DNA of 64,000 nucleotides from Sphingobium sp. KCTC 72723 (GTDB lineage: Bacteria; Pseudomonadota; Alphaproteobacteria; Sphingomonadales; Sphingomonadaceae). Both the position numbers and the translations under genes were made by a program. The notes beneath the pieces were generated by a model. The model was not told the DNA's origin, made no database searches, and saw only the letters and a program-made list of their open reading frames with translations. Each line of letters starts with the position of its first letter. Position 1 is the first letter of the stretch. Below, piece by piece: positions 1 to 64,000 of the stretch. Location: positions 3,113,501 through 3,177,500 of the forward strand of contig NZ_CP060388.1 of NCBI RefSeq assembly GCF_014280435.1, read 5' to 3'.

Positions 1-1398
1 CGATCCGTCGTTGCGCTCGTCATTGACGGCGAAGGACGTAAAGCCAGTGGCAGGCGATGCGCGCGGGCCGGCATCCTCGCCCGCTTCGTTCAGGCTGTTG
101 GGTTCGTAATTGGCGCGGCCGGTCGGCACCAGAGTCTGCATCATGCCGTCGCGCTGCATATTGTGGAACGGGCATTTGGGCGCGTTGATCGGGATCTGGT
201 GGAAATTGGTAGTGCCGAGCCGCGATTTTTGCGTGTCGAGATAGGAGAAGAGACGCCCCTGCAACAGCGGATCGTTGGAGAAATCGATGCCGGGAATGAT
301 GTTGCTGGGCAGGAAGGCGACCTGTTCGGTTTCAGCGAAGAAATTATCGACATTGCGGTTCAGCGTCATGCGACCGACGATCTGGACCGGCACGACTTCT
401 TCGGGGATCAGCTTGGTCGCGTCCAGCACGTCATAGGGCTGCTTGGCGGCCCATGCCTCATCGAACACCTGTATGCCCAGATCCCATTGCGGATAATCGC
501 CGCCCGCAATCGCTTCGAACAGGTCGCGGCGGTGGAAATCCGGGTCTGCGCCCGCGATCTTGACCGCTTCGTCCCATGTCGTGGATTCGATGCCCAGCAC
601 CGGCTTCCAGTGGAATTTGACGAAGCGCCCCTCCCCCTTTTCATTGACGAAGCGGAAGCTGTGGACGCCGAATCCTTCCATCATGCGCAACGAGCGGGGA
701 ATGGCGCGGTCGGACATGGCCCACATGACCATGTGCAGGGTTTCGGGCATCAGGCCGACGAAATCCCAGAAAGTGTCGTGGGCGGAACCAGCCTGCGGAT
801 AGCCGCGATCCGCCTCCATCTTCACGCTGTGGACCAGATCGGGGAATTTGATCGCGTCCTGAATGAAGAAGACCGGGATGTTGTTGCCGACCAGATCCCA
901 ATTGCCTGCCTGGGTATAGAGTTTGACGGCAAAGCCGCGCACGTCGCGCGGCGTATCGACCGAACCTGCGCCGCCCGCGACGGTGGAAAAGCGGACGAAC
1001 ACCGGGCAGGTGTCGCCCTTCTTTTGCAGGATCGCGGCCTTGGTCAGTTCCGGGATGGGATTGGTACATTCGAACACGCCATGCGCGCCGGACCCGCGCG
1101 CATGGACGATCCGTTCGGGGATGCGTTCATGGTCGAAATGAAAGATTTTTTCGCGGAGGATGAAATCTTCCAGCAGGGTGGGGCCGCGCGCGCCGGCTTT
1201 CAGGCTATTCTGATTGTCGGCGATGGCATGGCCGTGATTGTCGGTCAGGACCGTGGAGGGATCGTCGCCCTTGACCGTCTGGTGCGTTTCCCCGGCATTG
1301 CCGGTGCCGGTGGAAAAGCCGGGATTGCCTGCGCCGGGCTGATGATCGTGCAGGGCGTTTTCGTTCGCCGGTGAAGTCTTGTCGCCGTTCGCGGGCAT
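1..1398 (-). CDS. katE: Large-subunit (clade 2, HPII-like) catalase, C-terminus outside the window
   Basis: Haem catalase that dismutates hydrogen peroxide; 466 residues are visible and the gene runs off the left edge. The catalytic histidine lies in [13 protein letters not shown], the distal asparagine region in [18 protein letters not shown], and the proximal haem tyrosine in [14 protein letters not shown]. The N-terminal extension before the core ([20 protein letters not shown] region) is typical of the large-subunit clade, which ends in a flavodoxin-like domain not visible here. The ATG at 1396-1398 is preceded by GGAGA at good spacing. No regulator is adjacent. Family assignment is secure; the clade is inferred from the N-terminal extension. 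Confidence 0.95.
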
Positions 1399-1514
1399 CG
1401 CTGATTCTCCTGTGGGATGCAGCGATGTGATCGCCGCCAGATTACACAGGGTAACCGTGGGCGAAGCGGGCGGTTCCTCCCCGTGCGATTAAATCGGGCG
1501 GGGCGCAACCTGCA

Positions 1515-2816
1515 TCAAGAGGCCATCACCATGGCGCGACATTCGCCAAGGCCAATGGCGACGCGACCCGGCGCGCTGGCGGTGGCGCGCAGGATGATTT
1601 CGTCGCCATCGGCGATGAAGGCGCGCGTTTCGCCATTGGGCAGCGTGATGGGCGCGGTGCCGCCGACGCTGAGTTCCATCATGCTGCCAAAGCCGTCGCG
1701 CGTAGGGGCGGACAGGGTGCCGGTGCCAAGCAGGTCGCCGGGGTTGAGGTCGCAGCCATTGGATGTGTGGTGCGCGATCATCTGGTGAATGGTCCAGTAC
1801 ATAGAGGTGGCTGGCCCGACGCTCAGGCGCGTTGGCGCTTCGCCCGCATCGCGCATTTTTGTCGTTAGCAGACAGGCTTCGAGCGTCAGGGCAAGCGCGC
1901 CATGCTGCTGATCGTCGGCGTCGTGCAGATAGGGCAGGGGGGCGGGATCGTCATCGGGCCGTGCGGGCTGGGGCAGGCGAAAGGGGGCCATGGCTTCGGC
2001 GGTGACGATCCAGGGGGAAATGGTGGACTGAAAATTCTTGGCCAGGAAGGGGCCGAGCGGCTGATATTCCCACGCCTGAAAATCTCGCGCCGACCAGTCG
2101 TTGAGCAGGCAGAAGCCCGCGACATGATCGGCCGCCTGCGCGATCGGGATGGGGTGGCCCAGCGCATTGCCCGGCCCGACCCACACGCCCAGTTCCAGCT
2201 CATAATCCAGCCGTTCGGTGGGACCATAGGTCGGCGCGTCGGCCTGCGGCGCTTTACGCTGGCCCGACGGGCGGCGCAGCGGCACGCCCGACGCGCGGAT
2301 GGAGGAGGCGCGACCATGATAGCCGATCGGCACATATTTATAGTTGGGCAGCAACGGATTGTCGGGCCGGAACTGGCGACCGACATTATTGGCGTGGTGG
2401 ATGCCGACATAGAAATCGGTGTAGTCGCCGATGCGGGCGGGGACGTGCAGGGTGCAGTCGGCAGCGACGTGGAGATGGGGTTCCACCTGCGCGCGATGGT
2501 GCGAAGTAGACAGCGAGATGGACAGTCTGTGCCGTAATGCGCGGCGCTGGTGCGAGGGGAGCGCAAGCAGGGCGTTTACCGTTGTGGCGCAGGCGGGCGC
2601 GACCAACGCTTCGTCCAGCAGGCCCGCATGGGCGCAGGCGGCCAGATCAAGGATCATGTCGCCGATCGCCACGCCGATCCGTGCTTCCTGACCCGGCGGG
2701 GCGAACAGGCCGAGCGGCAGATTCTGGATCGGGAAGTCGCCATGGCCCTGCGCGCTGGCAACCCAGCTAGTCAGGGCCGGGTCGTGCGTTTCATCGGTTT
2801 CCCACCAGCGCGTCAC
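1515..2816 (-). CDS. fahA: Fumarylacetoacetase
   Basis: Last step of tyrosine/homogentisate degradation: hydrolyses fumarylacetoacetate to fumarate and acetoacetate. The 433 residues match the usual family length. Metal and catalytic motifs are visible: [16 protein letters not shown] (metal Asp and catalytic His), [12 protein letters not shown] (metal Glu pair) and [16 protein letters not shown]. The GTG start at 2814-2816 overlaps the hmgA stop as GTGA and has AAGGAG about 8 nt upstream, so it is probably translationally coupled to hmgA. The smaller frames in this interval are shadows. Confidence 0.96.
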
Positions 2817-4153
2817 GGTTTCTCTCCTTGTGTACCGGGTCGTGTGCCGGGGCGTGTGCCGGGCAGTTGCGCCTTGGCAAAGCCCGTCCAGCAGGCGTCA
2901 TAATCAGGTTGCAACAGCGGCGTTTGCATCGCCCAGCCCGTTGTGCAGAAGGGCAGGCGGCTTTCGAACATGAAGGCCATGCCATTGTCGATCTTCTGCG
3001 GCGAAAGCGTCGCGGCAATGGCCCTGGCATAGCTGGCCGCGTCGGGACCATGGGCGGCCATGCCATTGTGCAGCGATCCGCCGCCGGGCGCGAAACCGCC
3101 TGCTTTGGCGTCATATTCCCCCTCGATCAGCCCCATATATTCGCTCATGACATTGCGGTGGAACCAGGGCGGGCGGAACGTATCCTCCGCCACCATCCAG
3201 CGCGGCGGGAACAGGACGAAATCGATATTGGCGGTGCCGGGGGTGTCGGACGGCGACGTCAGCACCGTGAAGATCGACGGGTCGGGATGATCGTAGCTGA
3301 CCGTGCCGATCGTGTTGAAACGGGTGAGGTCATAGCGGTAAGGCGCGGCATTGCCGTGCCAGGCGACGACGTCGAACGGGCTGTGCGGCAGGGTGGTGGT
3401 CCAGAGGCGACCCTGAAATTTCTGGACGATTTTGCAGGAGCGTTCGACATCCTCGAACGCGGCCACGGGCGCTTCGAAATCGCGGGAGTTGGCCAGGCCA
3501 TTGGATCCGATCGGGCCAAGGTCGGGCAGGCGGAACAGGCCGCCATGATTTTCGCAGATATATCCGCGCACGGGACCATCGGGCAGTTCCACCCGAAAGC
3601 GTAACCCGCGCGGGATCAGCGCGATCTGGCGCGGGGCGATGGTCAGCACGCCCAGTTCGGTCACGATCCGCAATGCGCCGACCTGCGGCACGATCAGCCA
3701 TTCGCCATCGGCGCAGAAGAAAGCGCGGTCGATCATGGAGGCGCTGGCGGCATAAAGATGGATCGCGCAGCCATGGCCGCTGGCAGCGTCGCCATTGCCC
3801 GCGATGGTGACGAGGCCGTCGATGAAATCGACCGGATCGCCCGACAGCGGCATAGGGTTCCAGCGCAGCCGGTTGGGGGAGGCGGGGTAATCCGTAAACG
3901 GTCCCGACCGCAACAGGCTGTCGCGGCCATAGAGCGCAAAAGGCGGATGCCCCGCCGCCGGGCGCAGGCGATAGAGCCAGCTGCGCCGGTTTTCGTGGCG
4001 GGGCGCGGTGAAGGCGGTGGCGGAAAATTGTTCGGCATAAAGGCCGAAGGGCGTGTGCTGGGGCGAGTTGCGGCCGACCGGCAATGCGCCCGCGACCGCT
4101 TCGCTCACATGGTGATTGCCAAAGCCGGGTAGAGTCGCCTCAGGAGCGTGCAT
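2813..4153 (-). CDS. hmgA: Homogentisate 1,2-dioxygenase
   Basis: Iron-dependent ring cleavage of homogentisate to maleylacetoacetate. Family signatures include [12 protein letters not shown] at the N-terminus and the iron-ligand region [19 protein letters not shown] followed by [13 protein letters not shown] place the start at the ATG ending at 4153 ([11 protein letters not shown]), which has GAGGA 5-6 nt upstream. An in-frame GTG at 4165 overlaps the hpd stop but has no visible ribosome-binding site. Length is 446 residues, usual for the family. It sits between hpd and fahA in the same transcription unit. Confidence 0.96.
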
Positions 4154-4161
4154 GGCCGTCC

Positions 4162-5217
4162 TCACGCATCGACGCTGACGACGCCGCGCCGGATCTGGTC
4201 CAGCTCGATGCTTTCGAACAAAGCCTGGAAATTGCCGTTGCCGAACCCCTCATTGCCCTTGCGCTGGATGATTTCGAAGAAGATCGGGCCAAACATATTT
4301 TCTGTGAAGATCTGGAGCAATATGCCCTCGTCATCCTCGACGCTGCCGTCGATCAGGATGCGGTTGGCTTTCAGGCGCGCAATGTCCTCGCCATGGCCCG
4401 GCACCCTCTGGTCCACCAGTTCATAATAGGTGTCGATCGTATCCTGCAACCGCACGCCGCGCGCGCGCAGTTTCTCGACCGTGGCGTAGATGTCGGGGGT
4501 GGTCATGGCGAGATGCTGGATGCCTTCGCCCTTATATTCGCGGATGAATTCCTCGATCTGGCTTTTGTCGTCCTGGCTTTCGTTGAGCGGGATGCGGATC
4601 GCGCGGTCGGGCGCGATCATGGCCTGACTGAACAGGGCCGTGGCCTGTCCCTTTATGTCGAAGAATTTCTGCTCCTCGAAATTGAACAAAGTGCGGTAAA
4701 ATTCGCTCCACACCTGCATCTGCCCGCGCCGGACATTGTGAGTCAGATGGTCGAGCAGGTCGAGGCCGACGCTGTTGGCCGCTTCGGCTTCGCGCCAGCC
4801 GGGAAATTCCGCCCAGTCGGCATAGAGATCCGCGTCGTCGCGCACGAAATAGAGGTAGGAGCCGCCAATGCCCTGAATGACGGTGTCGTCCTCGTCCGTG
4901 GCCTTGGCCCCATGGGCCAGCGCCCATTGCATCGCGGCGGCCGGATCGCTCACGCGAAAGGCCATGGCGCTGGCCGAGGGGCCATGATCGCCCCGGAACG
5001 CCGCGACTCGCCCGGCATCGTCGCGGTTGAGCATCAGGTTGATGCGGCCCTGCTTGTAACGGGTGATATTCTTGGCCGGGTGGCGGTGGGTGGGGACGAA
5101 GCCCAACTGCTCGAACTGGCGGGCCATCGCCGCCGGATCGGGCGAGGTGAATTCGACAAATTCAAAGCCGTTGAGGCCCAGCGGATTGTCGGTAGAGCTA
5201 TTCGTTTCGGCGGTCAT
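4162..5217 (-). CDS. hpd: 4-hydroxyphenylpyruvate dioxygenase
   Basis: Converts 4-hydroxyphenylpyruvate to homogentisate using Fe(II) and O2. Two vicinal-oxygen-chelate halves are present; the metal triad can be read as His in LLDHLTHNV, His in [11 protein letters not shown] and Glu in [11 protein letters not shown]. The start is [10 protein letters not shown] at 5217, with GAGAGG just upstream. The frame is open further upstream, but that extension (MRNWRGSPIW...) looks like non-coding read-back into phhA. 351 residues, normal length. Second gene of phhA-hpd-hmgA-fahA. Confidence 0.95.
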
Positions 5218-5239
5218 GGGGGCATCCTCTCTCAATTTT

Positions 5240-6100
5240 TTATGATGTGATTGCGCGGGCATGGGCCTGAGTGCCGTGGGTAAAGACGCGGTCGGTGGGC
5301 AGGACCGCGTCGGTTGCCAGATCGGGCTGCCCCTCCAGTTCCGCATAGAGGGGCGCGAAGTCCGTCTCGACCGTCTGGCGCAACAGATCCTCGAAACTGT
5401 CGATGACGAAATAGCTCTGCTGATAATCGTCGATCTTATACTGGGTGCGCATCAGCCGTTTCAGGTCGAAGCCCAGCCGGTTGGGGGAGGGATCGTCCAG
5501 CGCGAAGCGGGACTCGCCATAGGAGGAGACGATACCCGCACCATAAAGCCGCAAGCCATCATCCTGCCGGATCAGTCCGAATTCGACGGTATACCAATAA
5601 AGCCGCGCCAGCCGCGCGATCGCGCCCAGCCCGTCGGCGCGCAGGCCACCTTGCCCATAAGCCTGCATGAAATCGGCAAAGGCGGGGTTGGCGAGCAGGG
5701 GGACATGGCCGAACACGTCGTGGAAAATGTCGGGTTCCTGCAAATAGTCGATCTGGTCGGGCGTGCGGATGAAGCGCCCGGCAACAAAGCGGCGATTGGC
5801 CAGATGGTCGAAAAACAGGGCGTCGGGGACGAGGCCGGGGACGGCCACGACCTGCCAGCCGGTCGCTTTCATCAGCCGTTCGGACAGGGCATCGAAATCG
5901 GGGATGCCCGGCTGGTCCATGCGCAATATGTCCAGTCCGGCCATGAATTGCGGCACGACCCGGTCGGCCAGCATCGCGCTTTGCCGCGCGAACAGATGGT
6001 CCCATGTCGCATGGTCGGCCGCGCTGTAGCGGTCCCATTGTTGCGGGATCGTCCAGTCGGCGGCGGCCCCTTCCGGCCGTTCCATGATCGCATCTGCCAT
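5240..6100 (-). CDS. phhA: Phenylalanine 4-monooxygenase
   Basis: Pterin- and iron-dependent hydroxylation of phenylalanine to tyrosine, the entry to the pathway encoded downstream. The diagnostic FHDVFGHVPLL motif contains both iron-binding histidines, and the third ligand is expected in WYTVEFGLI. 286 residues fits the bacterial single-domain enzyme. It is the first gene of the minus-strand unit, 22 nt before hpd, and is divergent from an Lrp-family regulator. The ribosome-binding site before the chosen ATG is weak. No 4a-carbinolamine dehydratase (phhB) or aromatic aminotransferase is present in the window. Confidence 0.95.
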   Translation of the reverse strand: MADAIMERPEGAAADWTIPQQWDRYSAADHATWDHLFARQSAMLADRVVPQFMAGLDILRMDQPGIPDFDALSERLMKATGWQVVAVPGLVPDALFFDHLANRRFVAGRFIRTPDQIDYLQEPDIFHDVFGHVPLLANPAFADFMQAYGQGGLRADGLGAIARLARLYWYTVEFGLIRQDDGLRLYGAGIVSSYGESRFALDDPSPNRLGFDLKRLMRTQYKIDDYQQSYFVIDSFEDLLRQTVETDFAPLYAELEGQPDLATDAVLPTDRVFTHGTQAHARAITS

Positions 6101-6159
6101 GGGGCGATTGTGTCACGGAAAATCGGAAAAAGGCTTTCAAATTTCGGATGAATTGCGGC

Positions 6160-6176
6160 ATATATGATGCATATAT
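6160..6176. promoter_or_regulatory. Candidate Lrp-type operator between phhA and the regulator gene
   Basis: An AT-rich inverted repeat, ATATATG-ATG-CATATAT (7-bp perfect arms, 3-bp centre), lies in the 94-bp divergent gap in an otherwise GC-rich region. Lrp/AsnC regulators usually bind AT-rich palindromes of about this size. Binding is inferred. Confidence 0.5.
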
Positions 6177-6194
6177 TTCATGATATGGTGATTT

Positions 6195-6665
6195 ATGAAA
6201 TCAGACTATCAGCCCGATGCCGTCGACCGGCGCATATTGGAGCAGCTTCAGGTCGATGCGACTCTGAGCAATGCAGAGCTTGCCGAACGAGTGGGCAGTT
6301 CGGCGGCGTCCTGTTGGCGGCGGGTGCGCAATCTGGAGGAAAAAGGGGTGCTGGGTCCGGCCGTCCGCCTGCTCAATGCCGCCGCGATCGACCGCAAGGT
6401 CAACATCCTGTGCAATGTCCGCGTGCGCAGCCATGCCCGCGACGTCCGCGGCGCGTTCGAGGATTTCGTGCGCCAGCGGCGTGAGGTCATGGAATGTTAT
6501 TCGATGTCGGGGGAGTGGGATTATCTGTTGCGGGTGGTGGCGCAGGATGTCGCGGATTATGAGCATTTCCTGATGCGCGTGCTGCTCGAACACCCTTCCG
6601 TCGGCAATGCGTCATCCCATTTCGCGCTGTCGCTGACCAAATATACCACGGCGCTGCCGGTATAG
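6195..6665 (+). CDS. Lrp/AsnC family transcriptional regulator of the phenylalanine/tyrosine unit
   Basis: 156 residues. The N-terminal winged helix includes DRRILEQLQVDATLSNAELAERVGSSAASCWRRVRNLEE in outline, followed by an AsnC ligand-binding (RAM) domain with the typical MSGEWDYLLRVVAQDVADYEHF stretch. It is divergent from phhA, with an AT-rich palindrome in the gap, so it probably senses an aromatic amino acid and controls phhA-hpd-hmgA-fahA as well as itself. The effector is not determinable from sequence. Confidence 0.92.
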   Translation: MKSDYQPDAVDRRILEQLQVDATLSNAELAERVGSSAASCWRRVRNLEEKGVLGPAVRLLNAAAIDRKVNILCNVRVRSHARDVRGAFEDFVRQRREVMECYSMSGEWDYLLRVVAQDVADYEHFLMRVLLEHPSVGNASSHFALSLTKYTTALPV

Positions 6666-6667
6666 GA

Positions 6668-6880
6668 TCAGGGGTGCGGGCGCGGTACGGGTTGAAGCTG
6701 CTGCGAAATTTCCAGCATGATCTGGTCATGCGGAAAATCGCTGCAACTGCCCGACGTGCGGATTTCCTGCTGGCTGATGTCGATCATATGCTGTGGTGCC
6801 TTGGGACCATAGGCCGCGACGAGCGCAGCGGCCGTTTCGCGTATCTTTTCAGGGGACCAGGACGCTTGCGCCATCATCAT
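6668..6880 (-). CDS. Small hypothetical protein, 70 aa
   Basis: Starts MMMAQASWSPEKI and ends HP; the ATG at 6878-6880 is preceded by GAAGGA at good spacing, which is the main support. No signal peptide or membrane segment is seen. The sequence looks soluble with an N-terminal helix (SPEKIRETAAALVAAYG). It converges on the Lrp gene with a 2-nt gap. I recognise no function. Confidence 0.6.
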   Translation of the reverse strand: MMMAQASWSPEKIRETAAALVAAYGPKAPQHMIDISQQEIRTSGSCSDFPHDQIMLEISQQLQPVPRPHP

Positions 6881-7068
6881 CGTCCTTCGCGATAAAGAGG
6901 CAGATATATTGCGCCACGGATTGCGCCTGACAATGCCGAAAAATTCATCCAACCCCTCCCTGCAATGCGGTTCAGAACATAGCGGTACAATTTTCTAGGT
7001 AAAATAACCAGTTTATACAAGGGGCTTGTTGGCCTATAGCGCGCGCCACAACGGCGTGGACGGTTTCG

Positions 7069-7698
7069 ATGGCATCAGTGCGGCACAACAGGGCAGGAAG
7101 CGAAACCCGCGCCACCATATTGGATTGCGCGGTCGGCGTGATACTGGACCATGGGATCGGCGGTTTGACGTTGCAGGAAGTCGCGCGCCGGGCGGACATC
7201 AAATATGGCAATCTGACCCACCATTACCCCAGTCGCGACATGTTGATGACGGCGGTGCTGGACTCGCTGGAAGCCCGCTATCTGGAAGAATTCGGCGCGT
7301 TCGCCCTGTCTATTGCCGATGCGCCGGGGTCGCCGGTCGAATATTTGCTGGGCTGGTTGCTGGACGATGCCGTCACGCGCGAAACGGCGGGGATATTTCT
7401 GGAGCTATGGGCCAGCGCCACGCGCGATCGGCAAGTCGCGGACCGGGTCAGTCGCCTCTATGATCAGGCGGTCGATGCGTGCATCCGGGCGCTGGGCGCT
7501 TCGCCATCTGCTGATAGTGCGCAACCGTTGCGGGAAGCGCTCTATCTGCTTGGCACAGTGGTGGAAGGCAGTTCGGCGCTGTTTTCCACCCGCACCGGCG
7601 ATGCGGCACTCTACCGCGCCTTCCGCCGCGACGCGCTGCTGCTGGTCAAGCCGCTGATCGAACAAAGGCTGGCCGAGGCGCGCGCCGGTTCGGCCTGA
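7069..7698 (+). CDS. TetR family transcriptional regulator
   Basis: 209 residues. The N-terminal helix-turn-helix spans roughly residues 14-60, with the recognition region LTLQEVARRADIKYGNLTHHYPSRDML, followed by a variable ligand-binding domain. It lies about 200 bp upstream of, and in the same direction as, a TonB-dependent receptor, but I see no direct link. The ribosome-binding site before the ATG is weak. Ligand and targets are unknown. Confidence 0.88.
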   Translation: MASVRHNRAGSETRATILDCAVGVILDHGIGGLTLQEVARRADIKYGNLTHHYPSRDMLMTAVLDSLEARYLEEFGAFALSIADAPGSPVEYLLGWLLDDAVTRETAGIFLELWASATRDRQVADRVSRLYDQAVDACIRALGASPSADSAQPLREALYLLGTVVEGSSALFSTRTGDAALYRAFRRDALLLVKPLIEQRLAEARAGSA

Positions 7699-7858
7699 TA
7701 CGGGTCACGCCCGGTCGCGATGGCCGCATATATTGCTGATCCCGCTTTATGCGATTGGCCATGTCTCTGTAATGTTACAAAATGTTGCAGCAGCGCCTTT
7801 GCGTGCCTGCGCGATTGACCAGGCGAAGCTTCCCCCACATCAGGCGCTCAAGTCTAAC

Positions 7859-7871
7859 GCGACTTAGTCGC
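7859..7871. promoter_or_regulatory. Short perfect palindrome upstream of the siderophore-type receptor
   Basis: GCGACT-T-AGTCGC, 6-bp perfect arms, ends 27 nt before the receptor start. It could be an operator for the upstream TetR protein or a small leader hairpin. No canonical Fur box is recognisable beside it. Confidence 0.3.
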
Positions 7872-7898
7872 AATATTAGTTTTTCTTGGGGTATGTCC

Positions 7899-10028
7899 AT
7901 GTCGCTGTCTGTTTTGCATCCTGCGCACCTTTCGACAGCCTGCGCCAGCATGATCGCGGTCGCCGCTGTCCTGTCCGCGCCGGTGATGGCGGCCGATGCC
8001 GCGCCTACCGCCGATGCCGAACAATCCAGCGCTATCGTCGTCACTGCCGCCGGTTATGAACAGTCGATCATCGAAGCGCCCGCCAGCATCACCGTATTGG
8101 GGCGCGAGGAATTGCAGGAAAAGCGTTTCGGCAGTCTGGCCGAAGCGTTGCAGGATGTGCAGGGCGTGGATGTCGGCGGCGAAGCGGGAAAGACCGGCGG
8201 CCTCAACATCTCCATTCGCGGGATGCCCAGCGACTATACGCTGGTCCTGATCGACGGGCGCCGCCAGAATGCGCCGGGCGGCGTCACTCCCAACGGCTTT
8301 GGCGAAACATCGACCAGCTTCCTGCCGCCCTTTTCCGCGATCGACCGGATCGAAGTGGTGCGCGGTCCCATGTCCACGCTTTACGGGTCGGACGCGATGG
8401 GCGGTGTCGTCAACATCATCACCCGCAAGGTCGGCAATCGCTGGGTCGGCACCGCGAGCGCGGAAAGCACGATCCAGGGCGATGATCGTTTCGGCAATAT
8501 CCAGTCGATCAACGGCTTCGCGCAGGGACCGATCGTCAGGGATCTGGTCGGGCTGACGCTGCGCGGCAGCGTGTTCCACCGCGAAGGGTCGAACATCGAT
8601 ATTCCCGGCGATCCTGCGTTGACGCTGGGGCGCAACCCGGTGCGGTCTGACGTCTATACCTATGGCGGGCGGCTGAGTTTTACGCCCCATGCCGACCATG
8701 ATCTGTGGGTCGAATATGATCGCAACGAACAAAGCTATGACAATAGCGAGGGGCAGCTTGGCACGTTGGGGTCGGGCGGTTACGCGCCGGAACAGCGGTT
8801 CAACCGCAGCAATTATGTGGTCGCGCATAGCTGGCGCATGGGTTTTGGCCAGCTGGACACCACGCTGACCCGGAACGAGACAGAGACGATCGGCCGCCTG
8901 ATCCCCAATGGCACGCCGGGCGCAGCGGCGGGCAGCCCGCGCACGCTGGAGGCGCGCAACGACATTCTGGATTCACGTTTCGCGGGGAAGGTCGGCCCGG
9001 TCGCCTTCACGGTCGGCGGCCAATATTGGAAAGCCCGCATGGTCGAGGGGGTTGCGCCCGAACCGTTCAAATTTACGCAATGGGCGGGCTTTGCCGAAGC
9101 GACGCTGACCGTGGCGGACGGGTTCAACATCACCGGCGGCGCGCGTTATGACGACCATTCGACATTCGGCAATAAATGGTCGCCGCGTGCCTATGCCGTG
9201 TGGAACATCACGGATGCGCTGACCCTGAAAGGTGGCGTCAGCCGGGGGTTCAAGACGCCGCGCGTCGAACAGATCGCCGAAGGGATCATCGGTTTCGGCA
9301 GTCAGGGCCGGGTGCCGTTGCTGGGATCGCCGGGCCTGACGCCCGAAACCAGCACCAGTTATGAAGCGGGGCTATATTATGACGGGCAAGGCTTCTTCAG
9401 CGGCAATGTCACCCTGTTCAACAATGATTTCAACGACAAGATCGCGTCCGGTCCGGGCATCCCCAATTGCCGTTTCGTCAGCAATCCCAACCTGCCCGGC
9501 TGCGTCGATGTCGGCAATTTCCCGGCGGTCGAATTATTCAGCCAGTCGATCAACATCGACAAGGCGCGCACGCGCGGGGTGGAAGTTGCGACCCGCTTCG
9601 CCTTCACGCCATCGGTGTCGCTGAGCGCCAACTATACCTATACCGAAACGGAGCAGCTGAGCGGCGCGGAGCAGGGATTGCCGCTGGTGGGGATGCCCAA
9701 ACATATGTTGAACGGCAATCTGCGCTGGAAACTGGACGACAAATCGAGCCTGTGGGCGCGGGCGGAGATCCGGTCCAGCCGTTATCGCGGGGCCAATGCG
9801 CAACAGGCCGCACTGGGCGATTTCCGCGCCTATGAGGTGTTTCATCTGGGCGGCAATTATCAGGTCACGCCCGCGTTCCGCCTGTCCGCGACGGTCAACA
9901 ATCTGCTCGACACCGATTATGCGATCTATGTCCCCTATCGCAGCGGGAGCGCGACGGTCTTCACGCCTGCCTATTCGATCAATCAGGAAGGCCGCCGCCT
10001 CTGGCTGTCCGCCACCGTCGATTTCTAA
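7899..10028 (+). CDS. TonB-dependent siderophore receptor, FepA/CirA-like
   Basis: Outer-membrane gated barrel importing a ferric chelate using TonB energy. A signal peptide ends near APVMAADA, followed by a TonB box-like SSAIVVTAAG. The plug contains RIEVVRGPMSTLYGSDAMGGVVNIITRKVG, seen in outline, and the barrel ends with the terminal aromatic LSATVDF. I choose the ATG at 7899 because the GGGG at 7888-7891 is correctly spaced for it; an ATG at 7893 is the alternative. About 709 residues. There is no neighbouring siderophore biosynthesis or ABC transporter, so the substrate is inferred only from the plug sequence. Confidence 0.9.
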   Translation: MSLSVLHPAHLSTACASMIAVAAVLSAPVMAADAAPTADAEQSSAIVVTAAGYEQSIIEAPASITVLGREELQEKRFGSLAEALQDVQGVDVGGEAGKTGGLNISIRGMPSDYTLVLIDGRRQNAPGGVTPNGFGETSTSFLPPFSAIDRIEVVRGPMSTLYGSDAMGGVVNIITRKVGNRWVGTASAESTIQGDDRFGNIQSINGFAQGPIVRDLVGLTLRGSVFHREGSNIDIPGDPALTLGRNPVRSDVYTYGGRLSFTPHADHDLWVEYDRNEQSYDNSEGQLGTLGSGGYAPEQRFNRSNYVVAHSWRMGFGQLDTTLTRNETETIGRLIPNGTPGAAAGSPRTLEARNDILDSRFAGKVGPVAFTVGGQYWKARMVEGVAPEPFKFTQWAGFAEATLTVADGFNITGGARYDDHSTFGNKWSPRAYAVWNITDALTLKGGVSRGFKTPRVEQIAEGIIGFGSQGRVPLLGSPGLTPETSTSYEAGLYYDGQGFFSGNVTLFNNDFNDKIASGPGIPNCRFVSNPNLPGCVDVGNFPAVELFSQSINIDKARTRGVEVATRFAFTPSVSLSANYTYTETEQLSGAEQGLPLVGMPKHMLNGNLRWKLDDKSSLWARAEIRSSRYRGANAQQAALGDFRAYEVFHLGGNYQVTPAFRLSATVNNLLDTDYAIYVPYRSGSATVFTPAYSINQEGRRLWLSATVDF

Positions 10029-10032
10029 TCGC

Positions 10033-11520
10033 TCACAGCGCGTCGGCGCGGACCCAGACGCTGACCGATCCGCCCGGCACGAACAGGGCGATGCGGCCAT
10101 CATCGTCGGCAGTGACATCGTCGGCGCAATGGCCGAGATAATCGCGGAAGGTCGCGCCGCCATGGCCCGGTCCCAGATCGACGGTCTTTTCCGCCGCGTC
10201 GCCATTGGTGACGAGCAGCACGCAACCGGGCTGCTCGTCCGTGCCGTGGCGGATCGTGCCGATGCAGTGGGAATCGTCGAACAGGTCGGTCTGCGCACCA
10301 TGGGCAAAGCGGGTGCGCGCCTCGATCAGCCGGGGTAGCGCCTCGACTGGTGCGAGGTCGATGGTGTGGTTTTGCCCATCATCGCCGCCATCTTCATAGG
10401 TGGCGCCATAAAGGTCGGGGTAGAAGATGCAGGGCGTTCCCTGTTCGCGCAGCAGGATCAGCGCATAGGCGATCGGCTTGAACCAGTGATCGACTTCGGC
10501 TTCCAGCGCCTGAAGCGGTTGCGTGTCGTGATTGCCCACGATGGTGACGGCATGGTCGGGCGCGGAGGCAGTCAGCGAGCCGTCGAACAGGGTGCGCATG
10601 TCGAAGCCTTCGCCTGCGCGGGAGGCATCGTAGAAGCGGTGATGCAGCGCGACGTCGAACAGCATCAGCTGCTGGTCGACCTGATCGAGATATTGGTGCA
10701 GCACGTCCATGTCCGGGTGCCAATATTCGGCGACGACGAGCAGTTGCCTGTCCACGCTATCGCGCATATGGCCCACCCAGTCGCGGATGAACCATGCCGG
10801 GATATGTTTGGCCGCGTCCAGGCGAAAGCCGTTGCAGGGCAGTTGGTCCGCCATCCAGCGGCCCCAATATTTCAGTTCTTCATAGACGGCCTTGTTACGA
10901 AATTCGACATCCGCGCCCATCAGATAGTCGTAATTGCCATTCTCGCTATCGACTTCGTCATTCCATTCCCCTTCGCCATAGCCGTTGACCAGGCGAAAGA
11001 CGCCATTGTCGTCGGGATCCTCGATATGATCGACCCCGGTGAAGCATTTCGCGTCCCAGATGAAACGCGAATATTGCCCCTGCCGCGCGGGGAAAGTGAA
11101 GCGGGTCCAGGCGTTGGCGTCGAATGATTCATCCTCTATTTCGGCGCGATTGTCCGGGTTGGCACGGCGCACGCTGACCCGTTCCGCTTCGTCCGCACCC
11201 ATCTTGTGATTGAACACCACGTCATGAATGACGCCGACGCCCGCATCGCGCAGGGCGGCCGTCGCGCGTTCCAGCGCCGCCCGGTCACCATATTTGGTCG
11301 GCACGCTGCCTTTCTGGTCAAATTCGCCCAGGTCGAACAGGTCATAGCTGTCATAGCCGACCGAATAGCCGCCGGTCGCGCCCTTATAGGCGGGGGGCAG
11401 CCAGACGTCGGTAATGCCCATGTCTTTGAGGCTCTGCGCCCTGTCTGTGACTTCGCCCCACAGATGCCCGCCCTGCGGATAATACCAGTGGAAAAATTGC
11501 AGCAGCGTGCGCGCGCTCAT
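10033..11520 (-). CDS. Cytoplasmic alpha-amylase, GH13
   Basis: 495 residues with no signal peptide (starts MSARTLLQFFHWYYPQGGHLW), so it acts in the cytoplasm on internal or imported alpha-glucan. GH13 motifs: VIHDVVFNHK (region I), GFRLDAAKHI (nucleophile Asp), VAEYWHPD (acid/base Glu) and IVGNHDTQP (stabiliser Asp). It resembles the GH13_5 AmyS-type family. A GGGAGA ribosome-binding site precedes the ATG. It lies 38 nt downstream of the ECF sigma gene on the same strand, possibly co-transcribed, and its 3' end is only 4 nt from the convergent receptor gene. Confidence 0.94.
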   Translation of the reverse strand: MSARTLLQFFHWYYPQGGHLWGEVTDRAQSLKDMGITDVWLPPAYKGATGGYSVGYDSYDLFDLGEFDQKGSVPTKYGDRAALERATAALRDAGVGVIHDVVFNHKMGADEAERVSVRRANPDNRAEIEDESFDANAWTRFTFPARQGQYSRFIWDAKCFTGVDHIEDPDDNGVFRLVNGYGEGEWNDEVDSENGNYDYLMGADVEFRNKAVYEELKYWGRWMADQLPCNGFRLDAAKHIPAWFIRDWVGHMRDSVDRQLLVVAEYWHPDMDVLHQYLDQVDQQLMLFDVALHHRFYDASRAGEGFDMRTLFDGSLTASAPDHAVTIVGNHDTQPLQALEAEVDHWFKPIAYALILLREQGTPCIFYPDLYGATYEDGGDDGQNHTIDLAPVEALPRLIEARTRFAHGAQTDLFDDSHCIGTIRHGTDEQPGCVLLVTNGDAAEKTVDLGPGHGGATFRDYLGHCADDVTADDDGRIALFVPGGSVSVWVRADAL

Positions 11521-11558
11521 GACGTCTCCCGTGGCAACAGATCAGGGCAGGGCGGAAA

Positions 11559-12197
11559 TCAGGCGGCGAGGCGCTGTTCCGCGCCGGGTGCCTGCGCCTC
11601 GATCCGGCGCATATAGGCCATGATGTTGACGACGATGTCTGGCGTGGGGGCCATGTCGTTGCGGGAATGGGCCAATATGCCGCCTTCCATCAACGCTTCC
11701 AGCGCTGCGCGTGCGCGGGCGACCCGGCTTTTGACCGTGCCGATCGCAACGCCCATGACCTGCGCCGCTTCCTCATAGGCCAGGCCACCTGCCCCGACCA
11801 GGATCAGCGCTTCACGTTGCGGCACCGGCAATTGCGACATGGCGCGCATGACGTCGTTCAACTGAACCGTTGCATCCTGATCGGCCGATGTGGCGAGCAG
11901 GCGATCGGCCACCAGATCATCCCATGCGCCGACGAATTTGCGGCGGCGGCACACGCTGAAATAATGATTGCGCAATATGGTGAAGCACCATGCGCGGAAA
12001 TTGGTGTCCGCCATGAAGCGGTGCCGCGCGCTCCATGCCTTGAGCATCGTTTCCTGCACCAGATCGTCGGCCAGATCGCGGTCGCCGCACAGGCTGCGGC
12101 CGAATGCGCGCAGGTGTGGCAGGATGGCCTTCATCCTGTCCTTAAATTCCCGATCCGTCAGGGTGGGCCGAACTTCCAATGTCGCTGCTTCACTCAT
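11559..12197 (-). CDS. ECF-type RNA polymerase sigma factor, possibly EcfG/ECF15-like
   Basis: 212 residues. Region 2 includes RSLCGDRDLADDLVQETMLKA and NFRAWCFTILRN; region 4 includes LPVPQREALILVGAGGLAYEEAAQVMG and GTVKSRVARAR. The region 2 wording resembles the alphaproteobacterial general stress sigma EcfG group, but no NepR or PhyR gene is adjacent. The start at 12197 has GAGGTG upstream; the frame is open far beyond it, but that extension is antisense to the GntR gene. It ends with about 35 residues beyond region 4. Target genes are unknown. Confidence 0.88.
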   Translation of the reverse strand: MSEAATLEVRPTLTDREFKDRMKAILPHLRAFGRSLCGDRDLADDLVQETMLKAWSARHRFMADTNFRAWCFTILRNHYFSVCRRRKFVGAWDDLVADRLLATSADQDATVQLNDVMRAMSQLPVPQREALILVGAGGLAYEEAAQVMGVAIGTVKSRVARARAALEALMEGGILAHSRNDMAPTPDIVVNIMAYMRRIEAQAPGAEQRLAA

Positions 12198-12307
12198 GGC
12201 GCACCTCAAAACAGGGTTAACGCTGTATGAATGTTTCGGATGGGAATCGGTTCCGCGCCTTTGTGCGGCGGTATGGTTGATATGCGCATCTCCGCCCTGT
12301 AAGGTTG

Positions 12308-12322
12308 ACTGGTAAGGCCAAA
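12308..12322. promoter_or_regulatory. Weak third copy of the GntR-type operator, over the regulator's own ribosome-binding site
   Basis: ACTGGTAAGGCCAAA matches the operator at 13127-13141 at 11 of 15 positions and runs into the AAAGGAG in front of the GTG start. This would suit autorepression, but the match is imperfect. Confidence 0.3.
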
Positions 12323-12332
12323 GGAGCATGGT

Positions 12333-13079
12333 GTGGAAGATAGTCGTGGACGGCTTTACCAGGATCTGGCCCGGACATTGCTCCATGAACTGGCCAGCGG
12401 GAAATATGCCGTCGGCGCGCGCTTGCCGGCGGAACGGGAACTGGCCAGCCAATATGCAGTCAGCCGCCCGACCGTGCGCGAAGCGATCATTGCGCTGGAA
12501 GTGCAGGGCTTTGTCGAAGTGCGGGTCGGATCGGGCGCCTATGTCGTGCGGCTGCCGGGCAAGGACATTGCGCCGGGCTTTGATGTGTCCGCGCTGGAAC
12601 TGACCGAAGCACGGCTGCTGTTCGAGGGGGAGGCGGCTGCATTGGCCGCGACCCAGATCACGGAACAGGAACTGGTCGAACTGGAGCGGCTGCTGGCGCA
12701 AATCGCGCAGGAAAATCTGGACCCCCATGGTTCGGTCGAAGCGGACCGGGCGTTTCATATCGCCATTGCCCGCGCGTCCCGCAACAAGGCGGTGGAACAG
12801 GTGATCGAACAGCTTTGGCGGCTGCGCTTTACCTCGCCCGAAGCATCGCTGCTGCATGAAAAGGCGCGGACGGCCAATATCAAGCCGGTCGTGGATGAAC
12901 ATGGCGCGGTGCTGGCGGCGTTGCGCGCGCGCGATGCCATGGGCGCGCGGGCGGCGATGCGGCGGCATCTGACCGCTGTGCTGGACAGCCTGCTGTTCGC
13001 GACGGAGGAACGGGCAGTACTGGAAGTAAGGCGTGAAACGCAGCAAAAGCGGGATCGCTATGCCCGTATGACGGAATAG
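12333..13079 (+). CDS. GntR family regulator, FadR/UxuR-like subfamily
   Basis: 248 residues. A GntR winged helix (ASGKYAVGARLPAERELA, then VSRPTVREAIIALEVQGFVEV) is followed by an FCD effector domain with conserved helices (DRAFHIAIARAS; IKPVVDEHGAVLAAL) carrying the usual metal-binding Asp/His positions. The start is the GTG at 12333, 6 nt after AAGGAG; the nearby ATG at 12328 is in another frame. It lies directly upstream of the GH2 glycosidase gene, whose promoter carries two TTGG-n5-CCAA palindromes of the FadR/UxuR type. It probably represses the glycosidase until a sugar acid or similar ligand binds. Confidence 0.92.
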   Translation: MEDSRGRLYQDLARTLLHELASGKYAVGARLPAERELASQYAVSRPTVREAIIALEVQGFVEVRVGSGAYVVRLPGKDIAPGFDVSALELTEARLLFEGEAAALAATQITEQELVELERLLAQIAQENLDPHGSVEADRAFHIAIARASRNKAVEQVIEQLWRLRFTSPEASLLHEKARTANIKPVVDEHGAVLAALRARDAMGARAAMRRHLTAVLDSLLFATEERAVLEVRRETQQKRDRYARMTE

Positions 13080-13093
13080 GCCGCGCCCAAATT

Positions 13094-13108
13094 ATTGGAC
13101 AATCCAAT
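13094..13108. promoter_or_regulatory. GntR-type operator 1
   Basis: ATTGGA-CAA-TCCAAT: perfect 6-bp arms, 15 bp in total, upstream of the -35 hexamer. The TTGG...CCAA form is that of FadR/UxuR-subfamily sites. The centre lies 33 bp (about three helical turns) from operator 2. Confidence 0.65.
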
Positions 13109-13117
13109 TTGCGTTAG

Positions 13118-13146
13118 TTGACATAAATTGGACAGGCCAATATCGA
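13118..13146 (+). promoter_or_regulatory. Sigma-70 type promoter of the GH2 gene
   Basis: A perfect TTGACA at 13118-13123 and TATCGA at 13141-13146 with a 17-nt spacer. Operator 2 fills the spacer, which is the expected geometry for repression. Confidence 0.5.
13127..13141. promoter_or_regulatory. GntR-type operator 2, inside the promoter spacer
   Basis: ATTGGACAGGCCAAT has ATTGG/CCAAT arms and is the same size and type as operator 1. It lies between the putative -35 and -10 elements of the glycosidase promoter. Confidence 0.65.
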
Positions 13147-13201
13147 GCATGATATCTGGTTGCCCTGAACGGTAAGCCAGCATCATGTCATGGAGGGACC
13201 G

Positions 13202-15886
13202 TTGCGCGCCTTTTCGCTGGGAAAAATGATCGCATTGGCGCTCGCAACGACAGCCGTTCCTGGCGTGCTTTGGGCGCAATCGGCCAATCCACCAGTGGCG
13301 GACACTGGCGCACGGCCGGTCATGTTGCTGGCGGATGGATGGCGGTTCGATTTTGCCGACCATGACGGCGCGCAATCCCCCGGTTTCGATGACAGTCGAT
13401 GGGCGCAGATCGCGGTTCCCCATAGCTGGAACCGGGTCGGCTATTATCTGCAACCCGCCGGTCCCGCCGCCAATCGCCCCGAAACGGTCAACAAGGCGCA
13501 GGGCGTGGGATGGTATCGCCTGTCCTTTTCCGCCGATGCCGCTTTGCGTGGCCAGCAGGCATGGCTGGAATTCGACGCTGCCAGCCGCATCGCCAGCGTC
13601 TGGCTGAACGGCCAGTTTCTGGGCGAGCATAAGGGCGGCTTTTCCCGTTTTCGCCTGAACGCCAGCAAGGCGTTGCGCTTCGACCGGGCCAATATTCTGG
13701 CCGTACGCGTAGATAACAGCAAGCCCGCGCCGGGATCTTCCACTGCCGACGTGCTGCCGCTGACCGGCGACTTTTTCGTGTCGGGCGGCCTGTATCGCCC
13801 GGTGCGGCTGGTGGGGACGCAGGCCGTGCATTTCGACATGATGGACCATGGCGGTTCCGGCATCCGCGCGACCACCAGCGCCATCGGCGCGGATGGCGCA
13901 ACGGTCGATGTCGAAGCGAAGCTGCGCGACGAAAGCGACAAGGCGCGTGACCTGCGCCTGGAAACGCGCCTGATCGACGCGCGGGGCCAGGTGACGGCGC
14001 GTGACGAACAGGCGATTGCCCGCGCAGCCACGCAGGTGCGCGCGCGCCTGACCCTGCCGACGCCGCATCTGTGGCATGGCACCGACGCCCCCTATCTCTA
14101 TCGCCTCTCGACCCGCATCATCGATGCCAAAGGCCGTGTTCTTGACAGTATCGAACAGCCATTTGGCGTGCGTCAGATGCAGTTCGATGCGCAGCGGGGC
14201 TTCCTGCTGAACGGCAAACCCTATCGCTTGCACGGCGTGGGCTATCATCAGGATCGCGAGGGGAAGGGCTGGGCCGTCACGCCGCAGGATGTTGCGGAGG
14301 ATGTCGCGACGATGCGCGAAATGGGCGTCAACACGATCCGCCTGACCCATTATCAGCATGGGCAGGCAATCCATGATCTGGCCGATCGATACGGCATCCT
14401 GTTGTGGGATGAAATTCCGCTGGTGTCGGCATGGACATGGGGGGAGGCGCGCGCCGCCACGCCCGCGCTGGTCGACAATGCCCGCCAGCAAATGGCCGAG
14501 TTGATCCGGCAGAATGAAAATCACCCATCGGTTGCGTCCTGGGGTATCGCGAACGAAGTGGATTTCGGCAATTCCCTGCCCGGTTTCCTGAGCAATTTCA
14601 AAGGTAGTCCGCCCGATCCGCTGCCATTGCTCAAGACGCTGAACGCCTTTGCCAAAGGGCTGGACCCCAGCCGCCCGACTGCGCTGGCCACCTGTTGCGA
14701 AGGGCGGTTGTTTTCGGCCGGGGTCGAAGTGCCGATCACGGGACCGGAAGTGGACCTGGGCGGGGCGAACCGCTATTTCGGCTGGTATTATGGCCAGCCC
14801 GATGACGTCGGCCCGGCGCTGGACGCGCTGCACGCCAATCGGCCCGGCCAGCCGCTGGCCGTGACCGAATATGGCGCGGGCGGGGCGACCAGCATCCATA
14901 GCGACAATGTGCTGGGCGGCCCGGTGGATTCGCGTGGCCGCGCGCAACCCGAAGAATATGAAAGCCATGTCCATGCCCGCAATTGGGCGCAACTGGCCGC
15001 GCGACCCTATTTATGGGCGACATGGCTGTGGGTCGGGTTCGATTTTGCCAGCACGGTGCGCAGCGAAGGCGATGCACAGGACATCAATACCAAGGGGCTG
15101 GTCAGTTTCGACCATAAGCTGCGCAAGGACGCCTATTATTTCTACAAGGCGAACTGGTCGAAAGCGCCGACCGTCCATATTGCGGGGCGGCGCTATGTCG
15201 ATCGCGCCTATCGCGTGACTGATGTGGCGGTTTACAGCAACGCGCCGTCCACGGACCTGATGCTCAACGGCCGGTCTTTGGGCGCGATGACGGATTGCGC
15301 GCAGAATATCTGCGTATGGCGCAATGTCGCGCTGGCGACCGGCACCAATGTTCTGGTGGCGCGCGGGGCATTTGCCGATGCGCCGGTGGAGGATCATATC
15401 GCCTGGCAGCTTTCCGCCGATGCGGCGCGGACGATCCGTATCGACAGCGGCACTTTGGTGGCGGGCAGAAGCACGATCGGGGTCCATGGATCGGACAATT
15501 TCTTCGACGGCGGGGTCGCAGGCTCCATCGCGGAACCGGCCGATTTTGGCAAGCCGGCCAAGCCGGTCGTGATCGCCGGAACGCCGGACAGCGCCATCGT
15601 CGCCACCTATCGCGAAGGCGATTTTCACTATCGCGTGCCGCTGGACAATGGCCGCTATCGCGTGACGTTGACCTTCGTGGAGCCGTCCGCGCAAGCGGGC
15701 GAGCGGCGGTTCGATGTTCTGGCCAATGGGAAATCTGTGATCGACACTATCGATCTGGCGAAGGTTGCGGCGCGCACCGCTGTGCAGCGCAGCTTTGCCG
15801 TCATGGTGCGCAACGGTCAGATCGATCTGCATTTCCGCCCGCGCGCGGGCAAGGCTATTGTTTCGGCGATAGAAATCGCGCGATAG
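13202..15886 (+). CDS. Secreted GH2 glycosidase (beta-galactosidase/beta-glucuronidase family) with C-terminal malectin-like domain
   Basis: About 894 residues. The signal peptide is MRAFSLGKMIALALATTAVPGVLWAQS when read from TTG at 13202, which has GGAGGG 5 nt upstream; the in-frame ATG at 13190 lies over that site and has no good one of its own. GH2 layout: sugar-binding jelly roll, immunoglobulin-like domain, TIM barrel with acid/base Glu in WGIANEVDF and nucleophile Glu in VTEYGAGG, then a DUF4982-like stretch and a malectin-type domain near the end (HGSDNFFDGG, DFHYRVPLDNGRYRVTLTF region). Substrate specificity cannot be read from the sequence. It is downstream of a GntR regulator and followed by an oxidoreductase. 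Confidence 0.92.
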   Translation: MRAFSLGKMIALALATTAVPGVLWAQSANPPVADTGARPVMLLADGWRFDFADHDGAQSPGFDDSRWAQIAVPHSWNRVGYYLQPAGPAANRPETVNKAQGVGWYRLSFSADAALRGQQAWLEFDAASRIASVWLNGQFLGEHKGGFSRFRLNASKALRFDRANILAVRVDNSKPAPGSSTADVLPLTGDFFVSGGLYRPVRLVGTQAVHFDMMDHGGSGIRATTSAIGADGATVDVEAKLRDESDKARDLRLETRLIDARGQVTARDEQAIARAATQVRARLTLPTPHLWHGTDAPYLYRLSTRIIDAKGRVLDSIEQPFGVRQMQFDAQRGFLLNGKPYRLHGVGYHQDREGKGWAVTPQDVAEDVATMREMGVNTIRLTHYQHGQAIHDLADRYGILLWDEIPLVSAWTWGEARAATPALVDNARQQMAELIRQNENHPSVASWGIANEVDFGNSLPGFLSNFKGSPPDPLPLLKTLNAFAKGLDPSRPTALATCCEGRLFSAGVEVPITGPEVDLGGANRYFGWYYGQPDDVGPALDALHANRPGQPLAVTEYGAGGATSIHSDNVLGGPVDSRGRAQPEEYESHVHARNWAQLAARPYLWATWLWVGFDFASTVRSEGDAQDINTKGLVSFDHKLRKDAYYFYKANWSKAPTVHIAGRRYVDRAYRVTDVAVYSNAPSTDLMLNGRSLGAMTDCAQNICVWRNVALATGTNVLVARGAFADAPVEDHIAWQLSADAARTIRIDSGTLVAGRSTIGVHGSDNFFDGGVAGSIAEPADFGKPAKPVVIAGTPDSAIVATYREGDFHYRVPLDNGRYRVTLTFVEPSAQAGERRFDVLANGKSVIDTIDLAKVAARTAVQRSFAVMVRNGQIDLHFRPRAGKAIVSAIEIAR

Positions 15887-15936
15887 ATGATTGCGACCCT
15901 GCCCATTCGGGCGGGATGATCGGCGAAGGAATGGCC

Positions 15937-16980
15937 ATGACGATCGGCGTGGGATTGATAGGCTATGGCCTTGGCGGGCGGGCCTTTCATGCGCCCTATG
16001 TCAACGCGACGCCCGGCATGACGTTGCGTGCCATCGTTTCGCGGCAGGCCGACAAGATATTGGCCGACCATCCGCAGGTGCAGGTGGTGGACAGCGTATC
16101 CCACTTGCTGGAACAGCCCGGCATCGATCTGGTCATCATATCCAGCCCCGACGCGCTGCATGGCGATCATGCGCTGGCCGCGCTGGCGGCGGGCAAGCAT
16201 GTCGTGGTGGACAAGCCCTTTGCCACCCGGATGGAAGATGCGCAGGCCATCGCTCGGCTCGCCCGCGCAAAGGGGCTGGTCGCCACGGCGTTTCAGAACC
16301 GGCGCTGGGACGCCGATTTCCTGACGCTGCGCCGCATCCTGAACGATGGGATGCTGGGCGAGATCGTGCAGTTTGAGAGCCATTTCGACCGTTGGCGACC
16401 GCAACCGGCAGACAATTGGAAGGACGCGCGGGAAGGCGGATCGTGGATGGATCTTGGCCCGCATCTGGTCGATCAGGCGATTGCGCTGTTCGGCCTGCCG
16501 ATCGGCATCACCGCCGACATCGCGGCGCTGCGCCCCGGTGCGCCTGCGCCCGATTATTTTCACGCCGTCCTGCGCTATCCCACGATGCGGGCGATCCTCC
16601 ACGCCAGCAAAAGCGTGGCCGACCATGGCCTGCGTTTTGCGGTGCATGGGCGCGGCGGCAGCTGGATCAAGCATGGCACCGATCCGCAGGAGGCGCAGGC
16701 GTTGGCAGGCGCTGTTCCCGGCGCGAAGGAAAGCTGGGGGCTTGATCCGATTGAAGGCGTCTATGTGTCTTGCGATGCTTTGACCGATCGGCAGTCATTG
16801 GCCAATGAACGGGGCGATTATCTCGCCTTCTGGCGGCAGGTTGTCGCGGCCATTGCGACTGGCGCGCCCAATCCCGTGCCAGCGGATGATGCCGTGGCAG
16901 TGATGCAGTTGCTGCACGCCGGGCTGGAAAGCGCGGCCCGCCGGTGCGAGATTATCATCACGCCGCTTTCCGCCAGCTGA
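15937..16980 (+). CDS. Gfo/Idh/MocA family oxidoreductase
   Basis: 347 residues. An N-terminal Rossmann fold (GVGLIGYGLGGRAFHAPY) is followed by the EKP-like signature VVVDKPFATRMEDA and a C-terminal alpha/beta domain with GGSWMDLGPHLVDQA containing the usual catalytic His. It acts on a sugar or sugar derivative with NAD(P). I place the start at ATG 15937, correctly spaced from GAAGGA; the ATG at 15931 abuts that site. It lies 50 nt after the GH2 gene and is probably co-transcribed, handling the released sugar. Confidence 0.92.
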   Translation: MTIGVGLIGYGLGGRAFHAPYVNATPGMTLRAIVSRQADKILADHPQVQVVDSVSHLLEQPGIDLVIISSPDALHGDHALAALAAGKHVVVDKPFATRMEDAQAIARLARAKGLVATAFQNRRWDADFLTLRRILNDGMLGEIVQFESHFDRWRPQPADNWKDAREGGSWMDLGPHLVDQAIALFGLPIGITADIAALRPGAPAPDYFHAVLRYPTMRAILHASKSVADHGLRFAVHGRGGSWIKHGTDPQEAQALAGAVPGAKESWGLDPIEGVYVSCDALTDRQSLANERGDYLAFWRQVVAAIATGAPNPVPADDAVAVMQLLHAGLESAARRCEIIITPLSAS

Positions 16981-17039
16981 GCTGACCGGGCCGATCGTCC
17001 GCACCGAATCCAGTCCGAACTGCTGTGCGTAGGAGAGTT

Positions 17040-17270
17040 TGATCGACACCGCGCACGGCGAAGCTGTTGTCGATCCCTACCTGCAATGTCGGCGCGGCCC
17101 GTGCAATCTGGCTCAGGTCGTTGGCATTGCGCGACGCCAGTGTTTCGCTGCTGAGCGCGGTAACGCTGACCGGCACTTTTTGCAGGCTTTCGCTGCGCCG
17201 TGACGATGATTTCGCCCGTAACAGCTTCGTCCTGCGCGAAGGCGACCGGCGCGCTCGCCATCCATAGGAT
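17040..17270 (-). pseudogene. Remnant of a TonB-dependent receptor N-terminus, frameshifted
   Basis: On the minus strand one frame reads ASAPVAFAQDEAVTGEIIVTAQR and a neighbouring frame continues ESLQKVPVSVTALSSETLASRNAND, then LSQIARAAPTLQVGIDNSFAVRGV. Together these are the signal-peptide end, TonB box and start of a receptor plug, broken by a frameshift near 17195 and truncated after the VRGV motif. No barrel follows. This is the only content seen in the 338-bp gap between the oxidoreductase and the next receptor. Confidence 0.75.
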
Positions 17271-17318
17271 GGATGAATGCGGCACAGTTGGCATCCAGGC
17301 CGACCGTGCCGCATCGGG

Positions 17319-20135
17319 TCAGAATTTCACCGCGACCTTGCCGTAATAATAGCCGCCGGTGAAGCCATAGGCACCGCTGGTCGCGTAGAAGCCCGAACCG
17401 AGATTGGCGTTGGCCGACGCGGAATCATAATCGGGATAGACGTTGAACAGATTGTTCGCGCCGATCGACACGGCGATCGGTTGCGTCACCTGCCAGGTCA
17501 GTTCCGCGTCGGTGATGATCTTTGCCCCGAAATGACGGTCGCTGCCATATACCGGCACGCCGCCGACGGTCGCGGTCGCGTTGCCCAGCGAATTGAACGA
17601 ACCGAAGCGAGTGGCGCGGCTCGTCAGGCTGAAATCGCCCAGCGTGGCGGTATTGCCAAGGAACAGCTTGGTCACGGGCAGATTTTTGGTGATGTTCATT
17701 TGCGACAGGCGGTCGAACAGTACGAAGCCCGCGCCCAGCGACGCCAGTTCGGCCGGGTTGGCCTTGATATTCGTGATCTTGGTCTTGTTATAGTTGAAGC
17801 CCAGATTCCATGACAGTTTCAGGTCGCCCAGCGTGTGGCGATAGCTGGCCACCACGTCCACGCCGCGCGTGCGGGTGTCGATGGCGTTGGTGTAATATTG
17901 GGCGCTGATGTCCGACGACAGGCCGTTGGCGATCAGGATGTTGGATACCGCTGTGCCGGTCAGGGTCGAGGTGACGGCGATGCGGTCCTTCACCTTCACA
18001 TGATAGCCATCGACCGTGATGCTGAGATTTTGGACAGGGGTCAGGACGAACCCGGCCGAGAAGTTGGTGGATTTTTCCGGGGTCAGCGGCTCGGACCCCA
18101 GAGCGATGGCTGCGGCTGAGCCGACTGGCAGCGTCTTGATCTGCAACAGGTTCAGCACACCCGCGATGGTGCGGAACTGGCCACTGGTCGAGGCGTAGAT
18201 TTGCTGCGCCAGTGCAGGGGCGCGGAAGCCGGTGCTGGCCGCGCCGCGCACGGAGAACCAGGGGGTCAGTGCCTGACGCACATTGATCTTGCCGATCAGC
18301 GTGTCGCCGCTGGCATCGTCATAATGTTCAAAGCGCCCCGCCAGGCCGACGGTGGTCGAAGGGCTGGGATCCCACGCGACATCGGCATAGGCGGCGATGT
18401 TGTTGCGCGACATGCGCCCGGCATCTTCGGGTGTGATGCCGTTGGCGGCCTGCCCGCCCGGAGCGGGGCGGATGGTCACGCCGTTGCGGACATAGGTATA
18501 GCTGCCCGCCGCGTAGGAGGCCGGTTCGCCCTGCGTGATTTCATAGGTTTCGTGACGATGCTGAAGGCCGCCCGACACCTGAAGATGCCCGGCAATGTCG
18601 AACCCCTTGGTCAGGTCGAGCGAATTGACCCATTCGCTGGATTTGAGCGCGCCGACATAAAGTTCGGTCGGGCTGGTCGGTCCCAGCGTGGGGTTGTAGG
18701 TTTCATAGCCCTGCCGATAGGCGTAATTCTTGCCATAGGTGGAGCTGATGTCCCAGTCCCAGCCCGCGACCTGGCCCTTGGCACCGACCGCAAATTCGAA
18801 ATCATCCTCGACGATATCGAGGCGGGGGCGGAAGCCATTGGGATAGACTTCGGGCAGGGTGGCGGTGTTGTTGGGCGCGCGATAGGTGAAGTTGAGTTCC
18901 GAATTGCGCTGGCTGTAGGTGCCGAACGAATAGAGGCTGACGGCACCGGCGTCATAGCCGACATTATAGCCGACGTTGAACCCCCTGGTCGGGAAGGCAC
19001 CGTAATTTTTGGTGACGAGGCGGTCGATCGAGGCTTCGCGCGGGTCGCGCTGGCCGTTCACCAGCGGGTAGAGGTTGATGGTGCTGGCGATCGGCACGGC
19101 CCGGTTGGACGCCTGCTGAATCTTGCCGTTGGCAAAAATGTCGATGAAGCCGGTTTCGCCCAGCTTGGTCCCCCAATTGGCCTGAACCAGATAATTTTCG
19201 CCATCGGAGCGATCATAATTCTGCCCGGCGGTGAAGCTGGCCGCGCCGCCCCCGGTCCCGCTTTTCAGGATCAGGTTGATGACGCCTGCAATCGCGTCCG
19301 ACCCATATTGCGCCGCTGCGCCGTCGCGCAGCACTTCGATATGGTCGATGGCGGAGGTGGGGATGAGGTCGAGGTCGAGGGGAACCGAACCATTGTAGAA
19401 GGAGGAGACGGAGTTGATCAGTGAGGTCTTGTGCCGCCGCTTGCCATTGACCAGGATCAGCGTCTGGTCCGGGTTCAGGCCGCGCAGGCCGCCGGTGCTG
19501 ATGACCGTCGAAATGCCGCCGCCCGCGCGGGTCGGCACGTTGAAACTGGGGACGAGCGTGTTGAGCGCGGCCAGCACGCCCGGCTTGCCGGTGGCGTCCA
19601 GTTCCTTGGCGGAAATCACGTCGATCGGGGTCGGGCTGTCCGTGATGGTGCGGGCAAGGCCGCGTGATCCGGTAACGACGATGTCGGTGCGGGGTTCTTC
19701 GACCGCTTCCTGCGGCAACGCGCCGCCGCTGCCCTGAATAGCCATGGCTGATTGCATCGTGACGGGCAGGTTGCCGACCGACAGGCTGGCCACTTCGACG
19801 CGGCGGGCGGGCTTGACCCGGTTGCTGAGCGAGAGGGCAATGACGTTGCGATTGGCCAGCGAGACTTTCAGCCCGCTGCCCGCGATCAGGCGGGACAGGG
19901 CAGCGTCCGGGGTCATCGTGCCGCTGATCCGCTGCGCGCGCATTCCATCGACCTGATCGTAGGAAAAGAGAATCTGGATGCTGGATTGTTTGGCAAACTG
20001 GACCAGTGCCGATTGCATCGATTGGGCCGGAATGTCGAATTTAACGGCGTTGGCAGCGGCAATGGATGGCGCGGCGACCATGGCCATCATCGCAACGGAC
20101 GATAGACCAGCGGCGCGCAATAAGTGACGTGTCAT
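17319..20135 (-). CDS. TonB-dependent receptor with N-terminal STN (secretin/TonB) signalling domain
   Basis: 938 residues, outer membrane. The signal peptide ends near SIAAANA. An STN domain occupies about residues 33-95 (VKFDIPAQSMQSALVQFAKQ, then ILFSYDQV and SGTMTPDAALSRLIAGSG), as in FecA-type transducers that signal to FecR/FecI. The plug follows (TDSPTPIDVIS, LILVNGKRRHKTSLIN, YGSDAIAGVINLILKSG), and the barrel ends in KVAVKF. GAAGGGGG precedes the ATG. It is a close paralogue of the receptor at 33016. No FecI/FecR pair is beside it; the only such pair in the window is at 31.3-32.9 kb, next to the paralogue. Confidence 0.93.
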   Translation of the reverse strand: MTRHLLRAAGLSSVAMMAMVAAPSIAAANAVKFDIPAQSMQSALVQFAKQSSIQILFSYDQVDGMRAQRISGTMTPDAALSRLIAGSGLKVSLANRNVIALSLSNRVKPARRVEVASLSVGNLPVTMQSAMAIQGSGGALPQEAVEEPRTDIVVTGSRGLARTITDSPTPIDVISAKELDATGKPGVLAALNTLVPSFNVPTRAGGGISTVISTGGLRGLNPDQTLILVNGKRRHKTSLINSVSSFYNGSVPLDLDLIPTSAIDHIEVLRDGAAAQYGSDAIAGVINLILKSGTGGGAASFTAGQNYDRSDGENYLVQANWGTKLGETGFIDIFANGKIQQASNRAVPIASTINLYPLVNGQRDPREASIDRLVTKNYGAFPTRGFNVGYNVGYDAGAVSLYSFGTYSQRNSELNFTYRAPNNTATLPEVYPNGFRPRLDIVEDDFEFAVGAKGQVAGWDWDISSTYGKNYAYRQGYETYNPTLGPTSPTELYVGALKSSEWVNSLDLTKGFDIAGHLQVSGGLQHRHETYEITQGEPASYAAGSYTYVRNGVTIRPAPGGQAANGITPEDAGRMSRNNIAAYADVAWDPSPSTTVGLAGRFEHYDDASGDTLIGKINVRQALTPWFSVRGAASTGFRAPALAQQIYASTSGQFRTIAGVLNLLQIKTLPVGSAAAIALGSEPLTPEKSTNFSAGFVLTPVQNLSITVDGYHVKVKDRIAVTSTLTGTAVSNILIANGLSSDISAQYYTNAIDTRTRGVDVVASYRHTLGDLKLSWNLGFNYNKTKITNIKANPAELASLGAGFVLFDRLSQMNITKNLPVTKLFLGNTATLGDFSLTSRATRFGSFNSLGNATATVGGVPVYGSDRHFGAKIITDAELTWQVTQPIAVSIGANNLFNVYPDYDSASANANLGSGFYATSGAYGFTGGYYYGKVAVKF

Positions 20136-20283
20136 GAAGCCCCCTTCAGATTATTCCTGTCTCTGCTGATGGAAACGGAGGCGGCGCGCGTTTCTGCTAG
20201 TTGCCGCGCGGTTTTATGACCTTTTTATTGCGCGGAGGGTGCGCCATGCGCGACAGCGAGATGGACGATGGGTAGCCCTTTTT

Positions 20284-20544
20284 TCAGCCCGCCGTTTCGA
20301 CCAGTTCGGCAATCTCGAACAGATGGGATTTCCAGCCGCGCATCCGGGTCGCGTCGGCAGTAGCGGCGCGCTTCTTCTTCGCTTCGGCGAGTGAGCGGGT
20401 ATGGCCCCAGAATACTTCGGTCTTGCCATTGTCGAGCGTGGCGACGATGCGCCAATAATGGGTGAAGCTGTCGGTGGTAGGACCGATCGTCTTGACATAG
20501 CCGTCGGCCATGGTGGCGGTCAGATAGCGTCTTTTCTTTGCCAT
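20284..20544 (-). CDS. Small hypothetical protein, 86 aa
   Basis: A basic soluble protein (MAKKRRYLTATMADGYVK...) with a central patch TDSFTHYWRIVATLDNGKTEVFWG that looks like a small beta-sheet, then a charged helix SLAEAKKKRAATADATRM. The ribosome-binding site is weak (TCAGAA just before the ATG). The regular, protein-like composition is the main support. It lies between the receptor and the histidine kinase; function unknown. Confidence 0.55.
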   Translation of the reverse strand: MAKKRRYLTATMADGYVKTIGPTTDSFTHYWRIVATLDNGKTEVFWGHTRSLAEAKKKRAATADATRMRGWKSHLFEIAELVETAG

Positions 20545-20636
20545 TTCTGAAATATACTCAATAATATAATGATTTAGTAATAGACATCAGCGCCGCACAG
20601 GCCGTTCGGAGTGATCGAACAGAAAGTGGTGCAGGG

Positions 20637-22007
20637 CTAGATAAAGCGGATGCGGATGGTGGTGCCGGGTCCGCCATCGACGATTTCGGCGATCGCCCCC
20701 ATGCGTGATGCTGCCGATCGGACGATGGCAAGGCCCAGGCCGCTGCCTTCGGGACCATCCGCCCCGACTGCGCGAAAGAAGCGGTCGAAGATGACGGGGT
20801 GGTGGGTCGCGGCGATGCCCGGCCCGTCGTCATGGACGGTCAGCGTGGTTTGCGCGTCGTGCTGCGACAGCAGGATGGACACATGCCCGCCGGCCCGATT
20901 GTAGCGGATGCCATTGTCGATCAGGTTGGCGACAATCTCAAAAACGAGCGTGCGATAACCCGACACGATATAGTTTTCGCGCGCGTCGGCTTCGAGGTTC
21001 AGTTCCACTCCGGCGTCGATTGCCTGATCGATCAGCCGACCGATGACGGCGGCGCTCACTTCCTTCAGGTCCACGCTTTCCAGCGGCGCGGACACGCCCG
21101 CTTCCTCGGCGCGGGCGAGCCCAAGTAGCTGCGTCACCAGCCGTTCGAGGCGGACGACGGCATCGGCGATTTCGTCCAGCGCCTGCGCCGACCCGCGCCG
21201 GGCGAGCGCGACCTGCACCTTCAGCACCGACAGCGGCGTGCGCATCTGGTGCGAAGCGTCGGCAGTGAAGCGGCGCACGCCGCTGGTCGCGCCATCCAGC
21301 TGCGCCAGCAGCCGGTCGAACGCGCTGGCGAGCGGGCGCAATTCGCTGGGTAACGGCCCGGCGTCGAGCGGCGAGAAATCGGGCCGCGCGCCGCCGCCGC
21401 GCGATTCCACCGCATGGCGCAACCGGGCGAGCGGACGCAGGCTCCATCCCAGCGCCGGGCGCAGCAGCAATATGGCGACTCCCACCAGCGCCAGTTCACC
21501 GATCAGCAGCGCCCCGATCAGGCGGCTGGTCAGCGCATTGCGATTGTCGAGCGTTTCGGCGACCTGCACGATGACGGGGCGGTCGATCCGGGGGAGCGAC
21601 CGTTTGACTTCGCCGATGCGAATGTCCTGCCCGCGATAGCGCGCGAAGCGGAAGCGCGGCTGGTCCGTGGTCAATGTCGCCATGTCGGGCGCGGGCAGAT
21701 CGGCATAGCCGGTCAGCAATTCACCTCCCACGGCGATGCGGTAATAGACATTGTCGCGCTCGCTATTTTCCAGCATCCCGAACGCAGCGGGCGGCAGGTC
21801 CAGCGTCACTTCGCCGCGTTCCACCTGCACCGTTTCGGCAATCGCGCCCAGCGCCCCTCCCAACACCCGGTCGTTGGTGCGGCGCACCACGTCGGCGATC
21901 AGCGTCGCGCCGCCCACGCCGATGATCGCGGCGGCCCCCAGCAACGGACCCAGCATCGCGGCGAGCAACCGCGTGCGCAGCGCAATGGCGCGCGGTTCAG
22001 CCGGCAT
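20637..22007 (-). CDS. tctE: Sensor histidine kinase, TctE-like
   Basis: About 456 residues. Two membrane segments (LLAAMLGPLLGAAAIIGVGG near the start and LIGALLIGELALVGVAILLL in the middle) flank a periplasmic 2CSK-type sensor domain. HAMP is followed by the H box (TADASHQMRTPLSVLK), N box (NLIDNGIRYN), G1 (DDGPGIA) and G2 (GSGLGLAIV). The start at 22007 overlaps the regulator stop by 11 nt. Its partner is the adjacent OmpR-type regulator. The divergent binding protein, porin and CitMHS genes suggest control of tricarboxylate uptake, as TctDE systems do. Confidence 0.9.
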   Translation of the reverse strand: MPAEPRAIALRTRLLAAMLGPLLGAAAIIGVGGATLIADVVRRTNDRVLGGALGAIAETVQVERGEVTLDLPPAAFGMLENSERDNVYYRIAVGGELLTGYADLPAPDMATLTTDQPRFRFARYRGQDIRIGEVKRSLPRIDRPVIVQVAETLDNRNALTSRLIGALLIGELALVGVAILLLRPALGWSLRPLARLRHAVESRGGGARPDFSPLDAGPLPSELRPLASAFDRLLAQLDGATSGVRRFTADASHQMRTPLSVLKVQVALARRGSAQALDEIADAVVRLERLVTQLLGLARAEEAGVSAPLESVDLKEVSAAVIGRLIDQAIDAGVELNLEADARENYIVSGYRTLVFEIVANLIDNGIRYNRAGGHVSILLSQHDAQTTLTVHDDGPGIAATHHPVIFDRFFRAVGADGPEGSGLGLAIVRSAASRMGAIAEIVDGGPGTTIRIRFI

Positions 22008-22650
22008 CGAGCATATAGCCCACGCCCCGGATCGTGCGGATGCCCGGACCATCGGGGGCGAGCTTCCCGCGCAACCGGGTGACATGCACTTCGATGGCGT
22101 TGCCGCCGACCGGATCGTCGAAGCCGAATACTTCGCCGATCAGCCGTTCGCGCGGCACGACCTGACCCGCGCGGGTGGCCAGCGATTCCAGCACCGCCAG
22201 TTCGCGCCGCCGCAGGTCGAGCGCGCGCCCGGCCACGTCCGCCGTGCCGGTGGAGCGGTTGACGGTCAGCGTGCCGACGGTGATGTGCGGCGTGGGGTCG
22301 CCGCCGCGCCGCCGCCCCAGCGCGCGCACCCGCGCCTCCAGCTCCTCCGGCTCGAACGGTTTACGCAGATAATCGTCCGCGCCAAGGTCCAGCCCGCGCA
22401 CCCGGTCGTCCAGCGCGTCGCGCGCGGTCAGCATCAGCACCGGCACTTTTTCGCCCCGACGGCGAATTTCCGCCAGCACGGTAAAGCCGTCAATGTCGGG
22501 CAGGCCGACGTCCAGTATCACCAGCGCATAGGGTTCGCCGCCGACCACGGCCAGCGCATCCTCCCCGGTGGCGACATGGTCCACGGCATGGCCGCCCGCG
22601 CGCAATAGCGTGGCGATGCTGCGGGCCAGCGGGGCATCATCCTCGATCAT
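21997..22650 (-). CDS. tctD: OmpR-family response regulator, TctD-like
   Basis: Receiver domain with the acidic pocket IEDD, phospho-acceptor in VILDVGLPDIDGF, LTARDALDD and the conserved Lys in YLRKPFEPEE, then an OmpR winged-helix C-terminus (GGNAIEVHVTRLRGKL, IRTIRGVGYMLDAG). The first in-frame ATG (22648-22650) begins MIEDDAP, which cuts into beta-strand 1. The full strand RILMIEDD would need an ATT codon at 22660-22662, so the true start may be non-canonical; TTG at 22653 is the other option. It overlaps tctE by 11 nt. Confidence 0.9.
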   Translation of the reverse strand: MIEDDAPLARSIATLLRAGGHAVDHVATGEDALAVVGGEPYALVILDVGLPDIDGFTVLAEIRRRGEKVPVLMLTARDALDDRVRGLDLGADDYLRKPFEPEELEARVRALGRRRGGDPTPHITVGTLTVNRSTGTADVAGRALDLRRRELAVLESLATRAGQVVPRERLIGEVFGFDDPVGGNAIEVHVTRLRGKLAPDGPGIRTIRGVGYMLDAG

Positions 22651-22761
22651 CAATATGCGAATGGCGACACCATATGGTGAAAGGTTGATGACAGCTTCGC
22701 ATCCTATCCCACCCTGACATCTTATCCGAACACAAGAGACGGAAAGCGAAAAGAGGAAGCG

Positions 22762-23847
22762 ATGCGAAGGGTTATTCAGATCATGACGGCGCTGGCAAGC
22801 CTGTCGGTAACAGCATCGCCCACGCTGGCCCAGCGACCGACCGGCTATCCGCGATCCTATGACCAGTTGATCGCCGACGCGCGCGCCGAACGACAAGTGG
22901 TGGTCTATGCCAATGCCGACACGGCGGAAATGGCCCCGGTCATCCTGGCGTTTCAGCGGCGCTATGCCGGGGTGACGGTGCGCTATGCCGATCTGGGTTC
23001 CAACGAGATTTACCGCCGCTTCATCGCCGAAGCGCGGGGCCGCAAGCCGTCGGCCGATCTGGTCTGGTCGTCGGCGATGGACAGTCAGGTGAAGCTGATC
23101 AACGACGGTTTCGCGCAGGCCTATGCCAGCCCGGAAAAGCCCGCTTTGCCTGCATCTGCGGTGTGGAAGAATATGGGTTTTGGCGTCACCGCCGAACCGA
23201 TCGCCTATGTCTATAATCGCAAGGCTATCCCCGACGCGCGCGCGCCGCGCAGCCATGCCGCGCTGGAAGCTATGCTGCGGCGCGACCGGCGGGCGCTGAC
23301 GGGAAAGGTCGCGACCTTCGATCCGGCACGCTCTAACACCGGCTATCTCTATTTGACGCAGGACCATGCGATCACCCGCGATACCGGCGCGCTAGTGCAG
23401 GCGCTGGCGGCGACGCGCCCGGTGCTGTCGATCACTACCGAACCGATGCTGCGCGGCGTGGCGGAGGGGAAGCTGACCATCGCCTATAACGTCATTGGTT
23501 CCTACGCGCTGGAACGGGCGCGGCGCGACCCGCGCATCGGCGTCATTTTCCCGCAGGATTACACCATCCAGATGTCGCGCATCGCCTTCATCGCGCGCGA
23601 CGCGCGGCATCCTGCGGGGGCGAAGCTGTTCCTCGATTTCCTGTTGTCGCGTGCAGGGCAATCGCTGCTGGCGCGCAACAGCCTGTGGCCCGTGCGCGCC
23701 GACATAAAGGCGCGCCGCCTGCCCGCCGGCCAAGCCCGGCCGATCCGCGTCGGTCCCCAGCTTCTCGTTAATCTCGATCACCTCAAGCGCCAGCGCTTCC
23801 TGCGCGAATGGACCGCTGCCCTTGCCAATGGAGCCAAGACCCAATGA
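22762..23847 (+). CDS. Periplasmic extracellular solute-binding protein (iron/anion ABC-type family)
   Basis: 361 residues with a signal peptide ending near SPTLAQ. The class II binding-protein fold is recognisable (RQVVVYANADTAEMAPVILAFQRRY; ADLVWSSAMDSQVKLINDG; ARSNTGYLYLTQ). It is related to FbpA/AfuA-type proteins, but no ABC permease or ATPase is encoded nearby. A good AAGAGGAAG ribosome-binding site is present. It is divergent from tctDE and overlaps the porin start as ATGA. It may present a tricarboxylate or chelate to the sensor kinase or the secondary transporter rather than feed an ABC system. Confidence 0.88.
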   Translation: MRRVIQIMTALASLSVTASPTLAQRPTGYPRSYDQLIADARAERQVVVYANADTAEMAPVILAFQRRYAGVTVRYADLGSNEIYRRFIAEARGRKPSADLVWSSAMDSQVKLINDGFAQAYASPEKPALPASAVWKNMGFGVTAEPIAYVYNRKAIPDARAPRSHAALEAMLRRDRRALTGKVATFDPARSNTGYLYLTQDHAITRDTGALVQALAATRPVLSITTEPMLRGVAEGKLTIAYNVIGSYALERARRDPRIGVIFPQDYTIQMSRIAFIARDARHPAGAKLFLDFLLSRAGQSLLARNSLWPVRADIKARRLPAGQARPIRVGPQLLVNLDHLKRQRFLREWTAALANGAKTQ

Positions 23848-25307
23848 TGTTTTCCGTTTTGCGTGGCGGTTGCGCCCTTGTCGCGCTGATCGCGGCTACG
23901 CCTGCTCTGGCGCAAGCGCCGTCGAGCGCCGAACTGGCCGATCTGGTCCGCGCGCAGGCAGCGGAAATCGCGACTCTGCGCGCCCGTCTCGACCGGCTGG
24001 AAGGCGCGCAGGCAGCGGCCCCGCAACCCCAGGTCGCGCAGCAGCAAGCCGCCCCGCCGCCGATGATCGTCACTCCCTTCGCGCCGCAAATCGTGCCGCC
24101 CGGCCCGGCGGATATCGACGTGGCGCAGGCGCGGGCGATTGCCGCCAACGAAGTGGGCCTGAAAACCGAATGGGGTGCGGGCCTGCCGGTGTTCCGTTCG
24201 GCGGACGGCGTTTTCACCTATAAGCCGCGCGGGCGCATATTGGTGGATGTCAGTTCGACCATGGGGTCGCGCTACGAAGGGCGCAACACGACGACGACGG
24301 GGATGCGCGCGCTGCGCCTTGGCCTGGAAGGCGGGGTGGGACCGCATTTCTTCTATCAGTTCGAAACCGATTTTTCGGAAAATGAAGTCGATATCGTCAC
24401 GGCCTTCATGGGCTGGCGCAACAAGATCAGCGATAGGCTAGATTATGACGTCCGCGTCGGCCATCTGTTCAACGATCGCGCTTTCGAAGGCAGCACGGGG
24501 TCGGACTCCACCCCCTTTCTGGAGCGCGGCGCAGTATCCACCGCGATCATTCCGCAGCGCGGCTTCTATGGCATCGGCATCATGGGCCGCGTGTTCGGTC
24601 CCGGCTTCCATGCTTCGGTCAGCGTGACGGGTGACCGGGTGGACGGGCAGCAGGCGACCAACGACAGCCGCACCGTGGCGGCCCGCGCGCACTGGAACCC
24701 GGTCATGACCGACAGGGCGCTGCTGCATGTCGGGGCATGGGGTTTCGACGAAGCGCTCTCGTCCGCTGCCACCACCCTGACCCGCAACACCGTGATGGGC
24801 GGGCGGTTCAATGGCGCGGTGCGGGTCGGCACGGGCGAATTGCTCGGCGGCCGTTCGACCACTGGCTATGGCGTGGAACTGGGCGGTTATGTCGGCGGAT
24901 TGTGGCTGATGGGGGAGGCGGGGCAACGGATCGCCCGGCTGGACGCGGGACGCCCCGATTTCAGGAGCAAGGCGTGGAGCGTATCGACCGGCCTGTTCCT
25001 GACCGGCGAATTGCCACCCTATAACCCGCGCCTTGGCAGTTTTGGCCAGCCCAATGTGCTGAACCCGCTGCTGGACGGCGGATCGGGCGCGATAGAGTTG
25101 ACCGCGCGCTACGAAAATCTCGATTATACCGACCTGTTGCTGGGCGGCGAGGGGTGGGCCGCGACGGTGGGCGTGAACTGGTATCTCAACAGCTTCACCC
25201 GATTCCAGGTCAACGCCATCCAGTGGCACACCGACAATCGCGCCGGCACCTTTACCGGCAGCGACGATGGCCAGACGCTCAGCGCCCGTGTCGGCGTGAC
25301 CTTCTAA
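23844..25307 (+). CDS. OprP/OprO-family outer-membrane porin
   Basis: 487 residues. A signal peptide ending PALAQA is followed by a short coiled-coil-like segment (SSAELADLVRAQAAEIATLRARLDRLEG) and then a beta-barrel of the phosphate-selective porin O/P family, ending in the aromatic residue of LSARVGVTF. Although the family is named for phosphate, the company of a CitMHS transporter and TctDE suggests a tricarboxylate or other anion. Its start overlaps the binding-protein stop, indicating one operon. Confidence 0.88.
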   Translation: MMFSVLRGGCALVALIAATPALAQAPSSAELADLVRAQAAEIATLRARLDRLEGAQAAAPQPQVAQQQAAPPPMIVTPFAPQIVPPGPADIDVAQARAIAANEVGLKTEWGAGLPVFRSADGVFTYKPRGRILVDVSSTMGSRYEGRNTTTTGMRALRLGLEGGVGPHFFYQFETDFSENEVDIVTAFMGWRNKISDRLDYDVRVGHLFNDRAFEGSTGSDSTPFLERGAVSTAIIPQRGFYGIGIMGRVFGPGFHASVSVTGDRVDGQQATNDSRTVAARAHWNPVMTDRALLHVGAWGFDEALSSAATTLTRNTVMGGRFNGAVRVGTGELLGGRSTTGYGVELGGYVGGLWLMGEAGQRIARLDAGRPDFRSKAWSVSTGLFLTGELPPYNPRLGSFGQPNVLNPLLDGGSGAIELTARYENLDYTDLLLGGEGWAATVGVNWYLNSFTRFQVNAIQWHTDNRAGTFTGSDDGQTLSARVGVTF

Positions 25308-25341
25308 TCCCCCAATTATCCCTATTGTCTAGGACTCAGCG

Positions 25342-26643
25342 ATGAACCTTGCCCTGCTCGGCTTCCTGATGGTCGCCACATTCATGACGCTGATCATGAC
25401 CAAACGGATGACGCCGCTGGTGGCGCTCATCATCATCCCTTCCATGTTCGGCGTCATCGCGGGACAGGCGGCGGGGCTGGGCGACATGATGATCGACGGG
25501 ATCAAGAATCTGGCCCCCACCGGCGTCATGCTGTTGTTTGCGATCCTGTTCTTTTCGACCATGACCGACACGGGCCTGTTCGATCCGCTGGTCGGGCGGC
25601 TGATCAAGATCGTGCATGGCGATCCGCTGCTGATCCTGATGGGTTCGGTGGTGCTGTGCGCGGTCGTCAGCCTGGATGGCGACGGATCGACCACATATAT
25701 CATCACCATCGCCGCGCTGTTGCCGCTCTACAAACGGTTCGACATGAACCGGCTCTATCTGTGCTGCCTGCTGATGGTGACGAGCGGGATCATGAACCTG
25801 ACGCCATGGGGCGGGCCGACCGCGCGCGCGGCCAGCGCATTGAAGCTGGACGCGGCGACTTTGTTCCTGCCGCTCATCCCCGGCATGATCGCGGGTCTGG
25901 CCTTCCTGATCGGTCTGGCCTTCTGGTTCGGGATCAAGGAACGGCGTCGGCTGGGCCATGTTCACGCGCATCAGCCCGACGCGCCATCGGACCTTGGCGT
26001 ATCGCAATATCCAGAAGCGCGCCGTCCCCATCTGCGCTGGTTCAACGGCGCGCTGGTCGTGGCGCTGCTGGTGCTGCTGGTATGGGGCATATTGCCGCTG
26101 TCGGTGCTGATGATGATTGCCTTCGCCATCGCCATGATCGTCAACTATCCCGGCGTCGCGCAGCAGAAGGAGCGGATCGCCGCCCATGCGGGCAATGTCC
26201 TGTCGGTCGTGTCGCTGATCTTCGCGGCGGGCATTTTCACCGGCATCCTTGGCGGCACCGGCATGGTGGAGGCAATGAGCAAGGAAGTGGTCGGCATCAT
26301 CCCGCCCGCGCTTGGTCCCTATATGGCGCCGATCACGGCGCTATTGTCGATGCCCTTCACTTTCTTCATTTCCAACGATGCCTTCTATTTCGGGATGTTG
26401 CCGATCCTGGCCGAAGCGGGCGCGCATTATGGCGTCGATCCGATGGCGATCGCGCGCGCATCGCTGATGGGGCAGCCGGTGCATCTGCTCAGCCCGCTGG
26501 TCCCGTCCACCTATCTGCTGGTCAGTCTGTCGGGCATTGACCTCGCCGATCATCAGCGCTTCACTTTGCTGCCCGCCGTCGCGGTATGCATCGTCATGAC
26601 GCTGGTGGGGATGATCGCGCTGGCCTTCCCGTTCGTTGCATAA
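25342..26643 (+). CDS. CitMHS family citrate/metal-citrate:proton symporter
   Basis: 433 residues, about 11-12 membrane segments (for example FLMVATFMTLIM, VMLLFAILFFSTM, ALVVALLVLLVWGI). Family motifs include SLDGDGSTTYIITIAALLPLY and GIMNLTPWGGPTARA. It imports citrate complexed with a divalent cation, driven by protons. It lies 34 nt after the porin and overlaps the next gene by 8 nt. The TctDE-like system upstream is the likely regulator. Confidence 0.93.
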   Translation: MNLALLGFLMVATFMTLIMTKRMTPLVALIIIPSMFGVIAGQAAGLGDMMIDGIKNLAPTGVMLLFAILFFSTMTDTGLFDPLVGRLIKIVHGDPLLILMGSVVLCAVVSLDGDGSTTYIITIAALLPLYKRFDMNRLYLCCLLMVTSGIMNLTPWGGPTARAASALKLDAATLFLPLIPGMIAGLAFLIGLAFWFGIKERRRLGHVHAHQPDAPSDLGVSQYPEARRPHLRWFNGALVVALLVLLVWGILPLSVLMMIAFAIAMIVNYPGVAQQKERIAAHAGNVLSVVSLIFAAGIFTGILGGTGMVEAMSKEVVGIIPPALGPYMAPITALLSMPFTFFISNDAFYFGMLPILAEAGAHYGVDPMAIARASLMGQPVHLLSPLVPSTYLLVSLSGIDLADHQRFTLLPAVAVCIVMTLVGMIALAFPFVA

Positions 26644-27697
26644 GGGGCTGGCTGTCCTGTTCCGCTTCCTTGGTGCCTTGATCGTCGGGGCATCGGGCGG
26701 CGCGCTGTTCGCAGGGATGGGCGCGCCGCTGCCCTGGGTGCTGGGTTCCATGGCCGCCTGCGCCATCGCCAGCATATCGGGCCTGCCCATTCAGGCGGCC
26801 GCCGCAACGCGCCGCCCGATGGCGGCCATGATCGGCGTGGTGCTGGGCAGCAGTTTCAGCCCGGCCCTGTTCGCGCACGCAGGCGCATGGGTCGTCCCGC
26901 TGATCGCGCTGCCCTTCTTCCTGACCAGTGCGGCCCTGCTGTGCGTCACCTATTTCCGCAAAGTGGCCGGGTTCGATCCGGCGACCGCCTATTTTGCCGG
27001 GATGCCCGGCGGCATCGCCGAAATGGTGGTGATGGGCGGGGAACGCGGCGCGGACGAGCGGATGGTGGGATTGATCCACGGCGCGCGCATCTTTCTGGTC
27101 GTTTTCATCCTGCCCTTTTTGATCCGGCTCTATCATGGGCCGGGTGGCACCGTTGTGGCGACGCCGGTGACGGGCGATGTCGCCGACTGGTCACTGCTCG
27201 GCTGGGCATCGGGCTGCATCATCGTCGGGCTGGCGCTGGGCCGCCTGTTGCGTCTGCCCGCATGGCATCTGGTCGGGCCGCTGGCGGTGAGCGCCGCCGT
27301 GCATATGAGCGGCCTTGCCGATTTCCGCGTGCCATCATGGGCGCTGGCCGCCGCGCAGGTCGGGCTGGGCGCGACCATTGGCTGCCGCTTCGTTGGCCTG
27401 CGCCTGCCCGTGCTGCTCCGCACGCTGTTGCTGGCGGCGGGATCGACCGTCATTTTGCTGGCGGTCACGTTCGTCTGGGCGGCGGGGGTCAGCGCGCTGA
27501 CCGGGATCGACCCGGTGCTGCTGACCTTGGCCTATTCGCCCGGCGGCCTTGCCGAAATGAGCATCGTCGCGCTCAGCCTGGCGCTGGAGCCGGGCTTCAT
27601 CATCGTCCACCACCTGACCCGCGTCGTGCTGGTGCTGGTCGGCGCGCCGATAGGCTTTACGGCAGCAGCGTCATCAGCCCGGTCGCCGGATCGGTAA
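26636..27697 (+). CDS. AbrB-family integral membrane protein
   Basis: 353 residues, about 9-10 hydrophobic segments. The internal duplication of the AbrB membrane family is visible: ATAYFAGMPGGIAEMVVMGG in the first half and TLAYSPGGLAEMSIVALSLAL in the second. Function in this family is poorly defined (regulator or transporter-like). The start is TTG at 26636, overlapping the CitMHS gene by 8 nt; no strong ribosome-binding site is seen, consistent with coupling. Its 3' end overlaps the convergent terC-like gene by 41 nt. Confidence 0.85.
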   Translation: MHKGLAVLFRFLGALIVGASGGALFAGMGAPLPWVLGSMAACAIASISGLPIQAAAATRRPMAAMIGVVLGSSFSPALFAHAGAWVVPLIALPFFLTSAALLCVTYFRKVAGFDPATAYFAGMPGGIAEMVVMGGERGADERMVGLIHGARIFLVVFILPFLIRLYHGPGGTVVATPVTGDVADWSLLGWASGCIIVGLALGRLLRLPAWHLVGPLAVSAAVHMSGLADFRVPSWALAAAQVGLGATIGCRFVGLRLPVLLRTLLLAAGSTVILLAVTFVWAAGVSALTGIDPVLLTLAYSPGGLAEMSIVALSLALEPGFIIVHHLTRVVLVLVGAPIGFTAAASSARSPDR

Positions 27698-28313
27698 AGC
27701 CTTCATAGATCATCTTGCCCGCGACATAGAGGATGACGAGCAGGCCGACATAGGCGATCGCGCGATACCGTTCGATGACGCGGGCCAACAGGTTGGCGGC
27801 AATACCCATCAACGCGACGGACAGGACCAGCCCGATGACGAGGATGCCGGGATGGTCGCGCGCCGCGCCCGCGACGGCCAGCACATTGTCCAAACTCATG
27901 CTGACATCGGCAATGGCGACGGCCCATGCCGCCTGGGCAAAGCCCTTGGGTGCGGCATTGCCGGCTATGTCCTGCGCATCTTCCGCCGCGCCACCCGACC
28001 GCAGTTCGCGCCACATTTTCCACGCGACCCACACCAGCAGCAACCCGCCGGCAAAGACGAGGCCGACCAGCTGCATCAACTGCGTCACCAGCAGGGCGAA
28101 GGCGATGCGCAGCACCAGCGCGGCGATGACGCCGATGGCGATCACCTTGCGCCGCGATGCTGGCGGCAGGCCCGCTGCCAATGCGCCCACGACGATGGCA
28201 TTGTCCGCTGCCAGCATGATGTCGATCAGCACGACCTGACCAAAGGCCGCGAGCGTCGCTGCCGTGCCAAGGTTGGAAAAATCCGCGACGATATGGTGCC
28301 AGATTTCGGTCAT
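27657..28313 (-). CDS. TerC family integral membrane protein (YjbE-like)
   Basis: 218 residues, about 7 membrane segments. Conserved acidic-in-membrane motifs are seen twice: LIDIMLAADNAIVVGALA near the N-terminus and AIADVSMSLDNVLAVAGAA in the middle. TerC proteins are linked to metal (manganese) efflux or metalation of exported proteins. It is a single gene, convergent with the AbrB-type gene and overlapping it by 41 nt. Confidence 0.9.
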   Translation of the reverse strand: MTEIWHHIVADFSNLGTAATLAAFGQVVLIDIMLAADNAIVVGALAAGLPPASRRKVIAIGVIAALVLRIAFALLVTQLMQLVGLVFAGGLLLVWVAWKMWRELRSGGAAEDAQDIAGNAAPKGFAQAAWAVAIADVSMSLDNVLAVAGAARDHPGILVIGLVLSVALMGIAANLLARVIERYRAIAYVGLLVILYVAGKMIYEGFTDPATGLMTLLP

Positions 28314-28398
28314 GTGTCAGTCGCCCCTTGCCTGTCGCGCGTTCGGCCGGGGCTTTAGGAAGTCAAGCTGTCACCAGCCTTTCAGCCGGAGCGGGAAG

Positions 28399-28432
28399 AA
28401 AGGGGGCAGCCGCGTCATGCGACCGCCCCTTT
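28399..28432 (-). terminator. Probable rho-independent terminator after the FG-GAP gene
   Basis: Read on the minus strand, a hairpin with AAAGGGG/CCCCTTT outer arms and a G/C inner stem is followed by TTTCTT. It lies 24 nt beyond the end of the FG-GAP gene. Confidence 0.5.
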
Positions 28433-28456
28433 CCGCTACCGCCACGTCGCGGGCTG

Positions 28457-29956
28457 TTACTTGCTTTCGGTCACGATCAGCGATTTGCCTGCATATTGGC
28501 CGGGCTTTACGTTGCGAATGGTCTGGAGCTTGCGGCCCTTCGCGCCCATCCATGTGACTTCGACCGTGACTGGCTCCAGAGTCTTGAGGCCGAAATGCAC
28601 CGGCGCGGCATTTTCCGAATTATAGCCATCGCCGGTCGATAGTTGCCGGGTCGCGACGATCTTGCCCGCCTTGTCGTAGAGGCGCACTTCGGCCCCCATG
28701 CGCGTGAAGCGCCCCTTGGCGTCGAGCAGCAGCACCGACAGGCTGCGCTTCGCAGCGGCAGGGGCCATGTCGTTGTGGAACAGGAAATGGCCGCCCTTGT
28801 CGGTGTAACCACGCATCACCGACAGGTCGATCGCGCCGTCGCGGTCATAATCGACCCATTGCACGCCATGATCGCCGACATTGATTTTCGAGGTGGGGGT
28901 CAGGACGTTGACGAAGCCCTTGCCCGCTTCATTGTGGAACAGGCTGTTTTTGGGCTGCTGCTGGTTACGTTCGCCGGTGTAGGATGTGACGAACAGGTCG
29001 ATGAAGCCGTCATTGTCATAATCGCCCCACACCGCGCCCACCGCATGATTTTCGATGCCGACGCCCATATCCTTGGCGACGTTGGTGAAACTGCCATCGC
29101 CATTATTGTGATACAGCGCGTTCACGCCATAATTGGGGACGAACAGGTCGAGATGGCCGTCATTGTCATAATCGCCCACGGCGCAACCGACACCGCCTTC
29201 TTCCTTTGTCCGCCCCGGATTGTCGAGACCAATGGATGCGGCGACATCGACGAAGCCGGTCCCATCGTTGCGCCATAGCGAATCGGGTGCGCCCGACTGG
29301 TTTGCCAGAAACACGTCGAGATCACCGTCGCGGTCATAATCGAACCAGCAGGCACCGACCGTGGGGCGTGTGTCCGACGGGCCAGTCCCGGCAAAAACCT
29401 GCGTAAACTTGCCGCCGTCATTGCGGAACAGCGCGTTGGCGCCAATGCGGTTGGCGGAGTAAACGTCCAGATCGCCGTCATTGTCATAGTCGATCCAGCT
29501 AGTCTGCCGCGCCGACCGGCCAGGGATGGTGAGGCCCAGTTCCGGCGCGACATTGGTAAATGCCTTGCCGCCCTTATTATGGAAAACCAGGCTCAGCTGG
29601 TCGGGCATGGTCGCCCCGCCCAGCAGGTCGGCCCAGCCATCGCCGTCATAATCGCCCCAAGCCACGCCGCGCATTTCCGGGCCGGATGTGGGCAGGCCCA
29701 GTTGCGGCCCGACATTGACGAAATGCCCCTTGTCATTGCGATAGAGGCGAATGTCGCCGCCCTTCAGCGACACGGCCAGATCCAGATCGCCGTCGCGGTC
29801 GAAATCGGCCCAGCTGTTGGACAGCGACCCGGCAATGGCGAAATCGGCGGTCTGGACCGACGTGAACGCTGGTTCTGCCGGTGTTTGGGCCTGTGCCGCC
29901 TGGGCGAGCAGCAGGAAGGGCAGCGTATGGCAAAGTGTGCGGGTCAATGACGGCAT
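28457..29956 (-). CDS. Secreted FG-GAP/VCBS-repeat protein with ASPIC/UnbV C-terminal domain
   Basis: 499 residues with a signal peptide ending QAAQAQ. Seven calcium-binding DxDxDG-type loops are visible (DFDRDGDLDL, DYDGDGWADL, DYDNDGDLDV, DYDRDGDLDV, DYDNDGHLDL, DYDNDGFIDL, DYDRDGAIDL), implying a seven-bladed integrin-alpha-like propeller. The C-terminus has the ASPIC/UnbV pattern (GAEVRLYDKAG, GYNSENAAPVHFGLK). Likely periplasmic or surface-bound. It is the last gene after FecI, FecR and the MHS transporter, with an AAGGGGGA ribosome-binding site. Role unknown. Confidence 0.88.
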   Translation of the reverse strand: MPSLTRTLCHTLPFLLLAQAAQAQTPAEPAFTSVQTADFAIAGSLSNSWADFDRDGDLDLAVSLKGGDIRLYRNDKGHFVNVGPQLGLPTSGPEMRGVAWGDYDGDGWADLLGGATMPDQLSLVFHNKGGKAFTNVAPELGLTIPGRSARQTSWIDYDNDGDLDVYSANRIGANALFRNDGGKFTQVFAGTGPSDTRPTVGACWFDYDRDGDLDVFLANQSGAPDSLWRNDGTGFVDVAASIGLDNPGRTKEEGGVGCAVGDYDNDGHLDLFVPNYGVNALYHNNGDGSFTNVAKDMGVGIENHAVGAVWGDYDNDGFIDLFVTSYTGERNQQQPKNSLFHNEAGKGFVNVLTPTSKINVGDHGVQWVDYDRDGAIDLSVMRGYTDKGGHFLFHNDMAPAAAKRSLSVLLLDAKGRFTRMGAEVRLYDKAGKIVATRQLSTGDGYNSENAAPVHFGLKTLEPVTVEVTWMGAKGRKLQTIRNVKPGQYAGKSLIVTESK

Positions 29957-29975
29957 GGAAAATCCCCCTTTTGTG

Positions 29976-31277
29976 TCAGATGCGGCTGGTGGTGCGGGTG
30001 TCGGGCATACGCAGGTAGACGATCAGCGACACGCCGATCATGGCCGTGACGTACCAGAAGAAGCCTTGTTCGATTCCGGCCTGCTTCATCCAGAGCGCGG
30101 CATATTCCGCCGTTCCGCCGAACAGCGTGTTGGCCAGCGCATAGGGCAGGGCGACGCCAAGCGTGCGGATATGGGCGGGAAACAGCTCTGCCTTCACGAT
30201 GGCGTTGATCGACGTATAGCCGGTGACGATCACCAGCCCCGACAGGACCAGCAGGAACGCACCGAAGGAGGATGTGACAGTCTGTAACCGGGTGAAGATC
30301 AGCGTCGTGAACAACACGCCGCTGATGCCGAAACCAAGCAACAGCGGCTTGCGCCCGATCCGGTCGGACAGCCATCCCGCCATGGGTTGCAACAGCATGT
30401 AGATGAACAGCGCCGACGCCATGATCGCGGTCGCGGTCTGGCGACCAAAACCTGCGCTATTGACCAGGAATTTCTGCATATAGGTGCTGTAGGCGTAGAA
30501 GGCGAGCGTGCCGCCAGCGGTCAGCGCCATCACCAGCAGCACTTCGCGCGGGTGGCGGCGGATGAGATTCCAGCCGCTCGATGCGGGCTGTTCCTTGACT
30601 GCCGCGCTTTCCTCATAGGCTTGCGTTTCGCGCAGGCCACGGCGCAGGCGATAGACGCCGATCGCCATCAGTCCCCCCACGAAAAAGGGGATGCGCCAGC
30701 CCCAGCTTTCCAGTTGCAGTTCGGTCAACGCCACCTGCAACAGCAGCAACATGCACAGGGCCAGCAACTGCCCGGCGATCAGCGTGACATATTGGAAACT
30801 GGAAAAGAAACCGCGCTGGTCGCTCTGCGCCATTTCGGACAGGTACGTCGCGCTGGCCCCATATTCGCCGCCGACCGACAATCCCTGCATCAACCGCGCG
30901 ACCAGCAACAGGGCAGGGGCGGCCACGCCGATACTGTCATAGCCCGGAATCGCTGCGATCATCAGCGATCCGCCGCCCATCAGCATGACCGACACGGTCA
31001 ACCCCGCCTTGCGGCCCTTGCGGTCGGCATAAATGCCCATGATCCACGCGCCGATCGGCCGCATCAGGAAACCGACGGCAAAGATGGCCGCCGCGCTCAA
31101 AAGTTGTGCGGTGCTGTCATCCGACGGAAAGAAAACCGGCGCGAAATAGAGTGTGAAGGCGGAATAGACATACCAGTCATACCATTCGATCAGATTGCCG
31201 ATCGACCCGCCGATGATGGACCGCAGCCTGTCCTGTCGGGAGATATAGGCGGGTGTAAGCGAAGGCACATGTTCCAT
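29976..31277 (-). CDS. MFS transporter, metabolite:H+ symporter (KgtP/ProP-like) family
   Basis: About 433 residues, 12 membrane segments. The family marker GNLIEWYDWYVYSAFTLYFAPVFF is near the N-terminus, then GFLMRPIGAWIMG, DRKGRKAGL and LMQGLSVGGEYGASATYLSEM. The MHS family takes up organic acids, betaines and similar compounds. I place the start at ATG 31277 (MEHVPSL); an in-frame GTG at 31304 closer to the FecR stop is possible. It lies between fecR and the FG-GAP gene, apparently in one operon. Confidence 0.9.
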   Translation of the reverse strand: MEHVPSLTPAYISRQDRLRSIIGGSIGNLIEWYDWYVYSAFTLYFAPVFFPSDDSTAQLLSAAAIFAVGFLMRPIGAWIMGIYADRKGRKAGLTVSVMLMGGGSLMIAAIPGYDSIGVAAPALLLVARLMQGLSVGGEYGASATYLSEMAQSDQRGFFSSFQYVTLIAGQLLALCMLLLLQVALTELQLESWGWRIPFFVGGLMAIGVYRLRRGLRETQAYEESAAVKEQPASSGWNLIRRHPREVLLVMALTAGGTLAFYAYSTYMQKFLVNSAGFGRQTATAIMASALFIYMLLQPMAGWLSDRIGRKPLLLGFGISGVLFTTLIFTRLQTVTSSFGAFLLVLSGLVIVTGYTSINAIVKAELFPAHIRTLGVALPYALANTLFGGTAEYAALWMKQAGIEQGFFWYVTAMIGVSLIVYLRMPDTRTTSRI

Positions 31278-31315
31278 GCCCGTTGAAACGGGCGGCCCGC
31301 GCACTTCTGCTAATC

Positions 31316-32278
31316 TTATTCGTCGGATACCAGAATGACCGAATTGTCGCTGCCCGCCACCGCGCGCACGCCAAAGCCGCTTTGCAGCGCCTGAACGAAA
31401 TCTTCCGACCGGTCGAGGCGGAATGCGCCACCCACGCGCAGGCTGGCGATGGCCGGATCGCCGATTACCAGCGGGGTGGCGCGGTAACGGTTGAACTCTT
31501 CCACCGCCTGCGCCAGCGTATCACCATCGAACTGGACCAGCCCGTCCTGCCAGGAAATGCGCTGGCGGATCTTGGCCGGTTCGATTGGGGTTACGGCTAT
31601 GCCGCCGCTGCGCACGGCGGCGCTCTTGCCGCTGGCAATGCGCCGCACCACCGACCCGCCATTGCTGACCGCGACGATCCCCTCGATCACGGTCAACTCG
31701 GTCAGGTCCGTGCGCAGCCGCACGTTGAACATGGTGCCGACCGCGCGCACCTGCGTCCCGTTGGCTTCCACGATGAAGGGCCGCTTGCCATCATGGGCGA
31801 CGTCGAACCGCGCTTCCCCCTTTAGCAGGCGGATGGAGCGGATATTCTCGCGCAGGGCGACTTCCACCGAACTGTTGGTGTTGAGGTGGATGGACGACCC
31901 GTCGGCCAGCTTCACCGTGCGGGTTTCGCCCAATGCCGTGCGATAGCGATCGACCGTGCCGACCAGCCGCAACGCCACCGTGCCTGCCACCCCGATGCAC
32001 GCCGCCGCCGTCAGGCCCATCCAAAGGTTGCGGCGGCTCATCAGGGCGACGGGCATCGTTACGGGCGGGCTATCGTCCAGGTCGGGCGCGGCCATGCGCC
32101 CGGCGGGCAGTTCGTGCAGCCGTTCGGTCAGCTCCCATCCCGCCTCCGCCTTGGCAAAGGCAAAACCATGGGCAGGGTCCAGCGCGACCCAGGCATAGGC
32201 ATCGGCCCAGTCGTCGGCATCGTCGCTGGCGCGCGCCTTAAGGAACAGACGTGCCGCTTCGGCTTCGACCGCCTGCAT
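31316..32278 (-). CDS. FecR-family anti-sigma/sigma regulator
   Basis: Inner-membrane partner of a FecI-type sigma factor. It has an N-terminal DUF4880-like cytoplasmic helix region (EAARLFLKARASDDADDWADAYAWV), one membrane segment (LWMGLTAAACIGVAGTVAL) and a periplasmic FecR domain (GETRTVKLADGSSIHLNTNSS; VEANGTQVRAVGTMFNVR) with a C-terminal DUF4974/STN-like part. I choose ATG 32278 (MQAVEAEAARL) with GGAGG upstream; ATG 32338 would overlap fecI by 101 nt. It should receive its signal from an STN domain of an outer-membrane receptor. Confidence 0.9.
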   Translation of the reverse strand: MQAVEAEAARLFLKARASDDADDWADAYAWVALDPAHGFAFAKAEAGWELTERLHELPAGRMAAPDLDDSPPVTMPVALMSRRNLWMGLTAAACIGVAGTVALRLVGTVDRYRTALGETRTVKLADGSSIHLNTNSSVEVALRENIRSIRLLKGEARFDVAHDGKRPFIVEANGTQVRAVGTMFNVRLRTDLTELTVIEGIVAVSNGGSVVRRIASGKSAAVRSGGIAVTPIEPAKIRQRISWQDGLVQFDGDTLAQAVEEFNRYRATPLVIGDPAIASLRVGGAFRLDRSEDFVQALQSGFGVRAVAGSDNSVILVSDE

Positions 32279-32852
32279 TTCCTCCGCGCTTTTGTAGCGA
32301 CCAACCAAAACCAGAACCCTCAAACTGCCCGATGGCATCCATTATCTTCACAGCGGCCCGCGTCAAATGCTTGTCTACCGTGAATACGGAGAGCTGCATC
32401 TCCTCTGCTATCTCCTTGACAGATTTGCCATGAACGCGCCGCGCGATGAAGGCGCGGCGGCATTGGGGTGGCAATGTGTCGAGTATAGCCTGAAGATGGC
32501 GCAATTCGTCGCGCGCGTGCAGCGCTTCTTCGGTCGAATGGTCCGCGTGCAATATGTCCAGATCCGCCACCAGTTCCAGCGAGACGATCTTTTCGCGGCG
32601 CGCTTCGTCGATCAACAGGTTGCGGGCGATCTGAAACAGGAACGCCTTGCCGGTCTGGGTGCGCGATATGTCGCCATTGGCATAGGCGCGGGTCATGCAC
32701 TCGGCGACCATGTCGTCCACCTCGCAACTGCGCGGCATGACCCGGCGCAGGCGGGATCGCAACGCGCCTTCATGCGGTAATATGGCCAGCTTGAACCAAT
32801 CCAGCCTGGCCCTGATCGATTCTACGTCCACGCTATTCCCCTGTTTTCCCAT
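32238..32852 (-). CDS. FecI-family ECF sigma factor
   Basis: 204 residues. Region 2: EVDDMVAECMTRAYANGD, FLFQIARNLLIDEARR. Region 4: LDTLPPQCRRAFIARRVHGKSVKEIAEEMQLS, TVDKHLTRAA. It is encoded with FecR and divergent from a TonB receptor 163 bp away, the usual iron-starvation sigma arrangement. The last 25 residues run past region 4 and overlap the start of fecR. Confidence 0.92.
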   Translation of the reverse strand: MGKQGNSVDVESIRARLDWFKLAILPHEGALRSRLRRVMPRSCEVDDMVAECMTRAYANGDISRTQTGKAFLFQIARNLLIDEARREKIVSLELVADLDILHADHSTEEALHARDELRHLQAILDTLPPQCRRAFIARRVHGKSVKEIAEEMQLSVFTVDKHLTRAAVKIMDAIGQFEGSGFGWSLQKRGGNAGGRSRSGTSVP

Positions 32853-33015
32853 TCGTGTCCCGCGCCGCTCGCACCGTGCCGACCGGCAGGAACCGGATTG
32901 GCGATAGGGCCGGGATGGGCGTCACGAAAATGAGATATTCTCAAGCGTCACTAGCAGAAACGCGACCAGCCCCCGTTTCCACCATCAGGACGTTCAAAAA
33001 TTGCATGGGGGCATG

Positions 33016-35631
33016 ATGACACGAAATTTTATGCGTTTGGCTGGCTATGTCGCGGCGGTGGCCGCTACGGTTCCTGCGGTGGCGTCGGAACCTGCGAATA
33101 TTGGCGTAACGGGGCAGTCGTCCCACGCCGCGCTGGCAGTATCGCTGGCGGCCAGCGCCACGCCCGGCGTTACCGGCCTGCCCTATGCGATGCAGGCCGC
33201 AGCGCCGCAGACCAGCAGCAATGCCAATGAACAGGCGCCCGGCGACGCCATCGTCGTCACCGGATCACGCGGGCAGGCCCGCACCGTGACCGACAGCCCG
33301 ACCCCGATCGACGTGATTTCCGGCGCGGACCTTGCCCGCACCGGCAAAGCAGGCATTTTCCAGGCGCTCAATACGCTGGTCCCGTCCTTCAACCTGCCAG
33401 TGCGGGCAGGCGGCGCGACGTCCACGGTCATCGCGACCGGCGGCCTGCGCGGCCTCAATCCCGATCAGGCGTTGATATTGGTCAATGGCAAGCGGCGGCA
33501 CAAGACGTCGCTCATCAATGCGGTGTCCACGCTTTATAACGGTTCCGTCCCGTCCGATCTGGACATGATCCCCACTTCGGCGGTCGACCATATCGAAGTG
33601 CTGCGCGATGGCGCTGCCGCGCAATATGGGTCCGACGCGATTGCCGGCGTCATCAACATCATCCTGAAGGACGATGCCAGTGGCGGATCGGCCAATGTCA
33701 CGGCAGGTCAGAATTTCGACCGTTCCGATGGCGAACTTTATCAGGCGGACCTGAATTTCGGCATGAAGCTGGGCGAAAGCGGCTTCGCCAACTTCTCGGT
33801 CAACCTCAAGAAGCAGGAGATGTCCAACCGCGCATTGCCGCTGGCCGATTGTTCGGTGACGGCGACGACCACCTGCCTCTACCCCCTCGTCAGTGGCAGG
33901 CTGGACCCGCGCGACGCGGCAGCGGTCGGGACCGAACGGATCGTTACCACCAGCTTTGGCGTGATGCCATCGCGCAGCATCAGCACCGCACTCAACGCAG
34001 GCTATGACCTTGGCGGGGTGCAGCTTTATGCGTTCGGCACCTACGGCCAGCGCCGCTCGGACCTGTGGTACAGCTATCGCTATCCCAAGGACGTCAACAA
34101 CGTCATGGGCATCTACCCCAATGGCTATCGCCCCCATGTCATGATCGATGAGGAGGATTTCGAATTCACCGTCGGCGCAAAGGGTGAGATTGCCGGGTGG
34201 GACTGGGATCTGTCGACCGGCTATGGCCGCAATCGCGCGCGCCAGTCGTCGGAAGGCACCGTCAACCCGACGCTGGGCGTCCTCAGCCCGACCGAATTCT
34301 ATATCGGCACGCTCAAATCGTCGGAATTCGTCACTTCGCTCGACCTGACGCGCGGCTATGATGTCGGCGGTGGCAATCTTCAGGTTTCGGCAGGCGCGCA
34401 GCAGCGCCACGAACGCTACCAGACCTTCGCGGGCGATCCGGCCAGCTATTCGGTGGGCAGTTTCATCACCACGGGCATGACGCCGGGCGCACAAAGTTCG
34501 GCCGGGTTCCAGCCGAGCGACGCGGCCTATATGTCGCGCGACAATTATGCCGTCTATGGCGATGTCGCCTGGGATCCCAGCAGCGCCATCACCATCGGCG
34601 CGGCGGCCCGTTTCGAACATTATGACGACGGCAGCGGCAATACGCTGATCTGGAAGGTCAATGGCCGCTACGCCATTGCGCCGTGGATCGCGCTGCGTGC
34701 GGCGGCCAACACCGGCTTCCGCGCACCGGCGGTCGCGCAGCAAATCTACACCCAGACCACCAACCAGTTCCGCACCGTCAATGGCGTGAACAACGTCCTG
34801 CTTCAGATCAAGACGCTGGCCGTCAACGATCCCGCCGCCGTCGCGCTGGGTGCCGAACCGTTGCAACCGGAAAAATCGTTCAACATTTCGGGCGGCATCG
34901 TGCTGACGCCTCTGCCCAATTTCAACCTGACGATCGACGCCTACCAGATCGACGTGGACGATCGCATTTCCATTACCAGCACGCTGACCGGCACGGCGGT
35001 ATCCAACATCCTGATCGCCAGCGGCATCCCGGCGTCGCAGGCGAATACTTTGTCGGCGCAATATTATACCAACGCGCTCGACACCCGCACACGCGGCATC
35101 GACGTGGTGGCATCCTATCGCCACACCCTGTTCGACACCGCCAATATGCAATGGAATCTGGGTTTCAACTATAACAAGACGACCATCACCCACATCATCG
35201 ACAACCCGCCCGAACTTAGCACGATCAGCTTCGAACTGTTCGACCGCGCCCGGCGCAGCAACATGACCACCAACCTGCCGCGCACGAAATTGTCGATCAG
35301 CAACCTGACCACGCTGGGTGATTTCACCCTGTCGTCGCGCATGACCCGGTTCGGCAGTTTCCGGGTGCTGCAAAATGGCGTGACCAGCGGCGGCGTGACC
35401 ACTTACCCCAATGACCGCAGCTATGGGGCGAAGTGGATCGCGGATCTGGAAGGAAGCTGGCAGGTGACGCCAGCGGTCAACCTGGCGATCGGCGCGAATA
35501 ATCTGTTCAACACCTACCCCGACGAAACGGGCCAGATCAGCGCGACTCTGGGGCAGGGTGCCTATCCCGGCACGTCGCCCATCGGTTTCACCGGCGGCTT
35601 CTACTACGCCCGTGTCGGCGTGAATTTCTGA
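33016..35631 (+). CDS. TonB-dependent receptor, paralogue of the 17.3-kb receptor, lacking a clear STN domain
   Basis: 871 residues. The signal peptide ends near PAVASE. The next 50-odd residues, where an STN domain would be, are short and degenerate (IGVTGQSSHAAL... ), then the TonB box/plug begins (GDAIVVTGSRGQARTVTD; LILVNGKRRHKTSLIN; YGSDAIAGVINIILKDD). The barrel ends ARVGVNF. It shares long near-identical stretches with the 17319-20135 receptor. The start at ATG 33016 has GGGGG 4 nt upstream. It is divergent from fecIR and is followed by the acylase gene. Confidence 0.93.
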   Translation: MTRNFMRLAGYVAAVAATVPAVASEPANIGVTGQSSHAALAVSLAASATPGVTGLPYAMQAAAPQTSSNANEQAPGDAIVVTGSRGQARTVTDSPTPIDVISGADLARTGKAGIFQALNTLVPSFNLPVRAGGATSTVIATGGLRGLNPDQALILVNGKRRHKTSLINAVSTLYNGSVPSDLDMIPTSAVDHIEVLRDGAAAQYGSDAIAGVINIILKDDASGGSANVTAGQNFDRSDGELYQADLNFGMKLGESGFANFSVNLKKQEMSNRALPLADCSVTATTTCLYPLVSGRLDPRDAAAVGTERIVTTSFGVMPSRSISTALNAGYDLGGVQLYAFGTYGQRRSDLWYSYRYPKDVNNVMGIYPNGYRPHVMIDEEDFEFTVGAKGEIAGWDWDLSTGYGRNRARQSSEGTVNPTLGVLSPTEFYIGTLKSSEFVTSLDLTRGYDVGGGNLQVSAGAQQRHERYQTFAGDPASYSVGSFITTGMTPGAQSSAGFQPSDAAYMSRDNYAVYGDVAWDPSSAITIGAAARFEHYDDGSGNTLIWKVNGRYAIAPWIALRAAANTGFRAPAVAQQIYTQTTNQFRTVNGVNNVLLQIKTLAVNDPAAVALGAEPLQPEKSFNISGGIVLTPLPNFNLTIDAYQIDVDDRISITSTLTGTAVSNILIASGIPASQANTLSAQYYTNALDTRTRGIDVVASYRHTLFDTANMQWNLGFNYNKTTITHIIDNPPELSTISFELFDRARRSNMTTNLPRTKLSISNLTTLGDFTLSSRMTRFGSFRVLQNGVTSGGVTTYPNDRSYGAKWIADLEGSWQVTPAVNLAIGANNLFNTYPDETGQISATLGQGAYPGTSPIGFTGGFYYARVGVNF

Positions 35632-35644
35632 TCGAAAGACATGG

Positions 35645-35678
35645 ATGCGCCGTTCCGCTGGATGATGGAGCGGCGCAT
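35645..35678 (+). terminator. Hairpin between the receptor and the acylase gene
   Basis: ATGCGCCGTTCC and GGAGCGGCGCAT form a 12-bp stem with one G-U pair, 13 nt after the receptor stop. Without a T-run it may attenuate or stabilise rather than terminate. It also argues that the acylase starts downstream of it. Confidence 0.4.
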
Positions 35679-35700
35679 ATTCTGCAATGACGGGAGAATG

Positions 35701-37812
35701 ATGGCGATGCGTCCGATGAACATGATGATGGTAGCCATGGCTGCGTCCGTAGCGGCAGCGGCGATGGCTGCCCCCGCCGACAAGAGCGCCGTCCAGTGGG
35801 GCGGGGGCGAGATTTTGTGGGACAGTTTCGGCGTGCCGCACATCTATGCCAAAACGGAAGAAGGCGGCTTCTACGGCTTTGGCTATGCGCAGGCGCAGAG
35901 CCATGGCGACCTGCTGCTGCGCATCTACGGCGAATCCCGCGCCCGTGCGGCGGAATATTGGGGCGACAAATATGCCGATCAGGACAAGTGGCTGGTCGCC
36001 AATGACGTGCCGGAACGATCGGCCCTCTGGTTCCGCCAGCAAAGCCCGCAGATGCGCAAGAATCTCGATGCGTTCGCGGCGGGGGTCAACGCCTATGCCG
36101 CCGCTCATCCCGATGCCATCGACCCGGCAGTGCGCGTCGTCCTGCCACTCAAGGGCGTGGACATCATCGCCCATGCCCACCGGCTGATGAATTTCGGCTA
36201 TATCGCTTCGGATCGTAAGGTGCTGGTGGACTCCTCCGTCAACGAAGCGGGCGGTTCCAACGCCTGGGCCGTCGCGCCCTCCCGCTCGGCCAGTGGCAAG
36301 GCGATGCTGCTGGCCAACCCGCATCTGCCCTGGGCGCCCAGCCAGCTGACCTATTATGAAGCGCATATCAATGCGCCGGGCATGGCCATCTATGGCGCAA
36401 CGCAGGTCGGCCTGCCGGTGCTGCGCTTTGGCTTCAACAAGGATCTGGGCTTTACCAACACCGTCAACACGATGCAAGGTTTTACCAGTTACAAGCTGAC
36501 GTTGGCCGACGGTGGTTACAGCTTCGATGGCAAGATATTGCCGTTCAAAACCGCGACCAAAAGCTATAAGGTCAAGCAGGCCGACGGCACGCTCAAGACG
36601 ATCAGCTTCGAACAGAAAAGCGCGGTGCAGGGTCCGGTTTTCACGCTGCCCGATGGCAAGACGACGATCGCGCTGAAGGTTGCGGGGCTGGACCGGCCCG
36701 GCGTGCTGGAACAATATCTCGACATGGGCAAGGCGCATGACTGGGCGGGCTTCCAGAAAGCGTTGCGCAAGATGCAGGTGCCGATGTTCAACATCGTTTA
36801 TGCCGACCGCGCCGGGCATATCCTCTATCTCGACAATGGCCTGCTGCCCAAACATGCCAGTGGCGACCTGAAATACTGGTCCGCGCCGGTGCCGGGCGAC
36901 ACGTCGGCGACGCTGTGGAAGGACGTCCACAGCTATGACGACCTGCCCAAGGTTCTCGATCCGGCCAGCGGCTTCGTGCAGAACGCCAATGATCCGCCAT
37001 GGCTGGCCACCTGGCCGCGCCAGCTCGATCCCAGGGCATTTCCCGCCTATGTCGCGCCGGTTGGCCCGGTCAGCCAGCGGGCGCAAATGTCGGTCAAGCT
37101 GATGACGCAGAGCGACAAGATCAGCTTCGACGATTTCGTCGCGCGCAAACTGACCACCACGTCGCTGATGGCGGAACGGATGATCCCCGACCTGCTGGCC
37201 GCTGCTGCCGGTTCGACCGACGCGGACGTGCAAAGCGCCGTCGCACTGCTCAAGGGCTGGGACAACAGGTTCGAGGCGGACAGCCGCGCCGCCTTGTTGT
37301 TCGAGACATGGGCAGCGCTGTTTGCACCGCGCAACTTTACCGACCAGTCCAACTATGCCGTCAAATGGACGCTGGACGATCCGTTGCAGACGCCGCGCGG
37401 CCTGAAAGACCCTGCCGCTGCCGTCGCGATGCTGAAACAGGCAGTCGTTAGGACGAAGCAGCTCTATGGCGCGGTCGATCGCCCCTATGGCGAAGTGTCC
37501 CGCTTTCACCTGGGCGATGTCAGCGTGCCGGCGAATGGCGGCTTCGGCAATACTGGCGTGTTCCGCACGATCACCTGGGGACCGATGAAAAATGGCGAAC
37601 GCTTGCCGGTACATGGCGAAACATGGGTGTCGATGGTGGAATTCGGCACGCCGATGAAGGCCGTCGGCGTCATGAGCTATGGCAATAGCAGCCAGAAGGG
37701 CTCGAAACATAATAGCGACCAGCTCCAATTCCTGGCCGACAAGACGTTCCGCACGCTGTGGATCGACCGGGCAGAAGTCGAAAAACATGTCGAGGAAAAG
37801 GTCGCATTTTAA
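35701..37812 (+). CDS. Penicillin/acyl-homoserine-lactone acylase family Ntn hydrolase
   Basis: 703 residues with a signal peptide (MAMRPMNMMMVAMAASVAAAAMA). The alpha chain has FGVPHIYAKTEEGGFYGFGYAQAQ. The autocatalytic site is GGSNAWAV, with Ser186 as the new N-terminal nucleophile of the beta chain; YLDNG and the LHGETWVSMVEF-like (VHGETWVSMVEF) C-terminal signature follow. These periplasmic enzymes cleave amide-linked acyl chains from beta-lactams, AHLs or siderophore precursors. GGGAG precedes the ATG at 35701; an ATG at 35641 lies in front of the hairpin. It follows the FecIR-linked receptor, so a role on the ligand of that receptor is possible. Confidence 0.9.
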   Translation: MAMRPMNMMMVAMAASVAAAAMAAPADKSAVQWGGGEILWDSFGVPHIYAKTEEGGFYGFGYAQAQSHGDLLLRIYGESRARAAEYWGDKYADQDKWLVANDVPERSALWFRQQSPQMRKNLDAFAAGVNAYAAAHPDAIDPAVRVVLPLKGVDIIAHAHRLMNFGYIASDRKVLVDSSVNEAGGSNAWAVAPSRSASGKAMLLANPHLPWAPSQLTYYEAHINAPGMAIYGATQVGLPVLRFGFNKDLGFTNTVNTMQGFTSYKLTLADGGYSFDGKILPFKTATKSYKVKQADGTLKTISFEQKSAVQGPVFTLPDGKTTIALKVAGLDRPGVLEQYLDMGKAHDWAGFQKALRKMQVPMFNIVYADRAGHILYLDNGLLPKHASGDLKYWSAPVPGDTSATLWKDVHSYDDLPKVLDPASGFVQNANDPPWLATWPRQLDPRAFPAYVAPVGPVSQRAQMSVKLMTQSDKISFDDFVARKLTTTSLMAERMIPDLLAAAAGSTDADVQSAVALLKGWDNRFEADSRAALLFETWAALFAPRNFTDQSNYAVKWTLDDPLQTPRGLKDPAAAVAMLKQAVVRTKQLYGAVDRPYGEVSRFHLGDVSVPANGGFGNTGVFRTITWGPMKNGERLPVHGETWVSMVEFGTPMKAVGVMSYGNSSQKGSKHNSDQLQFLADKTFRTLWIDRAEVEKHVEEKVAF

Positions 37813-37823
37813 GCCGCTTTGGG

Positions 37824-37858
37824 TTGGCGGGAGGACGCGGGATGCGTCCTCCCGCCAA
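37824..37858 (+). terminator. Strong hairpin after the acylase gene
   Basis: TTGGCGGGAGGACGC, a GGGAT loop and its exact 15-nt complement lie 11 nt after the stop codon. There is no long T-run, but the position and perfect stem suggest a terminator or 3'-end stabiliser. Confidence 0.6.
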
Positions 37859-37926
37859 TTGGCGCTTTAACGGGAGCCTGTTTTCGGCCTACGATCCGCG
37901 CAGACCAATCTGTCAGGACCCAACCT

Positions 37927-38559
37927 ATGCCCCCGACCTTGCACGGCTATTTCCGCTCGACCGCATCCTATCGGGTGCGGATCGTGCTGAATATGAAGGG
38001 CGTTGCCTATGCCGACGCCTTTCATCACCTGCGCAAGGGGGAACATCGGGCAGCGGACTATCTCGCGCTCAATCCACAGGGGCTGATTCCTGCGCTGGAA
38101 ATCGACGGCGCGGTCCTGACCCAGAGTCTGGCGATCTGCGAATATCTGGACGAAACCGTTGCAGGTCCGGCGCTGCTGCCGGCCGATCCGATGGCCCGTG
38201 CCAAAGTGCGCGCGGCCGCGCAACTCATCGCCTGCGACATTCACCCGGTCCAGAATCTCAAAATTCTCGACCGGCTGCGCGCGTTGGGACTGGATGAGAA
38301 TCAGGTCACGGGCTGGGCGCGTGCGGTGATCGAGGAGGGGCTGGACGCTTTCGACCGGCTGATCGCGGTGCAGGATGGTCCCTATTGCTTTGGCGATCAG
38401 GTGACGCTGGCCGACATCTGTCTGGTCGCTCAACTGGTCAACGCGCGTCGCTTCGGCGTGGATCTGCGCTGGCCGCGCCTGTTGGCGATCGAAGCGGCCT
38501 GCCTTGCGCTCGACGCCTTCACGCGCGCCGCGCCGCAGAATCAGCCCGACGCTGAATAG
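37927..38559 (+). CDS. maiA: Maleylacetoacetate isomerase (zeta-class glutathione transferase)
   Basis: 210 residues. The N-terminal thioredoxin fold has the zeta-class signature STASYRVRIVLNMKG, with the Ser-containing glutathione site, and LNPQGLIPALEIDG and LTQSLAICEYLDE. The C-terminal helical domain contains FGDQVTLADICLVAQLVNA. It isomerises maleylacetoacetate to fumarylacetoacetate, the step between HmgA and FahA, yet lies 33 kb from those genes. The start is the ATG at 37927 (MPPTLHGYFRS). It converges on the LysR gene with a 4-nt gap. Confidence 0.93.
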   Translation: MPPTLHGYFRSTASYRVRIVLNMKGVAYADAFHHLRKGEHRAADYLALNPQGLIPALEIDGAVLTQSLAICEYLDETVAGPALLPADPMARAKVRAAAQLIACDIHPVQNLKILDRLRALGLDENQVTGWARAVIEEGLDAFDRLIAVQDGPYCFGDQVTLADICLVAQLVNARRFGVDLRWPRLLAIEAACLALDAFTRAAPQNQPDAE

Positions 38560-38563
38560 AGGG

Positions 38564-39427
38564 CTAGGCGCTGACGGTCGCCAATTCCTGCGCAATCGCG
38601 CGCAGTAACGGATGGTCACGCACCGCATCGTCCACCATCAGAAAGCCCAGCGTGCGGCGATGATCGAACCCGGCCATCGGCACATGCGCCACGTCCGCGC
38701 TGCGATAGCAATCGGGCATCAGCGTCACGCCCAGCCCCGCGCCGACCATTTGCAGCACCCGCTCGTCATTGGTCGTGCGCAACGAAAAATGCGGCCGCAC
38801 GCCGCGTTCCAGAAAATGGCGGCTGGTCTGCGACAGCACTTCGCAATGGCGGCGCACGATCATCGTGTCATGCGCCAGTTCCTCGGCATGGAGCAGCGCG
38901 CGGCCCGCCAGCGGGTGATCGCGCGCCATCACCATCGCATAGCCTTCCTCCATCACGACCTGCTGCGCATAGGGCTGCGCGTCGGATCGCAGGATCGTCA
39001 GCGCCACGTCCAGCCGGTCGCGCGCCAGCCGCCCGGCCAGATCGCGTTCATTGGCAAAGACGATCTCCACCGGGCCGGGCAGCGCGTCGCGGCACGCCCG
39101 GCTGGCCCGCGCCACCATGTCGCCCGCAATGCTGCTCAGCACCCCCAGCCGCATCGGTCGCTGCTGCGCCACATCGGCCATCGCGCCCATCGCCAGATTA
39201 AACTCCCGCTCGATCCGCCGCGCATAAGGCAGAAAGCGCGATCCCGCTTCGGTCAATTCCACCCGCTGGTTGGTCCGCGTGAACAGGGCGCGGTCCAGCA
39301 GCGCCTCCAGCTTGGCGATGCCAACTGACAGCGTGGGTTGCGCGACATGGCACATCGCCGCCGCGCGGGAAAAATTGCCATGCTCCACCACGGCCAGGAA
39401 ATAGCGGATCAGATAGCGTTCGATCAT
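38564..39427 (-). CDS. LysR family transcriptional regulator
   Basis: 287 residues. N-terminal helix-turn-helix: YFLAVVEHGNFSRAAAMCHVAQPTLSVGIAKLEALL. The C-terminal periplasmic-binding-like effector domain follows (LGVLSSIAGDM; ARDHPLAGRALLHAEELA). It is divergent from ivd across 88 bp, so it is the natural candidate regulator of the isovaleryl-CoA/leucine genes. Effector unknown. Confidence 0.9.
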   Translation of the reverse strand: MIERYLIRYFLAVVEHGNFSRAAAMCHVAQPTLSVGIAKLEALLDRALFTRTNQRVELTEAGSRFLPYARRIEREFNLAMGAMADVAQQRPMRLGVLSSIAGDMVARASRACRDALPGPVEIVFANERDLAGRLARDRLDVALTILRSDAQPYAQQVVMEEGYAMVMARDHPLAGRALLHAEELAHDTMIVRRHCEVLSQTSRHFLERGVRPHFSLRTTNDERVLQMVGAGLGVTLMPDCYRSADVAHVPMAGFDHRRTLGFLMVDDAVRDHPLLRAIAQELATVSA

Positions 39428-39515
39428 AGACCCTATCTATACACTGGTTGCGCACAGTCAATTTTGCGTCTGCGCCGCACCACGCTATGCTGGGAGCATA
39501 AGCAGGAGAGGCCCG

Positions 39516-40661
39516 ATGACCGATTTCGATTTCGCCCTGGGCGAAACCGCCGACATGATCCGCGACACCACCGCGCGTTTTTCGGCGGAGCAGATCGCGC
39601 CTTTGGCCGCACAGATCGACGCGCAGGACTGGTTTCCCCGCGACCTGTGGCCCGCCATGGGCGCGCTGGGCCTGCACGGCATCACCGTGGAGGAGGAATT
39701 TGGCGGCTTGGGTCTGGGTTATCTGGACCATGTCGTCGCGCAGGAAGAAGTCGCTCGCGCGTCCGCCTCCATAGGCCTTAGCTATGGCGCGCACTCCAAC
39801 CTGTGCGTCAACCAGATCCGCCGCTGGGGCAGCCCCGCGCAAAAGGCGAAATATCTCCCCAAACTCATCTCCGGCGAACATGTCGGTTCGCTCGCCATGT
39901 CGGAAGCGGGCGCGGGGTCCGACGTCGTTTCGATGACGCTCAAGGCGCAAAAGCGCGGCGACCGCTATGTCCTCAATGGCACCAAATATTGGATCACCAA
40001 CGCGACCGAAGCCGACACGCTCGTCGTCTATGCCCGCACCGGAGAAGGCGCAAAGGGGCTGACCACCTTCCTGATCGAGCGCGGCATGAAGGGTTTTTCC
40101 ATCGGCAAGAAAATCGACAAGATGGGAATGCGCGGCAGCCCGACCGCAGAGTTGATCTTCGACGATTGCGAAGTGCCGGAAGACAATATCATGGGGGCGG
40201 TGAATGGCGGCGTGGGCATTTTGATGTCCGGCCTGGACTATGAACGCACCGTCTTGGCGGGCATACAGCTGGGCATCATGCAGGCCTGTCTCGACACCGT
40301 CATCCCCTATGTCCGCGACCGCAAACAATTCGGCAAGGCAATCGGCACCTTTCAACTGATGCAGGCCAAGATCGCCGACATGTATGTCGCCCTCAACAGC
40401 GCGCGGGCCTATGTCTATGCCGTGGCGCGCGCGTGCGACGCTGGCCGCACCACTCGCTTCGACGCGGCGGGCGCGATCCTGCTGGCGTCGGAAAATGCGG
40501 TGAAGGTCGCGCTGGAAGCGGTGCAGGCGCTGGGCGGGGCAGGCTATACCAAGGACTGGCCAGTCGAACGCTATCTGCGCGACGCCAAGCTGCTCGACAT
40601 TGGCGCTGGCACCAACGAAATCCGCCGGATGCTCATTGGCCGCGAAGTGATCGGCGCATGA
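39516..40661 (+). CDS. ivd: Isovaleryl-CoA dehydrogenase
   Basis: FAD acyl-CoA dehydrogenase of leucine degradation, oxidising isovaleryl-CoA to 3-methylcrotonyl-CoA. 381 residues. Family marks: LAMSEAGAGSDVVSMTLKA, YVLNGTKYWITNATEAD, the GLDYERTVLAG stretch that carries the IVD-specific catalytic Glu, and the C-terminal GAGTNEIRRMLIGREV. It is the first gene of the ivd-mccB-(DUF559)-mccA locus. The adjacent mcc genes support isovaleryl-CoA as substrate over other acyl-CoAs. Confidence 0.94.
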   Translation: MTDFDFALGETADMIRDTTARFSAEQIAPLAAQIDAQDWFPRDLWPAMGALGLHGITVEEEFGGLGLGYLDHVVAQEEVARASASIGLSYGAHSNLCVNQIRRWGSPAQKAKYLPKLISGEHVGSLAMSEAGAGSDVVSMTLKAQKRGDRYVLNGTKYWITNATEADTLVVYARTGEGAKGLTTFLIERGMKGFSIGKKIDKMGMRGSPTAELIFDDCEVPEDNIMGAVNGGVGILMSGLDYERTVLAGIQLGIMQACLDTVIPYVRDRKQFGKAIGTFQLMQAKIADMYVALNSARAYVYAVARACDAGRTTRFDAAGAILLASENAVKVALEAVQALGGAGYTKDWPVERYLRDAKLLDIGAGTNEIRRMLIGREVIGA

Positions 40662-40672
40662 TCCTTCGAGAA

Positions 40673-40805
40673 GGGGCAGGGCCATCGCATATGGAAGCGG
40701 TCCATTTTGCCGGGTCAAGCCATGGTTTGGGACGAGAAATGGATGCTGAAACACATTCAGCATGACGTTGATAGATAAAGAAAAATCACATGCGATCGCC
40801 CCTGC
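40673..40805. repeat. Miniature inverted-repeat element, copy A
   Basis: Fills most of the 198-bp ivd-mccB gap. The outer arms GCAGGGCCATCGCATATG and CATGCGATCGCCCCTGC are inverted copies. An inner perfect hairpin ATGCTGAA-n5-TTCAGCAT follows GAGAAATGG. The arms and core match copy B at 44810-44995. Confidence 0.75.
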
Positions 40806-40859
40806 GCGGAGAGGGCAGCAAGGGGCAGTTGCCCCAGACAAGAGGATAGAAAGAAGCAC

Positions 40860-42461
40860 ATGACCGCCCCCATCCTCGACACCAAAATCGCGCCCGACAG
40901 CGAAACCTTCCGCGCCAACGCCGCGCATAACCGCGCGCTGGCCGATCAACTGCACGCCAGGGTCGCCGACGCCGCGCAGGGCGGCTCCGCATCCGCCCGC
41001 GACAAGCACACCGCGCGCGGCAAGCTGCTCCCCCGCGACCGGGTCGAACGCCTGCTCGACCCCGGTTCCCCCTTCCTCGAAATCGGCCAGCTTGCCGCCA
41101 ACGGCCTGTATGGCGACGAAGTCCCCGGCGCGGGGATCATCGCCGGCATCGGTCGCGTGTCGGGGCGTCAGGTCATGGTCGCCTGCAACGACGCCACCGT
41201 CAAAGGCGGCACCTATTACCCGCTGACCGTCAAAAAGCATTTGCGCGCGCAGGAAATCGCGCTCGAAAACAACCTGCCCTGCGTCTATCTGGTCGACAGC
41301 GGCGGCGCGAACCTGCCCAATCAGGCGGAGGTATTTCCAGACCGCGATCATTTCGGCCGCATCTTCTATAACCAGGCGGGCATGAGTGCGCGCGGCATCC
41401 CGCAAATCGCCTGCGTCATGGGCAGTTGCACGGCGGGCGGCGCTTATGTCCCCGCCATGTCCGACGAAAGCATCATTGTCCGCAATCAGGGGACGATCTT
41501 CCTCGCCGGTCCTCCGCTGGTGCAGGCAGCGACGGGCGAAGTCATCAGCGCCGAAGATCTGGGCGGCGGCGACCTGCACGGGCGCAAATCCGGCGTGGTC
41601 GATCATGTCGCCGAAAATGACGATCATGCGCTGACCATCGTGCGCGATATCGTTTCAACCTTGCAACCCGATCGTACGCCCGACCTCAACCTGCATGATG
41701 TGCGCCCGCCCAAATATGACGCCGCCGAGCTTTACGGCATCGTGCCGCAGGACGTGCGCGCGCCCTATGACGTGCGCGAAGTCATTGCCCGCATCGTCGA
41801 CGGCAGTGAATTTCATGAATTCAAGGCGCTCTACGGCACGACGCTCGTCTGCGGCTTCGCCCATATCTGGGGGATGCCGGTCGCGATCCTGGCCAATAAC
41901 GGCGTGCTGTTCAGCGAAAGCGCAGTCAAGGGCGCGCATTTCATCGAACTGGCCTGCCAGCGCCGCATCCCCCTCCTGTTCCTTCAGAACATCTCCGGCT
42001 TCATGGTCGGCGGCAAATATGAGGCGGAAGGCATTGCAAAACATGGCGCAAAACTCGTCACCGCCGTCGCCACCGCGCAAGTGCCAAAAGTCACCGTGCT
42101 GATCGGCGGCAGCTTCGGTGCGGGCAATTACGGCATGTGCGGCCGCGCCTATCAGCCCCGCTTCCTGTTCACCTGGCCCAATGCGCGGATCAGCGTGATG
42201 GGCGGCGAACAGGCCGCCTCCGTCCTCGCCACCGTCCACCGCGATGCGGCCAAATGGACGCCGGAAGAAGCCGAAGCCTTCAAGGCGCCGGTCCGCGAAA
42301 AATATGAAGAAGAAGGCAGCCCCTATTACGCCACCGCCCGCCTGTGGGACGACGGGATCATCGACCCGGCGCAAACCCGCGACGTGCTGGGCCTGGCCTT
42401 CGCCGCCTGCCTGAACGCGCCGGTGCCGGACAAGGCGCAATTCGGGGTGTTTCGGATGTGA
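40860..42461 (+). CDS. mccB: Methylcrotonyl-CoA carboxylase, carboxyltransferase (beta) subunit
   Basis: 533 residues. Carboxyltransferase halves: [37 protein letters not shown] and [18 protein letters not shown] in the N-terminal domain; [20 protein letters not shown] and [14 protein letters not shown] with [19 protein letters not shown] in the C-terminal domain. It transfers carboxyl from biotin to 3-methylcrotonyl-CoA. It pairs with the biotin subunit at 42952; the two are separated by a DUF559 gene and its repeats. Propionyl-CoA carboxylase is the alternative, but ivd next door favours methylcrotonyl-CoA. Confidence 0.94.
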
Positions 42462-42488
42462 TGGGGGTGGGCGTAGAGGACAACGCCA

Positions 42489-42536
42489 TACCTCCACGGA
42501 ACGGGGAGGGGGACCGCCCGAAGGGTGGTGGAGGGG
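42489..42536 (+). repeat. Left 48-bp inverted repeat flanking the DUF559 gene
   Basis: Matches the reverse complement of 42890-42937 at 44 of 48 positions. It contains an internal hairpin, CCGCCC-GAA-GGGTGG, whose changes relative to the right copy (CCAGCC-GAA-GGCTGG) keep pairing, including one G-U. It begins 28 nt after the mccB stop. Confidence 0.85.
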
Positions 42537-42565
42537 TGTTCAACACTAACTCCGCGACGATCAGG

Positions 42566-42955
42566 ATGGCCAGACGCGAACGCCGCTCCGGCAACTTGCC
42601 TGAAGTGATACTATGGCGCGCATTGCGCCAGCGTCCCGGCGGTTTCAAATTTCGCCGCCAGCATCCGGTCGGCCCCTACAGTCTCGATTTCGCCTGCCTG
42701 TCCGCAAGGCTTGCCATCGAAATCGACGGCGAGGTTCATAATCGCGGCGATCAACCGGATAGCGACGCCGTCCGCGATGCCCATATGAGCGAGCGCGGGT
42801 TCGACACTCTCCGCATTCCCGCAAAGAAAGTCCTGCAATCTGTCGATACTGTCGTCATCGCCATCGTTTCCGCGTGCCGTGAGCGCCAACCCCTCCACCA
42901 GCCTTCGGCTGGTCCCCCTCCCCGTTCCGGGGAGGTAGAAGGACGTCTGCCATGA
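42566..42955 (+). CDS. DUF559 (Vsr-like, very-short-patch-repair fold) endonuclease-domain protein
   Basis: 129 residues from ATG 42566. The domain core is intact: FKFRRQHPVGPYSLDFACLSARLAIEIDG in outline, with the DF, E-x-DG and following His (EIDGEVHN) that form the restriction-endonuclease-like site, then ERGFDTLRIPAKKVL. No good ribosome-binding site is seen; GTG 42536, inside the left repeat, and ATG 42461 are alternatives. The last 22 residues are encoded by the right inverted repeat and its edge, and the stop overlaps the mccA start as ATGA. It splits an otherwise standard mccB-mccA pair, so it is probably a transferred or mobile insertion. Confidence 0.8.
   Translation: MARRERRSGNLPEVILWRALRQRPGGFKFRRQHPVGPYSLDFACLSARLAIEIDGEVHNRGDQPDSDAVRDAHMSERGFDTLRIPAKKVLQSVDTVVIAIVSACRERQPLHQPSAGPPPRSGEVEGRLP
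42890..42937 (-). repeat. Right 48-bp inverted repeat flanking the DUF559 gene
   Basis: Inverted copy of 42489-42536 (44/48). It overlaps the 3' end of the DUF559 reading frame and ends 14 nt before mccA, just upstream of that gene's AAGGA ribosome-binding site. Confidence 0.85.
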
Positions 42956-44793
42956 TCCAATCCCTTCTCATCGCCAATCGCGGCGAAATCGCCTGTCGTA
43001 TCATCCGCACGGCGCGGGCGATGGGCATTCGCACCGTTGCGGTCTATTCGGACGCTGACGCCGATGCCCTCCACGTCCGCGACGCCGACGAAGCGGTCCA
43101 TATCGGCCCGTCGCCCGCGCGTGAATCCTATCTTGTCGGCGACCGCATCATCACCGCCGCCCGGCAAAGCGGCGCGCAGGCGATCCACCCCGGCTACGGC
43201 TTCCTGTCCGAAAACGCTGCCTTTGCGCAGGCGGTGATCGACGCGGGGTTGATCTGGGTCGGTCCCAACCCGTCCTCCATCACCGCGATGGGCCTGAAGG
43301 ACGCGGCCAAGCAGTTGATGCAGGACGCTGGCGTTCCCACCACGCCGGGCTATCTGGGCGCGGACCAGTCGCCTGCACGTCTTGCCGCCGAAGCCGACGC
43401 CATCGGCTATCCTGTCCTGATCAAGGCAGTCGCGGGCGGCGGCGGCAAGGGGATGCGCAAGGTCGATGCGCCCGCCGATTTCGCCGACGCGCTTGCCTCG
43501 TGCCAGCGCGAAGCGGCGTCCAGTTTCGGCAACGACCATGTCCTGCTCGAAAAATGGGTCACCAACCCGCGCCATATCGAAGTGCAGGTGTTCGGGGACA
43601 GTCATGGCAATGTCGTCCATCTGTTCGAACGCGACTGCTCGCTCCAGCGCCGCCACCAAAAGGTGATCGAGGAAGCGCCTGCGCCGGGTATGGACGCGGC
43701 GACGCGCGAGGCGATCTGCTCCGCCGCCGTGCGCGCGGCACAAGCCGTCGATTATGTCGGCGCAGGGACGATCGAGTTCATCGCCGATGGCAGCGAAGGG
43801 CTGCGCGCGGACCGGATCTGGTTCATGGAAATGAACACCCGGTTGCAGGTCGAACATCCCGTGACGGAGGAAATCACTGGCGTCGATCTGGTCGAATGGC
43901 AATTGCTCGTCGCGTCGGGCGAACCGCTGCCCAAACAGCAGGATGCACTCGCCATCAATGGCTGGGCCATGGAAGCGCGGCTCTATGCCGAAGATCCGGC
44001 CAAGGGCTTCCTCCCCTCCATCGGTCGGCTCGACACTTTCGATCTGGGCGCGGGGTGCCGGATCGACACCGGGGTCGAACAGGGCGCGGATATTTCGCCC
44101 TTCTATGATCCGATGATCGCCAAGATGATCGCCCATGGCCCCACCCGTGAAGGCGCCCGCGCCACGCTCGCGGCGGCACTGGACGACAGCGCGATCTGGC
44201 CGGTCAGGACCAATGCCGGGTTTCTGGTGAAGGCGCTGGAGCATCCTGATTTTGTCGCCGCCCGGCTCGATACCGGGTTGATCGGGCGCGAAGGCGACGC
44301 GCTGATGCCAGCGCATCATCCCGATGCCGAAGCGTTGGCAGATGCGGCGGCGGCGTTGACGCCCGGTGGCGTGCTGGCGGGCTTCCGCCTCAACGCGCCG
44401 GTGCGGGCGCAGGCACCCTTTCTGCTCGACGGCGAAGCGGTAACGGTCGCCTTCGATCCCCGCGAAGGCGATGCGCGCGCGCTCGACGATGTGCTGATCG
44501 CGCAGGGTGGTCAGGTATGGCAAATGCAGCCATGGCGTGTGGACGGCGGCGCCTCCGCCACTGCCTCCGACGGCGCGATCCTTTCCCCCATGCCGGGGCG
44601 CATCATCGCCGTGTCGGTCGCGGCGGGCGACGCGGTGGTGAAGGGCCAGAAACTCGTCACATTGGAAGCGATGAAGATGGAACATAGCCTGACCGCACCC
44701 TTCGACGGGACGGTCGCGGAATTGAACGCCGCTGAAGGCGGTCAGGTGAGCGAAGGCACGCTGCTGGTGAAGATAGAGAAGGTCGAAAGCTAG
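42952..44793 (+). CDS. mccA: Methylcrotonyl-CoA carboxylase, biotin carboxylase/biotin carrier (alpha) subunit
   Basis: 613 residues. Biotin carboxylase domain: LLIANRGEIACRIIRTARAMG, HPGYGFLSENAAFA, the ATP-grasp glycine loop AVAGGGGKGMRKV, FMEMNTRLQVEHPVTEEITG. The C-terminal biotinyl domain has Lys575 in LEAMKMEHS. It carboxylates its biotin for transfer by MccB. An AAGGA ribosome-binding site lies 8 nt upstream, and its ATG overlaps the stop of the DUF559 gene. Confidence 0.94.
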   Translation: MIQSLLIANRGEIACRIIRTARAMGIRTVAVYSDADADALHVRDADEAVHIGPSPARESYLVGDRIITAARQSGAQAIHPGYGFLSENAAFAQAVIDAGLIWVGPNPSSITAMGLKDAAKQLMQDAGVPTTPGYLGADQSPARLAAEADAIGYPVLIKAVAGGGGKGMRKVDAPADFADALASCQREAASSFGNDHVLLEKWVTNPRHIEVQVFGDSHGNVVHLFERDCSLQRRHQKVIEEAPAPGMDAATREAICSAAVRAAQAVDYVGAGTIEFIADGSEGLRADRIWFMEMNTRLQVEHPVTEEITGVDLVEWQLLVASGEPLPKQQDALAINGWAMEARLYAEDPAKGFLPSIGRLDTFDLGAGCRIDTGVEQGADISPFYDPMIAKMIAHGPTREGARATLAAALDDSAIWPVRTNAGFLVKALEHPDFVAARLDTGLIGREGDALMPAHHPDAEALADAAAALTPGGVLAGFRLNAPVRAQAPFLLDGEAVTVAFDPREGDARALDDVLIAQGGQVWQMQPWRVDGGASATASDGAILSPMPGRIIAVSVAAGDAVVKGQKLVTLEAMKMEHSLTAPFDGTVAELNAAEGGQVSEGTLLVKIEKVES

Positions 44794-44809
44794 GGTCGGA
44801 ATCGTCTCC

Positions 44810-44995
44810 CTTCCTGCAAGGGCAGGCTATCGCATATGAAAACGTCCCACGTTCAATCGTCATGCTGAACTTGTTTCAGCATCCATTTCTCGTCACGAAC
44901 AACTGCTTGGTGTGGAGAAATGGACCCTGAAACAAGTTCAGGGTGACGGTGAAAGAGGGCATGTTTCCATATGCGACAGCCCTGCCTGCAAGAGG
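44810..44995. repeat. Miniature inverted-repeat element, copy B
   Basis: About 185 bp, imperfectly palindromic. Outer arms: GGCTATCGCATATGAAAAC and GTTTCCATATGCGACAGCC. Inner arms: TGCTGAACTTGTTTCAGCA with CATTTCTC, and GAGAAATGG with CCTGAAACAAGTTCAGG. Same family as copy A. It occupies the start of the 399-bp gap after mccA; the rest (45000-45190) is AT-richer and holds only the palindrome at 45152 and presumably the maoC promoter. Confidence 0.8.
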
Positions 44996-45151
44996 AGGAT
45001 CAGTTGAAGTTATTCGATCATAACGCATTGAAAAAACAAAATGATATGCCGCAAACCAAACCTCTGTTGCCCACTGTGCGACATTTCGCCTTTTCTCTAT
45101 AACCCATTGAATACAAACAGAACTTCATAATCCCATAACAGCCACATGGAC

Positions 45152-45167
45152 GAACTTTGTAAAGTTC
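45152..45167. promoter_or_regulatory. 16-bp palindrome upstream of maoC
   Basis: GAACTTT-GT-AAAGTTC has perfect 7-bp arms and ends 25 nt before the maoC start, next to its AGGAG ribosome-binding site. It is a candidate operator; the cognate regulator is unknown. Confidence 0.45.
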
Positions 45168-45192
45168 CGAAACGACAGGAGCAAATCACGAC

Positions 45193-45660
45193 ATGGCCGG
45201 ACGCTATTTCGACCAGTGGCAGATTGGCGACACGCTGATCCACGACATTCGCCGCACCGTGACGGAAACGGACAATGTCCTTTTCACCACCATGACCCAC
45301 AACCCCCAACCGCTGCATCTGGACGCGGAATTCGCGAAGGCCAGCGAGTTCGGCCAGATTCTTGTCAATGGCACCTTCACCTTTGCGCTGATGATCGGAC
45401 TGTCGGTGGGCGACACGACGCTTGGCACGCTGGTCGCCAATCTGGGTTATGACAAACTCGTCATGCCCAACCCCGTGTTCATCGGCGACACGCTGCGCTG
45501 CGAAAGCGACGTGAGCGACCTCAAGCCCAGCAAGTCCCGCCCCGGCGCGGGCATCGTCACCTTCACGCACCGGCTGCGCAATCAACGCGACCAGATCGTG
45601 TGCCAATGCCTGCGCATGGCCCTCCTCAACCGATCCCCTGAAGCCGCCAGCCCCGGTTGA
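45193..45660 (+). CDS. MaoC family (R)-specific dehydratase/enoyl-CoA hydratase-like protein
   Basis: 155 residues, single hot-dog fold. Hydratase motif region: TMTHNPQPLHLDAEFAKASEFGQILVNG, with the catalytic Asn/His-type residues of MaoC proteins, and GLSVGDTTLGTLVANLGYDKLVMPNPVFIGDTL. It probably hydrates an unsaturated CoA ester. Its place after mccA suggests a step in branched-chain acyl-CoA breakdown, but methylglutaconyl-CoA hydratase (LiuC) is normally a crotonase, not a MaoC protein. Its 3' end overlaps the convergent phosphatase-family gene by 35 nt. Confidence 0.88.
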   Translation: MAGRYFDQWQIGDTLIHDIRRTVTETDNVLFTTMTHNPQPLHLDAEFAKASEFGQILVNGTFTFALMIGLSVGDTTLGTLVANLGYDKLVMPNPVFIGDTLRCESDVSDLKPSKSRPGAGIVTFTHRLRNQRDQIVCQCLRMALLNRSPEAASPG

Positions 45661-46171
45661 ACGACAGGCGCGTGCGCGAAAGCGGGGCGAGGTCGATCGC
45701 CAGCATCGCGCGCGGCGGCACGTCGAGGATATGGGCCAGTGCCGCGCGCACGACCATAGGATGGGTGATCGCGCACCACGTCCCGGCCAGCCCCGCGACA
45801 TGATCGACCCACGGGCCGATCCGCTGCTGGACCTGCGCCATCGTCTCGCCGCCGGGCGCGCCGCTGGCGGGGTCGGCGATCCATTCCCGCAGCGCTTGCG
45901 GAGGCACGGCATCGAATGTTCGCCCGGTCCATTGGCCATGGTCGATCTCGACCAGCGCCGCTTCGACCGTAAAGGGCAATGCCATAGCCTGCCCCGTCTG
46001 TTGCGCCGCCAGCGCCGGGCTGCACCCGATCAGCGTCGCGCCAACATGATCGGCGCGTGCCGCATCGCGCCGCCCGCCCGCGTCCAGCGGTTCGTCCGGT
46101 CCGGCAAAGCCGCCGGTTCGGGCCATCCGCGTGGTCCCGGCGCAGATCAGGATGAGGGTGGTCGTCAGCAT
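45626..46171 (-). CDS. Histidine-phosphatase-superfamily protein with an altered RHG motif
   Basis: 181 residues from ATG 46171. Overall phosphoglycerate mutase/CobC-like pattern: LILICAGTTRMARTGGFAG, IDHGQWTGRTFDAVPP, GGETMAQVQQRIGPWV, WCAITHPMVVRAAL. The catalytic RHG at the N-terminus reads Cys10-Ala11-Gly12, so the phosphorylated histidine is missing, while the second histidine (ITHP) remains. It is divergent from a cobalamin riboswitch and cbtBA, where a CobC-type alpha-ribazole phosphatase would be expected. It may be inactive or have another role. Confidence 0.82.
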   Translation of the reverse strand: MLTTTLILICAGTTRMARTGGFAGPDEPLDAGGRRDAARADHVGATLIGCSPALAAQQTGQAMALPFTVEAALVEIDHGQWTGRTFDAVPPQALREWIADPASGAPGGETMAQVQQRIGPWVDHVAGLAGTWCAITHPMVVRAALAHILDVPPRAMLAIDLAPLSRTRLSFNRGWRLQGIG

Positions 46172-46176
46172 CGACT

Positions 46177-46320
46177 CCGGCAAGACAGGTTGACCCCGCC
46201 GCCCCGCCCGTCCAAAGAAGGGCCAGCGTCCATCAGGAAGAAGCCGGTGTAATTCCGGCGCGGTCGCGCCACTGTTATCGTCGTCGCCTGTCGCCGTCGA
46301 GAGCCAGACCTTCCTGCCGG
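46177..46320 (+). promoter_or_regulatory. Cobalamin riboswitch upstream of cbtBA
   Basis: The closing stem CCGGCA...TGCCGG with AGGT/ACCT brackets the element. The conserved core AAGCCGGTGTAATTCCGG, then GCCACTGT, and the B12-box-like GAGCCAGACC are all present in order. It lies 46 nt before the cbtB start on the same strand, so adenosylcobalamin should repress cbtBA. Confidence 0.88.
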
Positions 46321-46366
46321 ACTCATTGATCTGCACGGGACGCGAAATCCCCAAAGGAGTATGACC

Positions 46367-46594
46367 ATGGCGACCATTGCCGCATCGTTCGACGACGCTT
46401 TCATCCCCATTTCCGGCGGTAACGCCATCCCGCTGGACGACATCCTGCCCTGGGCGCTGTTCGGCACGCTGATCGCCACGATCTTTCTCTATTTCGTCAG
46501 CACCGAACAGGGTGCCTATGCGTTTTTCGATGGCATGTATGTCCATGAATATGTGCATGACGGTCGCCACCTCCTCGGCTTCCCCTGCCACTGA
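46367..46594 (+). CDS. cbtB: Cobalt transporter subunit CbtB
   Basis: 75 residues with one membrane segment (LPWALFGTLIATIFLYFVS) and the C-terminal metal-binding histidine cluster MYVHEYVHDGRHLLGFPCH. AAAGGAG is correctly spaced for ATG 46367; the ATG at 46361 is too close. It lies directly under a cobalamin riboswitch and 9 nt before cbtA. CbtB proteins are predicted to deliver cobalt to the CbtA channel or transporter. Confidence 0.93.
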   Translation: MATIAASFDDAFIPISGGNAIPLDDILPWALFGTLIATIFLYFVSTEQGAYAFFDGMYVHEYVHDGRHLLGFPCH

Positions 46595-46603
46595 CGCGCG
46601 GCC

Positions 46604-47332
46604 ATGACGAAACAATTGCTGTGGCGCGGGATGCTGGTCGGCATCCTCGCGGCCCTTTTCGCCACGCTGTGCGCGCGCGTCCTTGCCGAACCGCAGGTCG
46701 ACCTTGCCATCGCCTTTGAACATCGCGGTCACGCCGCTCACGCCACTCACGCCATGCCGGGCATGGACGATGAACTGGTCAGCCGCGCGACGCAGAAGGG
46801 CGCTGGCCTGCTCACCGCGATGACGCTTTACGGCGCGGCGGTCGGCGGCATCTTCTCGCTGGTGTTCGCTTATGGCTATGGCCGCGTCGCGCGCCTGGGA
46901 CCGCGCAGCTTCGCGCTGTTGCTGGCATGGCTGGCCTTCGTGATCGTGGTGATCGTGCCGGGGATCAAATATCCCCAGACACCCCCTGCGGTCGGCAGCC
47001 ACGACACGGTCGGCATCCGCACCGCCGCCTATTTCGCCATGATCGCCCTGTCGCTCGCCGCCGCTGTCGTTGCAGCCAGACTGCGGACCCAAATGCGGCG
47101 CAGCCTTAGCGCGTTCGATGCGACATTGGCCGCCATTGCCCTTTACGCTGGGCTGATGCTGCTCACCCAATGGCTGTTGCCCAGCGTCAACGAAGTGCCG
47201 GCCGACTTTCCCGCCACCCTGTTATGGGATTTCCGCGTCGCTTCCATCGCCACCCAAATGGTGCTGTGGAGCGGCATCGGCATCGCGTTCGGCTGGTCCG
47301 CCGAACGCCTGCTCCAGCGGCAGGGGCGATAG
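46604..47332 (+). CDS. cbtA: Cobalt transporter subunit CbtA
   Basis: 242 residues, about six membrane segments (LWRGMLVGILAALFATLCA first). A periplasmic His-rich loop, FEHRGHAAHATHAMPGMDD, precedes LLTAMTLYGAAVGGIFSLVFAYGYG, and VIVPGIKYPQTPPAVG follows. This matches the CbtA family of B12-regulated cobalt uptake proteins. It is co-transcribed with cbtB under the riboswitch. Confidence 0.93.
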   Translation: MTKQLLWRGMLVGILAALFATLCARVLAEPQVDLAIAFEHRGHAAHATHAMPGMDDELVSRATQKGAGLLTAMTLYGAAVGGIFSLVFAYGYGRVARLGPRSFALLLAWLAFVIVVIVPGIKYPQTPPAVGSHDTVGIRTAAYFAMIALSLAAAVVAARLRTQMRRSLSAFDATLAAIALYAGLMLLTQWLLPSVNEVPADFPATLLWDFRVASIATQMVLWSGIGIAFGWSAERLLQRQGR

Positions 47333-47412
47333 CTGCATAAAAGCCATTTGTAACCCGCCACGCCAGCCTCCATATGCGGGCGATGAGCCGAGCGCGGCCA
47401 GCGGAGACAGGC

Positions 47413-48759
47413 ATGAGCGATTATGATTTCGACCTTTTCGTCATCGGTGCAGGGTCGGGCGGCGTGCGCGCGTCCCGCGTGGCGGCGGCCCATGGCGCAA
47501 AGGTTGCGGTGGCGGAGGAGTTTCGCGTCGGCGGCACCTGCGTCATTCGCGGCTGCGTGCCAAAGAAGCTGCTCATCTATGGCGCGCATTTCGCCGAGGA
47601 TCTCAAAGATGCGCGGCGTTTCGGCTGGAACGTGCCGGATTGCGGTTTCGAATGGCAGACGTTGCGGGACAATGTGCTGGGGGAAGTCGACCGGCTGGAG
47701 GGGCTGTATCGCAACACGCTCGACAGCAACAAGGTCGAACTGATCGGTGAACGGGCGACGGTCGCCGGGCCGCATACCGTCAAGCTGGCGAGCGGGCGGG
47801 AAATCACGGCGAAATATATATTGGTGGCGACAGGTGCCTGGCCAGTCACCCCCGATGTCGAAGGCGCCGAACATGGCATCACGTCGAACGAGGTGTTCCA
47901 TCTGGACGAATGCCCCAAACGCATCGTAATCGTCGGTGGCGGCTATATCGCCAATGAATTTGCCGGGATTTTCCATCAGCTGGGCAGCCATGTCACGATC
48001 GTCAACCGATCGTCCACGCTGCTGCGCGGCTATGATGAATCCATCCGCGATCGCCTGCTTCAGATTTCGACGGTGAAGGGCATCAATTTCCGCTTCAACG
48101 CGCAAATGGAGCGGATCGAAAAGGACAAGGACGGCTCGCTTCACGTCCATTTCAAGGATGGCGACCCGGTCAGTTGCGACGTGCTGATGTTCGCGACCGG
48201 CCGCACCCCCAATCTCGACGGGCTGGGCCTGGAATCCGCCGGGGTGGAACTAAGCGACAAGGGCGCGATCAAGGTCGACGATTATAGCCGCACCAGTTGC
48301 GAGAGCATCTATGCGGTGGGCGACGTGACCGACCGGCTGCAACTGACCCCCGTGGCGATCCGCGAAGGCCATGCCTTTGCCGACACGGTGTTCGGCGATA
48401 ACCCACGGACTGTCGATTATGGCTGCGTGCCATCCGCCGTGTTCAGCCATCCCCCGCTCGCGGGCGTGGGCATGACCGAAGCGGAAGCCAAGAACCGGCT
48501 CGGCACGGTCAAGGTCTATACGTCCGACTTCCGGCCGATGAAAAATGTGCTGGCCGGGCGCGAAGAACGGGCGCTCTACAAGATGATCGTGGACGCCACG
48601 ACCGACCGGGTCGTCGGCCTGCACATGATCGGCCCGGACGCGCCCGAAATCCTTCAGGCGGCGGCCATCGCGGTAAAGGCGGGCCTCACCAAGCAGGATT
48701 TCGACGACACCGTGGCCCTGCACCCCAGCATGGCGGAAGAACTGGTGCTGCTGAAATAG
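47413..48759 (+). CDS. gor: Glutathione-disulfide reductase
   Basis: 448 residues. FAD-binding N-terminus (FDLFVIGAGSGGVRASRVAA), redox-active disulfide GGTCVIRGCVPKKLL, NADPH domain (RIVIVGGGYIANEFAGIF with HVTIVNRSSTLLRGYD, where Asn-Arg follows the glycine motif), FAD signature ESIYAVGDVTDRLQLTPVAI and C-terminal VALHPSMAEELV carrying the catalytic His. It reduces GSSG to GSH in the cytoplasm, which also supplies the glutathione used by MaiA. The start at 47413 has GGAGA 6 nt upstream; ATG 47374 in the same frame adds an unlikely extension. Confidence 0.94.
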   Translation: MSDYDFDLFVIGAGSGGVRASRVAAAHGAKVAVAEEFRVGGTCVIRGCVPKKLLIYGAHFAEDLKDARRFGWNVPDCGFEWQTLRDNVLGEVDRLEGLYRNTLDSNKVELIGERATVAGPHTVKLASGREITAKYILVATGAWPVTPDVEGAEHGITSNEVFHLDECPKRIVIVGGGYIANEFAGIFHQLGSHVTIVNRSSTLLRGYDESIRDRLLQISTVKGINFRFNAQMERIEKDKDGSLHVHFKDGDPVSCDVLMFATGRTPNLDGLGLESAGVELSDKGAIKVDDYSRTSCESIYAVGDVTDRLQLTPVAIREGHAFADTVFGDNPRTVDYGCVPSAVFSHPPLAGVGMTEAEAKNRLGTVKVYTSDFRPMKNVLAGREERALYKMIVDATTDRVVGLHMIGPDAPEILQAAAIAVKAGLTKQDFDDTVALHPSMAEELVLLK

Positions 48760-48771
48760 GGCGCAACAGCG

Positions 48772-49659
48772 ATGTCGCAATGGGACGGGATAGACGAATT
48801 TATCGCCGTGGCGACGACGGGTTCCTTCTCGCGGGCGGCAAAGGCGATCCGCATGTCGCCCACGCATGTCAGCCGGGCGATCATCGCGCTGGAACAGCGG
48901 GTGCAGGCGCAGCTTTTCTTTCGCACCACACGCACGGTCCGCCTGACCGACACGGGCCGGGTCTTTTTCGAACGCTGCGCCCACATTGCGCAGGAACGGG
49001 ACGAGGCCATTGCCCTGATCGGCGAGCAGGGCGAACCGCAGGGTGAATTGCGCGTCACTTGCTCGACCGCGATGGGCGAGCGTTTCGTCGCGCCGATCAT
49101 CCGCCGTTTCGCCATGCACCATCCCCGGCTGAACGTGACGATAGACCTGTCGAACCGGGTCGTGGATCTGGTGGGGGAGGGCTATGATCTGGGCATCCGC
49201 ACTGGCGCTGTGTCCGACCCGCGCGTCATCGCGCGGCGGGTGGCGTCGCGCACGCTCCACACCTGCGCTGCGCCAAGCTATCTGGCGCGGGCGGGCAAAC
49301 CGGCGCGCGTCGATCAACTCGCGGCGCATGAACTGATCGTCGGCAGCAGCGACGCCTGGCATTTCCGCGTCGGCGATCAGGATGTGGCGCACTATCCGCG
49401 CGGGCGCTTCCGCTGCAACAGCGGCCATGCGGTGATGGAAGCCTGCATATCGGGACTGGGCATCTGCCAGTTGCCCGATTTCTACATCCTGCCTTATTTG
49501 CGGCATGGCATGGTCGACCTGATCCTGACCGATTGCCAGCCTGCGGATGAGCCGATCTGGGCCGTCTATCCCCAGCGCCAGCATCTTTCGCCCAAGGTGC
49601 GGGCGGTGGTGGAGATATTGGAACTGGAATTGTCGTCGGTCATCAACGCACGGGCGTAA
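48772..49659 (+). CDS. LysR family transcriptional regulator
   Basis: 295 residues. N-terminal helix-turn-helix: DEFIAVATTGSFSRAAKAIRMSPTHVSRAIIALEQRV; the effector domain (LRVTCSTAMGERFVAPIIRRF; GLGICQLPDFYI) is of the AaeR/CrgA-like subgroup. It lies 12 nt after gor and is probably co-transcribed with it, but its targets may instead be the quinate-type genes that follow at 49.7 kb. Confidence 0.9.
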   Translation: MSQWDGIDEFIAVATTGSFSRAAKAIRMSPTHVSRAIIALEQRVQAQLFFRTTRTVRLTDTGRVFFERCAHIAQERDEAIALIGEQGEPQGELRVTCSTAMGERFVAPIIRRFAMHHPRLNVTIDLSNRVVDLVGEGYDLGIRTGAVSDPRVIARRVASRTLHTCAAPSYLARAGKPARVDQLAAHELIVGSSDAWHFRVGDQDVAHYPRGRFRCNSGHAVMEACISGLGICQLPDFYILPYLRHGMVDLILTDCQPADEPIWAVYPQRQHLSPKVRAVVEILELELSSVINARA

Positions 49660-49697
49660 CGACTATGGACGCTGTGCATTAGCCCTTCTCACCTGTT

Positions 49698-49711
49698 GTA
49701 CTAGATGGTAC
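49698..49711. promoter_or_regulatory. Shared palindrome 1 (upstream of quiC)
   Basis: GTACTA-GA-TGGTAC: 13 of 14 positions fit GTACTAnnTAGTAC. It ends 33 nt before the quiC start. Candidate TetR operator. Confidence 0.6.
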
Positions 49712-49744
49712 ACGACGTTCGAGGATGCAAAGAAGGGCAAAGCC

Positions 49745-51607
49745 ATGAAGACGTCGATCGCCACCGTTTCGGTCAGCGGGACACTGGACCAGAAGTTGCA
49801 GGCGATCGCCGCTGCCGGGTTCGACGGGGTGGAAATTTTCGAAAATGACCTGATCGGTTTCAATGGTTCACCGCGTGAAGTCGGCGCGATGATCCGCGAC
49901 CATGGCCTGACCTGCACCCTGTTTCAGCCGTTCCGCGATTTCGAAGGGATGCCCGGCGACCTGCGCGCCAAGACGTTCGACCGGGCGGAGCGCAAATTCG
50001 ACATCATGCAGGAATTGGGGACTGACCTCGTCCTCATCTGCTCCAACGTCTCGCCCCAGGCGCTGGGCGACCGGCAGCGGATCGTCGATGATTTCGCCGA
50101 ACTTGGGCAGCGCGCGGACAAGCGCAACTTGCGCGTCGGCTATGAAGCCCTCGCCTGGGGGCGGCATGTGTTCGACCACCGCGATGCGTGGGAAATCGTC
50201 CGCACGGTCGATCATCCGGCCGTCGGCCTCATCCTCGACAGCTTCCACTCGCTCGCGCGCAAGGTGCCGACCGACTCGATCCTGACCATCGACCCGGCTA
50301 AGCTGTTCATCGTCCAGATTGCCGACGCCCCCGCGCTCGACATGGATTATCTCTACTGGAGCCGCCATTTCCGCAACATGCCGGGGCAGGGCGACCTGCC
50401 CATTGCCGACTATGTCCGCGCGCTGCTCGACATCGGCTATGCCGGGCCGTTGTCGCTGGAAATCTTCAACGACCGTTTCCGTGCAGGTTCCGCGTCCGGG
50501 GTCGCGCTCGATGGCTATCGTTCGCTGCGCATGGTGGAGGATGAAGCGCGCCGCCTGTCCGCCCGCGCGCCTGAAATCGCGCCCCGCGTCCCAATCGACG
50601 GCGTGGAATTCATCGAATTTGCGACCAGCGAAACCGAAGCGCCGATGCTGGAAACCATGCTGGGTGCCATGGGCTTTGCCAAGGTCGGCCGCCATGTGCG
50701 CAAAGCCGTGACTCGCTGGCGGCAGGGCGACATCAACCTGGTCGTCAATTGCGAGACGGAAGGGTTCGCGCATAGTCACGACATCGTCCACGGCGCATCG
50801 GTCTGTGCGCTGGGCCTGCGGGTCAGGGACGTACCGGCCGCGCTGGAGCGGGCCGCCGCGCTGCGCATCCCGCGTTTCGATCAGGCAGTGGCATCCGACG
50901 AAATGCAGATCCCCTCGGTGCGCGGGGTCGGTGGCAGCCTCATCTACTTCATCGAATCCGGCACGCAGGACGCGGTGTGGGACCGGGAGTTCGAACCGCT
51001 TGCCCCCGCCGACCAGCCCGGTGCCGGACTGGACCGGATCGACCATATCGCGCAGGCCATGGGCTATGAGGAGTTTCTGTCCTGGCTGCTTTATTATTTC
51101 GCCCTGTTCGACGTGACCAAGACGCCCCAGCTGGAAATTGCAGATCCCTTGGGTATCGTTCACAGCCAGGCGGTGGAATCGCCCGATCGTGGTTTCCGCG
51201 TCACGCTGAACGGATCGGCGGCGGCGCAAACGCTCTCCTCGCGCTTCCTGCACCATTATATGGGCGCGGGCGTGCAGCATATCGCCTTCATTTGCGACGA
51301 TATATTTGCCGCGCGGGACGTCATGGTCGAACGCGGGCTGGAACTGCTCGACATTCCCGCCAACTATTATGACGATCTGGCTGCGCGTTTCAGTCTCGAC
51401 CCGGATCTGGTCGCGCGGATGGCGGCGGGTAACATCCTCTACGACCGGATTGGCGATCAGGAATATTTCCAATTCTACAGCCGCGCCTTTGCCAAACGTT
51501 TCTTCTTCGAATTCGTCCAGCGGCGTGGCTATGATGGCTATGGTGCGGGCAATGCGACGATAAGGCTGGCGGCGCAGTCCCGTTTCCGGGCAGACATGCC
51601 CGCCTGA
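49745..51607 (+). CDS. quiC: 3-dehydroshikimate dehydratase, QuiC type with C-terminal HPPD-like domain
   Basis: 620 residues, two domains. About 1-275: a sugar-phosphate-isomerase-like TIM barrel (MKTSIATVSVSGTLDQKLQA; GYEALAWGRHVFDHRDAW; LDSFHSLARK; QIADAPALDMD; LSLEIFNDRFR) that converts 3-dehydroshikimate to protocatechuate. About 285-620: a 4-hydroxyphenylpyruvate-dioxygenase-like double VOC fold in which the metal triad appears kept (DRIDHIAQAM, GVQHIAFICDD, FFFEFVQRRG). This fusion is the QuiC architecture of quinate degraders. GAAGGG lies upstream, and the next gene is a TetR regulator 37 nt away. Confidence 0.88.
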   Translation: MKTSIATVSVSGTLDQKLQAIAAAGFDGVEIFENDLIGFNGSPREVGAMIRDHGLTCTLFQPFRDFEGMPGDLRAKTFDRAERKFDIMQELGTDLVLICSNVSPQALGDRQRIVDDFAELGQRADKRNLRVGYEALAWGRHVFDHRDAWEIVRTVDHPAVGLILDSFHSLARKVPTDSILTIDPAKLFIVQIADAPALDMDYLYWSRHFRNMPGQGDLPIADYVRALLDIGYAGPLSLEIFNDRFRAGSASGVALDGYRSLRMVEDEARRLSARAPEIAPRVPIDGVEFIEFATSETEAPMLETMLGAMGFAKVGRHVRKAVTRWRQGDINLVVNCETEGFAHSHDIVHGASVCALGLRVRDVPAALERAAALRIPRFDQAVASDEMQIPSVRGVGGSLIYFIESGTQDAVWDREFEPLAPADQPGAGLDRIDHIAQAMGYEEFLSWLLYYFALFDVTKTPQLEIADPLGIVHSQAVESPDRGFRVTLNGSAAAQTLSSRFLHHYMGAGVQHIAFICDDIFAARDVMVERGLELLDIPANYYDDLAARFSLDPDLVARMAAGNILYDRIGDQEYFQFYSRAFAKRFFFEFVQRRGYDGYGAGNATIRLAAQSRFRADMPA

Positions 51608-51644
51608 CGACCGGCGGCAGGATTTGGACAAGGAGCGATAAAGA

Positions 51645-52304
51645 GTGGCAAAGGCGGTGCTGACGGCGATCGAGGGCGGGGCAAGCACGCGCGCGGTGGA
51701 GGCGGAGGAGACCCGGCGCAACATATTGGACGTGGCGACCCGCGAATTTGCCGACAAGGGATTGAGCGGCGCGCGGATCGACGAAATTGCCGAACGGACC
51801 AATTCGTCCAAGCGGATGATCTATTATTATTTCGGTGGCAAGGAAGGCCTGTATCGGGCCGTGCTGGAACGCGCCTATACCGCCGTGCGCGAAGTGGATG
51901 CAGCGGTGAAGCGCGACCATCTGACCCCCGACGCGGCGCTGCGCGACCTGATCACCACCACCTTCGACTATCATATCGAACATCCCGAATTCGTCCGGTT
52001 GGTGATGAACGAAAATATCCTGCGCGGCGCGCATATCGGCGAAGTTCCCGGCATCCGCGAACGCAACCGCCGGGTAATCGACAATTTGCGCGACGTCCTG
52101 GCGCAGGGCGTGGCCAGCGGCCATTTCCGCGAGGGCATCGACCCGGTCGAATTGCACATGACCATCAGCGCGCTGTGCTTCTACAATGTCTCCAACCGCT
52201 ACACCTTCTCCTTCGGGTTCGATCGCGACATGTCCTCTGCAAAGGCGCTGGGCCGTCGCCGCATGTCGGTTATCGACATCATCGAAAGCTGGTGCCGCGC
52301 CTGA
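51645..52304 (+). CDS. TetR family regulator of the quinate/shikimate-type locus
   Basis: 219 residues from GTG 51645, 9 nt after AAGGAG. Helix-turn-helix: TRRNILDVATREFADKG, RIDEIAERTNSSKRMIYYYFGGKEGLYRAVL; C-terminal domain of the TetR_C PsrA/AcrR-like kind (HPEFVRLVMNENILRG; ISALCFYNVSNRYTFSF). It is second in the quiC transcription unit. The recurring GTACTAnnTAGTAC palindromes in front of four units here make it the best candidate binder, with a pathway intermediate as the likely inducer. Confidence 0.9.
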   Translation: MAKAVLTAIEGGASTRAVEAEETRRNILDVATREFADKGLSGARIDEIAERTNSSKRMIYYYFGGKEGLYRAVLERAYTAVREVDAAVKRDHLTPDAALRDLITTTFDYHIEHPEFVRLVMNENILRGAHIGEVPGIRERNRRVIDNLRDVLAQGVASGHFREGIDPVELHMTISALCFYNVSNRYTFSFGFDRDMSSAKALGRRRMSVIDIIESWCRA

Positions 52305-52371
52305 CGCGCTGCGCGTTACGCCATCCAACTTCGCATCTTGTACTGGCGCACCAATCGCGATACCAATGAAC

Positions 52372-52385
52372 GAAATAGTTAGCAC
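52372..52385. promoter_or_regulatory. Shared palindrome 2 (upstream of the esterase operon)
   Basis: GAAATA-GT-TAGCAC: 9 of 12 arm positions fit GTACTAnnTAGTAC. It ends 21 nt before the esterase start. Weakest member of the set. Confidence 0.4.
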
Positions 52386-52406
52386 ATAATATAGCAGGAG
52401 AGGCCA

Positions 52407-53393
52407 ATGCGCAAAGTTGCAGCCAGCATGATGGGCGTCATTCTTTTGGCTCTGGCGGCAGGAGCGGTTCCCGCCCATGCGCAATTGCCCTCCACCGCGC
52501 CAGAACCTGCGCTGGGCGATCCGATGCCCGACCGCCGCGTGACCTTTGCCAACGGCGTCACTGCCACCACCGACATCGCCTTTTCGACCATCCCCGGTTA
52601 TCGCCCGATCACGCTCGACCTTTATCGCGCCGCCGATGCCAAGGGTCCGCAGCCACTCGTCATCTACATCCATGGCGGCGGCTGGATGGGCGGCCACACC
52701 CGCCAGTCGGGCGCGTTCAGCGATTTTCCCGCCGTCCTGTCCGCCCTCGCGGCAAAGGGCTATGTCGTCGCTTCGCTCGAATATCGCCTCTCGCTCGAAG
52801 CGCCCTTTCCCGCCGCGATCGACGATGTCCGCACCGCCATCCGCTTCCTCAAGGCCGGGGCGGCAGGCTATGGCATTGATGCGGCGCATGTCGGCGTCTG
52901 GGGTGGCTCTGCCGGGGGACAACTCGCGGCGCTCGCGGCCTTGCAATGTGGCGCAGCGCCCAGCGGATCGGACAAGAGTAACCCGACCCAGTCCGATTGC
53001 GTGCAGGCAGGGGTCGGCTGGTATGGCGTCTATGACTTTGCCTCCATGCCCGATGGCAACATGCCCCGCGCCGAAAATGCCTATCTCGACTGCACCAAGC
53101 CAGCCTGCCCGGCAGACCGCATCGCCGCCGCCAGTCCCGCCGCGCATGTCGATGGCCGCGACCCGCCGATGCTGCTGATCCATGGCACCGATGACAAGGT
53201 GGTGCCGGTGGAACAATCGCGCCTGCTGGCGGATCGGCTGAAGGCGGCGAAGGTGCCAGTCACGCTCGACATCATAACCGGCGTCGGCCACAGCTGGATC
53301 GGAGCCAATGCCGATGCGACCCGTGCCGCCTCGCTCCGTGCGCTCGACCTGACCTTCGGCTTTTTCGACACGCATCTGAAAGGTCGCCACTGA
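52407..53393 (+). CDS. Secreted alpha/beta hydrolase (BD-FAE/esterase-lipase family)
   Basis: 328 residues with a signal peptide ending VPAHAQ. Oxyanion motif YIHGGGWMGG, nucleophile Ser168 in WGGSAGGQ, acid Asp in IHGTDDKVVPVEQS and His in TGVGHSWIG. It is the first of four overlapping genes (next start overlaps its stop by 1 nt). The family includes feruloyl and acetyl esterases, and the locus suggests hydrolysis of a hydroxycinnamoyl or similar ester of quinate or shikimate in the periplasm. Substrate is inferred from context only. Confidence 0.88.
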   Translation: MRKVAASMMGVILLALAAGAVPAHAQLPSTAPEPALGDPMPDRRVTFANGVTATTDIAFSTIPGYRPITLDLYRAADAKGPQPLVIYIHGGGWMGGHTRQSGAFSDFPAVLSALAAKGYVVASLEYRLSLEAPFPAAIDDVRTAIRFLKAGAAGYGIDAAHVGVWGGSAGGQLAALAALQCGAAPSGSDKSNPTQSDCVQAGVGWYGVYDFASMPDGNMPRAENAYLDCTKPACPADRIAAASPAAHVDGRDPPMLLIHGTDDKVVPVEQSRLLADRLKAAKVPVTLDIITGVGHSWIGANADATRAASLRALDLTFGFFDTHLKGRH

Positions 53394-55012
53394 TGCGCGG
53401 CCTGCGCGCTGCGCTGGCGCTCTGCCTGCCGCTGATCGTCGCTAGCACCGCCATGGCACAGGTCGTTCAGGCCAGCGCAGGTGTGCCGGTGAAGACGCAG
53501 GCGGGGCTTGTCGGCGGTATCACTCTGCCATCGGGCGTGCGCGCCTGGCTGGGCGTGCCGTTCGCTGCGCCGCCGGTGCGCGACCTGCGCTGGCGCGACC
53601 CACGTCCGGTCGCGGCATGGACGGGCGTGTGGAACGCGGATCGCCCCGCGCCGGAATGTATCCAGCCGCTGCGGGGCCGGTCGATCAACCATTATTTCGG
53701 TGAGGAGGCGACCAGTGAGGATTGCCTCTACCTCAACATATGGGCGCCCGCCCAGCCCGCACCACCGGGGAAACCCTATCCTGTGGTCGCCTGGATCTAT
53801 GGCGGCGCGTTCAATGTCGGCTCGGCTTCCATGGCCAATTATTCGGGCGAACCGCTTGCTGCCGAGGGGGTGGTCTATGTCGCCCTTTCCTATCGCGTCG
53901 GCGCTCTGGGTTTCCTCGCCCACCCCGGATTGACCGCCGAAGGCGCAGGCCATTCGGGCAATTACGGGCTGAAGGATCAGGTTGCTGGCCTGCAATGGAT
54001 TCAAAGCAATATCAAAGGCTTCGGGGGTGATCCAGCCAATGTGACAGTGGTGGGCCAATCGGCGGGGTCTATGTCCATCTCGCTGTTGCAATCCAGCCCC
54101 GTCGCGCGCGGATTATTCCATCGCGTCGTCGGCATGAGCGGGTCCAGTTTCGGCGACCTGATGGCCCCTGCACCGCTGGCCGACGCCGAACAGGAAGGCG
54201 TCGCCCTGCAACAGGCATTGGGTGCAGATTCGATCGAGGGGATGCGTGATATTCCAGCCGATCGCCTGATCGCCTTGGCGGCGGGCGTCCCCCGCCGACC
54301 GATCGTGCTGGACGGGCAGTTGCTGGCGTTGGCCCCGCCCGCCAGCTTCGCCGCGCGCCAGCAGAATGACGTGGCCGCGATGATCGGCTTCACCCGCGAC
54401 GAAAGTTTCCGCTCGCTGGGGCCAATCAACAGTCCCGCCGATTTCGAAGCGGCTGTGCGCAAGGCGTTCCCCGCCAATGCCGCACAAATCCTGAAACGCT
54501 ATCCCGCCGCCACCGACGAAGCGGCCCGCCGCGCCGCCCGCGACCTGCAACGCGACGCCAGCGTCGGATCGCAAATGGCCGAATGGGCAGGGGCGCAGGC
54601 AGCATCGGGTAGGGCGCCCGTCTATCCCTATTTCTTCACCCGCGTGCATCCCTACACGCCCGGCATCAGCTTTGCGGATCATGACCCCGCAACGGTCGGT
54701 TCATACCACACCGCCGACGTGCCATATTGGCTCGGCACGCTCGACAGCCTCAACCGTTTCCGCACCACCCGCGACTGGAGCGCGGACGACCGGGCTTTGT
54801 CGGCGCAGATGATGGATGCGCTGCTGTCCTTTGCCCGCACCGGCAATCCGGGTAGCGGCTGGCCCGTCTATGGGGACAAGGCACCCCGGATGCGGTTGCT
54901 GGGGCAGGGTGGCGGCACGATCGCCTGGCCGCATCATGACGACCTGCCTTTGCTTGTGGGCGCTCCTGTCGCACCACCACCCGCACCGGGACGCCCCAAT
55001 GTTCGCGATTGA
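53393..55012 (+). CDS. Secreted type-B carboxylesterase
   Basis: 539 residues with a signal peptide ending STAMAQ. Carboxylesterase signatures: EDCLYLNIWAP, VAWIYGGAFNVGSAS, nucleophile Ser223 in VTVVGQSAGSMS, acidic residue in GFTRDESF and His near SYHTADVPYWLGTL. Several bacterial tannases and chlorogenate esterases belong to this or related folds. It overlaps both neighbours, so four genes appear to be translated as one operon. Confidence 0.9.
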   Translation: MRGLRAALALCLPLIVASTAMAQVVQASAGVPVKTQAGLVGGITLPSGVRAWLGVPFAAPPVRDLRWRDPRPVAAWTGVWNADRPAPECIQPLRGRSINHYFGEEATSEDCLYLNIWAPAQPAPPGKPYPVVAWIYGGAFNVGSASMANYSGEPLAAEGVVYVALSYRVGALGFLAHPGLTAEGAGHSGNYGLKDQVAGLQWIQSNIKGFGGDPANVTVVGQSAGSMSISLLQSSPVARGLFHRVVGMSGSSFGDLMAPAPLADAEQEGVALQQALGADSIEGMRDIPADRLIALAAGVPRRPIVLDGQLLALAPPASFAARQQNDVAAMIGFTRDESFRSLGPINSPADFEAAVRKAFPANAAQILKRYPAATDEAARRAARDLQRDASVGSQMAEWAGAQAASGRAPVYPYFFTRVHPYTPGISFADHDPATVGSYHTADVPYWLGTLDSLNRFRTTRDWSADDRALSAQMMDALLSFARTGNPGSGWPVYGDKAPRMRLLGQGGGTIAWPHHDDLPLLVGAPVAPPPAPGRPNVRD

Positions 55013-55532
55013 CGTCGCCCTGTCGCGGCGGAGCATGATGCTCTCTGGCGGCGCGCTTGCGCTCGCCTGGCCCGCTGCCGCCCGCTCGGCGTCCGACACG
55101 CCGGGGCTGGAATTCGTCTATGAAGCCATCGTCACGCTGGAACCGACGATCGAGATCGGCGCGACCCCGCTCGGCACCCGTCGCCGCATCCCTATCACGG
55201 GCGGCCATTTTTCCGGGCCGGACATTCGCGGAACAATATTGTCGGGCGGTGCGGACTGGCAGTTGCAGCGCAAGGACGACTGGACCGTTATCGAAGCGGA
55301 TTATATGATGCGCGCCGACGATGGCGCGCTGATCCATGTCCGCAATGTCGGCCTGACGAACAGCCGCGTTGCAGGCGCAAAGCAGCGCTACCTGCGCACC
55401 GTCCCGACCTTCGAAGCGCCCGATGGTCCCCATGCCTGGCTCAATCAGGCGATCTTCGTCGGCACATTGGGGCCGCCGCCTGATGATGCGCCCAAGCCAT
55501 CGGTGCGCATCCGCGTCTATCGCGTCACATGA
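54999..55532 (+). CDS. DUF3237 family protein with twin-arginine-like signal
   Basis: 177 residues. The N-terminus SRRSMMLSGGALALAWPAAARSA looks like a Tat signal, predicting export of a folded protein. The body matches DUF3237 (LEFVYEAIVTLEP; GTRRRIPITGGHFSGPDIRGTIL; GGADWQLQRKDDW). This beta-barrel family recurs near aromatic and terpenoid degradation genes without a proven activity. It overlaps the carboxylesterase by 14 nt and the next gene by 4 nt. Confidence 0.85.
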   Translation: MFAIDVALSRRSMMLSGGALALAWPAAARSASDTPGLEFVYEAIVTLEPTIEIGATPLGTRRRIPITGGHFSGPDIRGTILSGGADWQLQRKDDWTVIEADYMMRADDGALIHVRNVGLTNSRVAGAKQRYLRTVPTFEAPDGPHAWLNQAIFVGTLGPPPDDAPKPSVRIRVYRVT

Positions 55533-56617
55533 TCCGCCCCGGTGCGGTCGCGGCACTGGCGCTGCTGACGCAGGGCTGCGCAACTACGCCCGCGCCACAA
55601 GCGGATAGCTGCGCGCCCACCGCGCAATTTGCGTTCATCTGCGGCGCGACAAAGCCCGAAGATCTGGCCCGCATCCCCGGCACGCCATGGCTGATCGCCA
55701 GCGGCTTTTCGACCGGCGCTGGCCTGAAACTGGTCGATACGCAGCGTCGCACCGCAACGCTCTGGTATCGCGGTCGCCCGGATCAGGCCGACCCCGAACC
55801 GGCCCAGACCGATTGCGCCAGCCCGCCCGATCCCGCCCTTTTCACGGCCAGGGGGATCAGCCTGCGCGTCCTGTCTCCGGGCAAGGCGCAGTTGCTGGTC
55901 GTCAACCATGGCGGACGCGAAGCGATCGAGCGGTTCGCTGTCGATTTCAGCCGACCCGACGCCGCACCCATATTACGCTGGCAGGGGTGCCTGCTCATGC
56001 CGCCGGGGCAGGTCGCCAACAGCGTTGCCTCCTATGCCGATGGCACAGTGCTGGCCAGCGTGCTGACGCGACCCGGCACCAGCATCACCTATTTCGTGGC
56101 TGGCCGCATCACGGGCGGCGTTTATCAGCGCGCACCGGGCGAAGCGGCCTTCCGCCTGCTGCCCGGCACCGCATTGCCCGGCAATAATGGCCTGGAAACC
56201 GCGCGCGACGACAGCGGCTTCTATGTCGTCGCCTTCGGGTTGCGTCAGGTCGTCGCCTATGGCCGCCATGATACGCGCGAACCGCTCTGGCGCATCACTG
56301 CGCCCGAATTCATGCCCGATAATATCCACTGGGATGGCGACCGGCTGATCCTGGCGGGAATGGTGCGCGACGAGCCGTCCTGCGGCGGCGTGCGGCGGAT
56401 CGTTAACGGAGTGGCCGACGGTATGGCCTGCCATCGCGGCTATGCCGTGGCCCAACTCAACCCGGAAAATCGCCATATTTCGCTGATCGCCTATGGCCCG
56501 CCTGACCCGCAATATAGCGGCGTATCGGCAGCGGTTCTGATGGGTAAGGCGCTCTGGCTCGGCTCCTTTCAGGCCGACCGGATCGCCGTGCGCGACTTGC
56601 ATTATATCGCTCCGTAA
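55529..56617 (+). CDS. Lipoprotein with paraoxonase/SMP-30-like beta-propeller
   Basis: 362 residues. Lipobox LLTQGC (Cys at about 17) predicts a membrane-anchored lipoprotein. The body resembles paraoxonase-type lactonases/arylesterases: LLVVNHGGREAIERFAVDF, VANSVASYADGTVLAS, LPGNNGLETARDDSGFYVVAFGLRQVVAYG and EFMPDNIHWDGDRL, where the conserved Asn and Asp positions would bind calcium. It might open a lactone of quinate or shikimate or split an aryl ester. The ATG overlaps the DUF3237 stop (ATGA). It is the last gene of the esterase operon. Confidence 0.75.
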   Translation: MIRPGAVAALALLTQGCATTPAPQADSCAPTAQFAFICGATKPEDLARIPGTPWLIASGFSTGAGLKLVDTQRRTATLWYRGRPDQADPEPAQTDCASPPDPALFTARGISLRVLSPGKAQLLVVNHGGREAIERFAVDFSRPDAAPILRWQGCLLMPPGQVANSVASYADGTVLASVLTRPGTSITYFVAGRITGGVYQRAPGEAAFRLLPGTALPGNNGLETARDDSGFYVVAFGLRQVVAYGRHDTREPLWRITAPEFMPDNIHWDGDRLILAGMVRDEPSCGGVRRIVNGVADGMACHRGYAVAQLNPENRHISLIAYGPPDPQYSGVSAAVLMGKALWLGSFQADRIAVRDLHYIAP

Positions 56618-56625
56618 ATTTGAAG

Positions 56626-56639
56626 TAACTAGTTAGTAC
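56626..56639. promoter_or_regulatory. Shared palindrome 3 (upstream of aroQ)
   Basis: TAACTA-GT-TAGTAC: 10 of 12 arm positions fit GTACTAnnTAGTAC. It lies 87 nt before the aroQ start and 8 nt after the lipoprotein stop. Confidence 0.6.
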
Positions 56640-56726
56640 ATTTCACTTGCAGCCGTCGCATCGAGGGCTTAAAGCGATTCTGGCGATCGGAAACCAATAC
56701 CGACGCTTTGGGGAGGAGGGCCGCTG

Positions 56727-57185
56727 ATGGGACAGCGTTATATTCATATCCTGAACGGGCCTAACCTGAACTTGCTTGGCGTTCGGGAGCCTGCGATCTA
56801 CGGCCACGAAACGCTGGCCGATGTGGAAGCCGCGTGCCGCGCAGAAGCGCAGGCCGCCGGACTGGACATTCTGTTTCACCAAAGCAACGCCGAACATGAT
56901 CTGGTCGGCTGGCTGCATCAGGCGCGCGTCGGCGCAGTGGGCATCATCATCAATCCCGCTGCCTTTTCCTATGCGGGCTATGCCATATTGGATGCGCTCA
57001 AAATGTGCGAATGCCCGATCGTGGAGGTTCATATTTCCAACATCCATCGCCGCGAAGCGGAATGGCGTTCCCGCTCGATCATGACGCAGGTCGTGACTGG
57101 CATCATTTCGGGCCTTGGTGTCGATGGCTATGCGCTTGCCGTCCGCCATCTGGTGAAACTGGACCAGCGGCAGGTCGCGGCATGA
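56727..57185 (+). CDS. aroQ: 3-dehydroquinate dehydratase, type II (catabolic)
   Basis: 152 residues. Type II dehydroquinase marks: ILNGPNLNLLGVREPAIYG (active-site Arg and Tyr), the Asn in IIINPAAFSYAGYAILDAL, His in VEVHISNIHRREAEWRSRS. The middle motif is unusual: the common AYTHTS is AFSYAG here. It dehydrates 3-dehydroquinate to 3-dehydroshikimate, the substrate of QuiC. Its place in this cluster, overlapping a permease gene by ATGA, suggests a degradative (QuiB) role rather than chorismate synthesis. Confidence 0.9.
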   Translation: MGQRYIHILNGPNLNLLGVREPAIYGHETLADVEAACRAEAQAAGLDILFHQSNAEHDLVGWLHQARVGAVGIIINPAAFSYAGYAILDALKMCECPIVEVHISNIHRREAEWRSRSIMTQVVTGIISGLGVDGYALAVRHLVKLDQRQVAA

Positions 57186-58471
57186 CCGGCATCGCCCAGA
57201 TCCGCCCGACAAAGGCACGTCTTGGCGTGCTGGGCCTTATCAGCGTAGCGACCTTGCTCAACTATATGGATCGCGCCGTCATGGGCGTCGCGGCACCATC
57301 CCTGACGCAGGAACTCAAGATTTCGCCCGAACTTATGGGCGTCCTTTTTTCCGCCTTTTCATGGACCTATGCCGCTGCACAGATTCCCGGCGGCATCGTG
57401 CTGGACCGGCTCGGCACCCGCATCACCTATGCCGGGTCGCTGATCCTGTGGTCCTTCTTCACGCTGCTCCACGGGCTGGCGGGCAATGTCGCGATGCTGT
57501 TCGGCTTTCGTCTCGCGCTCGGCATATCCGAAGCGCCCTGCTACCCCTGCAACAGCCGTATCCTGAGCAGCTGGTTCCCACAGCAGGAACGCGCCCGCGC
57601 CAACGCGGTCTATGCCGTGGGCCAATATGCCGGCCTCGCTTTTTTCAGCCCCATTCTGTTCTGGGTCGTGGGCAGCCTGGGCTGGCGCGCCCTGTTCATC
57701 ATTGCGGGCGGCGCAGGTCTGGCTTTTGGCCTGCTGATGTATGCCCGCTATCGCGATCCGCAGCATAGCGACCGCGTCAACGCAGCCGAACTGGAACATA
57801 TTCGTGCCGGTGGTGGCCTTGCCGATGCCGCTTCGTCCGCGCCAGTCGCCTTCTCCTGGTCCAATGTTCGTAAACTTATGTCGCAGCGCCAGATTCTCGG
57901 CGCGTCGATCGGCCAGTTTTGCGGCAATTCGACACTGGTGTTTTTTCTGACCTGGTTCCCCACCTATCTGGCGACCGAACGGGGCATGGACTGGCTGAAA
58001 TCGGGTACTTTCGCCGTGCTGCCCTATATCGCTGCTTCCGTCGGCGTATTGTTGGGCGGCTATGTGTCGGACATGCTGGTTCGCCGCACCGGGTCCGCCA
58101 ATATCGGTCGCAAGCTGCCGATCGTCGTCGGCCTGCTGCTGGCGTCCACCATCGTCGCGGCCAATTTCGTTGAGAGCAACACGCTGGTCATTGCCATCAT
58201 GTCGGTTGCTTTCTTCGGGCAGGGGATGGTCAATCTGGGCTGGACGCTGATTTCCGATGTCGCGCCGCGCCAATATATCGGCCTGACCGGGGGGGTGTTC
58301 AATCTGTGCGCGAATCTGGCGGGCATCGTGACGCCCATCGTGGTCGGCGTGATCGTGGGCCAGACCGGCTCCTTCTACGGCGCGCTCGGGTTCATCGGCC
58401 TGCTCGCCCTGATCGGTGCGGCGTCCTATATATTCATCGTGGGGGATGTGAAGCGGGTGGAGATGGACTGA
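57182..58471 (+). CDS. MFS transporter, anion:cation symporter (ACS)-like family
   Basis: 429 residues, 12 membrane segments. N-terminal signature LLNYMDRAVMGVAAPSL, then FSAFSWTYAAAQIPGGIVLDRLGTR and LGISEAPCYPCNSRILSSWFP, all typical of hexuronate/galactonate/phthalate-type carriers. It starts at ATG 57182 overlapping the aroQ stop. It is the probable inner-membrane importer of quinate, shikimate or the released aromatic acid. Confidence 0.9.
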   Translation: MTGIAQIRPTKARLGVLGLISVATLLNYMDRAVMGVAAPSLTQELKISPELMGVLFSAFSWTYAAAQIPGGIVLDRLGTRITYAGSLILWSFFTLLHGLAGNVAMLFGFRLALGISEAPCYPCNSRILSSWFPQQERARANAVYAVGQYAGLAFFSPILFWVVGSLGWRALFIIAGGAGLAFGLLMYARYRDPQHSDRVNAAELEHIRAGGGLADAASSAPVAFSWSNVRKLMSQRQILGASIGQFCGNSTLVFFLTWFPTYLATERGMDWLKSGTFAVLPYIAASVGVLLGGYVSDMLVRRTGSANIGRKLPIVVGLLLASTIVAANFVESNTLVIAIMSVAFFGQGMVNLGWTLISDVAPRQYIGLTGGVFNLCANLAGIVTPIVVGVIVGQTGSFYGALGFIGLLALIGAASYIFIVGDVKRVEMD

Positions 58472-58507
58472 CCCGGTCCGACAGGATTTCAGTATTTTTT
58501 CATGAAC

Positions 58508-58521
58508 GAACTAGTTAGTAA
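58508..58521. promoter_or_regulatory. Shared palindrome 4 (upstream of the TonB receptor)
   Basis: GAACTA-GT-TAGTAA: 10 of 12 arm positions fit GTACTAnnTAGTAC. It ends 18 nt before the receptor start, just before the AAGGGAGG ribosome-binding site. Confidence 0.6.
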
Positions 58522-58539
58522 TAAAAAGGGAGGATGAAA

Positions 58540-61476
58540 ATGAAGGGATTATTTCGTGGGGATCTGCGCCGCAGCCTGAAACAAGGCGCGTCCGCAACCG
58601 CATTGACACTCGCCGCATTCGCTGCGCCCGCCATAGCGCAGGATAGTGCCGCCGCGCCGCAGGCCGAAGAACAGCCCGCCGCCGCCGATATTGTCGTGAC
58701 CGGGTCACTCATCGCACGGCCGAACAATGTCGCTGTCAGCCCCATCGTCACCGTGTCCGATGAACTGGTCCAGCAGAGCGGCCAGATCACGCTGGAAGAT
58801 TCGCTGAACCAGCTGCCCGGCTTCACCCCTTCGGGCAATGCAGGCACCGGCGGCCAGGGCAGCGGCGGTCGCGCCACGCTCAACTTGCGCGGCCTGGGTT
58901 CCAACCGCAACCTCATCCTGCTCGACGGTCGCCGCCTGCCGCTGTCGGACATTAACGGCAATGTCGATATCAACATCCTCCCTGAATCCATCATCGGTTC
59001 GGTCGATGTCATCACTGGCGGCGCATCGGCCATTTATGGCTCCGACGCCATGTCGGGTGTCGTCAATTTCAAGACGGACCGTTATTTTGACGGCGTGCGC
59101 GCCGACATTCAAAACGGCAACAGCTTCCGTGGCGACTATGGCAAATTCAACGCTTCGCTGGCGCTGGGAACCAAATTCGCCAATGATCGCGGCCGTTTGA
59201 TGCTGGCGCTCAGCTATGCCAATCGCGATCCGCTGTCGGGGTCGCAGCGTGACTTCTTCGCCAATCGCGTGCCTTCCTCCTTCATCGGCACTGGCGCCTT
59301 CGTTCCCGACGCGCTCAACCTGCCTACGCAGGCGGCGCTTGGCACGGTGTTCGGTCGCTATGGCGTAACCACGCCAATCAACCGCACGCTCAACCTGGGC
59401 TTCAACAATGACGGCACGCTGTTCGTGCAGACCGGCGCAGTCAATTATCGCGGTCCCACCACTGACGGCTATGCCGTGATCGGCAACAATGTCCGTATGC
59501 CGGTCGGCCCGCAGCTTCAGGTTCTCAACGCCTTCGAACGCAAGTCCGCCTTCGCCAAGGGTGAATTCGACCTGACTGAGGATCTGACCGCTTATGGCCA
59601 GTTCCTGTTCGTCGATTCCACCGTCACCACCGAAAGCGGCGGCAGCCTGACGCAGTTTGCGCCGTTCACGACCATTCCCGTCACCAACCCCTTCGTCCCG
59701 GCGGACCTGCGCACGCTGCTCGCTTCGCGCACCAATGCCGCCGCGCCTTTCCGCTGGAGCGCGCGCTATGTCGGCATCCCCGACAAGGGCTGGGACGAAA
59801 ACTATACCGTCCAGCAATATCTGGGTGGCTTGAAGGGCGGCATTGCCGGTTCGTGGAAGTTCGACGCCTTCGTGTCCTACGACCAGACCGTCCATGATCA
59901 GGCGATGTTCAACGCGGTGCTGAAATCGCGGGTCCAGACGCTGCTCAATGCAGCGGACGGTGGCCGGTCGATCTGTTCGGGTGGCTTCAACCCGTTCGGC
60001 ATCACCAATGCGACCAGCCTGTCGCAGGCCTGCGTCGATTATATGACCGCCACGGTCAACAGCAAGGAACGGCTGACCCAGACCCAGGTGCAGGCGCAGG
60101 TCAACGGCCCGCTGTTCAACCTGCCCGCAGGCCCGGTTCAGCTTGCGTTGCTCGGTGGCTATCGCAAGAATAGCTACCGTTTCGATCCCAGCCCCGATCT
60201 GGTGTTGAACAATATCGAAGCCGTAGTCGGATCAAACCCTGCGCGCGGTGGCATCAGCGTCAAGGAATTTGCCGCACAGATCGACGTGCCATTGCTCACC
60301 GACAAACCCTTCTTCCGCGATCTGGGCGTCGGCGCAGCCTTCCGCTATTCGGACTACAACCCGACCGGCGGGGTCAAGAGCTTCGAATTTGACGGCCGGT
60401 GGAAGCCATTCGACGCGCTGCTGATCCGTGGCAGCTATCAACGCGCGGTCCGTGCGCCCAACATCGGCGAACTCTTCTCGCCGGTCACGGGTTCGCAGCT
60501 GGCCATCGGCACGCCGCCGGTTGCCATCGGCGATCCATGCGATGTTCGCTCCACCGCCCGCACCGGCAGCAACGGGACGCAGGTCCGCGCGCTGTGCCTG
60601 GCGCAGGGCATTCCGGGCGCGGCTATCGACGCCTATCAGTTCCCGACCACGGCGACCGGCGGCAACATTCAGGGCAATTCGGGCCTGACCCCGGAAAAGG
60701 CCAATACGTTCAATATCGGCTTCGTCCTCAACCCCAACTTCTCGTCGCCCTGGTTGTCGGGCTTCTCGATGTCGGTCGATTATTACAATATCAAGATCCG
60801 CAACGTCATTTCGACCATCAACGGCCTGACCGTGCTGGCCAAATGCTATAATCTGGACGGCACCAACCCCAGCTATGCGGCCAGCAACGAATTCTGCAAG
60901 CTGGTACAGCGCGATACGACCGGCGAGCTGGTGGCGATCGCCCAGCCTTATCTGAACCTTGGCGCACTCGACACCGATGGCTTGGATGTTCAGCTCAACT
61001 GGTCGCTCAAACTGGCCGAAGCGGGCATTGGCGATGGTTCGGGGCGCATCTATGCGTCCTCGGCGATTGGCTGGCTCAACCATTACAAGATCCAGACCCT
61101 GCCCGGCAGTGTCGCGCAGGATTTTGTCGGCACCAGCACGCCGGGCCGTCCACTGCCGACATGGAAAGCGCTGACGACCGTTGGTTATAATAGCGACGTG
61201 TTCGGCATCGGTATGCGCTGGCGCTATCAGGGCAAGCTGCGGGACATCAGCGCAATCACCAGCCCCACGGCGGAACAGGTCGGGGTCAAGCCCTACAATT
61301 TGTTCGACATCTTCTCGACCGTGGACGTGACCAAGGAAGTGCAGTTCCGCGCAGGCATCACCAACCTGTTCGACAAGGCTATCCCCTTCGTCGCCAGCTC
61401 GCAGAACGGCACGGACGCTGGCACGTATGACATGGTCGGCCGGTCCTTCTATGTCGGCGCGAAGTTCAACTTCTAG
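58540..61476 (+). CDS. TonB-dependent receptor of the quinate/shikimate-type locus
   Basis: 978 residues. The signal peptide ends near APAIAQD. TonB box ADIVVTGSLI; plug with GRATLNLRGLGSNRNLILLDGRR in outline and SIIGSVDVITGGASAIYGSDAMSGVVNFKTD; barrel ends FYVGAKFNF. It belongs to the large sphingomonad receptor group that imports carbohydrates and aromatic glycosides as well as iron chelates. AAGGGAGG is spaced for ATG 58540. Context predicts uptake of a bulky quinate or shikimate conjugate. A terminator follows. Confidence 0.92.
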   Translation: MKGLFRGDLRRSLKQGASATALTLAAFAAPAIAQDSAAAPQAEEQPAAADIVVTGSLIARPNNVAVSPIVTVSDELVQQSGQITLEDSLNQLPGFTPSGNAGTGGQGSGGRATLNLRGLGSNRNLILLDGRRLPLSDINGNVDINILPESIIGSVDVITGGASAIYGSDAMSGVVNFKTDRYFDGVRADIQNGNSFRGDYGKFNASLALGTKFANDRGRLMLALSYANRDPLSGSQRDFFANRVPSSFIGTGAFVPDALNLPTQAALGTVFGRYGVTTPINRTLNLGFNNDGTLFVQTGAVNYRGPTTDGYAVIGNNVRMPVGPQLQVLNAFERKSAFAKGEFDLTEDLTAYGQFLFVDSTVTTESGGSLTQFAPFTTIPVTNPFVPADLRTLLASRTNAAAPFRWSARYVGIPDKGWDENYTVQQYLGGLKGGIAGSWKFDAFVSYDQTVHDQAMFNAVLKSRVQTLLNAADGGRSICSGGFNPFGITNATSLSQACVDYMTATVNSKERLTQTQVQAQVNGPLFNLPAGPVQLALLGGYRKNSYRFDPSPDLVLNNIEAVVGSNPARGGISVKEFAAQIDVPLLTDKPFFRDLGVGAAFRYSDYNPTGGVKSFEFDGRWKPFDALLIRGSYQRAVRAPNIGELFSPVTGSQLAIGTPPVAIGDPCDVRSTARTGSNGTQVRALCLAQGIPGAAIDAYQFPTTATGGNIQGNSGLTPEKANTFNIGFVLNPNFSSPWLSGFSMSVDYYNIKIRNVISTINGLTVLAKCYNLDGTNPSYAASNEFCKLVQRDTTGELVAIAQPYLNLGALDTDGLDVQLNWSLKLAEAGIGDGSGRIYASSAIGWLNHYKIQTLPGSVAQDFVGTSTPGRPLPTWKALTTVGYNSDVFGIGMRWRYQGKLRDISAITSPTAEQVGVKPYNLFDIFSTVDVTKEVQFRAGITNLFDKAIPFVASSQNGTDAGTYDMVGRSFYVGAKFNF

Positions 61477-61487
61477 TCTCTCCCCTA

Positions 61488-61524
61488 CCGCTCCCTGTCG
61501 TCTGAGGCAGGGAGCGGATTTTCT
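61488..61524 (+). terminator. Rho-independent terminator after the TonB receptor
   Basis: CCGCTCCCTG and its exact complement CAGGGAGCGG with a 10-nt loop are followed by ATTTTCTT. It starts 12 nt after the receptor stop and 57 nt before the dehydrogenase gene, which may depend on read-through. Confidence 0.75.
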
Positions 61525-61544
61525 TCCAACGGGATTTTTCAGCC

Positions 61545-62405
61545 TTGGCCCACAACAATAATCATTATCTGACGGGCTTGATCGGCCGGGACATTCAAGG
61601 TTCGCTGTCGCCCTGGCTGCATGAGCAGGAAGCGGCCGCGCAGGACAAGACGCTGGTCTATCGCCTGTTCGATTTCGCCGCAGAAGGACTGGACGCAGAC
61701 GATCTGGGCCGGGTGCTGGACGCTGCGCAATTGTGCGGATTTTCCGGCGTCAATGTGACGCACCCCTATAAGCAAGCGGTTATCGCCCATCTTGACGACC
61801 TGTCCGAACAGGCGGCGCAGATCGGCGCAGTCAACACCGTCGTCTTTCGCGATGGTCACCGTGTCGGCCATAATAGCGATATTTTCGGCTTTGCAGAAAA
61901 TATGCGCACCGGCCTGCCGGGCGCTACGCTCGATCATGTGGTGCAAATGGGGTCCGGCGGGGCAGGGGCCGCCACCGCCCATGCGCTGATGAGCCTTGGC
62001 ACCGGACAACTCATATTGTTTGATCCTGACGCAAGCCGCGCGCAAACGCTGTGCGCCGCGCTCAATACCATTTACGGCGCAGACCGCGCCATCGTCGGCA
62101 CCGATCTGGCAGCGGCCGTGGATCAGGCCGACGGCATCGTCAACGCCACCCCGCTCGGCATGGCGGGCTATCCGGGCAGCGCCATCCCCGCCGACCTGCT
62201 CGACCCGCGCCTGTGGGTGACAGACATCGTCTATTTCCCGCTCGAAACGCAATTGTTGGCGGAAGCGCGCGCAGCTGGATGCCGCACACTCAACGGCAGC
62301 GGCATGACGATATTTCAGGCCGCTGGCGCGTTCGAACTGTTCACCCAGTTGAAAGCCGACGCCACCCGGATGCGCGCCAGCTTCCAGTCGGTGTCAGGCG
62401 GCTAA
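61545..62405 (+). CDS. aroE: Quinate/shikimate dehydrogenase (AroE family), probably NAD-dependent
   Basis: 286 residues from TTG 61545. Substrate domain GSLSPWLHEQ (Ser pair that binds the carboxylate), GVNVTHPYKQAV (catalytic Lys), GAVNTVVF and HNSDIFGF (catalytic Asp). The nucleotide loop MGSGGAGAATAHAL is followed by LILFDPDASRA: an Asp at the end of beta-strand 2 instead of the NRT-type clamp of biosynthetic NADP enzymes. That pattern is seen in NAD-dependent catabolic quinate/shikimate dehydrogenases. It would feed dehydroquinate and dehydroshikimate to AroQ and QuiC. It overlaps the convergent peptidase by 12 nt. Confidence 0.88.
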   Translation: MAHNNNHYLTGLIGRDIQGSLSPWLHEQEAAAQDKTLVYRLFDFAAEGLDADDLGRVLDAAQLCGFSGVNVTHPYKQAVIAHLDDLSEQAAQIGAVNTVVFRDGHRVGHNSDIFGFAENMRTGLPGATLDHVVQMGSGGAGAATAHALMSLGTGQLILFDPDASRAQTLCAALNTIYGADRAIVGTDLAAAVDQADGIVNATPLGMAGYPGSAIPADLLDPRLWVTDIVYFPLETQLLAEARAAGCRTLNGSGMTIFQAAGAFELFTQLKADATRMRASFQSVSGG

Positions 62406-64000
62406 TCCCAGCGCGCGGAGCAGCGCGCCGGAGTCCGGCTCCCGCCCCCGAAACGCGACGAAATTGTCGAGCGCCGGGCGCGATCCGCCGCGCGCCAGCA
62501 CATGGTCGCGGAACCGCCCGCCCAGCACGACGCGATCCGCACCATCCTCGACAAAGGCTTCGAACGCATCGGCCGACAGCCGTTCCGCCCACAAATAGCT
62601 GTAATAGCCCGCCGCATAGCCGCCCGCGAAAATATGGCTGAACGCATGGGCGAAACGGTGCCACGCAGGCGGATGAATCACCGCCACGTCGCGCCGCACG
62701 CCCTCCAGCACCACCTGCGCCGACACGCCATCGCTCGTCTCGCTTTTCCCGTGGGCTGCCGCATGATGCAGCCGAAGGTCGAACAGCGCAAACTCCACTT
62801 GCCGCAACAGCGCCACCGCACCCATGAACCGCCGCGCGCCGAGCATCCGCCCGATCATCGCCTCGCTCAGTGGTGCGCCGCTTGTCTCATGCGCGGACAC
62901 GGTGCGCAGCATCGCGGGTTCCCAGGCGAAATTCTCCAGAAACTGGCTGGGCAACTCGACTGCGTCCCACTCCACCCCGGAAATGCCGCCAACCGAAGGC
63001 ACATCCACCTGCGTCAGCAGATGGTGCAGGCAATGGCCCATTTCATGAAACAGAGTCACCATTTCGGAATGGGCCAGATGCGCGGGCCGCTCCGCGCTGC
63101 CGCTGGCGGAATTGCACACCAGATAGGCGATCGGGATCTGGTTCTGCGCCTCATCGCGCAGGCGCGGGCGGCATACGTCCATCCATGCGCCGCCCCGCTT
63201 GCCGCTGCGCGCGAACAGGTCGCAATAAAGCGCTGCCACCGGCGCATCCTGCCCCGGTTGATGCAGCGTGAAATAACGCACATCCTCATGCCACACCGGC
63301 ACCCCCGGCGTCGCGCGTATCTCCAGCCCGAACAGGTCGGTGACCAGCGAAAACAGCCCGTTCAGCACCCGCTCCAGCGGCAAATGCGCCCTGATTTCCG
63401 TCTCGTCCACGGCATGGACGGCACGCCGCATCTGCTCGGTCGTATAGGCAATGTCCCACGGCTCCAGCCGGTCTATGCCCAGATGTTCGCGCGCAAAATC
63501 GGTCAATTCGTGCAGTTCCTGCTCCGCCTTGGGCTTGGCCCGCTGCGCCAGGTCGACCAGGAAAGCGTCCACTTCCGCGCCATCGCGCGCCATCTTGGTC
63601 GACAGCGACAGCGCGACCGGATCGGCATAGCCCAGCATTGCCGCCGCGCCCTGCCGCAATCGCAGCAGATCGGCGATCCGCCCGCTATTGTCGAATTGAC
63701 CCGCCTGCGGTCCCTGATCGGACGCCCGCGTGCCATAAGCTTCATAGACCGCCCGGCGCACCTCCCGGTCCTGCGCAAAGCCCGTCACCGCGCGCACCGA
63801 CGGCGCGTGCAGGTCCACGACCCACCCTTCCAGCCCCTTGGCCGCTGCCGTCCGCGCCATTGCGTCCCGGTCACTGTCCGGCACGCCCGCCAGCTTGGCG
63901 GCATCGGTGATGTGCAGCGTCCAGGCTTCGGTCGCGTCCATCACCGCATTGGCGAACTCGGTCCCCAGCCGCCCCTGCTCCACGCTATTGGCCACAAAGG
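62394..64000 (-). CDS. M3 family zinc metallopeptidase (oligopeptidase A/PrlC-like), N-terminus outside the window
   Basis: About 535 C-terminal residues are visible; the family is near 680, so roughly the first 150 lie beyond the right edge (the visible part begins in a region like NAVMDATEAWTLHIT). Zinc motif VTLFHEMGHCLHHLL, with the third ligand Glu downstream in GISGVEWDAVELPSQFLENF, and FSHIFAGGYAAGYYSYLWAE near the end. A cytoplasmic peptidase that trims oligopeptides. It converges on the dehydrogenase gene. Confidence 0.93.
   Translation of the reverse strand, partial: FVANSVEQGRLGTEFANAVMDATEAWTLHITDAAKLAGVPDSDRDAMARTAAAKGLEGWVVDLHAPSVRAVTGFAQDREVRRAVYEAYGTRASDQGPQAGQFDNSGRIADLLRLRQGAAAMLGYADPVALSLSTKMARDGAEVDAFLVDLAQRAKPKAEQELHELTDFAREHLGIDRLEPWDIAYTTEQMRRAVHAVDETEIRAHLPLERVLNGLFSLVTDLFGLEIRATPGVPVWHEDVRYFTLHQPGQDAPVAALYCDLFARSGKRGGAWMDVCRPRLRDEAQNQIPIAYLVCNSASGSAERPAHLAHSEMVTLFHEMGHCLHHLLTQVDVPSVGGISGVEWDAVELPSQFLENFAWEPAMLRTVSAHETSGAPLSEAMIGRMLGARRFMGAVALLRQVEFALFDLRLHHAAAHGKSETSDGVSAQVVLEGVRRDVAVIHPPAWHRFAHAFSHIFAGGYAAGYYSYLWAERLSADAFEAFVEDGADRVVLGGRFRDHVLARGGSRPALDNFVAFRGREPDSGALLRALGLAA

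Follow-up and report, generated by a model that had tools for sequence, protein, structure and literature searches.

DUF559 nuclease genes bracketed by inverted hairpin repeats: a recurring bacterial layout that resembles REP/RAYT systems

Why should a small nuclease gene, held between two inverted repeats, sit between the two genes of a carboxylase, and is this a single curiosity or one member of a wider system? We asked this of a locus in Sphingobium sp. KCTC 72723. The window, meaning the whole stretch of 64,000 nucleotides that was analysed, lies on the larger contig (contig positions 3113501-3177500) of a 4.43-Mb, 2-contig genome. A preliminary description, made from the letters of the sequence, had reported covarying inverted repeats around a DUF559 gene between mccB and mccA, and had likened the layout to REP/RAYT elements with a restriction-fold nuclease in place of the transposase. 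We confirmed the position. The left neighbour is mccB, encoding the carboxyl transferase subunit (40860..42461, plus strand; Pfam PF01039), and the right neighbour is mccA, encoding the biotin carboxylase subunit (42952..44793, plus strand; Pfam PF02786, PF00289 and others). Both names come from the preliminary description, and the Pfam domains agree with them. From the mccB stop, a filler without strand (42462..42488), which is missing in empty-site alleles, leads to the left arm (42489..42537, plus strand). The DUF559 (Vsr-like PD-(D/E)XK) nuclease gene follows (42566..42955, plus strand, 129 aa). The C-terminal tail of the nuclease is for the most part encoded by the right arm (42889..42937, minus strand), an inverted copy of the left one, and a second strandless filler (42938..42951) extends from this arm to the mccA start. 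As had been described, the genes overlap here, the nuclease TGA (42953-42955) with the mccA ATG (42952).

The repeats proved slightly longer than first described: each arm has 49 nt, the two are 45/49 (92%) complementary in inverted orientation, and the spacing between them is 351 nt. Towards the nuclease gene, each arm runs hairpin, hairpin, G-rich tail, with the left arm's hairpin 1 at 42491-42509 (one mismatch) and its hairpin 2 at 42513-42529. Folding was computed for single-stranded DNA. On the strand that reads from hairpin to G-rich tail, both arms gave the same two hairpins (-11.4 and -16.6 kcal/mol), while on the opposite strand the two-hairpin fold was lost in the left arm. Of the two compensating changes claimed earlier, one does replace both partners (G-C to C-G), but the other alters one side only and leaves a wobble pair (A-T to G-T). 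In the left arm, moreover, the other hairpin contains an A/G mismatch. A 33-nt arm pattern with up to 3 mismatches occurred at two places only in the window (zero in 100 shuffles), and the whole genome held no match to it beyond these two arms. Rfam gave no match over 42000-43500, and PADLOC gave only weak partial matches.

The encoded protein contains an intact DUF559 domain (Pfam PF04480, E 1.6e-23, above cut-off; MTES_1575 matched below cut-off). The core motifs are intact, as had been stated, in that all residues invariant across 17 diverse DUF559 members (D, E-x-D, H) are kept. Translation likely starts at the ATG at 42566, rather than in the 203-aa ORF that enters from mccB, since 129 aa equals the length of a 93%-identical Sphingobium homolog; the nearest relatives of the protein are from Sphingobium, at that identity. 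AlphaFold2 modelled the core with mostly high confidence, and a loop (residues 57-61) and the tail with low confidence. Foldseek ranked 3hrl first, a protein that itself matches the DUF559 profile, and the homing endonuclease I-Bth0305I second, with Vsr much weaker. The NCBIfam Vsr model matched one of three DUF559 proteins weakly and the window protein not at all. YcjD-like proteins were earlier assigned to the PD-(D/E)XK superfamily, according to the part of PMC1189080 consulted. In a sample of 398 genomes from the phylum, 145 carried the domain.

The idea that the window element is a one-off was rejected when other DUF559 genes were compared. All five in its own genome are bracketed by inverted hairpin-plus-tail arms, matching within each pair and different between genes. 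For an arm score, the upstream flank of each gene was aligned locally with the downstream flank in reverse complement (threshold at least 16); loci were chosen by protein match alone and not at random. Arms were present in 31/33 loci of the genus and order (the own five plus the best match of 29 genomes; L047, at a contig edge, was dropped), in 16/30 phylum loci (best match of 30 genomes), and in 28/40 further phylum loci, hand-picked down the list and mostly one per genome. This totals 75/103 loci, against 0.5% of 2030 in-locus controls of the same geometry. The 80 best of 575 relatives, taken as named loci, gave 58/79 (L287, at an edge, was dropped), against 1.6% of 2099 controls; judging by the titles of their records, Pseudomonadota are in the majority among them, and many are MAGs. 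Beyond Pseudomonadota, arms were found in Nitrospira, a gastranaerophilalean cyanobacterium, a dehalococcoid, a planctomycete and aminicenantes; Geobacter is also listed as arm-bearing. The arm pair was missing at 28/103 loci; at 15 of these a hairpin or triplex motif still lies no more than 700 bp away, a count that has no control, and motifs within 2 mismatches of the triplex consensus discussed below adjoin several pair-less loci. With a looser pattern, a triplex-like arm lay on both sides at 126/182 loci, with tails inward at 102 and outward at 4, and the pattern's density was 3.8 per kb near DUF559 versus 0.49 per kb further out. Some arrangements depart from the common one. The arms at L064 and L265 are exceptionally long (about 100 and 150 nt), and one unit of the own genome (L152, 3920150-3920900) has a third arm 57 bp outside the left arm, the tails of these two diverging.

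Selection on a folded form, suggested at the outset from this locus, was borne out by the wider set. In 116 arm pairs scoring at least 20, with arms over 80 nt omitted, there were 32 compensated stem pairs, where 2.6 were expected (maximum 8 in 200 randomisations). They were spread over 26 loci with at least one such pair; 25 further stem changes were one-sided and still pairing, and 63 were broken. Columns differing within arm pairs made up 6.2% in stems and 11.4% in the rest. 

The repeats and the gene also go together at the level of whole genomes. The hairpin pattern CCCTCYC(N2-16)GRGAGGG was counted in 398 genomes alongside a control pattern. Its median was 32 where DUF559 was strong (108 genomes, E<1e-15), 1 where it was weak (37) and 0 where it was absent (253), while the control median was 1 in each group. 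Hairpin-rich genomes, defined as having at least 10 hairpins and more than three times the control, were 80/108 with strong DUF559 versus 17/290 without (OR 46, p 1.7e-42). Permutation within families (17 families, 218 genomes) gave p 5e-5, the minimum attainable with 20000 permutations. There were exceptions in both directions: 28/108 strong-DUF559 genomes are not hairpin-rich, those of families f43 and f46 being nearly all hairpin-poor, and 17 genomes are hairpin-rich but lack a strong DUF559. In five of the latter (G211, G200, G221, G259 and G360), the enzyme may have been lost or another partner may exist. A converse search of the 398 genomes, in which DUF559 was not used, looked for two hairpin halves 365-395 bp apart and found 32 genomes; 18 of 30 returned loci contained the DUF559 domain. 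Of the 12 brackets without DUF559, several consist of hairpin arrays, and in three a full hairpin is lacking. Where a hairpin stood at each end and none between, judged by eye, DUF559 was present in 14/17 loci, or 15/18 with L338. Taken together, these counts (75/103, 58/79, the odds ratio of 46 and 18/30 brackets) indicate that repeats and DUF559 genes are not distributed independently.

Copies without a gene are common as well. The own genome has 56 CCCTCYC-type hairpins, against 3 for the control. Nine inverted short pairs lie 77-103 bp apart, with tails inward as around genes and variable spacers, in which they resemble REPINs; the right tail of one (L139) is worn. A further pair, next to the L004 gene and separated by 57 bp, has its tails outward. 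Among the 50 of 56 sites listed, neighbours 150-2000 bp apart form four pairs, each holding a DUF559 gene. In E. coli, a short pair between hrpB and mrcB differs between strains: it is present in L311 and L314, absent from L313 and L317 and partly deleted in L318.

Are these units inherited in place, or do they change sites? Both patterns were seen. Fifty-two locus pairs have similar protein and arms, 14 at different sites and 38 with shared flanking genes, a call that rests on up to 1.4 kb per side. The 38 were inherited in place, and they account for much of the resemblance between the arms of close proteins. Protein and arm likeness were correlated within genus (Mantel rho 0.32 versus a permutation maximum of 0.27 of 1000); over all loci rho was 0.16 and the permutation maximum 0.17 of 300. 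For L001, L036 and L038, inspection by eye shows similarity as far as the outer arm ends and no further. The mccB-mccA junction was examined in 50 of 61 genomes. It is empty in 25 (gap of 24 nt or less, some overlapping), so alleles with an empty site do exist; it holds DUF559 in the window orientation in 5 (own genome included), an oppositely oriented DUF559 of 52-61% identity in 7, a GIY-YIG-like gene in 5 and other occupants in 8. On a tree of the 50 loci, at least 17 changes of state are required (shuffled mean 23.3), so the states are also partly inherited. Sisters within the sample differ (L083/L084 and L086/L106), sister species have different DUF559 genes in opposite orientation, and L125, with DUF559 at the junction, sits amid empty alleles on the tree. 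Inspection by eye revealed no target-site duplication at mccB-mccA, L001/L036/L038 or hrpB-mrcB, sites whose flanks have diverged, and no transposition event was seen in the loci compared. The suggestion of a possibly mobile element is supported by the empty-site alleles and by the joint distribution of repeats and DUF559 genes, with the enzyme as the putative agent of movement.

The arms are not a new kind of repeat. By their sequence, DUF559 arms belong to the class known as intrastrand triplex motifs (TM_ECO; earlier PIT), which we take to be the class also called box C. The two share a C-rich strand, a G-rich strand and a second G-rich tail, and both occur in inverted pairs and at intergenic sites. 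The window arms are off the strict consensus (CCCTCNCCCN3-6GGGNGAGGGN3GGGNGAGGG) in that an extra hairpin replaces the second loop. The parts of the 2015 survey we draw on (PMC4666352) report the motifs from 262 proteobacterial genomes, with 23 in E. coli MG1655 (five inverted pairs), 29 in E. coli 55989 and one in IHE3034; by its references, such repeats have been in print since about 1992. In that text, the motifs are described without an enzyme, mobility activities such as transposase remnants are said never to have been met around the sites, and the main text lacks the terms endonuclease, DUF, ycjD and Vsr. A stable triplex in vivo was not found, according to the portion of Holder 2015 used here. 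In the open PMC literature, outside which most subscription papers lie, no paper joined DUF559 with inverted repeats, and those joining it with palindromic were unrelated.

The survey's own table, in the part used here, lists a copy near a DUF559 gene of E. coli. K-12 ycjD (1351407-1351760) is annotated as DUF559, and survey motif no. 9 (1351204-1351239) is 167 bp away; a second, imperfect triplex copy overlaps the end of ycjD. Such repeats flank ycjD on one side only, and the E. coli copies are those of the table. Sixty evenly spread E. coli records were sampled, one of plasmid size being set aside. Repeat-like places had a median of 22 in ycjD-positive strains (n=37, range 14-33; the ycjD locus itself is counted) and 6 in ycjD-negative ones (n=22, range 2-23; p 1.9e-8), a contrast that is confounded by phylogroup, some ycjD-negative strains reaching 14-23 places. 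According to the part of PMC12817139 consulted, ycjD and eefRABCD are alternatives at one locus, and we saw this alternation in one example. Beyond what was first described, then, the layout recurs across bacteria, its repeats are a known orphan class, and E. coli ycjD belongs to it.

A second nuclease family was seen in a comparable position. Inverted REP-like repeats bracket small GIY-YIG genes, and several of these repeats, as at L206 and L216, are of CGTC type. In the own genome this applies to 6/6 small GIY-YIG genes (L132-L137), and a seventh, with a 679-aa frame and UvrC-like by size, is without repeats. Overall, 16/35 loci were bracketed (L226, at an edge, was dropped), with controls at 0.2% of 483; those beyond the own genome are L199, L201, L206, L208, L211, L216, L218, L220, L221 and L225. 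The GIY-YIG-like gene of the mccB-mccA junction (L089, L094, L096, L097 and L126) lies between inverted CGTCATGCTGAACTTGTTTCAGCATCC repeats, and in L089 and L094 a DUF559-type hairpin is kept beside it. CGTC REPs apparently have no dedicated transposase, according to the part of a 2013 survey consulted (PMC3733652), and the open PMC literature held no paper joining GIY-YIG with repetitive extragenic palindromic or REP elements.

Based on these observations, we consider it probable that each DUF559 gene acts together with its two arms as a unit in a REP/RAYT-like system, with a Vsr/homing-type nuclease instead of a Y1 transposase. The nuclease would recognise its cognate arm, most likely as folded single-stranded DNA at replication forks, in the form of a hairpin plus G-rich tail and possibly an intrastrand triplex. 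It would nick or cut at the arm, and arm pairs would then be copied by repair or strand transfer to further intergenic locations. A gene that has both its arms would be the rare autonomous copy, the numerous short-spacer inverted pairs the non-autonomous copies, and solo repeats the remnants. At the level of sequence, bracketing, stem covariation and the finding of like arms with close proteins at unrelated sites support the proposal, as do genome-level co-occurrence, the presence and absence of units and short pairs at orthologous sites, and the purifying selection that acts on the nuclease. From these patterns we infer binding and cutting of the folded arm by the protein, and movement of the repeats as a result, through a copying step.

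The likeness to REP/RAYT systems (REPtrons, REPINs) drawn in the preliminary description is supported by the empty sites and the joint distribution reported above. In both, one or few nuclease genes per genome are flanked by inverted palindromes, and many short inverted pairs, with solos elsewhere, occupy intergenic sites, although no additional copy of the arm subtype seen in the window was found. RAYTs are low in copy and vertically inherited. The DUF559 protein is a PD-(D/E)XK nuclease, however, and not an HUH/Y1 tyrosine transposase like a RAYT, and the GTAG or CGTC tag is missing from the five own-genome DUF559 arm pairs. The system would function in the manner of a REPtron without belonging to that class, since the RAYT enzyme that defines REPtrons was looked for and not found. 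MITEs are likewise short inverted-repeat units at intergenic sites, but DUF559 units have no recognised target duplication, variable spacers and a partner other than a transposase.

An unlikely alternative is that the nuclease gene is a homing-type invader, which cuts existing pairs and is copied in by recombination between arms, the repeats having spread otherwise. I-Bth0305I, of the EDxHD group, is the best characterised structural match to the window protein and, after 3hrl, its closest solved fold, and the short pairs resemble ready empty sites in the same orientation as the gene's arms. I-Bth0305I is intron-borne and site-specific, however, and we know of no palindromes that bracket it. 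Such an invader would also be expected as several near-identical genes per genome, whereas the own five are divergent, each with its own arm type, and the link of hairpin number with DUF559 presence would be left unexplained.

We also think it improbable that the protein is a housekeeping or repair nuclease acting on folded repeats or mismatches, kept where repeats are many, with the arms serving autoregulation. Vsr, of the same superfamily, works in mismatch repair with a cytosine methylase. Caulobacter VsrA, a protein with a DUF559 domain, is genotoxic when the ScmA methylase is absent and was proposed as a mismatch-repair enzyme, according to the part of PMC12907096 consulted. The nuclease is under strong purifying selection (dN/dS 0.05-0.12 in six comparisons of four orthologs), and stem mispairs on one strand are more often T.G than A.C (14 versus 4 arms' pairs, 11 versus 4 loci; p 0.03), an excess that is at most suggestive of a hairpin mismatch as the recognition mark. 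What this reading leaves unexplained is the like gene with like arms at new sites and the differing junction occupants of sister species.

A conventional transposon, with the arms as terminal inverted repeats and DUF559 as a passenger, would fit the inverted ends and the unit-like boundaries, yet is very unlikely. The supposed passenger recurs between arms (in 18 of the 30 brackets), and five of the 12 DUF559-less brackets (L320, L322, L336, L341 and L344) show no recognisable or common gene by eye. The arms match within a pair and differ between genes, and the own-genome interiors, about 350-365 bp, leave little space for a second gene. Finally, ordinary terminators or an insertion hotspot, paired by chance, could account for intergenic hairpins and for a junction that hosts other genes too, but are rejected as scarcely credible, since control positions reach only 0.5-1.6% and the repeat class tracks the nuclease family (by a classifier written after the data were seen, 121 of 133 DUF559 arm pairs are of triplex-motif type, 4 both and 8 neither; 15 of 16 GIY-YIG pairs are of CGTC or other REP type and 1 both).

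In conclusion, there is about an even chance that some of the palindromes most common in bacteria owe their spread to simple nucleases rather than to transposases. At least two unrelated families would be involved, DUF559 for triplex/PIT repeats and small GIY-YIG proteins for CGTC REPs, and RAYTs would be one case among them. If the mobilisation step should fail, what remains is a new genomic association. Long-known orphan repeats gain a candidate partner enzyme, one that is present in E. coli K-12, a strain for which gene knock-outs, protein purification and synthetic repeats are routine, and a possible role is offered for a family that is still named a 'domain of unknown function'.
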